Notes under the pieces: generated by a model
The model's database searches: none
What the model was told of the DNA's origin: nothing
What the model saw: the letters and a program-made list of their open reading frames with translations, nothing else
From: Bacteroidaceae bacterium
GTDB taxonomy: Bacteria > Bacteroidota > Bacteroidia > Bacteroidales > Bacteroidaceae
Length of the DNA: 50,452 nucleotides
Direction of reading: 5' to 3'
Assembly: GCA_017547385.1 (NCBI GenBank)
Contig: JAFYPU010000026.1
Span: 1 to 50,452, forward strand
Position numbers and translations under genes: made by a program
Part shown: positions 1 through 50,452 of the stretch, one piece after another
Layout: each line of letters opens with the position of its first letter
Position numbering within the stretch: position 1 is the first letter of the stretch

Positions 1-132
1 AAATACAAAGAATTTGGAGTGTAAACTCAGATAGTATTATCTTTGCCAAGTGTCAACTGCTATAGGCATAAAAAAAAGAAGTGTAAACCGGTATAGTATT
101 TAAAGTTTAAACTGTCAACTTTTTTCAGTACA
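1..132. mobile_element. Probable terminal end of an IS21-type insertion sequence (partial)
   Basis: Two copies of a roughly 48-bp unit lie 62 bp apart (about 19-66 and 81-128). Both begin GTGTAAAC, contain ATAGTATT and reach TGTCAACT (51-58 and 113-120). The last copy runs into TTTTTTCAGTACA, which would end the element at about 132. Multiple terminal direct repeats with a TG...CA end are typical of IS21-family elements, and the inward-reading sequence TGTACTGAAAAAAGTTGACA looks like Bacteroidetes IS21 ends. No transposase gene lies in the window; istA/istB would be to the left. The family assignment rests on end structure alone. Confidence 0.4.
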
Positions 133-174
133 CCTCACTCCATGTGCTGCCGAGAAGCACTGCAATTGAATTAT

Positions 175-260
175 CATGCGCATGAGACGTTCTTATCATG
201 CGCATGATAAGTTCTTCTCACCACGATGATAAGTTCTTCTCATGCGCATGATAATATATC
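175..260. repeat. 22-bp tandem array with CATGCGCATG core
   Basis: Four consecutive 22-bp units start at 175, 197, 219 and 241 (the last is cut short). Three contain the palindrome ATCATGCGCATGAT in register and three end in a GTTCTT tail. The array lies between the IS-like end and the arg operon terminator. It has no spacers, so it is not a CRISPR. Its period matches the 21-bp units found in other gaps of this window although the sequence differs. Confidence 0.8.
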
Positions 261-308
261 AAGAGTGCTTTTCAGCAACACTGAAAGCACACTGCATTTG
301 CCTGAAAG

Positions 309-353
309 CCCTAAAAAGAAAGCCCGACACGCTCGCAAAGAACGTGCCGGGCT
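309..353 (-). terminator. Rho-independent terminator of the arg operon
   Basis: AGCCCGACACG (321-331) pairs with CGTGCCGGGCT (343-353) with one mismatch. On the minus strand the stem is followed by TTTCTTTTTAGG. It sits about 30 bp after the argD stop. A second, weaker hairpin (265-275 with 281-290) lies further downstream. Confidence 0.75.
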
Positions 354-383
354 GCCTTGAAATATGATTGTGCCGTTGGCAAT

Positions 384-1508
384 TTACGCCATCACACGGC
401 GCAAGCGCTGCAAGAAGTCGTCAGCCTGCTCCATGGTCAGTGTGAGGGGTGGCAAGAGGCGCAGGATGTTGGTGGAAGCGGCTCCGGTGAATACGTGTTG
501 TTCTTTCACAAGGCGTGTGCGCATTTCCTTGATGCTCTCGGCAAACTCGATGCCAATCATCAAGCCCTTGCCACGCACTTCCACGGGACCTTCCATCTTG
601 CTAAGTTCGGTCATGAGGTGCTCTCCCACACGGGCAGCGTTCTCCACCAGGTTCTCGCTCTCCATCACATCGAGCACGGCCAGCGCTGCCGCACATGCCA
701 GATGGTTGCCGCCGAAGGTGGTGCCGAGCTGCCCGTATGTGGCCTCAAACATGGGCGAGATGAGCACACCCGAGAGGGGGAAACCATTGCCGATGCCCTT
801 GGCCACGGTGATGATATCGGGTTTAACATCCAGATGTTGGTGGGCAAAGAAGCGACCGCTGCGGCCATAACCACATTGTATCTCGTCGCAAATCAGCACT
901 GTGCCGTGAGCATCGCAGGCCTTGCGCAGACCCTGCATAAATTCGGCCGTGGCCATGCGGATGCCGCCCACACCTTGAATGCACTCAATGATAACGGCGG
1001 CCACATCGCCCTTGGAGAGTTCGGCCTCGAAGGCTGCCAAGTCGTTGAGCGGCAAGAAAGTTACGTGTCCGCAAGCATTGATGGGGGCAATGATTTTGGG
1101 ATTGTCGGTAGCCTCAACGGCCAGCGACGTGCGACCATGGAAAGCCTTACCGGCAGCCAGCACACGCTTGCGACCGGTGTGGAAAGAAGCCAGCTTCAAG
1201 GCATTCTCGTTGGCCTCGGCACCTGAGTTGACGAGAAACAGGTTGTAATCTTCATAACCGCAAGCCTTGCCCAGACGCTCGGCCAGTTGAACTTGCAGCG
1301 TGTTGATGACAGAATTCGAATAGAAGCCCAACTTATTGAGCTGTGTCTGCATCATTTCCACATAATGCGGATGGCAGTGGCCGATGCTGATAACGGCATG
1401 TCCGCCATAGAGGTCCAGATATTCAGTGCCCTTGTCGTCCCACACGGTGCAACCTTGGCCGCGCACTATGTCGATGTCGAAGAGCGGATAAACGTCGTAG
1501 AGTTTCAT
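384..1508 (-). CDS. argD: Acetylornithine/succinylornithine aminotransferase
   Basis: PLP-dependent class III aminotransferase, 374 aa, converting the N-acylated glutamate semialdehyde to N-acylornithine in arginine synthesis. The SGAEANE cofactor-loop motif is near residues 95-101, DEIQ near 208-211, and the Schiff-base lysine is in AKGIGNG (about Lys237). It is the last gene of the minus-strand operon argR-GNAT-argG-argC-argD, 57 bp after argC and followed by a good terminator. In the Bacteroidetes studied, the acyl group on these intermediates is succinyl rather than acetyl, so the true substrate may be N-succinylglutamate semialdehyde. The sequence alone does not decide that. Confidence 0.95.
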   Translation of the reverse strand: MKLYDVYPLFDIDIVRGQGCTVWDDKGTEYLDLYGGHAVISIGHCHPHYVEMMQTQLNKLGFYSNSVINTLQVQLAERLGKACGYEDYNLFLVNSGAEANENALKLASFHTGRKRVLAAGKAFHGRTSLAVEATDNPKIIAPINACGHVTFLPLNDLAAFEAELSKGDVAAVIIECIQGVGGIRMATAEFMQGLRKACDAHGTVLICDEIQCGYGRSGRFFAHQHLDVKPDIITVAKGIGNGFPLSGVLISPMFEATYGQLGTTFGGNHLACAAALAVLDVMESENLVENAARVGEHLMTELSKMEGPVEVRGKGLMIGIEFAESIKEMRTRLVKEQHVFTGAASTNILRLLPPLTLTMEQADDFLQRLRRVMA

Positions 1509-1565
1509 CTTTGCTATCTATCTTAATAATTGTGTCGAACTTGATTTTCTCAAACGCACTTCTGC

Positions 1566-2543
1566 TTAGAAAGCAACGGGTTTCAAACGCAAACCGGTGC
1601 TTTCTTCCAATCCGAACATGAGATTCATGTTCTGCACAGCCTGACCCGAAGCGCCCTTCAGCAGATTGTCGATGCAGGAAGTGATGAGCAGTTTGTCGCC
1701 ATGCTTATCCACATGCACAAGACACTTGTTTGTATTCACCACCTGCTTCATGTCGATGGCTCCGTCCACATAGTGCGTAAACGGGGCTTCGGCATAAAAT
1801 TCCTTATAGAGCTGCACCACCTCGGCCTCGGGCAAGTCGCAACGCACCACCTCGGTGGCAAAAATGCCGCGGGGGAAATCGCCACGATAAGGAATGAAGT
1901 CGATGCTTCCGTCAAACTCCGGCTGCAAGCGGCAAAGGCTTTGGCGGATTTCGGGAACGTGTTGGTGATTGAAAGCCTTGTAGATGCTCATGTTGCCACT
2001 GCGCCAAGAGAAGTGGGTGGTGGCAGCAGGTTTCACGCCGGCCCCTGTGGAACCGGTGATAGCGTTCACTGAGATGTCGCCTTCCAGCACGCCGGCCTTG
2101 GCCAAGGGCAACAAGCCCAGCTGAATGCACGTGGCAAAACATCCGGGGTTGGCCACATGCTGCGCACCGCGCAACTGCAAACCGTTGAGCTCGGGCAAGC
2201 CATAAACATAGTCGTTATCTTCAGCCGCCAAGCGGAAATCCTGCGCCAAGTCGATGATGCGAACATCGGCCGGCACATAGTGTTCTTCCAAAAAGCGTGT
2301 GCTCTTGCCATGACCGAAGCAGAAATACACCACGTCCACCTCCTCAAAAGGCAATTGGTCGGTAAAACACAGGTCAGTCTCTCCGTAAAGTCCGGCATGC
2401 ACGTCGGTCAATCGATTACCGGCATTGCTCTCACTGTTCACGAAGACTATCTCTGCCTCCGGGTGATTCAGAAGCAAGCGGCACAGCTCTCCGGCTGTGT
2501 ATCCGGCACCGCCAACGATGCCAACTCTGATGGGATCGTTCAT
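1566..2543 (-). CDS. argC: N-acetyl(succinyl)-gamma-glutamyl-phosphate reductase
   Basis: 325 aa, the NADPH-dependent reductase that makes the acylated glutamate semialdehyde, third step of arginine synthesis. The N-terminal Rossmann motif GGAGYTAGEL is at residues 11-20 and the catalytic cysteine lies in NPGC (132-135). Length is normal for the short argC class. It lies between argG (51-bp gap) and argD in a single-direction cluster, consistent with co-transcription. No argB or argJ is in the window, so the pathway is completed elsewhere. Confidence 0.95.
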   Translation of the reverse strand: MNDPIRVGIVGGAGYTAGELCRLLLNHPEAEIVFVNSESNAGNRLTDVHAGLYGETDLCFTDQLPFEEVDVVYFCFGHGKSTRFLEEHYVPADVRIIDLAQDFRLAAEDNDYVYGLPELNGLQLRGAQHVANPGCFATCIQLGLLPLAKAGVLEGDISVNAITGSTGAGVKPAATTHFSWRSGNMSIYKAFNHQHVPEIRQSLCRLQPEFDGSIDFIPYRGDFPRGIFATEVVRCDLPEAEVVQLYKEFYAEAPFTHYVDGAIDMKQVVNTNKCLVHVDKHGDKLLITSCIDNLLKGASGQAVQNMNLMFGLEESTGLRLKPVAF

Positions 2544-2594
2544 CTTGTTTCGTTAGGTTTTTCGGGAATGACTAATAAAGTTTCTGTTCCACAC

Positions 2595-3794
2595 TCAGAC
2601 TTCTTCGTCCTTATGGTTGGCGTAGTAAACTCGCAAGGGGGTTGACAACACCTTGATGAAGCCTTTCGCATCATCGGCTGTCCATCCTTTCTGCACTTCG
2701 CCATATTCGCCAAACTTGGTCTTCACAAGATCGTCCTTGCTGTCCACTCCCACGGTGCTGAAGCCCAAGGGACGCAACTCGAGGATAACAGTTCCGTTGA
2801 CGTTGCGCTGCGAACTTTCGAGCATAGCCTCGATGTCGCGCATCACAGGTTCGAGATACTGGCTCTCGTGCAGGAACATGCCATACCAGTTGCCCACTTG
2901 GTCCTTCCAATACTGCTGCCACTTCGACAAGGTGTATTTTTCCAAGAAGCGGTGTGCAGCAATGATGAGTGCCGGCGCTGCAGCCTCAAAGCCCACGCGG
3001 CCCTTGATGCCTATGATGGTGTCGCCGACGTGCATATCGCGGCCGATGCCATAAGCTGCTCCGATTTCTTCAACCGCACGGATGGCAGCGATGGGGTCGT
3101 CGTAGGTTTGTCCGTTGATGGCTTTGAGTTCGCCATGCTCGAAAGTGAGTTTCAGTTGTTCGCTGCCGGTCTTCGTAACCTGCTTGAGGTAAGCTGTTTC
3201 GGGCAGTCCCTGCGCACTGTCAAGGATTTCGCCGCCACAGATACTGGTTCCCCAAATACCCACGTTGTAGGAATACTTCAGTTTCTCGAAGTCGGCTTTA
3301 AAGCCATGGGCATTGAGATAATCCACCTCCTCCTGACGAGTCAGCACACGGTCTCTGGTGAGCGTGATAATCTCCATGTCGGGACACATCACGAGGAACG
3401 TCATGTCGAAACGCACTTGGTCGTTTCCTGCACCCGTCGAGCCGTGAGCGATGGCGTCTGCACCGATTTCCTTGGCGTATCTGGCAATGGCCATACCCTG
3501 GAAAATACGTTCGGAAGACACTGAAATGGGATAGACATTGTTGCGGAGCACATTGCCATACACCATATATTTCAGGCTCTTGTGATAGTATTCTTGTGTA
3601 ACGTCGAGCGTAACATACGCCTTGGCTCCCAATTTGTATGCATTCTCTTCGTTGGCTTTCAACTGCTCTGCACTGAAACCGCCGGTGTCTGCACAGGCTG
3701 CATAAACCTCATATCCTTTTTCTTTTGCCAGATACATCACGGTGTAGGATGTATCCAGACCGCCACTATAGGCTACTACTACTTTCTTTGCCAT
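2595..3794 (-). CDS. argG: Argininosuccinate synthase
   Basis: 399 aa, ATP-dependent condensation of citrulline with aspartate. The N-terminal N-type ATP pyrophosphatase loop AYSGGLDTS is at residues 8-16; the STGAGNDQ-type citrulline/ATP region and the SICGGEI segment are visible further on. Full length, with the start directly at MAKKVVV. It follows the GNAT gene after a 35-bp gap. The argH lyase that would normally act next is not in this window. Confidence 0.96.
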   Translation of the reverse strand: MAKKVVVAYSGGLDTSYTVMYLAKEKGYEVYAACADTGGFSAEQLKANEENAYKLGAKAYVTLDVTQEYYHKSLKYMVYGNVLRNNVYPISVSSERIFQGMAIARYAKEIGADAIAHGSTGAGNDQVRFDMTFLVMCPDMEIITLTRDRVLTRQEEVDYLNAHGFKADFEKLKYSYNVGIWGTSICGGEILDSAQGLPETAYLKQVTKTGSEQLKLTFEHGELKAINGQTYDDPIAAIRAVEEIGAAYGIGRDMHVGDTIIGIKGRVGFEAAAPALIIAAHRFLEKYTLSKWQQYWKDQVGNWYGMFLHESQYLEPVMRDIEAMLESSQRNVNGTVILELRPLGFSTVGVDSKDDLVKTKFGEYGEVQKGWTADDAKGFIKVLSTPLRVYYANHKDEEV

Positions 3795-3829
3795 ATCTTT
3801 ATTTTCTTTTCTTTGTTATCATTTTTGGA

Positions 3830-4492
3830 TTAAGCCTCGGCTGAGTTTTCACATTCCTCTCTGCCTTCTGCTTCGCGAATGAAGTCGATCACATCTTGCG
3901 GCACTTCAACAGGCAACGAGTCATTGGGATGGTCGGCCGGGTCGTAGAGCATACCGGTGCAGACACAGTATTTCCGACCGGTGCGAGCCAGCACATCGCA
4001 GTTGATGCAGCAGGGCTGTTCGGGCGTTCCGCAACCTTTCCAATACTCATCGTCGTGCGTCAGTTCGGAGAAAGGCACAGGCACATAGCCCAGCATGGTG
4101 TTGATGCGCATCACGGGACCACTGCTCGTGAGTCCGAAAATCTTGGCTTGCGGCCAGCGAACACGACTCAAGGCAAAAGCCAGTTTCTTGATGCGGGTGG
4201 CCAAATGGTGTCCACGGAATTTGGGAACCACAATCAGACCCGAGTTGGCCACATAGTGCTTGTTCTCCCAACTCTCGATGTAGCAGAAACCGGCAAATTC
4301 CTCTCCGGCCAAGGCGATGATGGCCTTGCGCTCCTTCATCTTCGTGGCTACATATTCGTGCGTGCGGCTGGCAATGCCCGAACCGCGCACTTTGGCTGCG
4401 TCGGTGATGGTCTGCAAAATAGTGTCTACATATCGCTCGTGCGAGGCATCGGCCACCAAAACCTTGATGCCATCGTTGTATTGTTCTTGCAT
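3830..4492 (-). CDS. GNAT acyltransferase in the arg operon, candidate N-acylglutamate synthase
   Basis: A 220-aa GNAT-fold protein. The acetyl-CoA binding turn is seen as VVPKFRGHHLATRI, and a cysteine-rich C-terminal segment (CGTPEQPCCINC... and CVC) could hold a metal. I chose the ATG ending at 4492; an in-frame ATG at 4522 would add ten residues. It lies between argR and argG, where the first enzyme of the pathway would be expected, and no classical argA or argJ is present. I recall fitness-based work assigning N-succinylglutamate synthase activity to a homologous gene in Bacteroides, but cannot verify that here. The GNAT fold is confident; the substrate is inference. Confidence 0.8.
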   Translation of the reverse strand: MQEQYNDGIKVLVADASHERYVDTILQTITDAAKVRGSGIASRTHEYVATKMKERKAIIALAGEEFAGFCYIESWENKHYVANSGLIVVPKFRGHHLATRIKKLAFALSRVRWPQAKIFGLTSSGPVMRINTMLGYVPVPFSELTHDDEYWKGCGTPEQPCCINCDVLARTGRKYCVCTGMLYDPADHPNDSLPVEVPQDVIDFIREAEGREECENSAEA

Positions 4493-4530
4493 AATCTTTG
4501 TTTCTGAACGGAGCGCTTCCATGCGTCCCT

Positions 4531-4548
4531 ATATTATATATAATTATT
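4531..4548. other. AT palindromic tract in the GNAT leader
   Basis: The gap between argR and the GNAT gene is largely the tract ATATTATATATAATTATT. Closely similar tracts occur just upstream of the NUDIX, mnmD, fmt, rfbD and pflA start codons (see findings). Its role is unknown. Confidence 0.4.
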
Positions 4549-4558
4549 GTATCTCGTA

Positions 4559-5044
4559 TCAGAGCATCACACTCTTGATGGCGGGAATAACAGTCGAGAG
4601 TTCATCAATCACAGCCTGCCGTTCCACTCCTTCGGCCATCACCAACAGAATGGTGTCGTCGCCGGCCACACTGCCCACAATGCTTTGCAGGTTTCCGTTG
4701 TCGATGTCCGAAGCCAAGCCTGCGGCATACCCTGGACGCGTGCGCATCACGGCCAAATTGCCGGAGAAAGCCAGACTTTCGAAACCCATCGTGGGCATCA
4801 AGCCCACCGTGGCCTGTGCGCTCACACTGCGTTTGTAGAGCGGCGTGTCGGGCAGCACATACTTGAAGCCCGACTCATCTTTCACCTTCACCACGCGCAA
4901 TTTGTGCAAGTCGCGCGACAGCGTGGTCTGTGCCACTTCAAAGCCTTGCCGCTTCAACTCTCGGAGCATATACTCCTGACTGTCGGCCTTTTCGCTCATG
5001 ATTATCACGCGCAAAGCCTCAAGTCGCATATATCTTTCCTTCAT
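4559..5044 (-). CDS. argR: Arginine repressor ArgR
   Basis: 161 aa. The N-terminal winged-helix domain has the family motif around [10 protein letters not shown], and the C-terminal arginine-binding oligomerisation domain includes GTIAGDDT-like [10 protein letters not shown]. The start is set at the ATG ending at 5044 ([11 protein letters not shown]): an upstream in-frame ATG at 5077 overlaps the -7 promoter box at 5067-5074 and so cannot be in the mRNA. First gene of the arginine operon it presumably controls, with repeated TATGCA half-sites just upstream suggesting autoregulation. Confidence 0.93.
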
Positions 5045-5066
5045 ATCCGTTTGCTTAAAGTGGGTG

Positions 5067-5074
5067 CAAAAATA
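5067..5074 (-). promoter_or_regulatory. Promoter -7 box for the arg operon
   Basis: TATTTTTG on the minus strand matches the Bacteroidetes -7 consensus TAnnTTTG, 22 bp before the chosen argR start. Confidence 0.65.
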
Positions 5075-5083
5075 CAAAACACC

Positions 5084-5170
5084 GCATATTTATGCAACAA
5101 AACCATAAGAAAAAGAATGTTTATGCACTAAAAACACCAATAAACGGCATAGAAAGCGAAAAAATATGCA
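5084..5170 (-). promoter_or_regulatory. Candidate ArgR operator cluster
   Basis: GCATATTTATGC (5084-5095) is a GCATA-nn-TATGC inverted repeat directly upstream of the argR -7 box. Further TATGCA half-sites occur at 5122-5127 and 5165-5170, and a GCATA at 5147-5151. ArgR hexamers bind tandem palindromic boxes in other bacteria. The position fits autoregulation, but the actual Bacteroidetes box sequence is inferred. Confidence 0.45.
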
Positions 5171-5239
5171 ACAAAGACTCTTCTTTACGGCTTTCAAAGT
5201 TCTCCATACGCCGCATATTCTTCACGAGAAGCACTAAAA

Positions 5240-5329
5240 AGTATATCCCAAGCCTTGCAATATTTATCTCATGTCTTGCAATATATATTTCATGCCTTGC
5301 AATATTTATTGCAAGGCTTGGGATATACT
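5240..5329. repeat. Long inverted repeat built from 21-bp CTTGCAATA units
   Basis: Perfect 23-bp arms at 5240-5262 and 5307-5329 enclose additional 21-bp units that each start CTTGCAATA (5254, 5275, 5296). A second member of the same family lies at 29779-29872. The element sits between the 5' end of the arg operon and the 3' end of tadA. It codes for nothing visible. Confidence 0.85.
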
Positions 5330-5448
5330 TTATGAGCACTATCGATAAGTTTAGAAAGCTTGTAACAATATTTGCAAAGCAGCTTTTTGAATATCATTAA
5401 GGGTAAGAAAACAAACCAGACGCAACTTCCTTCTTCCACAAACCAAAG

Positions 5449-5477
5449 CAGGATGCTTCCATGGTGGGAGCATCCTG
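5449..5477. terminator. Hairpin downstream of tadA
   Basis: CAGGATGCT (5449-5457) pairs with AGCATCCTG (5469-5477). On the minus strand a moderately T-rich tract follows. It probably ends the NUDIX-tex-tadA transcript. Confidence 0.5.
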
Positions 5478-5518
5478 TTTCAGTATATATTATAATATGT
5501 ATAACAGCAGACGGAGTT

Positions 5519-6031
5519 TTATCTCTTGCGTTTGAAAAACTCGCGCATCAGTTCGGAACATTCTTCCTCCAGCACTCCGCTACGCACCTCGGTGCGCGGA
5601 TGCAGAGCTTGGGGAGCATAAACATGATAACCACGTTTAGGGTCGGCCGCACCATAAACCAAACGCCCCAACTGCGACCAGCCCAAGGCTCCGGCGCACA
5701 TCACACACGGCTCCACCGTAACATAAAGCGTGCAAGCATCGAGATATTTCCCCCCAAGTGCCGAGGCCGCCGCCGTGATGGCTTGCATCTCTGCGTGCGC
5801 CGTAACATCACACAGCAACTCGGTGAGGTTGTGAGTGCGGGCTATAATCCGACCACGGCACACCACCACTGCACCCACCGGCACTTCGTCTTTGCGGAAT
5901 GCCACACGCGCTTCCTCAAGTGCCTGACGCATGTAGCGTTCGTCTTCCGAGCCGTTTGGTGTTTCGCCTTGCGGTGTATGTTCTTTCAAAATCATTGCAT
6001 CATTATCTGTATTGAACTTATCTTCTTCCAT
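5519..6031 (-). CDS. tadA: tRNA-specific adenosine deaminase
   Basis: 170 aa, cytidine-deaminase fold, converting A34 to inosine in tRNA-Arg(ACG). The zinc and catalytic motifs are HAE at residues 79-81 and PCVMC at 108-112, the standard pair. The N-terminal roughly 30 residues are a low-conservation extension, so the start may instead be the ATG at residue 13 (5995). It follows tex by 23 bp on the same strand and is probably co-transcribed with it. Confidence 0.93.
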   Translation of the reverse strand: MEEDKFNTDNDAMILKEHTPQGETPNGSEDERYMRQALEEARVAFRKDEVPVGAVVVCRGRIIARTHNLTELLCDVTAHAEMQAITAAASALGGKYLDACTLYVTVEPCVMCAGALGWSQLGRLVYGAADPKRGYHVYAPQALHPRTEVRSGVLEEECSELMREFFKRKR

Positions 6032-6054
6032 AAAGCCTTCTCTGTCGTCTTGTT

Positions 6055-8184
6055 CTATTCCTGAGGCACGCCCTTCAGCGTCAACGCCACACGACCGCGC
6101 TCCTCATCAACCTCCAGCACCTTGACACGCACACGCTGCCCGATGCGGACAATTTCAGAAGGATTGCTCACAAACTTATCCGCCATCTGCGAAACGTGCA
6201 CAAGCCCTTTCACTTTGATGCCCATGTCAACAAAACACCCGAAGTTGGTGATGTTCGTTACCACACCGGGCACCAGCATTCCTTCTTGCAAATCGTCGAG
6301 GGTGCGAAGCGTTGCATCAAAACTGAAAACCTGCGCCTTGCCACGAGGGTCACGGCCGGGTTTTGCCAGTTCCTGCATAATATCCTCAAGCGTGGGCATC
6401 CCCACCGTTTCGTCCACATAATGACGCAGGTCGATGCGTTGGCGCATTTCGGGCGAAGCTATCAGCTGTCGGAGTTCGCAACCGGCATCTTTGGCCATGC
6501 GCTCCACCAAGGCGTAACGTTCGGGGTGAACGGCTGTATTGTCCAAGGGATTTTCCCCATCGGCAATGCGCAGAAATCCGGCACACTGCTCATAGGCCTT
6601 TGCACCCAGTCGAGGCACTTTCAGCAGGCGTTTGCGAGAAGTGAAAGGCCCGTTCTGCGCTCTGAAGTCTACAATATTTTGCGCCAAAGCCGGACCCAAA
6701 CCCGACACATAGGTAAGCAGGTGCTTGCTGGCGGTATTAAGATTTACGCCCACCGTATTCACACAATGCTCCACGGTGCGATCCAACGACTGCCGAAGTG
6801 CTGTCGAATCCACATCGTGCTGATATTGCCCCACTCCGATGCTCTTCGGATCAATCTTCACCAACTCTGTCAACGGGTCAGCCAGTCGGCGACCGATGCT
6901 CACAGCACCGCGCACGGTTACATCATAGTCGGGAAATTCCTCACGCGCCTCTTTCGATGCCGAATAGACCGAAGCACCGTCTTCGCTCACGAGAAAGATG
7001 TCTACACCCTTCAACTGGATGGAGCGCACCAGCTCTTCGGTTTCCCGGCCGGCTGTTCCGTTGCCGATGGCCACGGCTTCGATGGCATATTGTTCCACCA
7101 ACGAAGCAATCTTGCAGGCTGCCCGCGCCCACTCATTGCGAGGCGCATGCGGATAAATGGTTTCATTGTGTTGCAAATTGCCTTCTGCATCCAAGCAAAC
7201 CACTTTGCAACCCGTGCGAAAGCCGGGGTCGATGCCCATAATGCGACGGCTGCCCAACGGGGCTGCCAACAGGAGTTGTTGCAAATTGCCGGCAAAAACC
7301 TGAATTGCCTCTGCATCAGCTTTTACCTTGGAGGCCGACGCAAATTCAGTCTCTATCGAAGGACGCAACAGGCGTTTGTAGGAATCAGCAACGGCTTGCA
7401 TAACGTGTTCCTCTGCCGCAGAGCCTTTTCTCACATAGCCTCGAGAAATGCGCTCCACGCATGCAGACTCATCGGCCGGCACAATACTGACCCGCAAAAA
7501 GCCTTCGGCCTCTCCTCTGCGCATGGCCAGAAGTCGGTGCGAGCTGCAACGTCGCAGGGGTTCGCTGAAATCAAAATAGTCGCGATATTTGGCCGCTTCG
7601 GCTTCCTTTCCTTTCACCACCCGAGAGGAGATGATGGCTGTCCGCTCGAAACTTATGCGCAACGAAGCGCGGCTTCGCTCATCCTCACTCACACGTTCGG
7701 CAATGATGTCGCGTGCTCCCTGCAAGGCTGCCTCAACATCCGACACCTCGCCCTGCACATATCGTTTTGCCACTTGCTCCGGAACATCGTGCGGACGGCG
7801 CAACAAATGTTCGGCCAGGGGCTCCAATCCACGTTTCCGCGCAGCTTCAGCCCGTGTGTGGCGTTTGGGCTTAAAGGGAAGGTAAATATCCTCGATGACT
7901 GTTGCATCCCAACATCCGGCAATGCGTTCACGCAATTCGTCAGTGAGTTTGCCTTGTTCTTCAATGGTCTGCAACACATACTCCTTGCGGTGTTGAAGTT
8001 CTCGCAAGCGGTCGTTGTGTTCTTTCACCGCAGCCACCTGCACCTCGTCCATGCCTCCGGTCGCCTCCTTGCGATAGCGCGACACGAAAGGGATGGTGGC
8101 ACCCTCGTCAAGCAGACGTATGGTATTAGCCACTTGCTGCTCGCGCAAGCCAAGTGTTCGAGCGATGATTTGTGATAGTTCCAT
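6055..8184 (-). CDS. tex: Tex-family RNA-binding transcription accessory protein
   Basis: 709 aa. The order of domains is typical of Tex: N-terminal helical region, YqgF-like RNase H fold (GIDPGFRTGCK...), helix-hairpin-helix segment (NTASKHLLTYVSGLGP), and a C-terminal S1 RNA-binding domain (MLVPGVVTNITNFGCFVDMGI). The start is set at MELSQIIA (ATG ending 8184); the longer frame upstream has no family similarity. It lies 43 bp after the NUDIX gene and just before tadA. Tex/Spt6-like proteins act on nucleic acid during transcription; the exact role in this group is not known to me. Confidence 0.93.
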   Translation of the reverse strand: MELSQIIARTLGLREQQVANTIRLLDEGATIPFVSRYRKEATGGMDEVQVAAVKEHNDRLRELQHRKEYVLQTIEEQGKLTDELRERIAGCWDATVIEDIYLPFKPKRHTRAEAARKRGLEPLAEHLLRRPHDVPEQVAKRYVQGEVSDVEAALQGARDIIAERVSEDERSRASLRISFERTAIISSRVVKGKEAEAAKYRDYFDFSEPLRRCSSHRLLAMRRGEAEGFLRVSIVPADESACVERISRGYVRKGSAAEEHVMQAVADSYKRLLRPSIETEFASASKVKADAEAIQVFAGNLQQLLLAAPLGSRRIMGIDPGFRTGCKVVCLDAEGNLQHNETIYPHAPRNEWARAACKIASLVEQYAIEAVAIGNGTAGRETEELVRSIQLKGVDIFLVSEDGASVYSASKEAREEFPDYDVTVRGAVSIGRRLADPLTELVKIDPKSIGVGQYQHDVDSTALRQSLDRTVEHCVNTVGVNLNTASKHLLTYVSGLGPALAQNIVDFRAQNGPFTSRKRLLKVPRLGAKAYEQCAGFLRIADGENPLDNTAVHPERYALVERMAKDAGCELRQLIASPEMRQRIDLRHYVDETVGMPTLEDIMQELAKPGRDPRGKAQVFSFDATLRTLDDLQEGMLVPGVVTNITNFGCFVDMGIKVKGLVHVSQMADKFVSNPSEIVRIGQRVRVKVLEVDEERGRVALTLKGVPQE

Positions 8185-8227
8185 TCTTTTTCTTCTTTGG
8201 TTTAAGGTGAGGGAGAAAGCCTGTGCC

Positions 8228-8788
8228 TCACTCCTTGTTCTCTGCAAAATATCTCCAAAGCGGAGCTGCCATCAGTGCTTGGCGTATCTCACCCTCGCGC
8301 AACATGTTCAGCACTTCGTCCGCCGTAAACAGATGAACGGTGATGTCTTCCGTTGGTTCAAGATGTTGCTCCGAAACTTTCCGCACACCCGTAGCCAAAA
8401 AGGTGTGCGAAGTGTTGTTCATGGCAGAAGCATTGGGCGAAAACGTAGCAAAAGCCTGCCACTCTCCGCCTCCATACCCTGTTTCTTCATAAAGCTCCCG
8501 CTTGGCAGCCTCCAGGGGCGAAGCATCTCCGGGATCGATGACACCGGCCACCAACTCGTAGCGCGTTTCTCCCAGAGCATGGCGATACTGACGCACAAAC
8601 ACGAAGCGACCATCTTCCGTGCGAGCAATGATGTTCACCCAGTCGGGATATTCCAGCACATAGTATTCCGGATTTTCCACACCGTTGGGCAAACGCACAT
8701 GGTCGCGACGCGCCGTCAACCAAGGGCGACGAAAAAGATATTCCGTGCCGAGCACTTCCCATTTCATTGCATCTTCATCTTTTTTCAT
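8228..8788 (-). CDS. NUDIX hydrolase, ADP-ribose pyrophosphatase type
   Basis: 186 aa. It resembles ADP-ribose/ADP-sugar pyrophosphatases that split the pyrophosphate bond to yield AMP and a sugar phosphate. The Nudix region reads AGVIDPGDASPLEAAKREL then YEETGYG. Compared with the consensus spacing it has one extra residue and an Asp in place of the first Glu, so activity should be tested. An alternative start is Met8 (8767). It is the first gene of a minus-strand group with tex and tadA. Confidence 0.85.
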   Translation of the reverse strand: MKKDEDAMKWEVLGTEYLFRRPWLTARRDHVRLPNGVENPEYYVLEYPDWVNIIARTEDGRFVFVRQYRHALGETRYELVAGVIDPGDASPLEAAKRELYEETGYGGGEWQAFATFSPNASAMNNTSHTFLATGVRKVSEQHLEPTEDITVHLFTADEVLNMLREGEIRQALMAAPLWRYFAENKE

Positions 8789-8790
8789 GG

Positions 8791-8804
8791 TATTATATAT
8801 ATTA
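8791..8804. other. AT palindromic tract in the NUDIX leader
   Basis: TATTATATATATTA lies immediately upstream of the NUDIX start. It is one of six similar leader tracts in the window. Confidence 0.4.
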
Positions 8805-8871
8805 ATTGTATAACGGAGACTCTTGCATATACTCCGGGCATATTCTTACATCCTCCCTTCGATACACCAAG

Positions 8872-8879
8872 CAAAGGTA
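8872..8879 (-). promoter_or_regulatory. Promoter -7 box for NUDIX-tex-tadA
   Basis: TACCTTTG on the minus strand matches TAnnTTTG, about 85 bp before the NUDIX start. Confidence 0.5.
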
Positions 8880-8944
8880 AAACTAAACTTTGAAGCCGAG
8901 AGGAAAAACACACTCCATTTTTCCGGCCACCCGAGAAGAACATA

Positions 8945-8983
8945 CAAAAACAAAAGAAGCACCTGCATATTTTGCAAGTGCTT
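8945..8983 (-). terminator. Terminator of the tRNA-Met transcript
   Basis: AAGCACCTGCA (8957-8967) pairs with TGCAAGTGCTT (8973-8983) with one mismatch. On the minus strand CTTTTGTTTTTG follows. It starts only nine bases past the tRNA 3' end. Confidence 0.8.
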
Positions 8984-8991
8984 TCTTTTCG

Positions 8992-9065
8992 TAGCGCGAC
9001 CCAGGATTGAACTGGGGACCTCATGATTATGAATCATGCGCTCTAACCAGCTGAGCTATCGCGCC
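8992..9065 (-). tRNA. tRNA-Met (anticodon CAT, elongator type)
   Basis: A 74-nt cloverleaf on the minus strand. The acceptor GGCGCGA pairs with TCGCGCT (first pair G-U). The D arm is GCTC/GAGC, the anticodon arm CATGA-TTCATAA-TCATG with CAT at 34-36, and the T arm CCCAG-TTCAATC-CTGGG; discriminator A. No CCA is encoded. The anticodon stem does not have the three G-C pairs of initiator tRNA. A tRNA-Ile2 with lysidine at C34 is not excluded, but the overall sequence is closer to elongator Met. Confidence 0.93.
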
Positions 9066-9095
9066 GACATTCGAGTTGTTTCTCGTTTGCGGATG

Positions 9096-9103
9096 CAAAA
9101 GTA
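9096..9103 (-). promoter_or_regulatory. Promoter -7 box for tRNA-Met
   Basis: TACTTTTG on the minus strand, about 30 bp before the tRNA 5' end. Confidence 0.65.
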
Positions 9104-9320
9104 GGAACTTTTTTCAAACCAACAAAGGTTTCTCCGTTTTTTTGTTTCAAGAAATCATTTTTTACATCCAAATCTCATCTTTTTTGTTCCCATGAGCCTT
9201 TATTTGCAAGCAAAAGTGCCTTAAAAAATGTGGTTCGCCCAGAGACATCCTTCCCTGCCGGACACGCGTCAACGCATTAAGAATAGCTCGCAAAGGCATT
9301 TTTGATTCCTTGGAGCGGGC

Positions 9321-9348
9321 TTTGAAAGAATTATTTGTGCTACTTTTG
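9321..9348 (+). promoter_or_regulatory. Promoter for the LptF/G-like gene
   Basis: TTTG (9321-9324) and TACTTTTG (9341-9348) are 16 bp apart, close to the Bacteroidetes TTTG-N19-TAnnTTTG layout. They lie 50 bp before the chosen start and inside the longer frame, which argues for the ATG at 9398. Confidence 0.65.
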
Positions 9349-9397
9349 CCCTGCAAAGAGCATTCCGCATGCTTCTTTGCTTTTCAACAAGAAACGA

Positions 9398-11311
9398 ATG
9401 AGCATTATCAAGAAACTCGACAAGTTTATACTCAACAAGTTCCTGCTTACGTTTGCCGCTGCATTCATGATATCGCTTTTTGTGTTCATGATGCAATTCA
9501 CTTGGCGCTATGTGGACGAACTGATAGGCAAAGGGCTGTCGCTCGACATCCTCGTACAATTCTTTTGGTACATGGGTCTGTCCCTTGTCCCCACTGCCCT
9601 GCCTTTGGCGGTGCTTCTGGCCTCGCTCATCACCTTTGGCAACATGGGCGAACAACTCGAACTGCTGGCCATGAAGGCTGCCGGTGTGCCGCTCATCCGC
9701 ATCATGCGTCCCATATTGGTGGTGGCATGTATGCTCTGCGGCGTGTCTTTCTACTTCCAAAACCACGCTTCCCCCAAAGCGCAAATTGAGATGAACACCC
9801 TGCTGTTCAGCATGAAGCAGTCCTCACCGGCGGTTGAAATTCCCGAAGGCATGTTCTACAGCGGTGTGCCCAACGTCAACCTGTATGTGCAGAAGAAAAA
9901 TGCCGAAACCGGGATGCTTTATCAGGTTATCATCTACAAAACCGACCAGGGCTTCGATCGGGCACAAATCGTGCTGGCCGACTCCGGACGCATGGAGGTT
10001 ACGGCCGACAAGATGCATCTCAAGCTCGACCTCTGGAACGGTGAGCAATTCGAAAACCTGCAGGCACAAAACATCAGCAGTCTGCAATCCGGCGTACCCT
10101 ATGACCGCGAAACTTTCGACTATAAGCAATTCATCATCGACTTCGACAGCAATTTCAGCATGATGGACCAGCAATTGCTGACCAACATGCCGCAATCGAA
10201 AAACATGCTGCAAATCGAACAGAGCGTCGACTCTGTGAGCCACCGCATGGACTCCGTGGGAGGCGACTACTATCGCGATACGCGCCGCACCCACATCAAT
10301 CTGCCCCGACTGGCCAAGAACGATTCCATCCGTCTGAAGAAAGAATTAAGCAAACCCATTCCGGCTTTCGACAGTTTGGTTGCCGCACTTCCGACCGGCC
10401 GGCACAATTCGGCCGTGCAGGTGGCTTCCAACAAGGTGAAAAGCTTGGCCGTTGATTTGGAATGGAAGAGTGCCGTAACAACTGAGGGCGACCGCTTCAT
10501 CCGCCGCCACTGGATTGAATGGCATCAGAAGATCACGCTCTCACTCGCCTGCATCTTCTTTTTCCTCGTCGGCGCACCGCTTGGAGCCATCATCCGCAAG
10601 GGCGGCCTCGGTATGCCGACCGTCGTTTCGGTGCTGATATTTATTTTCTATTACATTGTCAACACCTCCGGCATGAAGCTGGCACGCGACGGCTCTTGGA
10701 GTATCGTTTTCGGCATGTGGATCAGCTCGGCCATCCTGTTGCCTTTCGGCGTTTTCATCACCTACAAGGCCAACAAAGACTCCGTGGTGTTCAACCTCGA
10801 GGCCTACACCTCGCGCCTGCGTCGCATGTTCGGACTCCGTTCGCGCCGTCACATCTTCCGCAAAGAGGTCATCATCGACGACCCATGCTATGACACACTG
10901 CCCGAACGCCTCTGTGCGCTCCGCGACGAATGCCGCGCCTACAATGCCGAGCACCGCTTATATCTCGCCCCCAACTACTTCCACGTGTTCTTCCGCTACC
11001 GCCCCGACCACCGCATCGAGGAAATCAGCGAGCGCATGGAAGCCCTTATAGAAGAACTTTCCAACAGTCGCGACAGCATGATTTTGCGCGAAACGTCGCA
11101 ACTGCCCATCATCTTCACGCAGGCACACACCACGCCGCTCAACGGTCGCCGTCGCAACATCGTGGCCGGCATCGTCTTCCCCGTCGGTTTGATTTTGTGG
11201 CTGCGCATCTGGCGTTTCCGTCTGCGCCTGTTCACCGATCTCAAGCAGATTGTGAAGAGTTGCGACAACTTGCGCAACTTCATCGCCAAGTTTACGGGCG
11301 TTAGGAATTGA
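9398..11311 (+). CDS. LptF/LptG family (YjgP/YjgQ) permease
   Basis: 637 aa inner-membrane protein of the permease family that moves lipopolysaccharide from the inner membrane to the Lpt bridge. Membrane segments are visible near residues 15-35, 58-80 and 100-120, then a long periplasmic beta-jellyroll-like region, then a cluster near 375-470 containing GAPLGAIIRKGGLGMP, typical of the family. A cytosolic tail and a last hydrophobic helix near 595-612 make it much longer than E. coli LptF (366 aa), as in other Bacteroidetes. The ATG at 9398 (MSIIKKLDKF) is chosen because the promoter box lies inside the longer frame. Confidence 0.88.
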   Translation: MSIIKKLDKFILNKFLLTFAAAFMISLFVFMMQFTWRYVDELIGKGLSLDILVQFFWYMGLSLVPTALPLAVLLASLITFGNMGEQLELLAMKAAGVPLIRIMRPILVVACMLCGVSFYFQNHASPKAQIEMNTLLFSMKQSSPAVEIPEGMFYSGVPNVNLYVQKKNAETGMLYQVIIYKTDQGFDRAQIVLADSGRMEVTADKMHLKLDLWNGEQFENLQAQNISSLQSGVPYDRETFDYKQFIIDFDSNFSMMDQQLLTNMPQSKNMLQIEQSVDSVSHRMDSVGGDYYRDTRRTHINLPRLAKNDSIRLKKELSKPIPAFDSLVAALPTGRHNSAVQVASNKVKSLAVDLEWKSAVTTEGDRFIRRHWIEWHQKITLSLACIFFFLVGAPLGAIIRKGGLGMPTVVSVLIFIFYYIVNTSGMKLARDGSWSIVFGMWISSAILLPFGVFITYKANKDSVVFNLEAYTSRLRRMFGLRSRRHIFRKEVIIDDPCYDTLPERLCALRDECRAYNAEHRLYLAPNYFHVFFRYRPDHRIEEISERMEALIEELSNSRDSMILRETSQLPIIFTQAHTTPLNGRRRNIVAGIVFPVGLILWLRIWRFRLRLFTDLKQIVKSCDNLRNFIAKFTGVRN

Positions 11312-11352
11312 TAAAAAACTATAAATACTCTCACTATCAAATCGAAAAATCC

Positions 11353-12357
11353 ATGAAGTTCAAGATTAAACACTTATTGTTGTCCTTTTGCTGCTTTGCC
11401 ATATCCGCCATGGCACAAAGTCCGTGCTTCTTTGAGGAGCATTCCCGACCTTTTCCCTACAAGAACATCCAGCTCTTGAACGATTATTTTTATAAGAGCA
11501 AGGCTGAAGACGAGCTGATACGGCATATTGCTTTCCGCGACTCGGTTTCACGTCAAGAGATGCGAGAAGCATTTTTCAAGCATCACAGCACACCAAACAC
11601 ATCAAGCCCATTCGTCAATCGCGATTCGGTTTGTGCATTTCAAGAAGTGTTCCAAACAGCCTTACCCATAGATAACTACTTGGAAAAATGCCCCATAAAA
11701 GAAGCACGTGGGTTGCGAGGAGTTTGGGAGAACATCATACACACCAAACTGGTCGGCGTTACCGATTGGGATGGCACACCACGGAATGATGTGTACGACA
11801 AAATCACAAAGAAATACGGCAAAAATCTCAAGGATTGGTATAGCGGGTATTTCATCACCTTGGAAGATCCACGCCCCTACATGGGATTTGTTGTTTCACC
11901 GCATCCCAACATTATGTATATGCTAGAAAAAAAGAAAGCCAACCAAATCGTCTATCGAGGACCGGCCGACTATTTTTCTCATTCCTATCGTATTCGTAAT
12001 GCATACTTTCGCGATTGGGCGGAACTGACCAAAGGAAGTACTTACACCTTCGGACACATTCTCAGTTTGGACTTTCCTCCTCATCGCATCTTTGCCGAAA
12101 AGCCTTGCACTTTCTCCGTAATGCTATGCAGCAATGGCCAAGTTTCCTACGACCTGGAATTGCTCTTGCCCGAAGCACCGGACAGAAACGTGATGGCTTG
12201 CTTCGAGAAGATGCAACTCTTTGTAGAAAAGATGCATTGGGGTCTGTTCAAACCCTATTACACATCAGACAAACGCATACTAATGTGCCGATATTATCGC
12301 GTAACGGTGGACGAACGTGGTTGGCTTGTGGAAGACTATATAAACATTTCCAAATAG
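11353..12357 (+). CDS. Secreted protein of unknown function
   Basis: 334 aa with a clear signal peptide (LLLSFCCFAISAMAQ, cleavage after the last A or Q) and no further membrane helix. I do not recognise a family. The body is rich in aromatic and charged residues and has four cysteines beyond the leader. The start at MKFKIKHLL is set by the signal peptide. It follows the LptF/G-like gene by 41 bp with no separate promoter visible, so co-transcription and a cell-envelope role are plausible but unproven. Confidence 0.7.
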   Translation: MKFKIKHLLLSFCCFAISAMAQSPCFFEEHSRPFPYKNIQLLNDYFYKSKAEDELIRHIAFRDSVSRQEMREAFFKHHSTPNTSSPFVNRDSVCAFQEVFQTALPIDNYLEKCPIKEARGLRGVWENIIHTKLVGVTDWDGTPRNDVYDKITKKYGKNLKDWYSGYFITLEDPRPYMGFVVSPHPNIMYMLEKKKANQIVYRGPADYFSHSYRIRNAYFRDWAELTKGSTYTFGHILSLDFPPHRIFAEKPCTFSVMLCSNGQVSYDLELLLPEAPDRNVMACFEKMQLFVEKMHWGLFKPYYTSDKRILMCRYYRVTVDERGWLVEDYINISK

Positions 12358-12409
12358 TACTCCTCCGAAACAGCCTTTGACAAAGCGTTGTCACAAAAGA
12401 ATAATGAGC

Positions 12410-12446
12410 GGTGCAGCCCCATCGGGTTGCATCGTTTTTGTTTTGT
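12410..12446 (+). terminator. Terminator after the secreted-protein gene
   Basis: GGTGCAGCCC (12410-12419) pairs with GGGTTGCATC (12424-12433), allowing G-U pairs, around a short loop, followed by GTTTTTGTTTTG. Confidence 0.7.
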
Positions 12447-12500
12447 TACGCCTTTTTTCGTCCTTAGGAACAGTTGCGAAAATTCAACACCCGAGAGAGT

Positions 12501-12655
12501 GTTTTTCCGCAGTGCTTGCAGAAAATTCCGCAGTGCTTGTAGAAAATTCTGCAGTGCTTGCAAAAAAATCGGGGAAAGCCATAGGGATTTTCACCTTGTG
12601 CCGAGCAGAAGCTGAATTTGGGCATAACCGAAATTCTACAAGCACTGCAAAAAAT
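12501..12655 (-). repeat. Composite intergenic repeat, copy 1 (inverted)
   Basis: Three direct 21-bp units start at 12509, 12530 and 12551, each beginning GCAGTGCTTG. A core of about 60 bp follows, then one unit in inverse orientation (12633-12652). The reverse complement of the core aligns with the cores at 25304-25380 and 34170-34250: AATTCAGCT, GCTCGGC, AAATCC and GGCTTT come in the same order. It lies in the 434-bp gap before ribBA and has no coding potential. Confidence 0.8.
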
Positions 12656-12716
12656 TGAAGAAAGCCTCGTTAACCCGGTGTTCACAATGCGAGTTTTGCA
12701 CAAAACCGCCGCAAAC

Positions 12717-12747
12717 TTTGGCATTACGCTATTTATATGTACTTTTG
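12717..12747 (+). promoter_or_regulatory. Promoter for ribBA
   Basis: TTTG (12717-12720) and TACTTTTG (12740-12747) are separated by exactly 19 bp, an exact match to the Bacteroidetes consensus. They end 45 bp before the ATG. Confidence 0.85.
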
Positions 12748-12791
12748 CGAGGAATTAAAATCTATGACCTTTTAACAAAACTCCCATCAAC

Positions 12792-14006
12792 ATGGAAGAT
12801 TTCAAAATATCCACCGTGGAAGAAGCCCTCGAGGACTTCAAAGCCGGAAAGTTCGTCATCGTTGTCGATGATGAGGATCGCGAGAACGAGGGCGACCTCA
12901 TCATGGCGGCAGAACTCGTTACGCCCGAAGCCGTAAACTACATGCTGCGCAACGGACGCGGTGTGCTGTGCGCTCCCATCACCAACGAGCGTTGCAGACA
13001 GCTCGAACTGGAGCACCAAGTGCAGAGCAACACCAGCATGCTGGGCACTCCGTTCACCGTAACCATTGACAAACTCGAAGGATGCACCACCGGTGTTTCA
13101 TGTCAGGATCGCGCTGCCACCATACGCGCCTTGGCAGACCCCGCAAGCCGTCCCGAAACCTTTGGTCGCCCCGGACACATCAATCCGCTCTATGCACAGG
13201 ACCGCGGCGTGCTGGCACGTGCCGGACATACCGAAGCTGCCGTCGACCTGGCACGTCTCTGCGGACTGCAACCCGCCGCCTGCCTCATCGAAATACTGAA
13301 CGAAGACGGCACCATGGCACGCATGCCGGAACTGCAGGTGTTCGCAAAACGCGAAGGCCTGCGCATCATCACCATCAAGGACCTCATTGCCTACCGACTC
13401 AAGCACGAAACATTGGTGGAGCGCGGCGAAGAAGTGGAGATGCCCACCGAACACGGCAGCTTCCGTCTCATCCCCTTCCGCCAAAAGAGCAACGGACTGG
13501 AACACGTGGCTTTGATCAAAGGCGAATGGAAAGAAGGCGAACCGCTCTTGGTGCGCGTTCACTCCTCGTGCATGACGGGCGACATCTTCGGCAGCCGCCG
13601 ATGCGACTGCGGTGAGCAACTGCACAAAGCCATGGAGGAAATCGACCGCGAAGGCAAGGGCGTACTGCTCTACCTCAATCAGGAAGGACGCGGCATCGGA
13701 CTGATGGCAAAAATCGCCGCCTACAAACTTCAGGAAGAGGGTTACGACACCGTGGACGCCAACGTGCATCTCGGCTACGACCCCGACCAACGCGACTATG
13801 GCGTGGGTGCACAGATTCTCCGCCAACTCGGTGTTACGAAGATGCGCCTGCTCACCAACAATCCCGTGAAGCGCGTCGGCCTCGAGGCTTACGGACTCGA
13901 AATCGTGGAGAACGTCCCCATCGAGACCACACCCAACCCCTACAACGAACGTTATCTGCACACCAAGCAGGAACGCATGGGGCACACCCTGCATCTGAAG
14001 AAATAG
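12792..14006 (+). CDS. ribBA: Bifunctional DHBP synthase / GTP cyclohydrolase II
   Basis: 404 aa riboflavin enzyme. The N-terminal RibB half (to about residue 205) makes 3,4-dihydroxy-2-butanone 4-phosphate and shows [12 protein letters not shown] near residues 25-36. The C-terminal RibA half opens GTP and shows the zinc ligands Cys260, Cys271 and Cys273 in [17 protein letters not shown], plus NQEGRGIGL. Both active sites look intact. No FMN riboswitch is visible upstream; the gene has its own consensus promoter. The aminotransferase gene follows after 68 bp without a terminator. Confidence 0.97.
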
Positions 14007-14074
14007 GCCAAGCACACTGCCGACTTTCAAACCCACAACGAATTATCAACAACACAACGATAAAATTTACATCC

Positions 14075-15274
14075 ATGGAACAACTTTCCGACAGACTGAA
14101 CCGACTTTCTCCCTCTGCCACTTTGGCCATGTCGCAAAAGAGCGGCGAACTCAAGGCACAGGGCATCGACGTTATCAACATGAGTGTGGGCGAACCCGAC
14201 TTCAACACACCCGATCACATCAAGGAAGCAGCCATCAAGGCTGTGGAAGAAAACTGGTCGCGCTACTCTCCCGTGCCCGGTTATCCCGGTCTGCGCGATG
14301 CCATCGTGCAGAAACTCAAACAGGAAAACAATCTGGAATATACCGCAGCCCAAATCAGCTGCGCTAACGGCGCCAAACAAAGCGTTTGCAACGCCATCAT
14401 GGCACTTGTGAACCACGGCGACGAGGTGATTGTGCCTGCGCCTTATTGGGTGAGCTATCCCGAAATGGTGAAACTCGCCGGCGGAACTCCCATCTACATC
14501 GAAGCGGGTATCGAGCAGGATTTCAAAATCACTCCTGCCCAGCTCGAAGCCGCTATCACGCCCAAAACACGCGCCCTCATCCTCTGCTCTCCCAGCAACC
14601 CCACCGGCAGTGTTTACAGCAAGGACGAACTGAAAGCTTTGGCCGATGTACTGTTGCGCCACGAGCGTGTCATTGTTTTGGCTGACGAAATCTACGAACA
14701 CATCAACTACGTGGGAAAACACGAAAGCATTGCCCAATTCCCCGGCATGATGGAGCGCACCGTGATTATCAACGGCGTTTCCAAGGCATACGCCATGACG
14801 GGTTGGCGCATCGGTTTTATCGCTGCCCCATTGTGGATTGTGAAAGCCTGCAACAAGCTGCAAGGCCAGTACACCAGTGGCCCGTGCTCTGTGTCGCAGA
14901 AAGCCGCCGAGGCAGCCTACACCGGTTCGCAGCAATGCGTGGAAGACATGCGCCAAGCCTTTGCCCGTCGTCGCGACCTCATCGTGCGTTTGGCCAAAGA
15001 GATACCGGGCCTCGAAGTGAACGAGCCGCAAGGTGCTTTCTACCTCTTCCCTAAATGCAGCAGCTATTTCGGAAAAACCAATCCCGAAACAGGAGCAGTT
15101 ATCAAAGACAGCATGGATTTCGCCATGTATCTCCTCGAAGTGGGACACGTGGCAGCCGTTGGCGGCGATGCTTTCGGTTCGCCCGAATGCTTCCGCATGA
15201 GCTATGCCACCAGCGATGAGAACATCATCGAAGCCATGCGTCGCATTAAGGAAGCCTTGGCAAAATTGCAATAA
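14075..15274 (+). CDS. Aspartate aminotransferase, class I/II
   Basis: 399 aa PLP enzyme of aminotransferase subgroup I-gamma, predicted to interconvert aspartate/2-oxoglutarate and oxaloacetate/glutamate. The PLP lysine is about Lys237 in GVSKAYAMTGWRIGF. The motifs SPSNPTGSVY and ADEIYEHI are present. Length and start are typical. It may be co-transcribed with ribBA. Substrate choice among related aminotransferases cannot be settled from sequence. Confidence 0.9.
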   Translation: MEQLSDRLNRLSPSATLAMSQKSGELKAQGIDVINMSVGEPDFNTPDHIKEAAIKAVEENWSRYSPVPGYPGLRDAIVQKLKQENNLEYTAAQISCANGAKQSVCNAIMALVNHGDEVIVPAPYWVSYPEMVKLAGGTPIYIEAGIEQDFKITPAQLEAAITPKTRALILCSPSNPTGSVYSKDELKALADVLLRHERVIVLADEIYEHINYVGKHESIAQFPGMMERTVIINGVSKAYAMTGWRIGFIAAPLWIVKACNKLQGQYTSGPCSVSQKAAEAAYTGSQQCVEDMRQAFARRRDLIVRLAKEIPGLEVNEPQGAFYLFPKCSSYFGKTNPETGAVIKDSMDFAMYLLEVGHVAAVGGDAFGSPECFRMSYATSDENIIEAMRRIKEALAKLQ

Positions 15275-15306
15275 GCTTCAGGCAAAAAACACGCCCCTAA
15301 GACACC

Positions 15307-15339
15307 CATCGGGTCTGCCCAAACAAGGCAGGCCCGATG
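15307..15339 (+). terminator. Hairpin after the aminotransferase gene
   Basis: CATCGGGTCTGCC pairs with GGCAGGCCCGATG, with one G-U-type mismatch. No strong U tract follows, so termination efficiency is uncertain. Confidence 0.5.
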
Positions 15340-15392
15340 ATGTCTATATGCCCCTCTTCCCTGCGGCAAAAACGCAATAGTATTTTATAACA

Positions 15393-15430
15393 TTACGTTC
15401 ACTATTTTTTACGCTGTTTACACAACGTAA
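15393..15430. promoter_or_regulatory. Candidate operator upstream of the efflux operon
   Basis: TTACGTT (15393-15399) and AACGTAA (15424-15430) form a spaced inverted repeat just upstream of the -7 box. This would suit a dimeric repressor, but no regulator gene is next to the operon. Confidence 0.3.
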
Positions 15431-15444
15431 AATCTCGAAAGCCG

Positions 15445-15452
15445 TACTTTTG
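15445..15452 (+). promoter_or_regulatory. Promoter -7 box for the efflux operon
   Basis: TACTTTTG, 47 bp before the TolC-like start. Confidence 0.65.
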
Positions 15453-15498
15453 CTCATCCAAACACAGGAATAAAACATCCACAAAGCATAGAGAAAAG

Positions 15499-16965
15499 AT
15501 GAAACGCTATTATCACATACTGCTATCCCTTACCTTTTGCTGCTCAAGCATGGGGGCTCAATCTGTACTTACGCTCGACAGTTTGCGAAGCATTGCATTG
15601 CGCAACAACAAACAACTTTCCATCGCACGAGCTGCCATCGACAAAGCACATAACGAACAGAGAGCCGCACGCACACATTATTTTCCCACAGTTTCGGCAC
15701 TCGCCACTTATCAGCGAACCAACAACGAAATTTCACTTCTCAGCAACGACAACAAATCCACACTCACCGGTTTGGGAAGTACCCTGACCGGAAATCTCAA
15801 TGCCGCAGCACAACAAATCGTGACACAGCATCCAGATCTGGCTCCCCTCATCGAAGCCATGGGCGCACCACTGACACAAGCCGGTGCCGCACTCAATCAG
15901 TTGGGGCAAGACATCGTCGATGCATTCCGCACGGACACACGCAATCTCGGCGCAGCCACCATCATGCTCACACAGCCGATTTACATGGGCGGGAAAATTA
16001 AAGCCTACCACCGCATCACGCAATATGCCGAACAAATGGCAGGAACACAGTTCAACGCTGAGGAACAATCCGTGGTGCTTTCCGTTGACCGCGCCTACTG
16101 GCAGGTCGTTTCGCTCACGCACAAAGAAAAATTGGCTCGCAGCTACCGCGACATGCTGACCCACATGGAAAGCGACATTCACAAAATGGTGGAAGAAGGA
16201 GTTGCTACACGCGCTGCCGCACTCAGCGTTAAAGTGAAATTGAACGAAGCCGAGATGTCGCTCACCAAAGTAGAAAACGGCTTAAGCCTTTCGCGCATGT
16301 TATTATGCCAAGTCTGCGGAATTCCAATGGATACCGACTTACGACTCTACGACGAACAAACTGAAAGCCTCATCGTAGATACAACAGACGTTACCCCCGA
16401 CATTTCCGAAGCCATGATACGACGTCCGGAATTGCGATTGCTCAACTACGCCATCGACATTTATCACGAGAAAGTGAAGTTGGAACGTTCGGCCTACCAT
16501 CCGCAACTGGCTCTGACCGGTGGCTATCTCACCACATACCCCGGACTGACCAACGGATTTGAGAAGCGATTTCGTGGCACGTGGTATGCCGGACTCACAC
16601 TGAATGTACCGCTTTGGAACTGGGGCGAAACGCGCTACAAAGTGCGTGCAGCACAAGCCGATATGCTCATGGCTTCGCTCCGCCGCGAGGATGCCCGACA
16701 GAAAGTGGAACTACAAGTACGCCAATCGGCCTTGCAAGTGAACGAAGCCAATAAGAAACTACGCCTTAGCCTCTCCCACCTGCAGAAAGCCGAGGAGAAC
16801 TTGCGAACAGCGCGGATAGGTTTTCAGGAAGGCGTTATCAACGCTTCCGACGTGCTGGCCGCACAAACAGCCTGGCTTCAGGCCAACAGCGACAAGATTG
16901 ATGCACAAATCGACATCCGTCTGGCACGCGCCGCCTTGCGGCATGCCACAGGTGTAATGCCTTGA
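15499..16965 (+). CDS. TolC-like outer-membrane efflux protein
   Basis: 488 aa. A signal peptide (to about residue 20, SSMGAQ) is followed by two outer-membrane efflux repeats; long amphipathic helices with DSLRSIALRNNKQL at the start of repeat 1 and LTLNVPLWNWGETRYKVRAA in repeat 2 are typical. It forms the outer-membrane channel of a tripartite exporter. First gene of a four-gene plus-strand operon with an HlyD-type adaptor and two ABC-2 permeases. Confidence 0.9.
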   Translation: MKRYYHILLSLTFCCSSMGAQSVLTLDSLRSIALRNNKQLSIARAAIDKAHNEQRAARTHYFPTVSALATYQRTNNEISLLSNDNKSTLTGLGSTLTGNLNAAAQQIVTQHPDLAPLIEAMGAPLTQAGAALNQLGQDIVDAFRTDTRNLGAATIMLTQPIYMGGKIKAYHRITQYAEQMAGTQFNAEEQSVVLSVDRAYWQVVSLTHKEKLARSYRDMLTHMESDIHKMVEEGVATRAAALSVKVKLNEAEMSLTKVENGLSLSRMLLCQVCGIPMDTDLRLYDEQTESLIVDTTDVTPDISEAMIRRPELRLLNYAIDIYHEKVKLERSAYHPQLALTGGYLTTYPGLTNGFEKRFRGTWYAGLTLNVPLWNWGETRYKVRAAQADMLMASLRREDARQKVELQVRQSALQVNEANKKLRLSLSHLQKAEENLRTARIGFQEGVINASDVLAAQTAWLQANSDKIDAQIDIRLARAALRHATGVMP

Positions 16966-17009
16966 GAGAAACTCCACAGACACATCGTAACCATTCACAC
17001 TCACTCTAT

Positions 17010-17996
17010 ATGAAGAAACATGACAAAGCCAATCTGCTGCCGGCACTCCTGATTGTTGCAGCCGTCGTAGTGCTCGTTGTCCTCGGCAGCCTGTATGCCT
17101 TCCAGGAAGAGACGGAAACCATACAGGGCCAAGCCGATGTCACAGAATATCGCGTGTCGAGCAAAGTGCCCGGTCGCATTCTCGAATATCGGGTGCGCGA
17201 AGGCGACAAAGTGCATCGGGGCGACACGCTGGCACTGCTCGAAGCTCCCGACATCGCGGCCAAGTATCGCCAGGCACAAGCCGCTGAGGCAGCCGCCGCG
17301 GCACAGGATCGCAAAGCACTCAAGGGTGCTCGACAGGAACAGATTACAGCTGCCTATGAGATGTGGCAAAAAGCCAAAGCCGGTGTGGAAATTGCGGAAA
17401 AGTCTTATCAACGTGTAAAGCGTCTCTTCGATCAAGGGGTTACGACGGCGCAGAAACTGGACGAAGTTTCGGCCAACCGCGATGCGGCTGTGGCTACCGA
17501 GCGAGCAGCCCGAGCACAATACGACATGGCTCGCAACGGTGCAGAGCGCGAGGACAAAGAAGCGGCTGCAGCCCTGGTGCGCCGGGCCCAAGGTGCCGTT
17601 TCCGAAGTCGCCTCCTATCTTGACGAGACTGTGCTCACAGCCTCAGCCGATGGCGAAGTGACAGAGATTTTTCCGCAAGTGGGCGAATTGGTAGGCACCG
17701 GAGCTCCCATCATGAATGTAGCTGTGATGACCGACATGTGGGTGTCGTTCAATGTGCGTGAGGACCACTTGACGCGCTTCGGCATGCACAAGACGCTGAA
17801 AGCCACTGTGCCGGCTCTCGGCGGCAAGACCATTCACCTGAAAGTGTTCCACATGAAAGATCTCGGCAGTTTCGCAGCTTGGAAAGCCACAAAGACGACC
17901 GGACAATTCGACATGCGGACTTTCGAAGTGAAAGCCGCACCGACCGAACCCATTGAGGGTTTCCGGCCGGGCATGTCGGTGCTGCTGGCAGAGTAA
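17010..17996 (+). CDS. HlyD/MFP-family periplasmic adaptor
   Basis: 328 aa. One N-terminal membrane anchor (residues about 10-30) is followed by a biotinyl-lipoyl-like half motif (YRVSSKVPGRILEYRVREGDKV), a coiled-coil hairpin (about 80-195), the second lipoyl half (ASADGEVTEIFPQVGELV) and a beta-barrel region. It links an inner-membrane pump to the TolC channel. The start at MKKHDKANLL (17010) lies 44 bp after the tolC stop; an in-frame upstream extension overlapping tolC has no similarity. Confidence 0.92.
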   Translation: MKKHDKANLLPALLIVAAVVVLVVLGSLYAFQEETETIQGQADVTEYRVSSKVPGRILEYRVREGDKVHRGDTLALLEAPDIAAKYRQAQAAEAAAAAQDRKALKGARQEQITAAYEMWQKAKAGVEIAEKSYQRVKRLFDQGVTTAQKLDEVSANRDAAVATERAARAQYDMARNGAEREDKEAAAALVRRAQGAVSEVASYLDETVLTASADGEVTEIFPQVGELVGTGAPIMNVAVMTDMWVSFNVREDHLTRFGMHKTLKATVPALGGKTIHLKVFHMKDLGSFAAWKATKTTGQFDMRTFEVKAAPTEPIEGFRPGMSVLLAE

Positions 17997-18062
17997 GTGC
18001 GAGATGCTGCGAGCCTGCCCGCATCTCGTACCGCCCACATCCACCCTTTTTCGTCCCCCTGC

Positions 18063-19223
18063 ATGAGAAGCATATTCCACATAGCCATTCGCGAAATCCG
18101 CATCATGATTTCCCGTCCCATTTACGGGTTTGCCATGGTGCTCGCTCCGCTTTTCTGTTTCTACTTCCTCACCTCGTTGATGGGTAGCGGACTCCCCACA
18201 GAGCTTCCGCTGGGACTGGTCGACAACGACGGAACTTCCACCACCCGCAGCTTGGCACGCAACCTCGATGCTTTTCAGCAGACAAGCATTGTGCAACAAT
18301 ATGCCAACGTGTCGGAGGCTCGCAGCGCCTTGCAGGAAGGCGACATCTACGGTTTCTATTACATCCCCAAGGGAACCACACGCAAGGCACAGCGACAGGA
18401 GATACCCACCGTCTCATTCTATAGCAACTACTCTTACCTTGTGGCCGCCTCACTGCTCTACAGAGATATGCGCATGGTGTCCGAACTGGCCGGTGGTGCT
18501 GCCACACGCTCAGTGCTCTATGCCAAAGGAGCCACCGAGGGGCAGGCGATGGCCTACTTGCAACCCATCGTCATCGACACGCACCCCATAGGTAACCCCT
18601 GGCTTAACTACGCCGTTTACCTCTGCAACACGTTGTTGCCTGGTATTCTCTCGCTTTTTGTCTTCATGGTTACCGTTTACAGCATAGGCACAGAAGTCAA
18701 GCGCGGCACGGCGCGTCGATGGCTCACCTTGGCACAGGGGAACATACATCGAGCCTTGGTGGGAAAACTCTTGCCCCAGTTCCTTGTCTTCTTGTTGATG
18801 GGAATGCTACTCACCGTCTATCTGTACGGCTACCTGCACTTCCCGTGCCGGTGCGGCATCCCGACGATGCTGCTTGTGATGGTGCTCCTCATCATGGCCT
18901 CGCAGGGACTGGGCGTATTGATGATTACATTCCTCCCCACCCTTCGCTTGGGTCTGAGCTTCGCCTCGCTGTGGGGCGTCCTCTCTTTCAGTCTTTCGGG
19001 CATGAGTTTTCCGGTGATGGCCATGCATCCGCTGCTGCAGGGAGTGAGTCTGCTGTTTCCGCTGCGCCATTACTTCCTGCTCTACGTCAACTGCGCACTC
19101 CACGGATACCCTCTGAGCAATGCCCTGCCCTATGTCATCGGTTTGCTCTGCTTTGCCCTGTTGCCTGTCGTGCTGGCCGGACGACTGCGTGTGTTGTTGC
19201 TCACCTATAAATATGTTCCTTGA
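18063..19223 (+). CDS. ABC-2 type permease, first of two
   Basis: 386 aa. One N-terminal membrane helix, a large extracytoplasmic domain and five to six clustered C-terminal helices give the ABC2_membrane_3 layout (YhhJ/YbhS-like). The start is MRSIFHIAIREIRIM at 18063. It comes 66 bp after the adaptor. No ATP-binding subunit with Walker motifs is encoded in this operon, so the energy source must be elsewhere or shared. Confidence 0.88.
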   Translation: MRSIFHIAIREIRIMISRPIYGFAMVLAPLFCFYFLTSLMGSGLPTELPLGLVDNDGTSTTRSLARNLDAFQQTSIVQQYANVSEARSALQEGDIYGFYYIPKGTTRKAQRQEIPTVSFYSNYSYLVAASLLYRDMRMVSELAGGAATRSVLYAKGATEGQAMAYLQPIVIDTHPIGNPWLNYAVYLCNTLLPGILSLFVFMVTVYSIGTEVKRGTARRWLTLAQGNIHRALVGKLLPQFLVFLLMGMLLTVYLYGYLHFPCRCGIPTMLLVMVLLIMASQGLGVLMITFLPTLRLGLSFASLWGVLSFSLSGMSFPVMAMHPLLQGVSLLFPLRHYFLLYVNCALHGYPLSNALPYVIGLLCFALLPVVLAGRLRVLLLTYKYVP

Positions 19224-19252
19224 CTACTATCACCGCATCCACACATATCGCC

Positions 19253-20509
19253 ATGCTGAACCGATTGAAGACATATTGGATAAAATCCTGCCTGGACTGG
19301 AATTACATCTTTCGGGAGGAGCTTCGCACCTGTCTCAAAGACCCCGGTGTGTTGATTTTCTTCCTGCTCGTACCTCTGGCCTATCCTTTGCTCTATAGTT
19401 TCATCTATACGCGCGAAGTGGTGCGTGAGGTTCCGGTGGCCGTTGTCGACGATTCGCAATCTTCGCTCAGCCGTCGATACCTGCGCCACATCGATGCCAC
19501 GGCCGATGTGCGTCTGATGGCCCATTGCGCCAACATGGAGGAGGCACGCACCCTGATGCGGCAGCGCGACGCGTACGGCATCATCTACATTCCCGAGAGC
19601 TTCAGCCGCGATCTGAACCGGCACCAACAGACGTCTGTCCGCATTTACCCCGACATGAGCGGGCTGCTCTACTACAAGGCACTGCTCATGGCCAACACTG
19701 ACGTGTCGCTGGCCATGAATGCAGATATCAAGGTGGAGCGTGCCGGCAACACTACCGAACAACAGGACAAGGTTACGGAACATCCCATCGCCTATGAAGA
19801 GGTGAGCATCTTCAATCCGCAAAATGGCTTTGCGGCCTTCCTGATTCCAGCCGTGCTGATACTCATCATCCAGCAGACACTGCTCCTCGGTGTGGGTATG
19901 TCGGCAGGAACTGCACGCGAGCACAACGCTTTCCGACACCTCACCCCCATCGACAAGCACCACACCGGTTTGTTGCGCATTGTCTTCGGGAAAGCCGCAG
20001 CCTACCTGCTGATCTACATCCCCATCGCAGTCTATGTGTTCGGCGTTGTGCCCCACATGTTCAGTCTCAACCAGATAGGCTCCCCCATCGACCTCCTGCT
20101 TTTTCTCATCCCTTACATCATTGCCTGCATCTTTTTCGCAATGACCGTGTCGGGACTGGTGCGTCACCGCGAGACCTGCATCATTCTTGTGGTCTTCAGT
20201 TCGGTGCCTCTGCTCTTCATCTCGGGAGTTTCGTGGCCGGGCAGCGCCATTCCTGAGTTGTGGCGTCATCTCTCTTACGTGTTTCCATCGACTTTCGGTA
20301 TCAATGGTTTCGTTCGCATCAACAACTCGGCAGCCACGCTCTCGCAGGTGCAAAACGAGTGGTTCGCATTGTGGTTGCAGGCCATCGCTTATTTCTTTCT
20401 GTCGGCCGTAGTGTATCGCCGGTCCATACGTTCTGCACGTCGCAACGTGGCACAACATTGGAGGGCACTGCGAAGCAGAAAGACGGAACAAGCCCTTCCC
20501 ACCCCTTGA
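19253..20509 (+). CDS. ABC-2 type permease, second of two
   Basis: 418 aa, same architecture as its upstream neighbour: one N-terminal helix after a cytosolic lead (MLNRLKTYWIK...), a long extracytoplasmic domain, then about five helices. The ATG at 19253 is chosen; a TTG at 19220 overlapping the previous stop is possible but adds nothing family-like. The two permeases probably form a heterodimer, as in YbhS/YbhR pairs. The gene is followed by a perfect 30-bp inverted repeat that probably ends the transcript. Confidence 0.88.
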   Translation: MLNRLKTYWIKSCLDWNYIFREELRTCLKDPGVLIFFLLVPLAYPLLYSFIYTREVVREVPVAVVDDSQSSLSRRYLRHIDATADVRLMAHCANMEEARTLMRQRDAYGIIYIPESFSRDLNRHQQTSVRIYPDMSGLLYYKALLMANTDVSLAMNADIKVERAGNTTEQQDKVTEHPIAYEEVSIFNPQNGFAAFLIPAVLILIIQQTLLLGVGMSAGTAREHNAFRHLTPIDKHHTGLLRIVFGKAAAYLLIYIPIAVYVFGVVPHMFSLNQIGSPIDLLLFLIPYIIACIFFAMTVSGLVRHRETCIILVVFSSVPLLFISGVSWPGSAIPELWRHLSYVFPSTFGINGFVRINNSAATLSQVQNEWFALWLQAIAYFFLSAVVYRRSIRSARRNVAQHWRALRSRKTEQALPTP

Positions 20510-20543
20510 CATTCTTGAAGCAAAAGCCCCGCGCAGGACGCAG

Positions 20544-20608
20544 AAATCTGCAAGGCGTTTAGAAAATTCTGCAGTGCTTGCAGAATTTTCTAAACGCCTT
20601 GCAGATTT
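20544..20608. repeat. Perfect 30-bp inverted repeat hairpin of the 21-bp repeat family
   Basis: The left arm at 20544-20573 and right arm at 20579-20608 are exact reverse complements around the 5-nt loop GTGCT. Each arm contains the sub-blocks GCAAGGCGTTTAG and AAAATTCTGCA seen in the composite elements. It lies between the efflux operon and the pta promoter and would form a very stable hairpin in either transcript; the operon probably ends here. Confidence 0.9.
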
Positions 20609-20645
20609 TCGTCCGTTGCAGAGAAGAAAAATGACATACTTTCAT

Positions 20646-20653
20646 TACTTTTG
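20646..20653 (+). promoter_or_regulatory. Promoter -7 box for pta
   Basis: TACTTTTG, 97 bp before the pta start. Confidence 0.6.
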
Positions 20654-20750
20654 CCCTACCAATACGAAAGCCGGGCAAAAGGACTTCGTTCTTCCCTACC
20701 CCCCTTCCGCATAATCACACATACAACAATCATTAAAACAACCAAGCATT

Positions 20751-21767
20751 ATGGAACTCATCGAACAACTTGTGGCACGTGCCAAAGCCTCGAAACAACG
20801 CATCGTGCTGCCCGAAGGAACGGAAGAACGCACCTTGAAAGCTGCCAACCAGCTGCTCACAGATGGCGTGGCCGACCTCATCATCTTGGGAAACCCGGAA
20901 AAAATTGCCGAACTTGCCAAGGAATGGGGCTTGGGCAACATTGACAAAGCCACCATCATCGACCCGGAAAATCATCCTAAGCAGGAGGAATATGCACAAT
21001 TGCTCTGCGAACTCCGCAAGAAGAAAGGCATGACCATCGAGCAAGCTCGCGAACTCGTGAAGAACCCGCTGTATCTCGGCTGCCTCATCATCAAATCCGG
21101 CGATGCCGACGGTCAATTGGCCGGTGCACAAAACACCACCGGCGATGTGCTTCGTCCGGCTCTGCAAATCATCAAGACCACGCCCGGTATCACTTGCGTG
21201 AGCGGCGCCATGCTGCTGCTGACCATTGCCCCCGAATGTGGCGACAAGGGTGTGCTGGTGATGGGCGACGTAGCCGTAACGCCGGTGCCCGATGCCAACC
21301 AGCTGGCACAAATAGCAGTGTGCACAGCACGCACGGCAAAGGCTGTGGCCGGTCTCGAACCGCGTGTGGCCATGCTCAGCTTCTCTTCGCACGGTTCTGC
21401 CAAGCACGAAGATGTTGACAAAGTGGTGGAAGCACTCCACCTCGCCAAGGAAATGGATCCCGAAATGCTGATTGACGGCGAACTGCAAGCCGATGCCGCC
21501 CTCGTGCCTTCGGTGGGTCAAAGCAAGGCCCCCGGAAGTCCTGTGGCAGGTAAGGCCAACGTGCTCATCGCACCGCGCCTGGAAGTGGGCAACATCGGTT
21601 ACAAGCTTGTGGAACGCCTCGGCCACGCCAAGGCCATCGGCCCCATTCTTCAAGGCATCGCACGCCCCGTGAACGATCTCTCACGCGGATGCTCCATCGA
21701 GGACATTTATCGCATGGTGGCCATCACGGCCAATCAGGCCATTGCCGCCAAGGAATTGGAGAAATAA
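20751..21767 (+). CDS. pta: Phosphate acetyltransferase
   Basis: 338 aa, the short single-domain Pta class, converting acetyl-CoA and phosphate to acetyl phosphate. N-terminal VLPEGTEERTLKAA and the C-terminal ARPVNDLSRGCSIEDI are family hallmarks. With ackA (23997-25193) it forms the acetate branch that yields ATP from pflB-derived acetyl-CoA. Unlike many bacteria the two genes are not adjacent: two unrelated genes and separate promoters lie between them. Confidence 0.95.
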   Translation: MELIEQLVARAKASKQRIVLPEGTEERTLKAANQLLTDGVADLIILGNPEKIAELAKEWGLGNIDKATIIDPENHPKQEEYAQLLCELRKKKGMTIEQARELVKNPLYLGCLIIKSGDADGQLAGAQNTTGDVLRPALQIIKTTPGITCVSGAMLLLTIAPECGDKGVLVMGDVAVTPVPDANQLAQIAVCTARTAKAVAGLEPRVAMLSFSSHGSAKHEDVDKVVEALHLAKEMDPEMLIDGELQADAALVPSVGQSKAPGSPVAGKANVLIAPRLEVGNIGYKLVERLGHAKAIGPILQGIARPVNDLSRGCSIEDIYRMVAITANQAIAAKELEK

Positions 21768-21822
21768 GTTCTGACGACCCACAAGTCCATCCATAAGCCC
21801 CTCGCGGCTTACAAACAATTGC

Positions 21823-21866
21823 AAGCCCTGCCGCAGGCCGATGGTTCGGCACACGGCAGGGCTTTC
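21823..21866 (+). terminator. Terminator of pta
   Basis: AAGCCCTGCCG (21823-21833) pairs exactly with CGGCAGGGCTT (21854-21864), then TTCTATA. Confidence 0.8.
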
Positions 21867-21870
21867 TATA

Positions 21871-21885
21871 CATTATATATATTAC
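21871..21885. other. AT palindromic tract in the mnmD leader
   Basis: CATTATATATATTAC, 26 bp before the start codon; same motif class as in five other leaders in the window. Confidence 0.4.
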
Positions 21886-21910
21886 AAACAAGGAAGCACG
21901 TTTTTTCACT

Positions 21911-22582
21911 ATGGAAACATCTATGCTCAGACGCATCGAGACCACCGCAGACGGCTCTGCCACACTTTATGTCCCGGCTTTGGACGAGCACTACCACTCT
22001 GTGAAAGGTGCTTACACCGAATCCATGCACATTTTCATCGAAACGGGATTACGTCAGTGGCAGTCGTTGCACCCCGGACAACCGGTGCGTCTTTTTGAGG
22101 CCGGCTTCGGCACGGGACTGAATGCACTGCTCACATTGGAGGAAGCCGAGCAGAAAAGCCTCGACGTCCTTTACGTTTCTGCAGAGCTATACCCCCTTGC
22201 CTGGGAAGAGGTGGAGCCATTGCATCACACGGACAATCCGTCCCTGAAAGCCTTGCACGATGCTCCTTGGGGCAAACCTGTGGCCATCACACCGCATTTC
22301 ACATTGCTCAAGTTGCAAGCAGACCTCAGCCAAATGCCTTTCCCGAGTTGCGACGTGGTGTTCTATGATGCCTTTGCCCCCGAGAAGCAACCCCATCTTT
22401 GGAGCGAAGACTTGTTTGCCGCACTGCAAAAATCACTCAGCCCGGGCGGAATTCTCACGACCTATTGTGCCAAAGGCGAAGTGCGACGCCGATTGCAACG
22501 CGCGGGATTTACGGTGGAGCGACTGCCCGGGCCACCGGGTGGCAAACGCGAAATTCTGCGCGGAACGGCCTACAAAATTTAA
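21911..22582 (+). CDS. mnmD: MnmD-like tRNA 5-methylaminomethyl-2-thiouridine methyltransferase
   Basis: 223 aa SAM-dependent methyltransferase matching the N-terminal (MnmC2/MnmD, DUF752) half of MnmC without the FAD oxidase half. The SAM-binding glycine motif is EAGFGTGLNAL and the catalytic acidic segment is FYDAFAPEKQPHLWSEDLF. It would methylate nm5(s2)U34 in tRNAs. The start METSMLRRIE at 21911 gives the expected N-terminus. It sits alone between pta and a convergent secreted-protein gene, with a terminator on either side. Confidence 0.9.
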   Translation: METSMLRRIETTADGSATLYVPALDEHYHSVKGAYTESMHIFIETGLRQWQSLHPGQPVRLFEAGFGTGLNALLTLEEAEQKSLDVLYVSAELYPLAWEEVEPLHHTDNPSLKALHDAPWGKPVAITPHFTLLKLQADLSQMPFPSCDVVFYDAFAPEKQPHLWSEDLFAALQKSLSPGGILTTYCAKGEVRRRLQRAGFTVERLPGPPGGKREILRGTAYKI

Positions 22583-22604
22583 TAAACAGCCTAACAGACA
22601 CATA

Positions 22605-22643
22605 AAAAGTGCCTCCGAACTTCCCATGTTCGGAGGCGCTTTT
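22605..22643. terminator. Bidirectional terminator between convergent genes
   Basis: AAAAGTGCCTCCGAAC (22605-22620) pairs with GTTCGGAGGCGCTTTT (22628-22643) with one mismatch. There are A/T tracts on both sides. Confidence 0.85.
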
Positions 22644-22671
22644 CGTATCATTGTTTCTCAAAGTTTCACAC

Positions 22672-23769
22672 CTATTTCAGGACGAAGATAACGCTTGTGG
22701 CATTCGTTGCCTGCACATCTGCGGCTTTCAGCGCACAAGTATTACCCACACGAACCGCATTGCGGCAACGGGTGCGTGCGGCTTGTGTTAGTTTGGAAAC
22801 GTCGAACATCACAAACGTGTTGCCAACCCAACATCCCTCACCCCACATGTCGTGGCCTGCATACTTTCCACCATTGGCCAACACTTGTTTCATGGGCATG
22901 TTGGCGGCAATGCCATCTTGCGTAATCACGTCGGCAGAAAACAACTCAAGATGACTGAGGCGACCGTTGCTACCGTCATCGTAGGCATAGCCGGTCATGA
23001 GAAGCTTGCCCCCTCGATAGAATTCCACCCATATTTCCGGAATGTCAGCTTCCAAATTCTCATTTATCACCAACTTATCATAAAGTCCGGAGATTTGCTT
23101 CGGGAATTTCTTGTAAGATTGTGCAAAGCTTAAAGCTCCCCACCCCTTTGTTGTAAGGCGCACGGGGGCATCAGAAACAGCCTCGGCAATGGGCACATTC
23201 TTGAGACGGAAGCTGAACGGATACTGTTCCGCATTCATGCCTTTGGAGGTCGAAAGGTTCAGGCGCACTTCTGCCAAACGCTTGATGGAAGCCGGCACAT
23301 TGCGCAGCGTGATGGAACATTGCATCTTCTTTCCAGAAGCCAACGAAGTGCTCACACCTTCGCTGCTCTGCAAACCGCCAAGGTTGATTTGCATCTTCGT
23401 GTATTTTTGCCCCAATGTGTCGGTCGCCCAAGTGGCATTGGTATCATAGTTACGCATCCACAAATTGTTGAAAGTGCTTTGCGAAGCATTGGTCAGCACA
23501 AAGAGCACTTGCACATCGCTTCCCACACGCCGACAACCTGCATAATCAAAATTCATACCGGGATTACTACCATGCGCCGACATGATGACTTCTCCCACCT
23601 GCACGGCTTGGCCCACTTGACGGTCGGCTTCGTTTCCTGTTACCGCACCAACCACGCTGCGACCCAGGTTTTTCAGTTTGTTCTTCCAATTGCTTTGTGC
23701 ATCGGCATGCATGGGGCACATCAGCAAGAGCACAGCCAACATGACAGCCCACGAGTTTGCTTTCTTCAT
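22672..23769 (-). CDS. Secreted protein of unknown function
   Basis: 365 aa with a signal peptide (AVMLAVLLLMCPMHADAQ). I do not recognise the family. After a short basic and glycine-rich lead comes a beta-rich region with SxxxNFDYAGCRR and FVLTNASQST patterns that resembles Ig-like secreted domains, then a C-terminal part with GGKYAGHDMWGEGCWVG and several cysteines. Start chosen at MKKANSW (ATG ending 23769); MIMKK two codons upstream is equally possible. Single-gene transcript with its own promoter and terminator. Confidence 0.7.
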   Translation of the reverse strand: MKKANSWAVMLAVLLLMCPMHADAQSNWKNKLKNLGRSVVGAVTGNEADRQVGQAVQVGEVIMSAHGSNPGMNFDYAGCRRVGSDVQVLFVLTNASQSTFNNLWMRNYDTNATWATDTLGQKYTKMQINLGGLQSSEGVSTSLASGKKMQCSITLRNVPASIKRLAEVRLNLSTSKGMNAEQYPFSFRLKNVPIAEAVSDAPVRLTTKGWGALSFAQSYKKFPKQISGLYDKLVINENLEADIPEIWVEFYRGGKLLMTGYAYDDGSNGRLSHLELFSADVITQDGIAANMPMKQVLANGGKYAGHDMWGEGCWVGNTFVMFDVSKLTQAARTRCRNAVRVGNTCALKAADVQATNATSVIFVLK

Positions 23770-23808
23770 AATCATATTTAATTTACTTGTTTGTGATAAT
23801 CGTTTCTG

Positions 23809-23816
23809 CAAATATA
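23809..23816 (-). promoter_or_regulatory. Promoter -7 box for the 22672-23769 gene
   Basis: TATATTTG on the minus strand, 39 bp before the start. The longest in-frame ATG (23811) overlaps it, which supports the shorter start. Confidence 0.6.
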
Positions 23817-23912
23817 GCTCTTTTCAGTCCGTTTCGCTTTCAAAAGAGCGGTAAATCCCATTTCTATCACTAAAATCCCCGTCTGCAAGGCTCGCAAGCG
23901 CAGAAAAAGCAC

Positions 23913-23920
23913 TAACTTTG
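23913..23920 (+). promoter_or_regulatory. Promoter -7 box for ackA
   Basis: TAACTTTG, 76 bp before the ackA start. Confidence 0.6.
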
Positions 23921-23996
23921 CCTGTCAGAAAATGCGGCACATATCGGCCACATTCTCAACACAGACAATAACAATTCATCAAACAACATACAAATC

Positions 23997-25193
23997 ATGA
24001 AGATACTCGTAATCAATTGCGGTAGCTCGTCCATCAAATATAAACTCTATGAAATGGACGACAAGAGTGTGCTCGCAGCCGGCGGCATCGAGAAAATCGG
24101 TTTGGAAGGCTCGTTCCTGAAAACGAAAATCAATGGCGAAACCAAAATCATCGAGTCGGCGTGCCCCACACACACCGAAGGCATCAAGCTGATGTTCGAC
24201 ACACTGCTTCACCCGGAGTATGGAGCCATTCACAGCCTTGATGAAATTTCTGCCGCAGGCCATCGCATCGTGGCCGGAGGTCGTTTCACCGAAAGCCAGG
24301 TGGTAACCGATGCCATGCTCGAAGAGTGGAAGCAATACATGGACCTCGCTCCGCTCCACAGCCCCGCCCACCTCAAAGGCTACAATGCCGTGAAACAAAT
24401 GCTACCCGAACTTCCACAGGTATTCGTGTTCGATACGGCTTTCCATCAAACCATGCCCGAAAAGTGCTACATGTATGCTGTTCCCTACAAGTATTATGAG
24501 AACAACAACATCCGCCGTTGGGGTGCTCACGGCACAAGCCACCGTTTCGTGGCAGCCCGTGTATGCGAATTCCTGGGCCTTCCCTCTGCCGAAGGTACGC
24601 GCATCATCACTTGCCACATCGGCAATGGTGCTTCAATCTCAGCTGTGAAAGACGGCAAATGCTTTGAAACATCCATGGGACTCACTCCGTTGGAAGGCAT
24701 GATGATGGGTACACGTTCCGGCGACATTGACGCATCGGCCGTGCTCGCCATCATGAAAGCCGAAGGCCTCACTCCCGACGAAATGAGTGACTTGCTCAAC
24801 AAGGAAAGCGGCGTGCTCGGCATCTCAGGCGTATCCAGCGATATGCGCGAAGTTACATCCGCAGCCGAAGAAGGCAACAAGCGTGCAGCTCTCGCCTTGG
24901 AAATGTATTCGCACCGCATCAAAAAATACATCGGCTCGTATGCTGCTATCATGGGCGGCGTTGACATCATCGTGTTCACCGCCGGCGTAGGCGAGCATCA
25001 GTGGGACATTCGTTACAACTCCACCACCGGTCTCGAATTCCTCGGTGTGAAACTCGACGAAGCCAAGAACCGCAAGAATTTCGGCGAAGAAGAGGTTATC
25101 TCTACCGAAGACAGCCCCGTGAAAGTGGTTGTCGTACCCACCGACGAAGAGTTGATGATTGCCAGTGACACTTTGGCACTTGTGCAGAAGTAA
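23997..25193 (+). CDS. ackA: Acetate kinase
   Basis: 398 aa, ASKHA-fold kinase that makes acetate and ATP from acetyl phosphate. The phosphate-1 loop NCGSSSIKYKLYEM is at the N-terminus. HGTSHRFVA, the GNGASISA loop and FTAGVGEHQW are the other signature segments. Full length. It works with pta and the pflB/pflA pair in this window for fermentative ATP production. It has its own promoter and a strong terminator. Confidence 0.97.
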   Translation: MKILVINCGSSSIKYKLYEMDDKSVLAAGGIEKIGLEGSFLKTKINGETKIIESACPTHTEGIKLMFDTLLHPEYGAIHSLDEISAAGHRIVAGGRFTESQVVTDAMLEEWKQYMDLAPLHSPAHLKGYNAVKQMLPELPQVFVFDTAFHQTMPEKCYMYAVPYKYYENNNIRRWGAHGTSHRFVAARVCEFLGLPSAEGTRIITCHIGNGASISAVKDGKCFETSMGLTPLEGMMMGTRSGDIDASAVLAIMKAEGLTPDEMSDLLNKESGVLGISGVSSDMREVTSAAEEGNKRAALALEMYSHRIKKYIGSYAAIMGGVDIIVFTAGVGEHQWDIRYNSTTGLEFLGVKLDEAKNRKNFGEEEVISTEDSPVKVVVVPTDEELMIASDTLALVQK

Positions 25194-25222
25194 AAGAGAA
25201 ACTTCATCTCACCTCTCACACA

Positions 25223-25263
25223 ACGGGGCATCGGTCATTTTGTCAGACCGATGCCCCGTGTTT
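25223..25263 (+). terminator. Terminator of ackA
   Basis: ACGGGGCATCGGTC (25223-25236) pairs exactly with GACCGATGCCCCGT (25246-25259), then GTTTAT. Confidence 0.85.
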
Positions 25264-25283
25264 ATATCCCCATACGAGGAGTA

Positions 25284-25435
25284 AAAATCTGCAAGGCGTT
25301 TAGGATTTTGTTTCACCTAATTCAGCTGCGGCTCGGCATAACGTAGAAATCCCTTGTGCTTTCCCCGATTCTGCGCTCGCCTTGCAGAATTTTCTACAAG
25401 CACTGCAGAATTTTCTAAACGCCTTGCAGAAAACA
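25284..25435 (+). repeat. Composite intergenic repeat, copy 2
   Basis: Bounded by inverted 15-bp ends CTGCAAGGCGTTTAG (25289-25303) and CTAAACGCCTTGCAG (25415-25429). Inside are a core of about 75 bp and two 21-bp units ending GCAGAATTTTCT (25384-25395, 25405-25416). The core shares block order and sequence with copies at 12501-12655 and 34155-34312 (TTTGTTTCACC, AATTC, GGCTCGGC, AAATCC, GCTTT, ATTCTGCGC). It sits between the ackA terminator and the convergent fmt terminator. Confidence 0.85.
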
Positions 25436-25450
25436 GCGGTAAGCCACTTC

Positions 25451-25490
25451 AAAAAAGCCCCTCCCATCGGAAAGTCCGGTCGGAGGGGCT
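25451..25490 (-). terminator. Terminator of fmt
   Basis: AGCCCCTCC (25456-25464) pairs with GGAGGGGCT (25482-25490). The minus-strand tail is TTTTTT. Confidence 0.8.
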
Positions 25491-25514
25491 ATGTATTATT
25501 ATTTCTCATTCAAA

Positions 25515-26483
25515 TCATTCCACACGCTCTGTGCCGTCGGCATGGAAGCCGCAAAGGAAATCGGCCACGCGCATGCGTTTCTTGCCGGCCAATTGCACTT
25601 CTGTCAACACCAAGTAGCCGTCTTTCAAAGCCACACGGAGCGATTTGCGACCATCTTGCACCAGTGTGCCCACGGGTTCGGAGGGCATACAGAAGTCTTT
25701 TTCAGTGGCATAAATCTTGAGCACCGTGCGTTTTTCCCCCTGCTGCAGTTCCGTCCAAGCTGCCGGATAGGGTGAGAGTCCGCGGACGAAGTCGTAGCAA
25801 GCCTTTACGCCTTTCTCCCAGGGGATGCGGCAGGTTTCCTTAAAGATTTTCGGAGCCGGACGCAAGGGCTCGTCGGTTTGCAATTCGCTTTGCGGAATGG
25901 GCTTCACCGTGCCGGCAATGATGTTGTCAACGGTTTCCACCACGAGGTCGGCACCGAGATACATCAACTTGTCGTGCACATCTTCCACATTGTCGGTGTC
26001 GAGAATGGGAACGGGCACACGCTGGATAACGCTGCCGGTATCGATTTCGTGATCCAAGAAGAAGGTGGTGATGCCCGTCTCGGTGTCGCCGTTGATGATG
26101 GCCCAGTTGATGGGAGCAGCTCCGCGATATTGCGGCAAGAGGGCGGCGTGCAGATTGAACGTGCCCAGCGGCGGCATGGCCCAAACAACTTCGGGCAACA
26201 TGCGGAAGGCCACCACAATCTGCAAGTCGGCCCGCAGGGCGCGAAGCTCTTCCAGAAATTCAGGGTCCTTCAGGCTTTTGGGTTGCAGCACGGGGATGCC
26301 TTGCGACACGGCATACTTTTTCACGGGCGAGGCCGATAGTTCCGTCTGATGGCGTCCGATGGGTTTGTCGGGCATCGTGATGACGCCCACCACGTTATAT
26401 CCGCCTTCCACCAGGCGACGGAGGCTCTCCACGGCAAAGTCGGGAGTGCCCATATAGACGATACGAAGATCTTGTTTGGTCAT
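25515..26483 (-). CDS. fmt: Methionyl-tRNA formyltransferase
   Basis: 322 aa, formylates initiator Met-tRNA with 10-formyl-tetrahydrofolate. The catalytic triad of the family is present: Asn110 and His112 in FNLHAALLPQYRGAAP, and Asp144 in FFLDHEIDTG. The C-terminal OB-like tRNA-binding domain is full length. It follows the CLC channel gene by 46 bp on the same strand and precedes a terminator, so it is probably the last gene of the group tsaC-CLC-fmt. Confidence 0.96.
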   Translation of the reverse strand: MTKQDLRIVYMGTPDFAVESLRRLVEGGYNVVGVITMPDKPIGRHQTELSASPVKKYAVSQGIPVLQPKSLKDPEFLEELRALRADLQIVVAFRMLPEVVWAMPPLGTFNLHAALLPQYRGAAPINWAIINGDTETGITTFFLDHEIDTGSVIQRVPVPILDTDNVEDVHDKLMYLGADLVVETVDNIIAGTVKPIPQSELQTDEPLRPAPKIFKETCRIPWEKGVKACYDFVRGLSPYPAAWTELQQGEKRTVLKIYATEKDFCMPSEPVGTLVQDGRKSLRVALKDGYLVLTEVQLAGKKRMRVADFLCGFHADGTERVE

Positions 26484-26484
26484 C

Positions 26485-26496
26485 TTATATATATTA
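26485..26496. other. AT palindromic tract in the fmt leader
   Basis: TTATATATATTA sits immediately upstream of the fmt start codon. Confidence 0.4.
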
Positions 26497-26529
26497 AAGG
26501 TATAGAGAATATCGGAAAGACATCGGAGA

Positions 26530-28329
26530 TTATTCTTCCGAGAAGTCCTTCATGATTTGTCGGTAAGAAGCATAGAGCCGCGCCTTGCTCACAAAACCCA
26601 CAAAGCGTTTGTCGCTATCCACCACGGGCAGCGTACCCGAATCGGTGCTTTGGAACGTGTCCATCACAGCCCCCATGGAATGCGTGGTCGAGAGCGTGGC
26701 TTTGGGCTGTTGCATCAGCTGTTCGGCCTTATAGAGACGATAAAGTTCGCTGCGGAAGATGATTTTGCGCAAGGCATTCAGGTTGATTACACCCAACAGC
26801 ACGCCATCGGGCGAGCACACGGCAAAGTGGATGCTCTTGCTGCCGGAAACAATCTGCACAATCTGACCAAGCGTCATGCCGGGCGTGAGCACAGGGCGTT
26901 CTTTGTCGATAACAGCATCCAAGCTCATCAGTGTCAGCACCGAGCGATCCTTGTGGTGCGTGAGGAGTTCGCCACTGCGTGCCAAACGCATGGAATAGAT
27001 GCTATGAGGCTCGAATGTGCGAATGGTGAGATAGCTCGACACCGAAACAATCATCAGGGGGATGAACAGGTCATAGCCTCCCGTAAGTTCGGCAATGAGA
27101 AACACACCGGTGAGGGGGGCATGAAACACTCCGCTCATCAGTCCGGCCATGCCCAACAATGCGTAATTGGTTTCGGGCACGTGAATGTCGAAAGGCATAT
27201 AGTCGTTCCACAGACGCGAGAACACAAAGCCAGCGATGCATCCCAAAAACAGGCTGGGGGCAAACGTTCCGCCGCAACCGCCTCCGCCATTGGTGGCAGT
27301 GGTTGCAAATACTTTGAAAACGATTATCAGGGCGAGATAGAACAACAGGTATTCTTCCCGACCGTAGAACAGAGAGTTGTTGAGCACTCGCTCTGCTCCC
27401 ACTCCGCCATTGGCGGTCAGCAACTCGGAGATGGTGGTGTAGCCTTCGCCGTAAAGAGGCGGAAAGAAGTAGATGAGAACAGCCAGAACGCTTCCGCCAA
27501 GCAGCAACTTGGTCCACATGTTTTTCAGACGGCCGAACACCTGCTCAAAAGCGTTCATCGTGCGAGTGAAATACAAGGATATGGTTCCGCAGAACACACC
27601 TAATAGAATGGCCGAGGGCACACGCTCCACAACAAATGGGTCGCTCAAATTGAAATGGAACATCGAATCTGTGCCGGTCAAGGCATAGGTAATGCAGGTG
27701 GCCGTGAGGCAACTCACCATCAAGGGCAGCAACGAGGCCATGGTGAGGTCAATCATCAACACTTCGAGCGTAAACATCAGGCCGGCAATGGGAGCTTTGA
27801 AGATACCGGCAATAGCTCCCGAAGCACCGCATCCGATGAGCAGCATCATGGTTTTGTGTTCCAGGCCAAAGGCTTTGCCGAGGCGCGAGCCAATGGCCGA
27901 ACCCGTCAGCACGATGGGCGACTCGGCTCCCACACTTCCACCGAAACCGATGGTCAGGGCCGAAGCCATCACACTGGACCAGCAATTGTGCCGACGGATG
28001 TTGCCTTGTCGGCGAGAGATGGCGTAAAGAATCTTCGTAACACCGTGGCCGATGTCGTCGCGCACCAAATAACGGATGAACAAAGCCGTGAGCATGATGC
28101 CCACAACTGGATAAACCAGAAAGAGTCCGTTGGATTGCGTAACGTCGAAACGGTGCGTCAGCAGGAACTCTATTTCATGGATGAGCCATTTCAGCGTTTG
28201 TGCTGCGATGGCGGCTCCCACTCCCACGGCAAAGCTGAGCATCAGCAGGAACTGGCGCGGATTGGTGTGGCTCTCCACCCATGCCCCGAGGCGCAGCCAG
28301 GGAGTGGTTTGTTCTTTTGTATCTTCCAT
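26530..28329 (-). CDS. CLC-family chloride channel/antiporter with CBS domains
   Basis: 599 aa. About ten membrane helices carry CLC signatures: GGSVGAESPIVLTGSAIG (first filter region, retaining the gating glutamate) and GGGGCGGTFAPSLFLG (GxFxP region). A C-terminal cytosolic pair of CBS domains (about 445-595) suggests regulation by nucleotides. A retained gating glutamate fits a chloride/proton exchanger rather than a pure channel, but that is inference. It sits 18 bp after tsaC and 46 bp before fmt on the minus strand. Confidence 0.92.
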   Translation of the reverse strand: MEDTKEQTTPWLRLGAWVESHTNPRQFLLMLSFAVGVGAAIAAQTLKWLIHEIEFLLTHRFDVTQSNGLFLVYPVVGIMLTALFIRYLVRDDIGHGVTKILYAISRRQGNIRRHNCWSSVMASALTIGFGGSVGAESPIVLTGSAIGSRLGKAFGLEHKTMMLLIGCGASGAIAGIFKAPIAGLMFTLEVLMIDLTMASLLPLMVSCLTATCITYALTGTDSMFHFNLSDPFVVERVPSAILLGVFCGTISLYFTRTMNAFEQVFGRLKNMWTKLLLGGSVLAVLIYFFPPLYGEGYTTISELLTANGGVGAERVLNNSLFYGREEYLLFYLALIIVFKVFATTATNGGGGCGGTFAPSLFLGCIAGFVFSRLWNDYMPFDIHVPETNYALLGMAGLMSGVFHAPLTGVFLIAELTGGYDLFIPLMIVSVSSYLTIRTFEPHSIYSMRLARSGELLTHHKDRSVLTLMSLDAVIDKERPVLTPGMTLGQIVQIVSGSKSIHFAVCSPDGVLLGVINLNALRKIIFRSELYRLYKAEQLMQQPKATLSTTHSMGAVMDTFQSTDSGTLPVVDSDKRFVGFVSKARLYASYRQIMKDFSEE

Positions 28330-28347
28330 ATCGGGAGTTAAGGGATT

Positions 28348-28989
28348 TTATTCTCGAATGATTTCAATCAGTCCGCCGCTTCCGAGTTTGATGATTGAGG
28401 AAGCGCGGGCCGTGGGGGGCTCTTCGCGACGAGAAAGACAAACGTAATCGACAGCTGCCAGCAGTTCGGGAGAGATTTCAGCAAAGCAGCGAGGAGCCGG
28501 TTCGCCACTGCGATTGGCCGAAGTGGAAACAATGGCACGACGCATGCGGAAGCAGAGTTCGCGACTGAAAGCCTCGCGTGTCAGCCTGATGGCCACACTT
28601 CCATCCTCGGCCAGCAGGTTTTCGGCCAAGTTGCGGGCTTTGTCATAAATAATGGTCAGCGGCCGCTCGGCACACTCCATGAGTTGCCACGCCACTTCGG
28701 GCACTTCGTGAACATACGATTCCACTTTCACCTCCGAATCCACCAGCGTGATGAGTGCTTTGGCATCTTCGCGCTGCTTGATTTCGTAAACGCGACGCAC
28801 GGCCTCAGCATTGCAAGCATCGCAGCCAATGCCCCAGATGGTGTCGGTGGGATAGAGAATAACACCGCCGCGTTGCATCACCTCAACGGCCTGATGTATG
28901 TCCTCGCGCCAAGCTGCGGGGAAGGGAGCTTTGGTTTTCGGCAAGGCCTTTTCAGACGTTTCGCCTCGCATGTTTTGTTTCTTTGTCAT
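28348..28989 (-). CDS. tsaC: L-threonylcarbamoyladenylate synthase (YrdC/Sua5)
   Basis: 213 aa, makes threonylcarbamoyl-AMP for the t6A37 modification of tRNAs. The YrdC fold is shown by GGVILYPTDTIWGIGCDA and KQREDAKALITLV, and by the SVAIRLTR and VSTSANRSGEP segments. The start is set at MTKKQNMRG (ATG ending 28989): the -7 box at 29005-29012 excludes the longer frame starting at 29031. First gene of a minus-strand group with the CLC channel and fmt. Confidence 0.92.
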   Translation of the reverse strand: MTKKQNMRGETSEKALPKTKAPFPAAWREDIHQAVEVMQRGGVILYPTDTIWGIGCDACNAEAVRRVYEIKQREDAKALITLVDSEVKVESYVHEVPEVAWQLMECAERPLTIIYDKARNLAENLLAEDGSVAIRLTREAFSRELCFRMRRAIVSTSANRSGEPAPRCFAEISPELLAAVDYVCLSRREEPPTARASSIIKLGSGGLIEIIRE

Positions 28990-29004
28990 GTATGCAAATT
29001 TTCG

Positions 29005-29012
29005 CAAAAATA
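29005..29012 (-). promoter_or_regulatory. Promoter -7 box for tsaC
   Basis: TATTTTTG on the minus strand, 15 bp before the tsaC start; the leader would be very short. Confidence 0.55.
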
Positions 29013-29055
29013 CTTTTTTCGCCTCGCCCATGCAAGCAATGCAGGCACAAAACGG

Positions 29056-29688
29056 CTATTGCTCTGTCGGAGCGGCAGCCACGTAGCATTTCACTGGACC
29101 GCGACCATTGGATTGCAAGCCCGAAGTTGCGTCAGCCGCAAGGCGGCACAACTCGCGTGAGGCTGTGCTGCGGGTAAGGCCGGTGAGGCGAACATAATCG
29201 TCCAGACGCATGCGGCCATGGGCGGCTATATAATCGAGAGCCAACTGCAAACGCTCCTGTGGTGTGTATCGGGTGGAAGAGGTGGCAAAACGGCGCGTGG
29301 TGCGTTCGGGGCGGCAGTTGGCATCCGTGCGTTGCACCAATTGCCGGTCTGCACGGAAGTTCACACCGCGGACCTTGATGCTGGCTGCATTGCGCCGCGC
29401 CCCTTCCATCTGCTCACGTTCTTTGCCATCGACCAATCCGAGTGAGGCCGAGAACACCCCGATGCCGTCGAGCCGCACACTGTAACCGGCTGCCATGCGT
29501 TCGGCCATCATGTCGGCCAATCCCGACAATGCGGCCTTGACATCACCGGGTGTCAGGCTGCAACGCTCGCTGAGCTGCTGTGCCAATTCGTCGGTGTCGA
29601 ACACACCGCGGCCGAACATCTGCGGATAGAGCACGGTCTCATCCCCATTGAGGGAAGGCATCTTGCGCATGTTGAATTTCACTGTCAT
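29056..29688 (-). CDS. HU-family DNA-binding protein with C-terminal helix-turn-helix-like extension
   Basis: 210 aa. Residues about 1-125 resemble the HU/IHF-like domain of Bacteroidetes (FDTDELAQQLSERCSLTPGDVKAALSGLADMM, then VRLDGIGVFS). The C-terminal 60 residues, YTPQERLQLALDYIAAHGRMRLDDYVRLTGLTRSTASRELC read in part, look like a winged helix. This matches HU-HIG-type fusions common in the phylum. It could be an architectural protein or a regulator; its targets are unknown. It follows a long palindromic repeat element that lies upstream in its leader region. Confidence 0.8.
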   Translation of the reverse strand: MTVKFNMRKMPSLNGDETVLYPQMFGRGVFDTDELAQQLSERCSLTPGDVKAALSGLADMMAERMAAGYSVRLDGIGVFSASLGLVDGKEREQMEGARRNAASIKVRGVNFRADRQLVQRTDANCRPERTTRRFATSSTRYTPQERLQLALDYIAAHGRMRLDDYVRLTGLTRSTASRELCRLAADATSGLQSNGRGPVKCYVAAAPTEQ

Positions 29689-29778
29689 TTTTCTGTGTTT
29701 TAAAGAGTTCGTAAATAGTTTTTTCGCCCCGACTCAAAATCCGGCAGAAGCAGGATAAAGTTGTCGGGAGTGCCCAAA

Positions 29779-29872
29779 AAGTATGTTGCAAGCCTTGCAA
29801 TATATATTTCATGCCTTGCAATATTTATCTCAAGACTTGCAATATATATTGCAAGACATGAAACATACTTTA
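29779..29872. repeat. Long imperfect inverted repeat built from 21-bp CTTGCAATA units
   Basis: The ends AAAGTATGTT... and ...AACATACTTT form imperfect arms of about 31 bp. Three 21-bp units starting CTTGCAATA begin at 29794, 29815 and 29836. Same family as 5240-5329, with the same internal unit order. It lies between the HU-like gene and a possible promoter (29882-29889). Confidence 0.85.
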
Positions 29873-29881
29873 TAAGCACTG

Positions 29882-29889
29882 CAAAGATA
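29882..29889 (-). promoter_or_regulatory. Possible promoter -7 box for the HU-like gene
   Basis: TATCTTTG on the minus strand, about 194 bp before the start. If it is used, the palindromic repeat would lie in the 5' leader RNA. Confidence 0.35.
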
Positions 29890-29970
29890 ATATAAATGCA
29901 CTTTCGATAACTTTAGGAAGGAAACAAAATCTTTTTTCCGCCCTAAAAAGATGCACCGAAGGCATCGGAA

Positions 29971-30010
29971 CACAAAAAGAGCGGCCGCCACACGCTCGGT
30001 GGCAGCCGCT
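29971..30010 (-). terminator. Terminator of prfC
   Basis: AGCGGCCGCCAC (29980-29991) pairs with GTGGCAGCCGCT (29999-30010) with one mismatch. The minus-strand tail is CTTTTTGTG. Confidence 0.75.
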
Positions 30011-30046
30011 ATAAGATTGATGAAGGCTTGGTTCGTTGCTTCAGGC

Positions 30047-31615
30047 TCAGAACTCGCTCGTGAAGTGGAAGCGTATGTTTTCGAAGTCCTGTTGCGCCAT
30101 TTGCAGCACATAGCCGGAGTCGGCCAGGAACACATCGCGACCTTCGCGGTCCTTGGCCATGTATTGATACTTGCGCTTCTTGAAGGCTTCGAGCTGGGCT
30201 TCATCGTCGCTCTCAATCCAACAAGCTTTGTAGAGGCTCACGGGTTCCCAACGACACTTGGCATTGTATTCGTTCTCCAAGCGATACTGAATCACTTCAA
30301 ACTGCAACTGACCCACCGTGCCTATGATTTTGCGACCGTTGAACTGGTTGACAAAAAGTTGCGCCACACCTTCGTCCATCAGCTGCTCGATACCTTTCTG
30401 CAGCTGCTTGGTCTTCATCGGGTCGGCATTCTCGATGTATTTGAACATCTCGGGCGAGAAGGAGGGCAGGCCGCGATAGTGGAGCTGTTCGCCCTCGGTG
30501 AGGGTATCACCAATCTTGAAGGTTCCGTTGTCGGGCAGACCGATGATGTCGCCGGCCCAGGCTTCGTCCACTGTGGTTTTGCGTTGTGCCATAAACTGCG
30601 TGGGCGAGGAGAAACGCAACGTCTTGCCGTGGCGCACATGCAGATAGGGAGCATTGCGCACAAACTTGCCGGAGCACACCTTGCAGAAAGCCACGCACGA
30701 ACGGTGGTTGGGGTCGATGTTGGCCGTAATCTTGAAGATGAAGCCTGTGAACTTGGCTTCGTCGGGTTGCACATCGCGTTCCTCGGCTTTCACAGGACGA
30801 GGCGACGGTGCTATCTCCACAAAGGTGTTGAGCAGTTCCTCCACACCGAAGTTGTTGAGTGCCGAACCAAAGAAAACGGGAGCGAGCGAGCCGCTCAGAT
30901 AATCGGCCACCTCGAATTCGGGATACACACCTTCGAGCAATTCCAGCTCGCCGCGCAATTTCTCGGCAAGCTCCGCACCGATGTGCGTGTCGAGCTCCTC
31001 GGTGTTGATATCCACTTCCACCTTTTCGGCCACCACTTGCTTGGAGGGCTGAAAGAGGTTCAGGCTCTTTTCGTAGATGTTGTACACACCCTTGAAGCGC
31101 GCACCGCTCTCGATGGGCCATGTGAGGGGACGCACCTTGATGCGGAGTTCTTCCTCCAGCTCGTCGAGCAAATCAAACGGGTCTTTTGCCTCACGGTCCA
31201 TCTTGTTTACGAAGATAATCACCGGCGTGTTGCGCATGCGGCACACCTCCATGAGCTTTCGGGTCTGTGTTTCCACACCCTTGGCTCCATCGACCACGAT
31301 GATTACACTGTCCACAGCCGTCAGTGTGCGGTAAGTGTCTTCGGCAAAGTCCTGGTGACCCGGTGTGTCGAGGATATTGATTTTATAGTCGCGGTAGTCG
31401 AACTCCATCACCGAAGTAGTTACGGAGATACCGCGCTGCTTTTCGATGTCCATCCAGTCGGACGTAGCCGTTTTCTTAATCTTGTTGCTTTTCACCGCAC
31501 CGGCCACCTGAATTTGTCCACCGAAGAGCAAAAGCTTTTCGGTGAGTGATGTCTTACCGGCATCAGGGTGCGCGATGATGGCAAAGGTTCTTCTTCTTTC
31601 TATCTCGGGATTCAT
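30047..31615 (-). CDS. prfC: Peptide chain release factor 3
   Basis: 522 aa translational GTPase that recycles RF1/RF2. The G1 P-loop [12 protein letters not shown] is at residues 15-26, G3 is DTPGHQDF and G4 NKMD. Full length with the RF3-type C-terminal domain. Last gene of the minus-strand cluster LysE-DUF4924-rfbD-prfC, 55 bp after rfbD, and followed by a terminator. Confidence 0.96.
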
Positions 31616-31670
31616 AGGATTGATATTACCTGTTTGAAGATTGTTTACTTAATGACTAATCCCCACGACT

Positions 31671-32534
31671 TCAAAGCAATTCTTTCAGACATTCTTTCAG
31701 CGAGTCTTCCCACCAAGGGATGTCGATGCCGTAGGTGTTCTTCACTTTCTGCTTATCGAGCACAGAGAAGTGCGGACGAGGGGCAGGAACCGGATATTCT
31801 TCGGTGAGAATGGGGCGCACTTTGCAATCTTTCTGCTCAATACCGGCAATACGGTGGATGACACGCGTGAAATCATACCATGAGCAAACGCCTTCGTTGG
31901 TATAATGATAAACCCCCGGCACGATACCACGGTCGATGGCCGTCAGAATGAAAGCTGCCAAATCGCGAGCATAGGTGGGTGAGCCTACTTGGTCGAACAC
32001 CACGCCCAGGGTTTCGCGTTCCTTTCCCAGACGAAGCATGGTTTTCACAAAGTTGTTGCCAAACGTGGAATAGAGCCAGGCGGTTCGCACCACCATGGAG
32101 CCGGCACAGGTGCGTATCACGGCCTCTTCGCCCTCAAGTTTCGTGCGGCCATATACGGTCTGCGGATTGGTGGGGTCGTCTTCCAGATAAGGACGATGAC
32201 CGCAGCCATCAAACACATAGTCGGTGGAAACCTGTATCATCGTTCCGCCCACACTCTCAACGGCTTCAGCCAGATAGCCGGGGGCCACGTTGTTGAGCAA
32301 ATCGCACAATTCCGGTTCGCTTTCGGCTTTATCCACAGCCGTAAAGGCAGCGCAGTTCACCACGATGCTGATGGAATGCGATTCAATGTAGTCGTAAACG
32401 GCTTGACGGTCGGTGATGTCAAGCTCGTCCACATCCGTAAAGTGGAACACACAGGTTTCGTCATACGCCGGGGCGAGTTTTTGCAGCTCACTCCCAAGCT
32501 GACCACGACACCCGGTTACTAAAATTTGCTTCAT
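31671..32534 (-). CDS. rfbD: dTDP-4-dehydrorhamnose reductase
   Basis: 287 aa extended SDR enzyme, the last step of dTDP-L-rhamnose synthesis. The NADPH-binding GCRGQLGSEL is at the N-terminus (TGCRGQLG) and the active-site YGRTKLEGE motif is present. No rfbA/B/C neighbours are in the window; in this phylum rfbD is often placed apart with DUF4924 and prfC. It also resembles, more weakly, the plus-strand reductase at 40451-41317. Confidence 0.93.
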   Translation of the reverse strand: MKQILVTGCRGQLGSELQKLAPAYDETCVFHFTDVDELDITDRQAVYDYIESHSISIVVNCAAFTAVDKAESEPELCDLLNNVAPGYLAEAVESVGGTMIQVSTDYVFDGCGHRPYLEDDPTNPQTVYGRTKLEGEEAVIRTCAGSMVVRTAWLYSTFGNNFVKTMLRLGKERETLGVVFDQVGSPTYARDLAAFILTAIDRGIVPGVYHYTNEGVCSWYDFTRVIHRIAGIEQKDCKVRPILTEEYPVPAPRPHFSVLDKQKVKNTYGIDIPWWEDSLKECLKELL

Positions 32535-32548
32535 TATATATTATTATT
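32533..32548. other. AT palindromic tract in the rfbD leader
   Basis: ATTATATATTATTATT directly abuts the rfbD start codon. Confidence 0.4.
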
Positions 32549-32618
32549 GTCTTGTTTCCTAGATAAGCTATTTGAGGCAGCAGGCCGAAGTTCCCTTCCA
32601 CCTCGAACAAAATCAGCC

Positions 32619-33161
32619 TCAGCACTCCAATTCGCCGGCTGCGTCTTTGCAATAATAGTCGGATAATTGGCCGAGCAGCCCGGAGATTTCCTTCATTGCC
32701 TTGTCGGTTTCCGGGCTAATCTCCATGCGTTTCAACCGCAGCATCAACACGCCATAGAGTGCTTCGAAGCAGGTTTGCAGTTCGCTTTCCTCCGGAGAAC
32801 GGCCTTTGGCACGCAGCTCGACGATGTAAGGCAGGATGCGATAATACATCTCACGATAGTAGGGAAACTTACCGCCCTTCAGCAAGCGTCCGTGCAGTTC
32901 TTCCAATTCTTGCAACACATTGCGATTGATTTGCAAGTGCCCTTGCAGGCGCACACCCTCGCTCACCATCATTTCGCAAAGGTCGGCATACCATGTGGTC
33001 ATCTTTCCTGCAGTTGCCTCGTCAGCTTTGAACTGCGGCAAATACTCTGTCGCCACTCGTTCGGCGTTGCAATCGAAACTGCGCAGCAAGTCCTCCACCT
33101 GCCACATGTAGAGCAGATATTCCGCTCGGTTCTTCTTTCTCAATTGGTCTGCAATCAGCAT
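32619..33161 (-). CDS. DUF4924 family protein
   Basis: 180 aa, no signal peptide or membrane helix, helix-rich and charged. The N-terminus MLIADQLRKKNRAEYLLYMWQVEDLLR is characteristic of the Bacteroidetes family DUF4924, whose function is unknown. Its constant neighbours are LysE, rfbD and prfC, a conserved arrangement that has not, as far as I know, been explained. Gap to rfbD is 84 bp. Confidence 0.85.
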   Translation of the reverse strand: MLIADQLRKKNRAEYLLYMWQVEDLLRSFDCNAERVATEYLPQFKADEATAGKMTTWYADLCEMMVSEGVRLQGHLQINRNVLQELEELHGRLLKGGKFPYYREMYYRILPYIVELRAKGRSPEESELQTCFEALYGVLMLRLKRMEISPETDKAMKEISGLLGQLSDYYCKDAAGELEC

Positions 33162-33240
33162 ATTCGTCAGTTGGTTTTTATAATTCCGATGTTATTTCTT
33201 GTATTGCCACTCCCCTGCCCTTTCTTTCCCGCTCATCAAC

Positions 33241-33290
33241 AAAAAAGCCGGGAGCCGCATCCTTTGTACGGATGGGTATCCCTGCCATTT
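33241..33290 (-). terminator. Probable terminator of the LysE gene
   Basis: A branched stem is visible: AGCCGGGA... with TCCCTGCC, and CATCC with GGATG inside. The minus-strand tail is TTTTTT (33241-33246). The DUF4924 gene downstream may therefore have its own promoter. Confidence 0.6.
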
Positions 33291-33335
33291 CGGGCAAGGC
33301 AACACAAGTGCGCCACCTCGCCTAGGGAAGTTTCA

Positions 33336-34013
33336 TCAGTAGAGCGAAAGACGGAAAACGGTCATCAACGCATAAATCACCGAGGCCGCCAACACAATGG
33401 AGCCGATGGTGCGGTTCAAACGTGTGATGCCGCGAAGACCAAAGTTTTTGCGCATGCGGTTGATGACGTAAGTAAGTCCCAACCACCACAACATGGCACC
33501 GCCCACAATGCTCGCATAGCCCACGCACTGCCCGAACCAATTGCCGGGAATAACGAACGTGAACATATTGAACAAGGCAATGAAGAGGAAAATGATGAGC
33601 GGATTGCTCAACGTCACGAGGAACGACGTAAAGAAGTTGTGAAAAAGCGTGCCCTTGCTGTTAGGTGTTGGCCGGATGCACTTTTGCGGATCCGTGCGGA
33701 ACATATAAATTCCAAAGATAAAGAGCATCACGCTGCCGATGAGTTTCAAGAAAAAGAGATTACGCTCATCGTTGATGAGATCCATCACAAACGACATACC
33801 CGCACCGGTCATCAGCGCATAAATAATATCGCTGAGTGCCGCTCCGGCTCCCGTAACCAATCCATAGTTGCGTCCCTTTTGCATGGTACGCTGTATGCAA
33901 AGCACCCCCACCGGCCCCATGGGCGCGGAAGCGATGATACCAATGAGCAATCCTTTGAACAGGAGTTGAAAGGTGCCGGCATAGTCCAACCAAAAGGCTT
34001 CAAAATTCATCAT
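33336..34013 (-). CDS. LysE family translocator
   Basis: 225 aa, about six membrane helices, resembling amino-acid exporters of the LysE/RhtB type. The N-terminal GIIASAPMGPVGVLCIQRTMQKG contains the family motif PMGPVG. Substrate unknown. Start at MMNFEAFWL (Met2 is equally possible). First gene of the cluster leading to DUF4924, rfbD and prfC. Confidence 0.85.
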   Translation of the reverse strand: MMNFEAFWLDYAGTFQLLFKGLLIGIIASAPMGPVGVLCIQRTMQKGRNYGLVTGAGAALSDIIYALMTGAGMSFVMDLINDERNLFFLKLIGSVMLFIFGIYMFRTDPQKCIRPTPNSKGTLFHNFFTSFLVTLSNPLIIFLFIALFNMFTFVIPGNWFGQCVGYASIVGGAMLWWLGLTYVINRMRKNFGLRGITRLNRTIGSIVLAASVIYALMTVFRLSLY

Positions 34014-34154
34014 ATCTGCAAAATTGCGATTTTTTTGCGAGACTGAAAAACTTTAAGCCTGCTTTTTCGGTTTTGCATGCAATTCGTATCGTTAGGCAAC
34101 CGACAATGCCACTTTCTTCGTGCAATCCTTACCACTCCACGCCCATCCACCAAT

Positions 34155-34312
34155 CTCCACAAGGCGTTCCGGAAATTTGTTTCACCAAATTCGTCTGTGG
34201 CTCGGCGTAAGAAACAAATCCTTCGGCTTTGCTTTATTCTGCGCCCGCTTTGCAGAATTTTCTGCAAGGCGTTTAGAAAATTCTGCAGTGCTTCCGGATT
34301 TTCGCTCCTCCA
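34155..34312 (+). repeat. Composite intergenic repeat, copy 3
   Basis: It runs from CCACAAGGCGTTCCGG (34157) through a core (TTTGTTTCACC, AATTC, GGCTCGGC, AAATCC, GCTTT, ATTCTGCGC) to 21-bp units GCAGAATTTTCT and GCAAGGCGTTTAGAAAATTCT, ending CAGTGCTTCCGG. The core aligns with copies at 25284-25435 and, inverted, 12501-12655. It lies between the LysE and efp genes. Confidence 0.85.
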
Positions 34313-34334
34313 TGGTACGTTTCGGAAGGCCACA

Positions 34335-34370
34335 AGAAAAGCCTGCTCCCTCGGGTGAGAGAACAGGCTT
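34335..34370 (-). terminator. Terminator of efp
   Basis: AAGCCTG (34339-34345) pairs with CAGGCTT (34364-34370) with a weaker inner pairing. The minus-strand tail is TTTTCTTG. Confidence 0.65.
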
Positions 34371-34397
34371 TGTGTGTTCTTTAATACAATTGTCGGC

Positions 34398-34964
34398 TTA
34401 TGCCTTCACGCGGTTTTGATAAGAACCATCGCGTGTATCGATTTCGATAATTTCACCTTCGTTGATGAAGAGGGGCACGCGCACTTCAGCACCTGTTTCC
34501 AAAGTGGCAGGTTTCAGAGTGTTGGTAGCAGTGTCGCCTTTCAGACCCGGCTCAGTGTAAGTAATCTTGAGCTGTGTCTTGATGGGCATTTCAGCATAGA
34601 GGATGGTTTCGGTGGAAGCGTCGCTCACAACGTCAACCACGTCGCCTTCTTTCATATAGTCCACACCGGTGATGAGATCCTTGGCGATGGGCACTTGGTC
34701 GAAAGTTTCGTTGTTCATGAAGATATAGTCAGTGCCTTCCAAATAGAGGAACTGATAGGGGCGACGCTCAACGCGCACATCCTCGAGCGCTTCACCAATA
34801 TTGAAACGCTTTTCGAGCACACGGCCGCTCACTACGTCCTTCAAAGTGGTGCGCATGATGGTGTTACCCTTACCGGGCTTCACGTGAAGAAAGTCGATGC
34901 AGAAATAGAGCTTACCATCCAAGCGGATGCAAGTGCCCTTCTTAATGTCTTGTGATTTAATCAT
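34398..34964 (-). CDS. efp: Elongation factor P
   Basis: 188 aa, three-domain EF-P that relieves ribosome stalling at polyproline. The loop that enters the peptidyl-transferase centre reads HVKPGKGNTIMR with Lys32 at the tip. So it is of the lysine-tip type rather than the arginine type that is rhamnosylated. No epmA/epmB-like modifier is nearby. The C-terminal GDTATNTLKPATLETGA segment is standard. It has its own promoter and terminator. Confidence 0.97.
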   Translation of the reverse strand: MIKSQDIKKGTCIRLDGKLYFCIDFLHVKPGKGNTIMRTTLKDVVSGRVLEKRFNIGEALEDVRVERRPYQFLYLEGTDYIFMNNETFDQVPIAKDLITGVDYMKEGDVVDVVSDASTETILYAEMPIKTQLKITYTEPGLKGDTATNTLKPATLETGAEVRVPLFINEGEIIEIDTRDGSYQNRVKA

Positions 34965-35002
34965 CTTTGTATGATTTTATGAATTAGTTATTTTTTGCGG
35001 CG

Positions 35003-35010
35003 CAAAGGTA
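35003..35010 (-). promoter_or_regulatory. Promoter -7 box for efp
   Basis: TACCTTTG on the minus strand, 38 bp before the efp start. Confidence 0.65.
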
Positions 35011-35416
35011 ATGCATTTTTTAGAAAGGTCTACACGAACAGTTGTATTTTTGGCTATAATCTCTCTAAACCAAAGCCAAAGTTACCGCATTTGGGAAAGT
35101 TTTTTTGGCAACACCATTCGCCACATCCGCATTTTTACACCCAACAAGAAAGATGCGCTGCACATTCTGCTTACCTCGACACCACACCTTTGCTTCCTCA
35201 GAAAAAAAAGAAACACGGGTTATTGTACAAATGGAAAACAAAAAGTTTTCATGCACCGTCCACGGAAGCACAAGTATTTTTCAAGTGCAAAGCAAAAGGA
35301 AAACACGAGCCCTGATTTTGCCATATCCCCATATCATCCCTCACCACATTTGGTGAAAATACACACATACACGTGCGAAAAATGCGCCACAATGGCAGTT
35401 TTTTGGATAAAACATT

Positions 35417-35424
35417 TATTTTTG
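35417..35424 (+). promoter_or_regulatory. Promoter -7 box for pflB
   Basis: TATTTTTG, 41 bp before the pflB start; it lies inside the longer frame opening at 35373 and so supports the ATG at 35466. Confidence 0.65.
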
Positions 35425-35465
35425 CAGTCTACAATAACCGAATTTCAACCATTCAATTAAAAATT

Positions 35466-37697
35466 ATGGACAATTTGAAGGCAAAATTCATCGCAGGCCC
35501 TTGGTCAAACGAAGTCAATGTTACCGACTTCGTGCGTAAGAACATCACTCCCTATGAAGGCGATGCTTCTTTCTTGCAAGGTGCCACCGAACGCACTCAA
35601 GGCATTTGGAAACTCTGTCTTGAAGCCATTGAAGAAGAACGTGCCAACAACGGCGTACGCGCCCTTGACCCCGACACAGTATCTACCATCACATCACACA
35701 AAGCCGGCTACATCGACAAGGACAACGAACTTATCGTAGGTTTGCAAACCGACATGTTGCTCAAGCGTGCCATCAAGCCTTTTGGCGGCATCAAGGTTGT
35801 TGAAAAGGCTTGCGCCGAAAATGGCATGGAAGTGAACCCCAAAGTGAAGGATATCTTCTACAACTACCGCAAGACACACAATGATGGCGTGTTCGACGTT
35901 TACACGGAAGAAATCCGCAAGTTCCGTTCGCTGGGCTTCATCACCGGTTTGCCCGACAACTATGCCCGTGGCCGCATCATCGGCGACTATCGTCGTTTGG
36001 CACTTTACGGAACCGATCTCCTCATTGCTGCAAAAATGAAAGACCTGCAAACACTCACCGGTCCTATGGACGATGCTCGCATCCGCACCCGTGAGGAAGT
36101 GGCAGAACAAATCAAGGCACTCAAGGACATCAAGGTGATGGGTGAATACTACGGTCTCGACCTCAGCCGTCCGGCCTACACCGCTCAAGAAGCAGTTCAG
36201 TGGGTTTACATGGCTTATCTCGCTGCCGTTAAAGAACAAGACGGTGCTGCCATGTCATTGGGTAACGTTTCTTCATTCCTCGACATCTACATCGAGCACG
36301 ACTTGAAGCACGGCCTCATCGACGAAGTGTTTGCACAAGAGCTTATCGACCAATTCGTCATCAAGCTCCGCATGGTGCGCCACCTGCGCATGGGTTCATA
36401 CAACGACATCTTCGCCGGCGACCCCACTTGGGTAACCGAAGCCATCGGTGGCCGCTTCAATGACGGACGCACCAAGGTTACGAAAACTTCGTTCCGCTTC
36501 TTGCAGACGCTCTACAACCTCGGTCCTTCGCCCGAGCCCAACTTGACAGTGCTGTGGAGCCCCGAGCTTCCTGCCGGCTTCAAGGATTTCTGCGCCAAGG
36601 TGAGTGTTGACACAAGCTCTATCCAATACGAAAACGACACCTTGATGCGTGAAGTGCGCAACTCCGACGACTACGGAATTGCTTGCTGCGTGAGCTATCA
36701 GGACATCGGTCGTCAGATTCAGTTCTTCGGTGCACGTTGCAACCTTGCCAAGGCTCTCTTGCTCGCCATCAACGGCGGCCGCTGCGAAAACACCGGTACC
36801 GTTATGGTGGAAGGCATTCCCGAACTGAGTGGCGATGTGCTCAACTATGACGAAGTGTTGAAGAACTACAAGCTCGTGCTCGTTCAGATAGCTCGCGTTT
36901 ACAACGAGTCAATGAACATCATCCACTACATGCACGACAAGTATTACTACGAAAAGGCTCAGATGGCGTTCATCGACACTAACCCGCGCATCAACCTTGC
37001 TTATGGTGTAGCCGGTCTGTCTATTGCTCTCGACTCACTGTCTGCCATCAAGTATGCCAAGGTTACAGCCAAGCGCAACGACATTGGTTTGACCGAAAGT
37101 TTCGACATCGAAGGCGAATTCCCCTGCTTCGGTAACAACGACGACCGTGTGGACCACCTCGGTATCGACCTCGTTTACTTCTTCAGCGAAGAGCTTAAGA
37201 AACTTCCCGTTTACAAGAATGCACGCCCCACACTGTCACTCCTCACCATCACTTCGAACGTGATGTATGGCAAGAAGACCGGTGCAACTCCCGACGGTCG
37301 TGCCAAGGGTGTGGCTTTCGCTCCCGGTGCCAACCCCATGCACGGACGCGACAAGAGCGGTGCCATCGCTTCACTGAGTTCAGTGGCCAAGTTGCGCTAT
37401 CGCGACTCACAGGACGGCATCTCCAACACATTCTCCATTGTTCCGAAGAGTCTCGGCCCCACTCCCGAAGAGCGCGTTGAGAACCTCGTAACCATGATGG
37501 ACGGCTACTTCACCAAGGGCGCACACCACCTCAATGTGAATGTGCTGAACCGCGAAATGTTGATGGATGCCATGGAACATCCCGAAAAGTATCCGCAGCT
37601 CACCATCCGCGTCAGCGGTTATGCTGTGAACTTCACCAAGCTCAGCCGTGAGCACCAGTTGGAAGTTATCAGCCGTTCGTTCCACGAAAGAATGTAA
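35466..37697 (+). CDS. pflB: Formate C-acetyltransferase (pyruvate formate-lyase)
   Basis: 743 aa glycyl-radical enzyme splitting pyruvate with CoA into formate and acetyl-CoA. The catalytic cysteine pair is Cys407-Cys408 in [10 protein letters not shown]. The radical site is Gly718 in RVSGYAVNF near the C-terminus. Length is normal. The activating enzyme pflA is on the opposite strand 1.6 kb downstream. Acetyl-CoA produced here can feed pta and ackA in the same window. A strong terminator follows. Confidence 0.97.
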
Positions 37698-37737
37698 TCC
37701 GCATCAAGCCTCAGTGCTTGAAAGCACACACTTATTC

Positions 37738-37774
37738 ACTCCGCAATGCTCGGCGAGCATTGCGGAGTTTTTTG
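37738..37774 (+). terminator. Terminator of pflB
   Basis: ACTCCGCAATGCTC (37738-37751) pairs exactly with GAGCATTGCGGAGT (37755-37768) around a 3-nt loop, then TTTTTTG. Confidence 0.92.
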
Positions 37775-37804
37775 TTTCCCCCACAACCATCAATTAACCG
37801 CTAT

Positions 37805-37856
37805 AACAAAAAACCGCCACGCATCTCTTCAAGATATGCGTGGCGGTTTGATTTTT
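37805..37856. terminator. Bidirectional terminator, mainly for the DUF5009 gene
   Basis: AAACCGCCACGCAT (37811-37824) pairs exactly with ATGCGTGGCGGTTT (37836-37849), with a minus-strand tail TTTTTTG and a plus-strand tail GATTTTT. Confidence 0.88.
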
Positions 37857-37867
37857 ATCCTATCGTT

Positions 37868-39001
37868 TTACACTTTCACAAACACACCGTGCTTATACAT
37901 ACTGCGCAAAATGAGATAAACGATAAGCACTTGGGAAAAGGTGAGCACAAAGGTGTAATACCCACCAACGTATTGCTCAAGTCCGTAGAGCACCGAGTGA
38001 GCCACTCCTCGGAAGTTCACCACTTCAGAGACGACATATGCAGTAATGGAGTTCATGCCGTAAACCCGCAGAAAGTCGAGACCGAAAGTGAAGTGGAACA
38101 CATCGAAAAGAAGATAGAACACAGCCATCAGCAGGAAGCAGTAGCCGCTGCTGACAAGCACCATGGAAGAGGTCCAAATGGTTTTGATGACGGGCATCTG
38201 TATGTCCCAAAGCCATCCGAGGGCCACCATAGCCGCGCCCAGCCCGAAGTACACCAACACCTTCTGCATGCCCGACCACGAAGCACGAGCTATGCTTCCG
38301 GCAAACACTCCGGTGAGGGCGGTTGCGCCGAATGTGGCCGTGCTGAGCAGCCATGTGTAATGATACCATGGTGCGAAGACCACTTGTCCTGCCTCATTCA
38401 CACTTGCTCCATCACGAAAGCGGCCCAACACGGTGCGGTCAATCCATTCCGCAAGGTTGCTCTCAGGCGCATAACTTCCTGCCCCATATCCATCCACCGA
38501 GACAAATTCCATGGCAGTGCAATAGCCAAGGAGCAGCAACACTGCCACTATCACCTGCGTTCGAAGACGCGTATTGGTGAAAAGCAACGCTGCAATGAGA
38601 TAGCCGGCAGCAATGGCTTGCAACGTGTTGGTATAAACATAGAAACGCGATGGGTCAAGCCCCAACAAATTGCCTTGCACCACCATGCCCAGCAACCACA
38701 ACAGCAAGACACGCTTCAGCAGTCGCCGCACCAGCAGGGAGCGATTTGCTCCATTCCGGAAACGCGAAAGCGCAAAGGGGATGCTCGCACCCGACATAAA
38801 GACAAAAAGCGGCATGATGAGGTCCCACGGCGAAAAGCCTTCCCAATCCACATGTGTGAAAGCGGCACGCAGCCCCTCGAAATGTTCGGGACCTGCCGCT
38901 TGTGTGAAAGAGAGCACCAAAGGGCCGAGCGCAACGAGCACAAAGAGGTCGAAACCGCGCAAGGCATCAAGCGAAACGAGTCGCTGCTTTGTGTTTGTCA
39001 T
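37868..39001 (-). CDS. DUF5009-type membrane protein, heparan-alpha-glucosaminide N-acetyltransferase-like
   Basis: 377 aa, about ten membrane helices. The N-terminal LVSLDALRGFDLF and the following SPWDLIMPLFVFMSGASIPFAL are hallmarks of the DUF5009/HGSNAT-like acyltransferase family, which may move acetyl groups across the membrane onto sugars. Its real substrate is unknown. The start at MTNTKQRL (ATG ending 39001) is chosen; the extra 22 residues of the longer frame are not family-like. Last gene of a minus-strand group after pflA and a two-helix peptide. Confidence 0.85.
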   Translation of the reverse strand: MTNTKQRLVSLDALRGFDLFVLVALGPLVLSFTQAAGPEHFEGLRAAFTHVDWEGFSPWDLIMPLFVFMSGASIPFALSRFRNGANRSLLVRRLLKRVLLLWLLGMVVQGNLLGLDPSRFYVYTNTLQAIAAGYLIAALLFTNTRLRTQVIVAVLLLLGYCTAMEFVSVDGYGAGSYAPESNLAEWIDRTVLGRFRDGASVNEAGQVVFAPWYHYTWLLSTATFGATALTGVFAGSIARASWSGMQKVLVYFGLGAAMVALGWLWDIQMPVIKTIWTSSMVLVSSGYCFLLMAVFYLLFDVFHFTFGLDFLRVYGMNSITAYVVSEVVNFRGVAHSVLYGLEQYVGGYYTFVLTFSQVLIVYLILRSMYKHGVFVKV

Positions 39002-39063
39002 AACTTGATATTTGTTGTTTTTCAATGGTTTTGTGCAGCATTGAGCATCTTTGCAGAAAGAGT

Positions 39064-39261
39064 TCAATGCTTCTTCTTACGTTTCTCAAAATACTTGTTC
39101 AGGACTTCCGCCAATATAAAAATGAGGAAAGTAGTTACCGCATCAATGATATACATGTGCACAGGCACCGGCTTGGCAAACCAATCCATCAGCCACCACT
39201 TGAAAGGCATGAAGATCAGTGTCAACACAATTGCGCCCAGTAAGATGTTTTTCCACTTCAT
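39064..39261 (-). CDS. Small two-helix membrane protein
   Basis: 65 aa: MKWKNILLGAIVLTLIF... gives a first helix (about 7-20), then a short loop WLMDWFAKPVP, a second helix (about 36-54) and a basic tail FEKRKKKH. No known family recognised. It lies 62 bp before the DUF5009 gene and 26 bp after pflA, same strand, so co-transcription is likely. The regular hydrophobic pattern and charged end argue for a real gene. Confidence 0.65.
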   Translation of the reverse strand: MKWKNILLGAIVLTLIFMPFKWWLMDWFAKPVPVHMYIIDAVTTFLIFILAEVLNKYFEKRKKKH

Positions 39262-39287
39262 AACTTTAAGATTTACAGGTTATTCTT

Positions 39288-40070
39288 TCAATTTACCACA
39301 AGCTGCGGGAAGTATTCGCGCAGGATGCGCTCCGCCGTTTCAAGTTGCTGGGGTGTATTTTCCTTGGTACCGGCGAGCTTATACTCCCAACCCATCGCTT
39401 CATATTTATGAACGCCCAAAGTGTGATAAGGCAACAATTCCACACGCTGAATGTTCTTGTATTTTCCGAAATGCTCGCCCAAGGCTCTGAGGTCGGCTTC
39501 CGCATCACTCAAACCGGGCACGAGCACATAGCGCAACCAAAAGGGACGCCCATTTTGCTCAAGCCATTCGGCCGTGCGCAGCGTCTGCGTGTTGGGGCGT
39601 GCAGTGATAGCCTCATGACGTTCGTTGTTGATTTCCTTAACATCCAACAACACAAGGTCGGTAAGCCCGAGGAGCTCTTCCACGTGTTTATTCCAAATGC
39701 CCCCATTCGTGTCGATGCAAATGTGTATGCCGGCATCGCGCAAGCGACGGAACAGCGGAATTAGTGCCTCGGCCTGCATTGTGGGCTCGCCGCCCGAAAA
39801 GGTTATCCCACCGCGCTTTCCGAAAAAGGGTTTCATGCTGACAGCCTGCTCCACAATGTAGTCGGGCGATGTAACCTTGCTTTCACCCACGGCATCAATG
39901 GTGTCGGGATTGGCACAATAGAGGCAGCGGAACGGGCAACCCTGCAGGAAAACCACATAACGAAGACCCGGGCCATCGAAAGTGCCCATAGATTCATAAG
40001 AATGCACCCTCAGGCATTTTTCACCCGAAGAAGCCATCGCTTTATCTTGTACATCTGTGTTCATACTCAT
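39288..40070 (-). CDS. pflA: Pyruvate formate-lyase activating enzyme
   Basis: 260 aa radical-SAM protein that installs the glycyl radical on PflB. The [4Fe-4S] motif CPFRCLYC (CX3CX2C) lies in FLQGCPFRCLYCANPDT, and GGEPTMQ is the SAM-binding motif. The start is set at MSMNTDVQ (ATG ending 40070), because the longer frame (40121) overlaps the promoter box at 40119-40126. Encoded convergently to pflB rather than next to it. Confidence 0.95.
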   Translation of the reverse strand: MSMNTDVQDKAMASSGEKCLRVHSYESMGTFDGPGLRYVVFLQGCPFRCLYCANPDTIDAVGESKVTSPDYIVEQAVSMKPFFGKRGGITFSGGEPTMQAEALIPLFRRLRDAGIHICIDTNGGIWNKHVEELLGLTDLVLLDVKEINNERHEAITARPNTQTLRTAEWLEQNGRPFWLRYVLVPGLSDAEADLRALGEHFGKYKNIQRVELLPYHTLGVHKYEAMGWEYKLAGTKENTPQQLETAERILREYFPQLVVN

Positions 40071-40084
40071 ATTATAATATATTA
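40071..40084. other. AT palindromic tract in the pflA leader
   Basis: ATTATAATATATTA directly abuts the chosen pflA start codon. Confidence 0.4.
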
Positions 40085-40118
40085 GAACTGTGCTCTTGCT
40101 CTTGCAAAAGCCTTTTGG

Positions 40119-40126
40119 CAAAATTA
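40119..40126 (-). promoter_or_regulatory. Promoter -7 box for pflA
   Basis: TAATTTTG on the minus strand, 48 bp before the chosen start. Confidence 0.6.
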
Positions 40127-40256
40127 CGAATAATCCGCGAAGACCGCAAGCAAGAGAGCAAACACGTTGGCCCTGCCTTTCCGTTTATCGCACCATAGGT
40201 CCTTCACCTCACGAAAACACACCGATTTCACCCTACCCCAAGGCTAAGAAATGCGG

Positions 40257-40305
40257 AGTGCTTGCAGAATTTTCTACAAGGCGTGTAGAAAATTCTGCAA
40301 GCACT
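40257..40305. repeat. Hairpin of the 21-bp repeat family
   Basis: Left arm 40257-40278 and right arm 40284-40305 are perfect 22-bp reverse complements around loop AGGCG. They are built from the AGTGCTTGCAG and AATTTTCTACA blocks. It is the same design as 20544-20608 but with the alternative outer block. It lies between the divergent pflA and RmlD-like genes. Confidence 0.9.
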
Positions 40306-40413
40306 GCGGAAAAACGCAGTCTCGGCACATCACATTTAATCGGAGAATGTCTTTTATTTACAGGCATTTCTATTTTTCTGCCGGCACGTAGTCAAGATGG
40401 CAGAAAAATGACT

Positions 40414-40421
40414 TAAATTTG
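40414..40421 (+). promoter_or_regulatory. Promoter -7 box for the RmlD-like gene
   Basis: TAAATTTG, 29 bp before the start at 40451. Confidence 0.55.
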
Positions 40422-40450
40422 CCCTATAACCCACTAAAAACAAGAAACTC

Positions 40451-41317
40451 ATGACTACTATTTTGGTTACAGGAGCAAGCGGATTTGTTGGCAGACGCTT
40501 CGTTAAGCGTTGGGGAAACGATTACCATCTGCTGCTGCCGAGTCATTCCGAATTGAACATCTGCAGTGAAGCGTCCGTTTCTGCTTATTTTCACACCCAC
40601 CGGCCGGATGTGGTGCTGCATTTGGCAGCCCTTTCCAACACGGGATATTGCGAGCAGCATCCCGACGAAAGTTTTAAAGTGAACGTTTTGGGAACGCAGC
40701 ATTTGGCCGAAAATGCAGCCAAATGTGCAGCTAAATTTATATTCTTCTCAAGCGATCAGATATACAACGGAAATTGGGAAGAAGGGCCGCTTTCGGAAGA
40801 CATGCCTGTTGCCCCCGAAAACCATTATGGCAAACACAAGTTAGAGGCAGAGCAAAGGATGATGCAAGCCAATGCAGAGGCCGTAGCCCTACGCGCCACT
40901 TGGATGTATGATGCAGACAATCCCGAATTTCCTCCCCACGCCGACTTCGCCACCAACTTTGCACGCGCCATTGCAGAAGGCACTCCCTTGCGATTTGCCA
41001 CGCGTGAGTATCGAGGCATAACATGGGTGGCCGAAGTGGTGGAAAACCTGCCGCACACATTCTCTCTGCCCGGAGGCGTTTACAACTTTGGAGCCGAAAA
41101 CCACTTGAACACCTATCAAACTGCCTGCCGCTACTTCAAGATGCTCCAATGCCGTCTGCCACTGTCTGAAATCGTTTTGGCAGACACAGAACGCTTCCCC
41201 GAGCACATACGCAACATTTCCATATCCAATCAAAAGATCACCCAAGCATCTGCCGGAGCCATCCGCTTCAATGACACGTTGAAGGGGTTCAAAAGATTTC
41301 TGGAAGTGCATCGTTAG
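40451..41317 (+). CDS. NAD(P)-dependent sugar reductase, RmlD-like SDR
   Basis: 288 aa extended short-chain dehydrogenase. The Rossmann motif TGASGFVGRRF is at residues 7-17, and the active-site pair is in HYGKHKLEAE. It resembles dTDP-4-dehydrorhamnose reductases, but it stands alone and the window already has a canonical rfbD, so its sugar substrate is open. Monocistronic; no strong terminator is visible downstream, only a 7-bp hairpin (41377-41404). It is the last core-like gene before the AT-rich island. Confidence 0.82.
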   Translation: MTTILVTGASGFVGRRFVKRWGNDYHLLLPSHSELNICSEASVSAYFHTHRPDVVLHLAALSNTGYCEQHPDESFKVNVLGTQHLAENAAKCAAKFIFFSSDQIYNGNWEEGPLSEDMPVAPENHYGKHKLEAEQRMMQANAEAVALRATWMYDADNPEFPPHADFATNFARAIAEGTPLRFATREYRGITWVAEVVENLPHTFSLPGGVYNFGAENHLNTYQTACRYFKMLQCRLPLSEIVLADTERFPEHIRNISISNQKITQASAGAIRFNDTLKGFKRFLEVHR

Positions 41318-41633
41318 CCCATGATGTCAGCAATTCGCCCTTCGCAAGAAATTTCATGGCAAAATATGGCTGAAAAATGGCAGGAAAATCGCACCATCTG
41401 CCATCCTACAATCCTTTTGCACTCAAACCATTACGACAGAAAATGGTAGTAGGGCAGCAAAATCGAAAAAATCCGAGTGTGCGCACGCATGCACGCGATA
41501 AAAATAAGATAAGGAAAAACCAGTATTTAAGGAGAGCGTCTCTGTTTTTTGATGGACAAAACTTGACCAAAGGATTCTTGATTCTATACTATTTTTAATA
41601 CCTTCGCGTTAGAATTAAATATCTTTGAGAATA
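41318..41633. other. Junction between core genome and AT-rich island
   Basis: About 316 bp without a gene. It holds a weak hairpin (ATGGCAG 41377-41383 with CTGCCAT 41398-41404), a GC-rich palindromic patch near 41480-41500 (GTGCGCAC), and then a marked rise in A+T from about 41510. I see no tRNA, integrase or attachment-site duplication. Confidence 0.5.
41620..41627 (+). promoter_or_regulatory. Promoter -7 box for the island regulator
   Basis: TATCTTTG ends only 7 bp before the ATG at 41634. Transcription from it would give a leaderless or nearly leaderless mRNA. A weaker box-like TAATACCTTCG is at 41597-41606. Confidence 0.45.
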
Positions 41634-41834
41634 ATGGCAAATCTAAATCGTATAAAAGTAGTACTTGTTGAACAGCAAAAGACAGGTAAATGGCTGGCAG
41701 AACAAATGGGGAAATCCGCTTGCACTGTCAGCAAATGGTGTAGCAACTCCAGTCAGCCGGATTTGGCTACTTTAGACAAAATTGCCGCGCTTTTGAATGT
41801 GGATATTCGAGAACTTATTGTGCCTTCGAAGTAA
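41634..41834 (+). CDS. Small XRE-type helix-turn-helix regulator
   Basis: 66 aa, essentially one HTH domain: KTGKWLAEQMGKSACTVSKW forms the two DNA-binding helices, followed by QPDLATLDKIAALLNVDIREL, typical of Cro/C1-type domains. Size and position fit a controller (C) protein or antitoxin-like regulator for the genes that follow after 17 bp. No direct evidence links it to control of the restriction genes, but C proteins commonly precede the endonuclease gene. Confidence 0.85.
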   Translation: MANLNRIKVVLVEQQKTGKWLAEQMGKSACTVSKWCSNSSQPDLATLDKIAALLNVDIRELIVPSK

Positions 41835-41851
41835 ATTCTATCGCAAAAGAA

Positions 41852-42574
41852 ATGACGCAAGAGAATAAAGACATACAGCCACAGGTTGAACCGTATATCG
41901 TGAAGTCGCACGATGTACATATTGATGCGGACTATGCGGATTGGATAGCGGACATTAAGAGTCGCTATCGTTCTGCACAGGTGAAGGCTGCAGTTAAAGT
42001 GAATGCAGAGAAACTTCTGTTCAACTGGCAACTTGGTCGCGACTTGGTACAGAAGAAAGCCGAAGAACGTTGGGGTGCTGGAGTTGTTGAACAAGTTAGT
42101 CTTGATTTGAATCGTGAATTTCCTGACAGCACGAACTTTTCAGTACGCAATTTGTGGTATATGAAACAGTGGTATATGTTCTATGCCGAGAATCCGGAAA
42201 AACTGAAACAACTTGTTTCAGTAATGTTGCCAGACGATAATCATGATAAGATAATCAAACAAATAGAAGATGGAGAGAAACTGAAACAGTCTGTTTCAGA
42301 ATTTCCACTGCTTTTTGCTTGCGTACCCTGGGGACACCATGTCCGTATCGTTCAGCATTCGAAAACGATTGGTTCGAATATGAACAGGGCTGATGTTCAA
42401 TGGTCATTCAAAGGCATTTCCACTCCGATGGGTGTGGCCACGTATAATAACATCAGAATCAAAGATGCCCTCCCAAGTCAAGAGCAATTGGCTGAGCGTG
42501 TACGCCTCTTGCAAAAGGAGTTGCAGGAGACAAAACGTTTAATGGGCAAGGTGGACAATATTGAAAACTTATAA
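41852..42574 (+). CDS. DUF1016 (YhcG-type) protein with internal deletion of the nuclease core
   Basis: 240 aa. Residues about 28-170 are a normal DUF1016 N-terminal domain (GRDLVQKKAEERWGAGVVEQ..., NLWYMKQWYMFY, FACVPWGHHVRI). Full-length relatives then have about 150 residues of a PD-(D/E)XK nuclease (GFAFVGRQ, FYIDLLFYH, VIELK). Here residue 170 passes directly to DVQWSFKGISTPMGVATY (181-198), which corresponds to the last segment of that domain. The frame is kept, so a protein is probably made but cannot cut. It may survive as a DNA- or partner-binding remnant or be a decaying gene. Confidence 0.82.
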   Translation: MTQENKDIQPQVEPYIVKSHDVHIDADYADWIADIKSRYRSAQVKAAVKVNAEKLLFNWQLGRDLVQKKAEERWGAGVVEQVSLDLNREFPDSTNFSVRNLWYMKQWYMFYAENPEKLKQLVSVMLPDDNHDKIIKQIEDGEKLKQSVSEFPLLFACVPWGHHVRIVQHSKTIGSNMNRADVQWSFKGISTPMGVATYNNIRIKDALPSQEQLAERVRLLQKELQETKRLMGKVDNIENL

Positions 42575-42618
42575 GCAACATCGGCATAATCATTTAAAAC
42601 ATTTAAAATAGATTTGTA

Positions 42619-43536
42619 ATGGATATAAATAAAAATTTAAGATATAATAAAGCTGAACTTTTAGCTTATTTTCGAAGTCGTGCTAATGAAATTCTGAGTG
42701 ATTTAGCACTTGAATATTCTGCAGCCGACTACAAAAAGAAAGCATCTGCTTTAAATAAGGCCATTATCCAAAGCCGCGACAATCTTTTGGAAATTCTAAA
42801 TGAAAAGGCAAGGACAGAAAATTGGACGAACTCCGAGACCTTGGAATGCGTCTTAATGATTACATATACAAATGATGTGGTCATGTTGGAATCCAGAAAT
42901 TCTGTTTGGGAATACGATTATATGGCATTTTCTCGTAGAGTTGGAGAGCTGTGGGAACCGTTCTGTAAACTATGTTTTAAATATCCTTCTACTAGAATTT
43001 CAGCATTTGTGCCACCATTGTTCTCAGAAGTCAAGGAAAGCCTAACTACTGAAATTACCACATACATTGATGCGTTAAAGATCAAAGTTAAGGAGAAAGA
43101 ACAACTAAAACGTTACTATGATAAAGTATGGAATCTCGTCACATCTGGTGAGATTCAATTGGAATGTGACCTACATTTTACTGATGGTCAGACAAAGTAC
43201 ATTGTCGATTTCAAAAGCGGTTTCGGTTCTAACGAAAAAGGGAACACAAACAGATTGCTACTTGTAGGCAGTATTTATCAAAATATAGAAACGGAAAATT
43301 ACAAATGCTTGATATTTGTACGTTCAACGGATAACAACCATTATCTTGCCACTCTTCAAAATTCTGGAATATGGGAGACCTCATGCGGTACCGATACTTA
43401 TTCTAAGATTCATCATTTTACTGGTTTTGATATTCGTAATTGGATTGATCAGAACATAGATTGGATGAATGATTTCGCCCCACAAATGAGGGATGCTGTG
43501 ACAAATAATGAACTTCAAAATTATCTTATCTGGTAA
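42619..43536 (+). CDS. Putative type II restriction endonuclease (PD-(D/E)XK)
   Basis: 305 aa, no signal peptide. The C-terminal half carries a plausible PD-(D/E)XK core: Glu182 and Asp184 in LECDLHF, then the Asp197-Phe-Lys199 triplet in YIVDFKSGFGSNEKGN, followed by the helix NRLLLVGSIYQ and strand CLIFVRS. The N-terminal 150 residues are helical and charged with no named family. It precedes an adenine methyltransferase with 4 bp between stop and start, the usual arrangement of an R-M pair. Endonuclease function is inferred from motif plus context, not from a family match. Confidence 0.7.
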   Translation: MDINKNLRYNKAELLAYFRSRANEILSDLALEYSAADYKKKASALNKAIIQSRDNLLEILNEKARTENWTNSETLECVLMITYTNDVVMLESRNSVWEYDYMAFSRRVGELWEPFCKLCFKYPSTRISAFVPPLFSEVKESLTTEITTYIDALKIKVKEKEQLKRYYDKVWNLVTSGEIQLECDLHFTDGQTKYIVDFKSGFGSNEKGNTNRLLLVGSIYQNIETENYKCLIFVRSTDNNHYLATLQNSGIWETSCGTDTYSKIHHFTGFDIRNWIDQNIDWMNDFAPQMRDAVTNNELQNYLIW

Positions 43537-43540
43537 TAAT

Positions 43541-45547
43541 ATGAACGAAGCATTGGTATATCAGGCACATTACACAAAGTCAGATCCAATCCTTAACTAT
43601 ATGACGGGGATGCTTGAATTTCGTCCACATGATTCTATTTTAGAGCCTTGTGGAGGAGATGGAGTATTCGTTGACAAGATTTTAGAGAAGGTGCCGAATG
43701 CAAACATCAGCGTATTTGAGTTAAATCCCCAAGCTGTTATAGGACTCAAAAACAAATATAATGGGGAAGCAAATATTCATATAAAAGAAACAGATACACT
43801 ATTAGATGACAGCATTACATCTTGTAGTGCCAAGTATGATAAAATTATTGGTAATCCTCCTTATGGAGCACGTAACAACGAGAAGAAGAAAGACCTCCTT
43901 AACAAATTGTACGCTGATTTGTACACAAAAGAAAGTTACACTCTTTTTCTCTATGCTTGCACACGCTGCCTTAAAGAGAATGGAGAACTAAGTTTCATCA
44001 TACCTGATACCTTCTTGTCGCTTCATAGGCATCTCGCCATTCGAAAGTATTTGCTAACAAACACCAAGATAAAAGAATTGATATTATTCCCATCTTCGTT
44101 TTTCCCGGGAATAAATTTTGGTTACGCAAATCTGTGCATCATTACGTTGAAAAAATCTTCAAATGTGGCTCAAAATCTGCGTAATAAAATCTCTATCAGA
44201 ACAAACTTTAAGACGGTAGAGGAATTAGAATATGATGATAGCGGTACGAAAAAAAATATCTCACAGAAAGAAGTCGTCGAAAGTGTTGGTTCAGCATTCA
44301 TGTTTAATTCAACCGACAAAATTGTAAAGTTAATAAATGATGTTTCTATTCAGAAGATAGGCGACATTGCAAATTGTGTGACGGGATTTTATTCAGGTAA
44401 CGACAAAGATTATCTGCATCCAGTTAGTCCAGAGATAAAGAATGCAAAGAAGTACATTTGTGCGAATTCCGAAAGTATCCATACATCTTCTTTGACAGAC
44501 AAAGAGAAAGGTTGTGGTATTGCAACAACTGATTGTTTGGTTCCTATAGTTAAAGGTGGTAACATTGAGTATGTCAAGCCTAACCATTGGTTTATGGATT
44601 GGTCAACAAAAGCTATCCAAGAGTATAAATCGAGCAAAAAATGTAGGTTCCAAAATTCCGACTATTACTTTAAGAACGGCATTGGCATTCCAATGATACG
44701 TTCGTCTAAACTTACAGGTTCATTAATAGAAGGTAGGCTATTTGACCAATCCATAGTGGGTGTTTTTCCAAAAGATGATAAGTGGATTCTTTACCTTCTT
44801 GGATTTTTCAACTCGGCTGTATGCACAGAGTTGATTAATGCTATCAATCCATCAACAAATAATTCGGCTAATTACATCAAAAAGATTCCTTTCATTGTAC
44901 CTAGTGATGAATCAAAGAGCCATGTTGAAGAATTGGTAGGCGAGATTGTATCACGATTAAAAGCTGGTGACGAACAAATTGAACGTCAAAAAGCAGAGTT
45001 AGACGAAGTTTTTGCAAACTTGTATTTCCAGAGAGAAGGTATCAGTCAGACAACTTCTAAAGAAATTAGTCCCAAGCAACTCAACTTCCTCGACCTCTTC
45101 GACCAATACGAGCTTGAGCCAATCACTCAGAATTGCGTGGTTCGTGATGATATTGAAATCGAGTATGGAAAGAAGAAGAGTCAATTGCTTATCGACCTTA
45201 CAAAGAACCTCCTTATCTGCAATGTTAAGAAGGATAATTTGGAGCAGTATCTCGATGGTTCAGCCAAGATTTACTATACTGGCAAGAAGTTCCCGTCAAC
45301 AGTTGCGCTCTACAAGCTCTACTACTTCATGCCGTACCTATCTGGAAAAGGTATTCGTGATCTCTACTATATCAAGATTGCTCGACTAGGTTATCGCAAA
45401 GAAGGTCAAGAAAATGAAGACAAGAATGACCTCCGGTTAGTTTTCGAGATTGAGCGTGTCGGCCAGTTATTCGATGAATACAAGAAGGTAAAACTCGAAA
45501 TCTGGCGTACGTTTACGGATACGACGCTTGATAAAATTCTATGTTAA
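43541..45547 (+). CDS. Eco57I/TaqI-like N6-adenine DNA methyltransferase
   Basis: 668 aa. Gamma-class order: SAM motif I LEPCGGDG at residues 34-41, acidic FEL near 59-61, and catalytic NPPY at 105-108 (IIGNPPYGARNN). A roughly 350-residue C-terminal part looks like a TaqI-type target-recognition domain (LYLLGFFNSAVCTELINAI, NYIKKIPFIVPSD) with a coiled-coil connector. No nuclease motif is fused. The ATG at 43541 is used; an ATG at 43508 overlaps the endonuclease gene. The stop is followed in the same frame by more protein-like sequence (see 45548-45643). Confidence 0.9.
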   Translation: MNEALVYQAHYTKSDPILNYMTGMLEFRPHDSILEPCGGDGVFVDKILEKVPNANISVFELNPQAVIGLKNKYNGEANIHIKETDTLLDDSITSCSAKYDKIIGNPPYGARNNEKKKDLLNKLYADLYTKESYTLFLYACTRCLKENGELSFIIPDTFLSLHRHLAIRKYLLTNTKIKELILFPSSFFPGINFGYANLCIITLKKSSNVAQNLRNKISIRTNFKTVEELEYDDSGTKKNISQKEVVESVGSAFMFNSTDKIVKLINDVSIQKIGDIANCVTGFYSGNDKDYLHPVSPEIKNAKKYICANSESIHTSSLTDKEKGCGIATTDCLVPIVKGGNIEYVKPNHWFMDWSTKAIQEYKSSKKCRFQNSDYYFKNGIGIPMIRSSKLTGSLIEGRLFDQSIVGVFPKDDKWILYLLGFFNSAVCTELINAINPSTNNSANYIKKIPFIVPSDESKSHVEELVGEIVSRLKAGDEQIERQKAELDEVFANLYFQREGISQTTSKEISPKQLNFLDLFDQYELEPITQNCVVRDDIEIEYGKKKSQLLIDLTKNLLICNVKKDNLEQYLDGSAKIYYTGKKFPSTVALYKLYYFMPYLSGKGIRDLYYIKIARLGYRKEGQENEDKNDLRLVFEIERVGQLFDEYKKVKLEIWRTFTDTTLDKILC

Positions 45548-45643
45548 TACAAGGATACCCTCAATACGTATTGGGGAAGAGAACGGATGGCATTCATGCT
45601 GGTCAAGTTGAATAGCCTGGAGAATGTTGTTGATAGAGTTTGA
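45548..45643 (+). pseudogene. Protein-like remnant in frame after the methyltransferase stop
   Basis: Directly after the TAA, the same frame reads YKDTLNTYWGRERMAFMLV and continues KLNSLENVVDRV before TGA (45641-45643). The residue pattern is protein-like, while the stretch has no own start except an internal ATG at 45586. I cannot name its source. It could be the lost C-terminus of the methyltransferase, or the tail of a deleted neighbour. Confidence 0.4.
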
Positions 45644-45661
45644 TTTTTTAGAAAAGTTATT

Positions 45662-48600
45662 ATGTTACAGCCATTATTACCAGTTAAACTAAATAAGGAC
45701 GATGCGTCATATCAGACAGTGGAAGAACTGGCTGAAGTGTTAAGACATGCTATTGATAATGGGGACATAAGAAATGTTGCCTTAACAGGTCCTTATGGCT
45801 CAGGAAAAAGTTCTATCATACAAACATTGATGGGCGAATATGGCGAGTCAGAAGGATTTCATTATCTTCCTATCTCCTTGGCAACACTACAAGCAGACGA
45901 GGAAGAAGGCGATAATGACAATGATAATAAAAAAGACAAACAAGATGAGAAGTGGACAGAAACACTAAATAGAAAAATTGAGTATAGCATTCTTCAGCAG
46001 TTAATCTACAGAGAAAAAGCTAAAACTGTTCCAAATTCAAGATTTAGAAGAATTGTGCATATAGAGCATTTTGAATTGATTCAGTATGCATTAGGATGTC
46101 TTGGGTTTTTATTGGCATTCCTCATTGTTTTTGAACCATCGTATGCAAAAGTAGATACGATATATGGTTTCTTGAATTTTGGGAAATGGAATATCATATT
46201 TGATATAATCTCCTCTTTATATCTTTTATATGCACTCTACAAATTATGCACTTATTTTATTAAATCGTATGCAAATTCTAAACTAAATAAACTAAACCTT
46301 AAAGATGGTGATATTGAAATGAAAGAGGAAAACTCTATTTTCAATAAGCACCTAGATGAAATTTTATACTTCTTTCAAGTAACACAATATAATGTTGTTG
46401 TCATAGAAGATTTGGATCGATTTGAAACAGAAAAAATCTATTTGAAATTGAGGGAATTGTGCCAACTAGTAAACGAATCAAAAATCGTTGGCCGTCATAT
46501 TGTATTCCTTTATGCGATAAAAGATGATGTTTTTGTAGATGAAGCCAGGACGAAATTCTTCGATTATATCTCGACTGTTATTCCTGTTATTAATCCATCC
46601 AATTCAAAAGCCAAACTAAAGGAGGCTTTGAAAGACAGAGGATTCAATGATAACGAAATACCGGATGAGGATTTGTCTGAGATAGCTTTCTTCATTCAAG
46701 ACATGCGTATTCTTACAAACATTGCTAATGAGTATAGCCAATACCGTTGTAAGTTGTATAATCCGGATAAAAACTATCTAAGTAGGACAAAACTACTTGC
46801 CATGATTGTTTACAAGAACTATTTTCCAAAAGACTTTTCCCAACTACATAAACGAGATGGGTTGGTATACTCTTGCCTTGTTTCTAAAAACAAATTTATT
46901 GATGAAGCTCAAGAAACGCTTGATGTCAAGAAAGTAAAGTTGGAGGAGAAGAAGAAACTTGTTGACGAGAACAATCATCTAAAAGAGACTGATTTGCGCT
47001 ATCTATTTTTGCTAGAATTACGTGAAAGCGTAAATGGATTCATGCAAACAATAACGATAAATAATCAAGATTACACTCTGAAGCAAATAGCACAAAATAG
47101 AAACTTATTTAATGGTTTATATAATCTGACATCTATAAATTACCAGTATAATGCCCCTTTTTATGGGCGACAAAATCAATCTGCTCAAATTAATGTAAAT
47201 GCTATCAATAACAAAATGCAATATGAGAGCAGATTGGCTGCTATAAAAACGACTCAAAAAGATCTTCAAAAAGAAGAAAAAGAACTTAAAAAGGAAGAGC
47301 TCAAAATACAATCGTTAAAACTGAATGTACTTATAAAAAAGTACAATTTAGGCAACACAGAATTATATAGAAACATGCATCTTTCTCCATTGATGGATGT
47401 GTTTATTCGTCGTGGATATATTGATGAAGATTATTATGACTATATTTCGTATTTTTATCCAGGAATGGTTTCTTTAGCTGATAGGGATCTCTTATTATCT
47501 ATGAAGCGAGAAATCAAACAAGCATATACCTATCATATTGATAAGATTGAGAATTTTGTAAAGGAATTGAAAGATTATATGTTTGAAAGTGATGCCATTC
47601 TGAACAACGACCTACTTGATTATGCTGCAAGGAAAAAGGCAAGTTCGTTATTTTTGCAAATAATGAGAAGAACTGAAAAGGATGACGCTCCACTAGATTT
47701 TTTGGCACAGTATTATCAATTAGGTAAAAGACAGAAGGAAGTATTCACAGAGTTCGTAAATTGGAACAACGAACTCTCATGGCAAATGATATCGAACCAC
47801 ACAAATAACGATGAACAACAAGTACTCAGAGAAGCATGGCTTAAATATGCCGATAACACCACATCGGAGCAAGAAACATGGTTAAGTAGCAATTATGCAT
47901 TCTTGGCTAATAGAGTTGACGTTATTGGTATGGAACAATGTAAGAAATTATCCGACGGCTGTATGTTCACAGATCTGAATAACGATAACAACAATCTTTT
48001 GGATTATGTTGTAGAACAATGGCGTTATGTTATTAACGTAGGCAATTTGTGCCTAATAATAAATCATCTTAGAAGCGAATCTGTAGCCTCACCTGAAAAC
48101 TTGAACTTAACTAGAATTACAGAAACGAGCAATGATGAATTTGAGAACTATGTAAAAGATGATTTCAGTGAAGCCTTTGGGTGTTTCTCTTTAACAACTA
48201 AGGATGAATCCGTTGAAAGTATTATTTATATACTGAATTCAGAAGATGTCGTTGCTGACAAAAAAATAACATATTTAATCGGTCAAAAAGAACTTATCTC
48301 TTCTTTTGATGGAATTAATGAGACATTTTGGGAAATCGCCATCAAATCATTTGTTATACAACCAACTTGGAATAATGTTGATGTATACTATAGCAATAAA
48401 GGTTCACTGACTGATGATTTGATAAAATTCATAGAACATTATCACTGCCATTTAGAAGAAAAATGTCAAGATGATATCGCTTCAAAACAAATTCTTTTTG
48501 AAGGACTACTATGTTCTAATGTATTGAACATAGAGTCATTCCGTTCTATTTGCTTAGCTTTTGATTTGCAGTTCGACAATAATAAATCATTAGGGAGTGT

Positions 48601-49207
48601 CGAACGAGAAAGACTGGAGATACTTCTTGAAAATGAAAAGATTGCTTTTACAAAAGCAAACACCTCTATTTTGATGAATACCAATATCTATTCTGAATAC
48701 TTGGTACATTATTCACAAGAGTTCATAGATAATTTAGATGAATCATATCAATTAGATGAAGATACTGTATTCACGCTTTTCTATAGTAATAGATTTACGA
48801 TACAAGAAAAAAGACGAATCATTGATGTGACAAATGAAGACATTTTATTATCGTCTTCTCTTGCTGATAAGGTTATTGAGCTTTTGTTGGATTCAAATGA
48901 TATATCTCTTGACGGGCACATCTTAATAGGATTGCTTCAATCTTCTACAAATCTTCACAACAAATTATTACTTGTTTGTCAAATGCTAAAAGTAAATCAA
49001 TATTCTATGGAAGATATTTCATCGTTACTAGCAACCTTGGGAGGCAAGTATGTCGAGATAGCTGAGCGTAAAAAACGTCCACTGATAGACAAAAATGAAG
49101 AAAATGTTGCATTACTGAATCAGTTACAAAGACTACATTTTATCTCGACGACATCTCAAGAAGATGATGGAATACGAGTTAATCCGACAAGAAAGCAAAA
49201 TTCATAA
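45662..49207 (+). CDS. Large membrane P-loop NTPase, YobI/KAP-like
   Basis: 1181 aa. Walker A is GPYGSGKSS at residues 43-51 and Walker B VVVIEDLDRF at 245-254. Two hydrophobic segments (about 137-157 and 178-200) lie between them, the membrane-inserted layout of KAP/YobI-type NTPases. A sensor-like KDDVFVDEA and a helical region follow, then a long coiled coil (about 515-560, KKEELKIQSLKL) and about 600 residues of helical C-terminus without recognised domain. Acidic residues cluster at 79-96. It starts 114 bp after the methyltransferase. Relatives occur in conflict and defence loci; here it is a candidate sensor or effector beside the R-M pair. Confidence 0.8.
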   Translation: MLQPLLPVKLNKDDASYQTVEELAEVLRHAIDNGDIRNVALTGPYGSGKSSIIQTLMGEYGESEGFHYLPISLATLQADEEEGDNDNDNKKDKQDEKWTETLNRKIEYSILQQLIYREKAKTVPNSRFRRIVHIEHFELIQYALGCLGFLLAFLIVFEPSYAKVDTIYGFLNFGKWNIIFDIISSLYLLYALYKLCTYFIKSYANSKLNKLNLKDGDIEMKEENSIFNKHLDEILYFFQVTQYNVVVIEDLDRFETEKIYLKLRELCQLVNESKIVGRHIVFLYAIKDDVFVDEARTKFFDYISTVIPVINPSNSKAKLKEALKDRGFNDNEIPDEDLSEIAFFIQDMRILTNIANEYSQYRCKLYNPDKNYLSRTKLLAMIVYKNYFPKDFSQLHKRDGLVYSCLVSKNKFIDEAQETLDVKKVKLEEKKKLVDENNHLKETDLRYLFLLELRESVNGFMQTITINNQDYTLKQIAQNRNLFNGLYNLTSINYQYNAPFYGRQNQSAQINVNAINNKMQYESRLAAIKTTQKDLQKEEKELKKEELKIQSLKLNVLIKKYNLGNTELYRNMHLSPLMDVFIRRGYIDEDYYDYISYFYPGMVSLADRDLLLSMKREIKQAYTYHIDKIENFVKELKDYMFESDAILNNDLLDYAARKKASSLFLQIMRRTEKDDAPLDFLAQYYQLGKRQKEVFTEFVNWNNELSWQMISNHTNNDEQQVLREAWLKYADNTTSEQETWLSSNYAFLANRVDVIGMEQCKKLSDGCMFTDLNNDNNNLLDYVVEQWRYVINVGNLCLIINHLRSESVASPENLNLTRITETSNDEFENYVKDDFSEAFGCFSLTTKDESVESIIYILNSEDVVADKKITYLIGQKELISSFDGINETFWEIAIKSFVIQPTWNNVDVYYSNKGSLTDDLIKFIEHYHCHLEEKCQDDIASKQILFEGLLCSNVLNIESFRSICLAFDLQFDNNKSLGSVERERLEILLENEKIAFTKANTSILMNTNIYSEYLVHYSQEFIDNLDESYQLDEDTVFTLFYSNRFTIQEKRRIIDVTNEDILLSSSLADKVIELLLDSNDISLDGHILIGLLQSSTNLHNKLLLVCQMLKVNQYSMEDISSLLATLGGKYVEIAERKKRPLIDKNEENVALLNQLQRLHFISTTSQEDDGIRVNPTRKQNS

Positions 49208-49218
49208 AAAGGGGTAAC

Positions 49219-49383
49219 ATGCAAGATATAAACAACATCCCAGAACTTCATTCTCCGTTCAATCAATTGCAAGAGGTTGATGCCGATGGCAAAGAATAGT
49301 GGAACTCGCGTAAATTGGCACGAGTGATGGGCTATGGGAAGTACTGTCTGAAAACAACTAATATTTTAGATACCTTCGAATAA
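49219..49383 (+). pseudogene. dinD fragment (BRO/DinD-like N-terminus), decayed
   Basis: From ATG 49219 the frame reads SPFNQLQEVDADGKE, then a TAG stop at 49297-49299, then WNSRKLARVMGYGKYCLKT and a divergent tail to TAA at 49381. This matches the opening of DNA-damage-inducible protein D (FENI..VDENG.E[YF]WSAR.LAK.LGY..Y), where the TAG replaces the conserved aromatic residue. The remaining roughly 220 residues are gone. It lies 11 bp after the NTPase gene. Confidence 0.72.
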
Positions 49384-49440
49384 ATGAATGATTGTAATTT
49401 CGAGAATACTACTCATGATTCATATATAAAGCAATAATAT

Positions 49441-50325
49441 ATGGCAAATCGAAAAGAAATAAGAAATAGTACAGCTGAGTTTCTAATCTTTCAAATTGAG
49501 GGGAAGGAACAAGGTGTTGAGGTGTTCTACAAAGATAAAACAGTGTGGTGTACACAGAAAGCTATGGGTATGCTGTTTAATTGCTCTACAGATAACATCA
49601 GTTTTCATTTGAGAAATATTTATGATAGTGGAGAACTGGAAGAAAAAGCAACTACCGAGAAAATCTCGGTAGTTCGCCAAGAAGGAACCAGAGAGGTAAA
49701 CCGCTCGCTCCTTTTTTACAATCTCGATACTGTTATTAGCGTAGGCTATCGTGTGAACAGCATTCGTGCTACTCAGTTTCGTCAATGGGCGACAAGCGTA
49801 TTGCGAGAGTTTGCTATACGTGGATATGTTCTGGATAAGAAAAGAATGGAGAATGGTTCGTTCCTTGGCGAAGATTATTTTGAGCATCTGTTGGCTGAGA
49901 TACGGGAGATTCGACTATCGGAACGTCGATTCTACCAAAAACTGACAGATATCTATGCCACTGCAGTTGACTACAATCGGGATGCACCGACCACACGATT
50001 ATTCTTCAAGATGATGCAGAACAAGATGCACTATGCCGTTCACGGACGTACAGCCGCAGAACTGATTGTAAAACGAGCTGATGCAGAACAAGAGCACATG
50101 GGGTTGACTTCGTGGGAGAATGCGCCCGATGGCAAAATCGTAAAGACAGACGTGGTTATTGCTAAAAACTATCTCAAAGAAGCAGAACTAGCCGACATGG
50201 GACAGTTGGTGAATGGTGTACTTGAATTGGCTGAAAGAATGGCAAAACGACATATCCCTATGACTATGGAAGACTGGGCAAAGCGGATAGATACCATTTT
50301 GACTGCTGGGGGGGACTATCCATAA
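49441..50325 (+). CDS. RhuM-family protein, C-terminally short
   Basis: 294 aa, cytosolic. The RhuM pattern is clear: GVEVFYKDKTVWCTQKAMGMLFNCS, LLFYNLDTVISVGYRVNS, FRQWATSVLREFAIRGYVLDKKR, then the Doc/Fic-like second half HYAVHGRTAAELIVKRADAE and MGLTSWENA. It stops at DTILTAGGDYP. Most relatives carry about 40 more residues. The stop follows a run of seven G (50308-50314), but neither alternative frame restores a longer C-terminus. Function is unsettled; these genes are common in genomic islands and beside type I R-M systems. Confidence 0.85.
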   Translation: MANRKEIRNSTAEFLIFQIEGKEQGVEVFYKDKTVWCTQKAMGMLFNCSTDNISFHLRNIYDSGELEEKATTEKISVVRQEGTREVNRSLLFYNLDTVISVGYRVNSIRATQFRQWATSVLREFAIRGYVLDKKRMENGSFLGEDYFEHLLAEIREIRLSERRFYQKLTDIYATAVDYNRDAPTTRLFFKMMQNKMHYAVHGRTAAELIVKRADAEQEHMGLTSWENAPDGKIVKTDVVIAKNYLKEAELADMGQLVNGVLELAERMAKRHIPMTMEDWAKRIDTILTAGGDYP

Positions 50326-50341
50326 TTTTGTGTAAATAGAG

Positions 50342-50377
50342 ATTACAGGGTTCAAAAAACGAACTCTGTAATTTTTT
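50342..50377 (+). terminator. Terminator of the rhuM gene
   Basis: ATTACAGGGTTC (50342-50353) pairs with GAACTCTGTAAT (50361-50372) with one G-U pair, followed by a T run. Confidence 0.88.
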
Positions 50378-50381
50378 ATTA

Positions 50382-50390
50382 ATAACTTTG
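50382..50390 (+). promoter_or_regulatory. Promoter -7 box for the gene at the window end
   Basis: ATAACTTTG contains TAACTTTG, 14 bp before the ATG at 50405. Confidence 0.5.
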
Positions 50391-50404
50391 CAACACACAT
50401 TATT

Positions 50405-50452
50405 ATGAAAAAAGAAGATCACAACGCAGTTCCCGATTCCGTATTGACAAAG
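50405..50452 (+). CDS. Start of an unidentified gene (cut by the window end)
   Basis: ATG with 15 further codons, MKKEDHNAVPDSVLTK, open to the end of the window. A promoter box and preceding terminator support a real start. Too short to assign. Confidence 0.45.
   Translation, partial: MKKEDHNAVPDSVLTK

Follow-up and report, generated by a model that had tools for sequence, protein, structure and literature searches.

A type II restriction-modification pair followed by an intact Tmn homologue in a Bacteroidaceae contig, with the scar of a McrC-like nuclease between them

The window analysed here is the stretch from position 1 to 50452 of a contig of a Bacteroidaceae bacterium (50,452 nucleotides), and it contains a defence island whose right edge is not visible, because nothing beyond position 50452 was read. 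An ORF scan places the HTH gene, the DUF1016 remnant, the nuclease, the methyltransferase, the NTPase and the RhuM gene on the forward strand (Table 1). From the HTH gene to the RhuM gene, successive ORFs are separated by 17, 44, 4, 114 and 233 bp, the third of these gaps being 4 bp with the ATG at 43541 and -29 bp with the start at 43508. A preliminary description of this DNA had proposed an AT-rich island of consecutive genes on one strand, with gaps of 4-114 bp up to the NTPase. The ORFs confirm this arrangement, and the shift in composition along the window is real: the GC content is 52.1% over positions 1-41300, against 35.2% in the nuclease, 37.4% in the methyltransferase and 32.5% in the NTPase. 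A promoter scan returned 37 promoter-like sites, with 33.8 expected by chance, and a terminator scan returned 5 sites, with 5.0 expected.

Table 1. Features of the island, in window coordinates (L numbers denote compared loci)
Feature	Position	Strand	Evidence
Cro/C1-type HTH gene, first of the run	41625..41834 (ATG 41634 alternative)	+	HTH_3 2.4e-8
DUF1016/YhcG-like gene, remnant	41852..42574	+	DUF1016_N 2.9e-23, YhcG_C match absent
Type II restriction endonuclease, putatively of the PD-(D/E)XK type from a motif	42619..43536	+	PADLOC REase_II 1e-86, full length
Eco57I-family N6-adenine methyltransferase, NPPY motif	43541..45547 (alternative start 43508)	+	Eco57I 9.7e-20, N6_Mtase 1.5e-12
Scar: final 31 codons and stop of a McrC-like (DUF2357/PDDEXK_7) nuclease	45548..45643	+	L002/L003 alignment
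Tmn homologue, 1181-aa YobI/KAP membrane NTPase, frame intact	45662..49207	+	YobI-ATPase 8.9e-115, PADLOC Tmn 9.8e-79
dinD-like N-terminal remnant with in-frame stop (name presumed)	49219..49383	+	similar short frame behind tmn in L002, L003
RhuM-family gene	49441..50325	+	Virulence_RhuM 6.9e-96, profile 1-216/252

Judged from their sequences, the nuclease and the methyltransferase are a real type II restriction-modification (R-M) pair, as the preliminary description had supposed from the letters and as the family matches of both proteins bear out, and they constitute a unit of their own, encountered also in stretches that lack Tmn. The nuclease has no Pfam nuclease match and no relative among solved structures; it shares a DFKSG-(F)-SNEKGNT block with its relatives in L004 and L223, where relatives of the methyltransferase (42% and 32% identical) adjoin them. 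According to the annotation, the two relatives also lie side by side in L224. Relatives of the nuclease were read at four other places (L004, L005, L223 and L224), in three of which a methyltransferase adjoins, and none of the four surrounding stretches (5.5-12.8 kb) contains a Tmn match. Further nuclease relatives are listed in 12 plasmid and 2 phage records, the neighbourhoods counted being those of the four places. An assignment to BREX was rejected: the methyltransferase reaches 129.6 in its best match to PglX, for which the cut-off is 500, and there is no further BREX family among the PADLOC matches listed for the six proteins scanned (the best 25 for the methyltransferase and for RhuM).

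The NTPase was recognised in the preliminary description as a KAP/YobI-like membrane protein, which its YobI-ATPase match and two hydrophobic segments support; the statement there that no described system has this composition is wrong as far as the NTPase is concerned. By homology it is a full-length counterpart of Tmn, a described anti-phage NTPase, matching the PADLOC profile PDLC02220 from residue 4 to 1179 (profile positions 28-1268 of 1273). Its Walker A (GPYGSGKSS, at 43) and Walker B (VVVIEDLDRF, at 245) motifs have core residues that are invariant across 13 aligned sequences, including those of the window and of E. coli Tmn. Between them lie the only 19-mers with a mean hydropathy of at least 1.6 (residues 139-157 and 178-196), according to a crude scan of 19-mer means rather than a membrane predictor. 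The window protein has full-length homology to Tmn and shares with it the P-loop motifs and a pair of hydrophobic segments located within the NTPase domain; it differs from the E. coli plasmid protein in being only about 22% identical to it and in following an R-M operon. The ratio dN/dS of tmn between the window and L002 is 0.22. At E 0.1 the PADLOC matches of the NTPase are Tmn, LeoA and mad8 only, with none to PrrC, and the Tmn profile finds ten weak matches in the PDB, nine of them GTPases matched through the P-loop stretch and one an unrelated protein. A phage origin of the window Tmn was considered and rejected: a search of 50,697 phage records (E 1e-5) gave no match, and there are only six distant relatives on viral contigs, none of which has annotated R-M genes in the same-strand run shown.

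Tmn (transmembrane NTPase) reportedly owes its name to Gao et al. in 2020, and Wu et al. in 2024 are said to have found that it acts in synergy with Gabija, Septu and PrrC. The likeness to the present case is that Tmn is paired with another nuclease-type defence, and in L043 Septu-like and Gabija genes share one run with Tmn; to our knowledge, exchangeable R-M partners were not included in that work on synergy. When expressed in E. coli, Tmn blocks phages, and phages that escape it carry a missense mutation in the DNA-modification gene nmad5 (PMC11846954). A sensing of modified DNA by Tmn is nevertheless weakly founded, because phage with nmad5 deleted was still blocked, and the mechanism of Tmn is described as unexplored (PMC11846954).

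The closest Tmn relatives found are 85% and 78% identical to the window protein, and in both loci (L002 and L003) tmn stands behind LlaJI/McrBC-like restriction genes, namely two methyltransferases, an AAA_5 subunit and an intact McrC-like nuclease that directly precedes tmn. The last 30 residues of this nuclease (784-813 of 813 in L002, 781-810 of 810 in L003) are 87% and 80% identical, respectively, to the peptide encoded by the scar, and the boundary between the methyltransferase and the tmn segment of the window lies at 45547/45550. In L002 the run, in one direction, consists of two DNA_methylase genes, AAA_5 and DUF2357/PDDEXK_7, as in a LlaJI-like R-M system. It has the layout of LlaJI (PMC1459862), with two C5 methyltransferases, a McrB-like R1 and a PD-(D/E)XK R2, all co-directional. 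The window keeps R2 only as the 31-codon scar, and L003 has N6-adenine instead of C5 methyltransferases. L002 and L003 diverge in their methyltransferases and in the N-terminal portion of the McrB-like subunit, but the AAA part of this subunit, McrC and Tmn are retained; in LlaJI, the McrB-like subunit sets the specificity (PMC1459862). The scar between methyltransferase and tmn therefore suggests that the restriction part was exchanged while tmn was kept, and that the R-M pair likely occupies the former place of a LlaJI/McrBC-like restriction operon. Either the pair moved before tmn, or tmn moved with the McrC tail behind a resident R-M system; neither direction is proven.

Comparable exchanges are found around other tmn genes. 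In L036 and L038, tmn follows unrelated type I systems, and DNA homology (77% of nucleotides) begins at the start codon of tmn, ends 2 bp beyond the stop and is found nowhere else in the two stretches. The HsdR proteins adjoining tmn in these loci are 27% identical, and HsdM is 30% identical between L036 and L037, the sister locus of L038. Homology between L042 and L043 is likewise confined to tmn (85.6% of nucleotides), the neighbours being AbiL/SIR2-like in the former and Septu-like/Gabija in the latter. In L227 the neighbour of Tmn is a Type ISP enzyme, and the nearest Tmn to this copy is 43% identical.

Of 30 Tmn clusters from the window's class, 9 have R-M genes in an operon-like run with tmn; for two control genes the corresponding count is 0 of 71 clusters (p 7e-6), so that the association of R-M and NTPase exceeds that of the controls. 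The partners are of type I, ISP, II and McrBC-like; tmn stands behind the R-M genes in 7 of the 9 linked clusters, and in the linked loci both are co-directional and mostly separated by short gaps. The excess shrinks to 10/30 against 6/71 (p 0.005) when R-M genes up to 5 kb away are counted on both strands; restricted to genomes of the window's family and leaving out L002 and L003, R-M in the run amounts to 4/18 against 0/71 (p 0.0013). The remaining 21 clusters have no R-M genes in the run, 11 of them with less than 1.2 kb of contig on one side and 10 without this restriction. No R-M system is listed within 8 kb of the E. coli Tmn copy examined, and 8 of the 10 plasmid relatives read lack one directly adjoining Tmn.

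Several choices define these counts. Clusters were formed at 90% identity (the six loci L037, L038, L039, L066, L067 and L068 are one cluster), and L227 was added by hand after the scripted count, because its Type ISP neighbour had been missed by comparison with annotated R-M proteins; without it 8 of 29 clusters are linked. Fragmentary Tmn copies, with three stops in G059 and at a contig edge in G1295:C108, were left out, and L044-L046, L077-L082 and L228-L234, from outside the window's class, were read and not counted. Of the 34 scripted loci, 23 are in the Tmn tree, which together with L044-L046 has 26 rows and leaves out L227. The controls are two defence-type families, Abi_2 and AbiEii, with 40 loci each, hand-picked among the best-scoring hits (40 out of the first 42 for Abi_2 and out of the first 54 for AbiEii) by skipping contig-edge places, repeat hits per genome and some others. 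All control loci belong to the window's family, whereas the Tmn loci were drawn from the class as a whole. Tmn loci also supplied the seeds of the R-M profiles, a possible bias, but these profiles did find opposite-strand methyltransferases within 5 kb in 4/40 Abi_2 and 5/40 AbiEii loci. When 238 operonic neighbours of the control genes were checked for motifs, two hits of at least 180 aa came up, which look like chance. A Pfam scan of 91 of these neighbours (at least 220 aa, within three genes, from 47 of the 80 loci) found 93 families, and the 25 that were listed include no methyltransferase.

Taken together, the scar, the tmn-bounded homology and the R-M linkage suggest that Tmn behaves as the kept gene, mostly behind R-M, of exchangeable restriction operons. 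The reading that we favour, and consider reasonably probable, is that of a defence operon in which an intact type II R-M pair between the HTH gene and an intact Tmn stands where a LlaJI/McrBC-like operon likely stood before, with Tmn predicted to be an autonomous second line against phages that get past restriction. The methyltransferase would mark host DNA and the nuclease cut unmarked phage DNA; tmn, likely co-transcribed with the R-M genes, would supply a membrane-anchored NTPase that acts alone once a phage survives restriction, for instance by means of modified DNA, and that may halt infection at the membrane or at the replication stage. The R-M core could be swapped for a new specificity while Tmn remains the second line, since Tmn would need no particular R-M enzyme. 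What is new is how Tmn and the R-M pair are joined.

The proposal of the preliminary description that endonuclease, methyltransferase and NTPase are a single system, with the NTPase as effector or sensor of this pair, accounts for their adjacency and common direction in the window. It is mostly refuted and now hardly credible: at the four other places the nuclease relatives, three of them with the methyltransferase, have no Tmn match, close Tmn relatives adjoin other R-M systems, and the scar marks a boundary between methyltransferase and tmn, so that endonuclease, methyltransferase and NTPase do not make up a fixed unit. The results that the preliminary description had named as refuting it have therefore come true in part, although NTPase homologues do recur beside R-M systems of several other types. 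A looser dependence, in which Tmn guards the R-M enzyme and is triggered once restriction is blocked by a phage protein, is improbable as well. PrrC watches EcoprrI in this manner, and that case is alike in that a second defence gene rides with or inside an R-M operon; Tmn differs in being a membrane NTPase without a PrrC match and in having R-M partners that vary between relatives. Such guarding would fit the short gaps upstream of tmn (13 bp in L036, 17 in L002, 42 in L003, 53 in L037 and 114 in the window, with 328 in L029) and L075, where the hsdS and hsdR genes of a type I system flank tmn and other genes. It is at odds with partners of unrelated types that differ between related Tmn genes, and with the blocking of phages by an E. 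coli Tmn (PMC11846954) when no R-M system is listed beside the copy read.

The exchange of partners would also be expected if the R-M genes were a maintenance module for Tmn, a mere stabiliser of the cassette for which any R-M type would do, a reading that we regard as very unlikely; type I systems, which are among the partners, are weak addiction modules. Passive clustering, in which Tmn and R-M gather in the same islands with no joint regulation or benefit, is the less unlikely of the alternatives, although still not probable. The presence there of other gene families, the differing GC content among the island genes and the missing link in 21 of 30 Tmn clusters are in line with it, whereas the 0/71 operon-like runs in two other defence-type families and the co-directional, mostly closely spaced genes of the linked loci are not. 

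More generally, and tentatively, the window may represent a rule in Bacteroidota, with Tmn as a plug-in second layer whose R-M core (type I, ISP, II or LlaJI/McrBC-like) is exchanged wholesale, the McrC scar being one such event frozen. Phages that solve restriction by modification or inhibitors would then run into Tmn, and the keeping of Tmn across partners may mean that its help is general, covering a need that restriction enzymes of every kind leave open. Where related Tmn genes have unlike R-M partners, they are natural pairs for the study of layered defence, and the window offers an example of R-M exchange that can be read from its molecular scar.

As for the flanking genes, relatives of the HTH gene precede the R-M genes in L002 (62% over 66 aa) and L036 and were not found in the Tmn loci other than these and the window; the gene was found in only three R-M-linked loci, and one relative occurs in the control locus L205. 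The DUF1016/YhcG-like gene has no match to YhcG_C, the nuclease domain, in the Pfam profile scan, and a full-length relative including this domain stands behind Tmn in L227. RhuM, Fic and DUF1016 genes gather in these islands too. The RhuM gene of the window is a remnant, its protein being shorter at the C-terminus than the 335-aa copy in L003, and seven consecutive G (50308-50314) precede its end.

The tmn homologue of the window adjoins an R-M pair that differs from the R-M genes beside its closest relatives, and the junction carries the remains of another system. Among the Tmn relatives found, the nearest are those of Segatella baroniae B14 (L002, 85%) and a Prevotellaceae assembly (L003, 78%). 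In L002, two C5 methyltransferases, an AAA_5 (McrB-like) protein and a DUF2357/PDDEXK_7 (McrC-like) nuclease precede tmn in one direction, a layout of R-M genes equal to that of LlaJI (PMC1459862), while in L003 two N6-adenine methyltransferases precede the same AAA_5/McrC pair. Similarity between the window and L002 covers tmn together with a short leading stretch whose first 31 codons correspond to the C-terminal end of the McrC-like nuclease, with 30 residues matching the last 30 of 813 in L002 at 87% and the last 30 of 810 in L003 at 80%. Upstream, similarity to L002 resumes only at the HTH gene, so that the R-M core differs and the HTH gene and tmn are common to both loci. No relative of the HTH gene was found in L003, and a short dinD-like frame lies 3' of tmn in all three loci. 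As a relative of the HTH gene also occurs in L205, a control locus, the regulator is not confined to loci with Tmn or R-M genes.

Coordinates of the features in the window and in the loci compared
Locus	Coordinates	Feature	Remark
Window	41595-41705	HTH gene	Coordinates are those of the DNA similarity to L002, 70%
Window	45071-45547	About 170 C-terminal methyltransferase residues	Outside the alignments to the L004 and L223 relatives
Window	45550-49292	DNA similarity to L002, 87.5%	Starts three bases beyond the methyltransferase stop codon
Window	50308-50314	Run of seven G	Directly 5' of the point where the RhuM frame ends early
L002	6244	Exchange point with L003	Border of N-terminal part and AAA_5 domain, McrB-like subunit
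L003	4396	Exchange point with L002	Same border
L003	18759-20045	Tyrosine integrase	Far side of the R-M/Tmn/RhuM block
L043	10133-19289	Tmn in a single run	With Septu-like (PDC-M62) and Gabija GajA/GajB genes
L205	9555-9779	HTH gene related to that of the window (8.4e-26)	Near the AbiEii control gene
L232	1990-7604	Type I hsdR, 8 bp, then YobI-type NTPase	Wohlfahrtiimonas plasmid; blaVEB-1 gene nearby

The stretch common to L002 and L003 opens with the AAA domain in their McrB-like subunit (which begins at residue 276 and 217, respectively) and ends just past tmn; the two loci differ in the N-terminal part of this subunit and in the methyltransferases. Given the position of the exchange point, the likely specificity part is swapped along with the methyltransferases; specificity of LlaJI is set by the McrB-like subunit alone (PMC1459862). 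The integrase in L003 suggests that its R-M/Tmn/RhuM block belongs to an integrative element.

The R-M pair of the window, which the preliminary description had proposed as putative, proved to be a genuine unit. A PADLOC model for type II restriction enzymes covers the nuclease over its full length (1e-86), and the methyltransferase belongs to the Eco57I family. Relatives of the two genes are neighbours in a viral contig (L004; 44% and 42%) and in L223 (35% and 32%), one of two E. coli and Klebsiella plasmids read out of the 14 plasmid records in which the nuclease has a relative; in the other, L224, the nuclease relative (35%) adjoins a methyltransferase known from annotation. Since the stretches read around these genes in L004, L223 and L224 contain no Tmn match, the pair is independent of Tmn.

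The NTPase is homologous to Tmn along its entire length (PADLOC 9.8e-79; Pfam YobI-ATPase 8.9e-115). It has Walker A and B motifs, with two hydrophobic segments between them, and the core of both motifs does not vary among 13 aligned sequences, one of which is an E. coli plasmid protein with the annotation 'anti-phage transmembrane ATPase'. Its presence in only one of 58 genomes of the genus, the window's own, points to horizontal gain, and the gene has remained under purifying selection (dN/dS 0.22 against L002 and 0.16 against L003).

Judging from sequence comparisons, partner exchange around tmn appears to be a general pattern. The only DNA common to L036 and L038 begins with the start codon of tmn and ends two bases beyond its stop (77% nt, 76% aa), their HsdR proteins being 27% identical (HsdM 30%, measured between L036 and L037), and L042 and L043 share tmn alone (85.6% nt; Tmn 87% identical), which in L042 forms one run with AbiL and SIR2/ThsA-like genes. 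Other R-M partners include an N6 methyltransferase with HsdS (L029), type I genes with hsdM/hsdS upstream and hsdR downstream of tmn (L075), a 1088-aa Type ISP enzyme directly adjoining tmn (L227), and N6/N4 and C5 methyltransferases with an AAA_5 protein downstream of tmn (L028). In seven of nine R-M-linked clusters tmn stands behind the R-M genes, and the R-M label switches at least five times on a quick Tmn tree of 26 rows, some with long branches. A module of high similarity recurs in six genomes (L037, L038, L039, L066, L067, L068; L037 and L038 96.6% nt over 8.7 kb), comprising type I hsdR, likely phase-variable hsdS-like genes that flank a tyrosine recombinase (scanned in L037 only), a GmrSD_N gene and Tmn; frames are split in L068 (Tmn) and L039 (GmrSD).

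Tmn matches occurred in 10/393 genomes of the order, 14/399 of the family and 6/395 of the class, and in genus samples of 11/149, 3/139 and 3/60, all samples overlapping. Genes counted as linked when they followed one another without interruption on one strand, no gap exceeding 400 bp and ORFs of at least 90 aa being considered. One script, applied to 34 Tmn loci (29 clusters at 90% identity), found R-M linkage in 8 clusters, and L227, added by hand, brings this to 9/30; in 11 of the 21 clusters without R-M linkage the contig extends less than 1.2 kb on one side. The same procedure, applied to two control genes from the family of the window, gave no linked cluster for Abi_2 (40 loci, 37 clusters) or AbiEii (40 loci, 34 clusters), together 0/71 (Fisher p 6.9e-6). 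Within this family the count is 6/20 (p 5.8e-5) with L002 and L003 assigned by name, and 4/18 without them (p 0.0013). The contrast is weaker within 5 kb on either strand (10/30 against 6/71, p 0.005). Outside the class the link is occasional: type I genes lie directly upstream of Tmn in one of ten plasmid relatives read (L232), while L044 has a cytosine methyltransferase upstream, separated by a 62-aa ORF, and L233 a DNA methylase about 2 kb upstream with other genes intervening. No R-M gene is among those listed within 8 kb of the E. coli copy (L045), whose gene table is incomplete.

Two roles can be considered for Tmn. It could guard its R-M enzyme, or it would form an autonomous second layer covering phages that restriction misses. 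The Tmn of E. coli reportedly blocks T2, P1, phiVi and phiX by a mechanism described as unexplored, escaping phages carried a missense change in the DNA-modification gene nmad5, whose deletion gave no escape (PMC11846954), and plasmid KAP NTPases are suggested to exclude phages through a membrane change (PMC3387028). Together with the exchangeable partners, these reports favour the autonomous layer over a guard tied to a single R-M enzyme; the link between modified DNA and Tmn is our inference. Titles and abstract openings, with subscription journals mostly outside coverage, yielded no description of Tmn behind exchangeable R-M operons.

ORF calling bore out the ORFs, strand, order and gaps first described for the island, and the shift in composition noticed there is real: at about 41.6 kb GC falls from 52.1% (1-41300) to 35.2% in the nuclease, 37.4% in the methyltransferase and 32.5% in the NTPase. 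The HTH gene, DUF1016 remnant and RhuM gene are at 41-43%, so the island itself is a patchwork. It is truncated by the right end of the window, and the source assembly is a draft of 2.35 Mb, 86.5% complete. The seven-G run at the end of RhuM may mark a genuine frameshift or a sequencing error.
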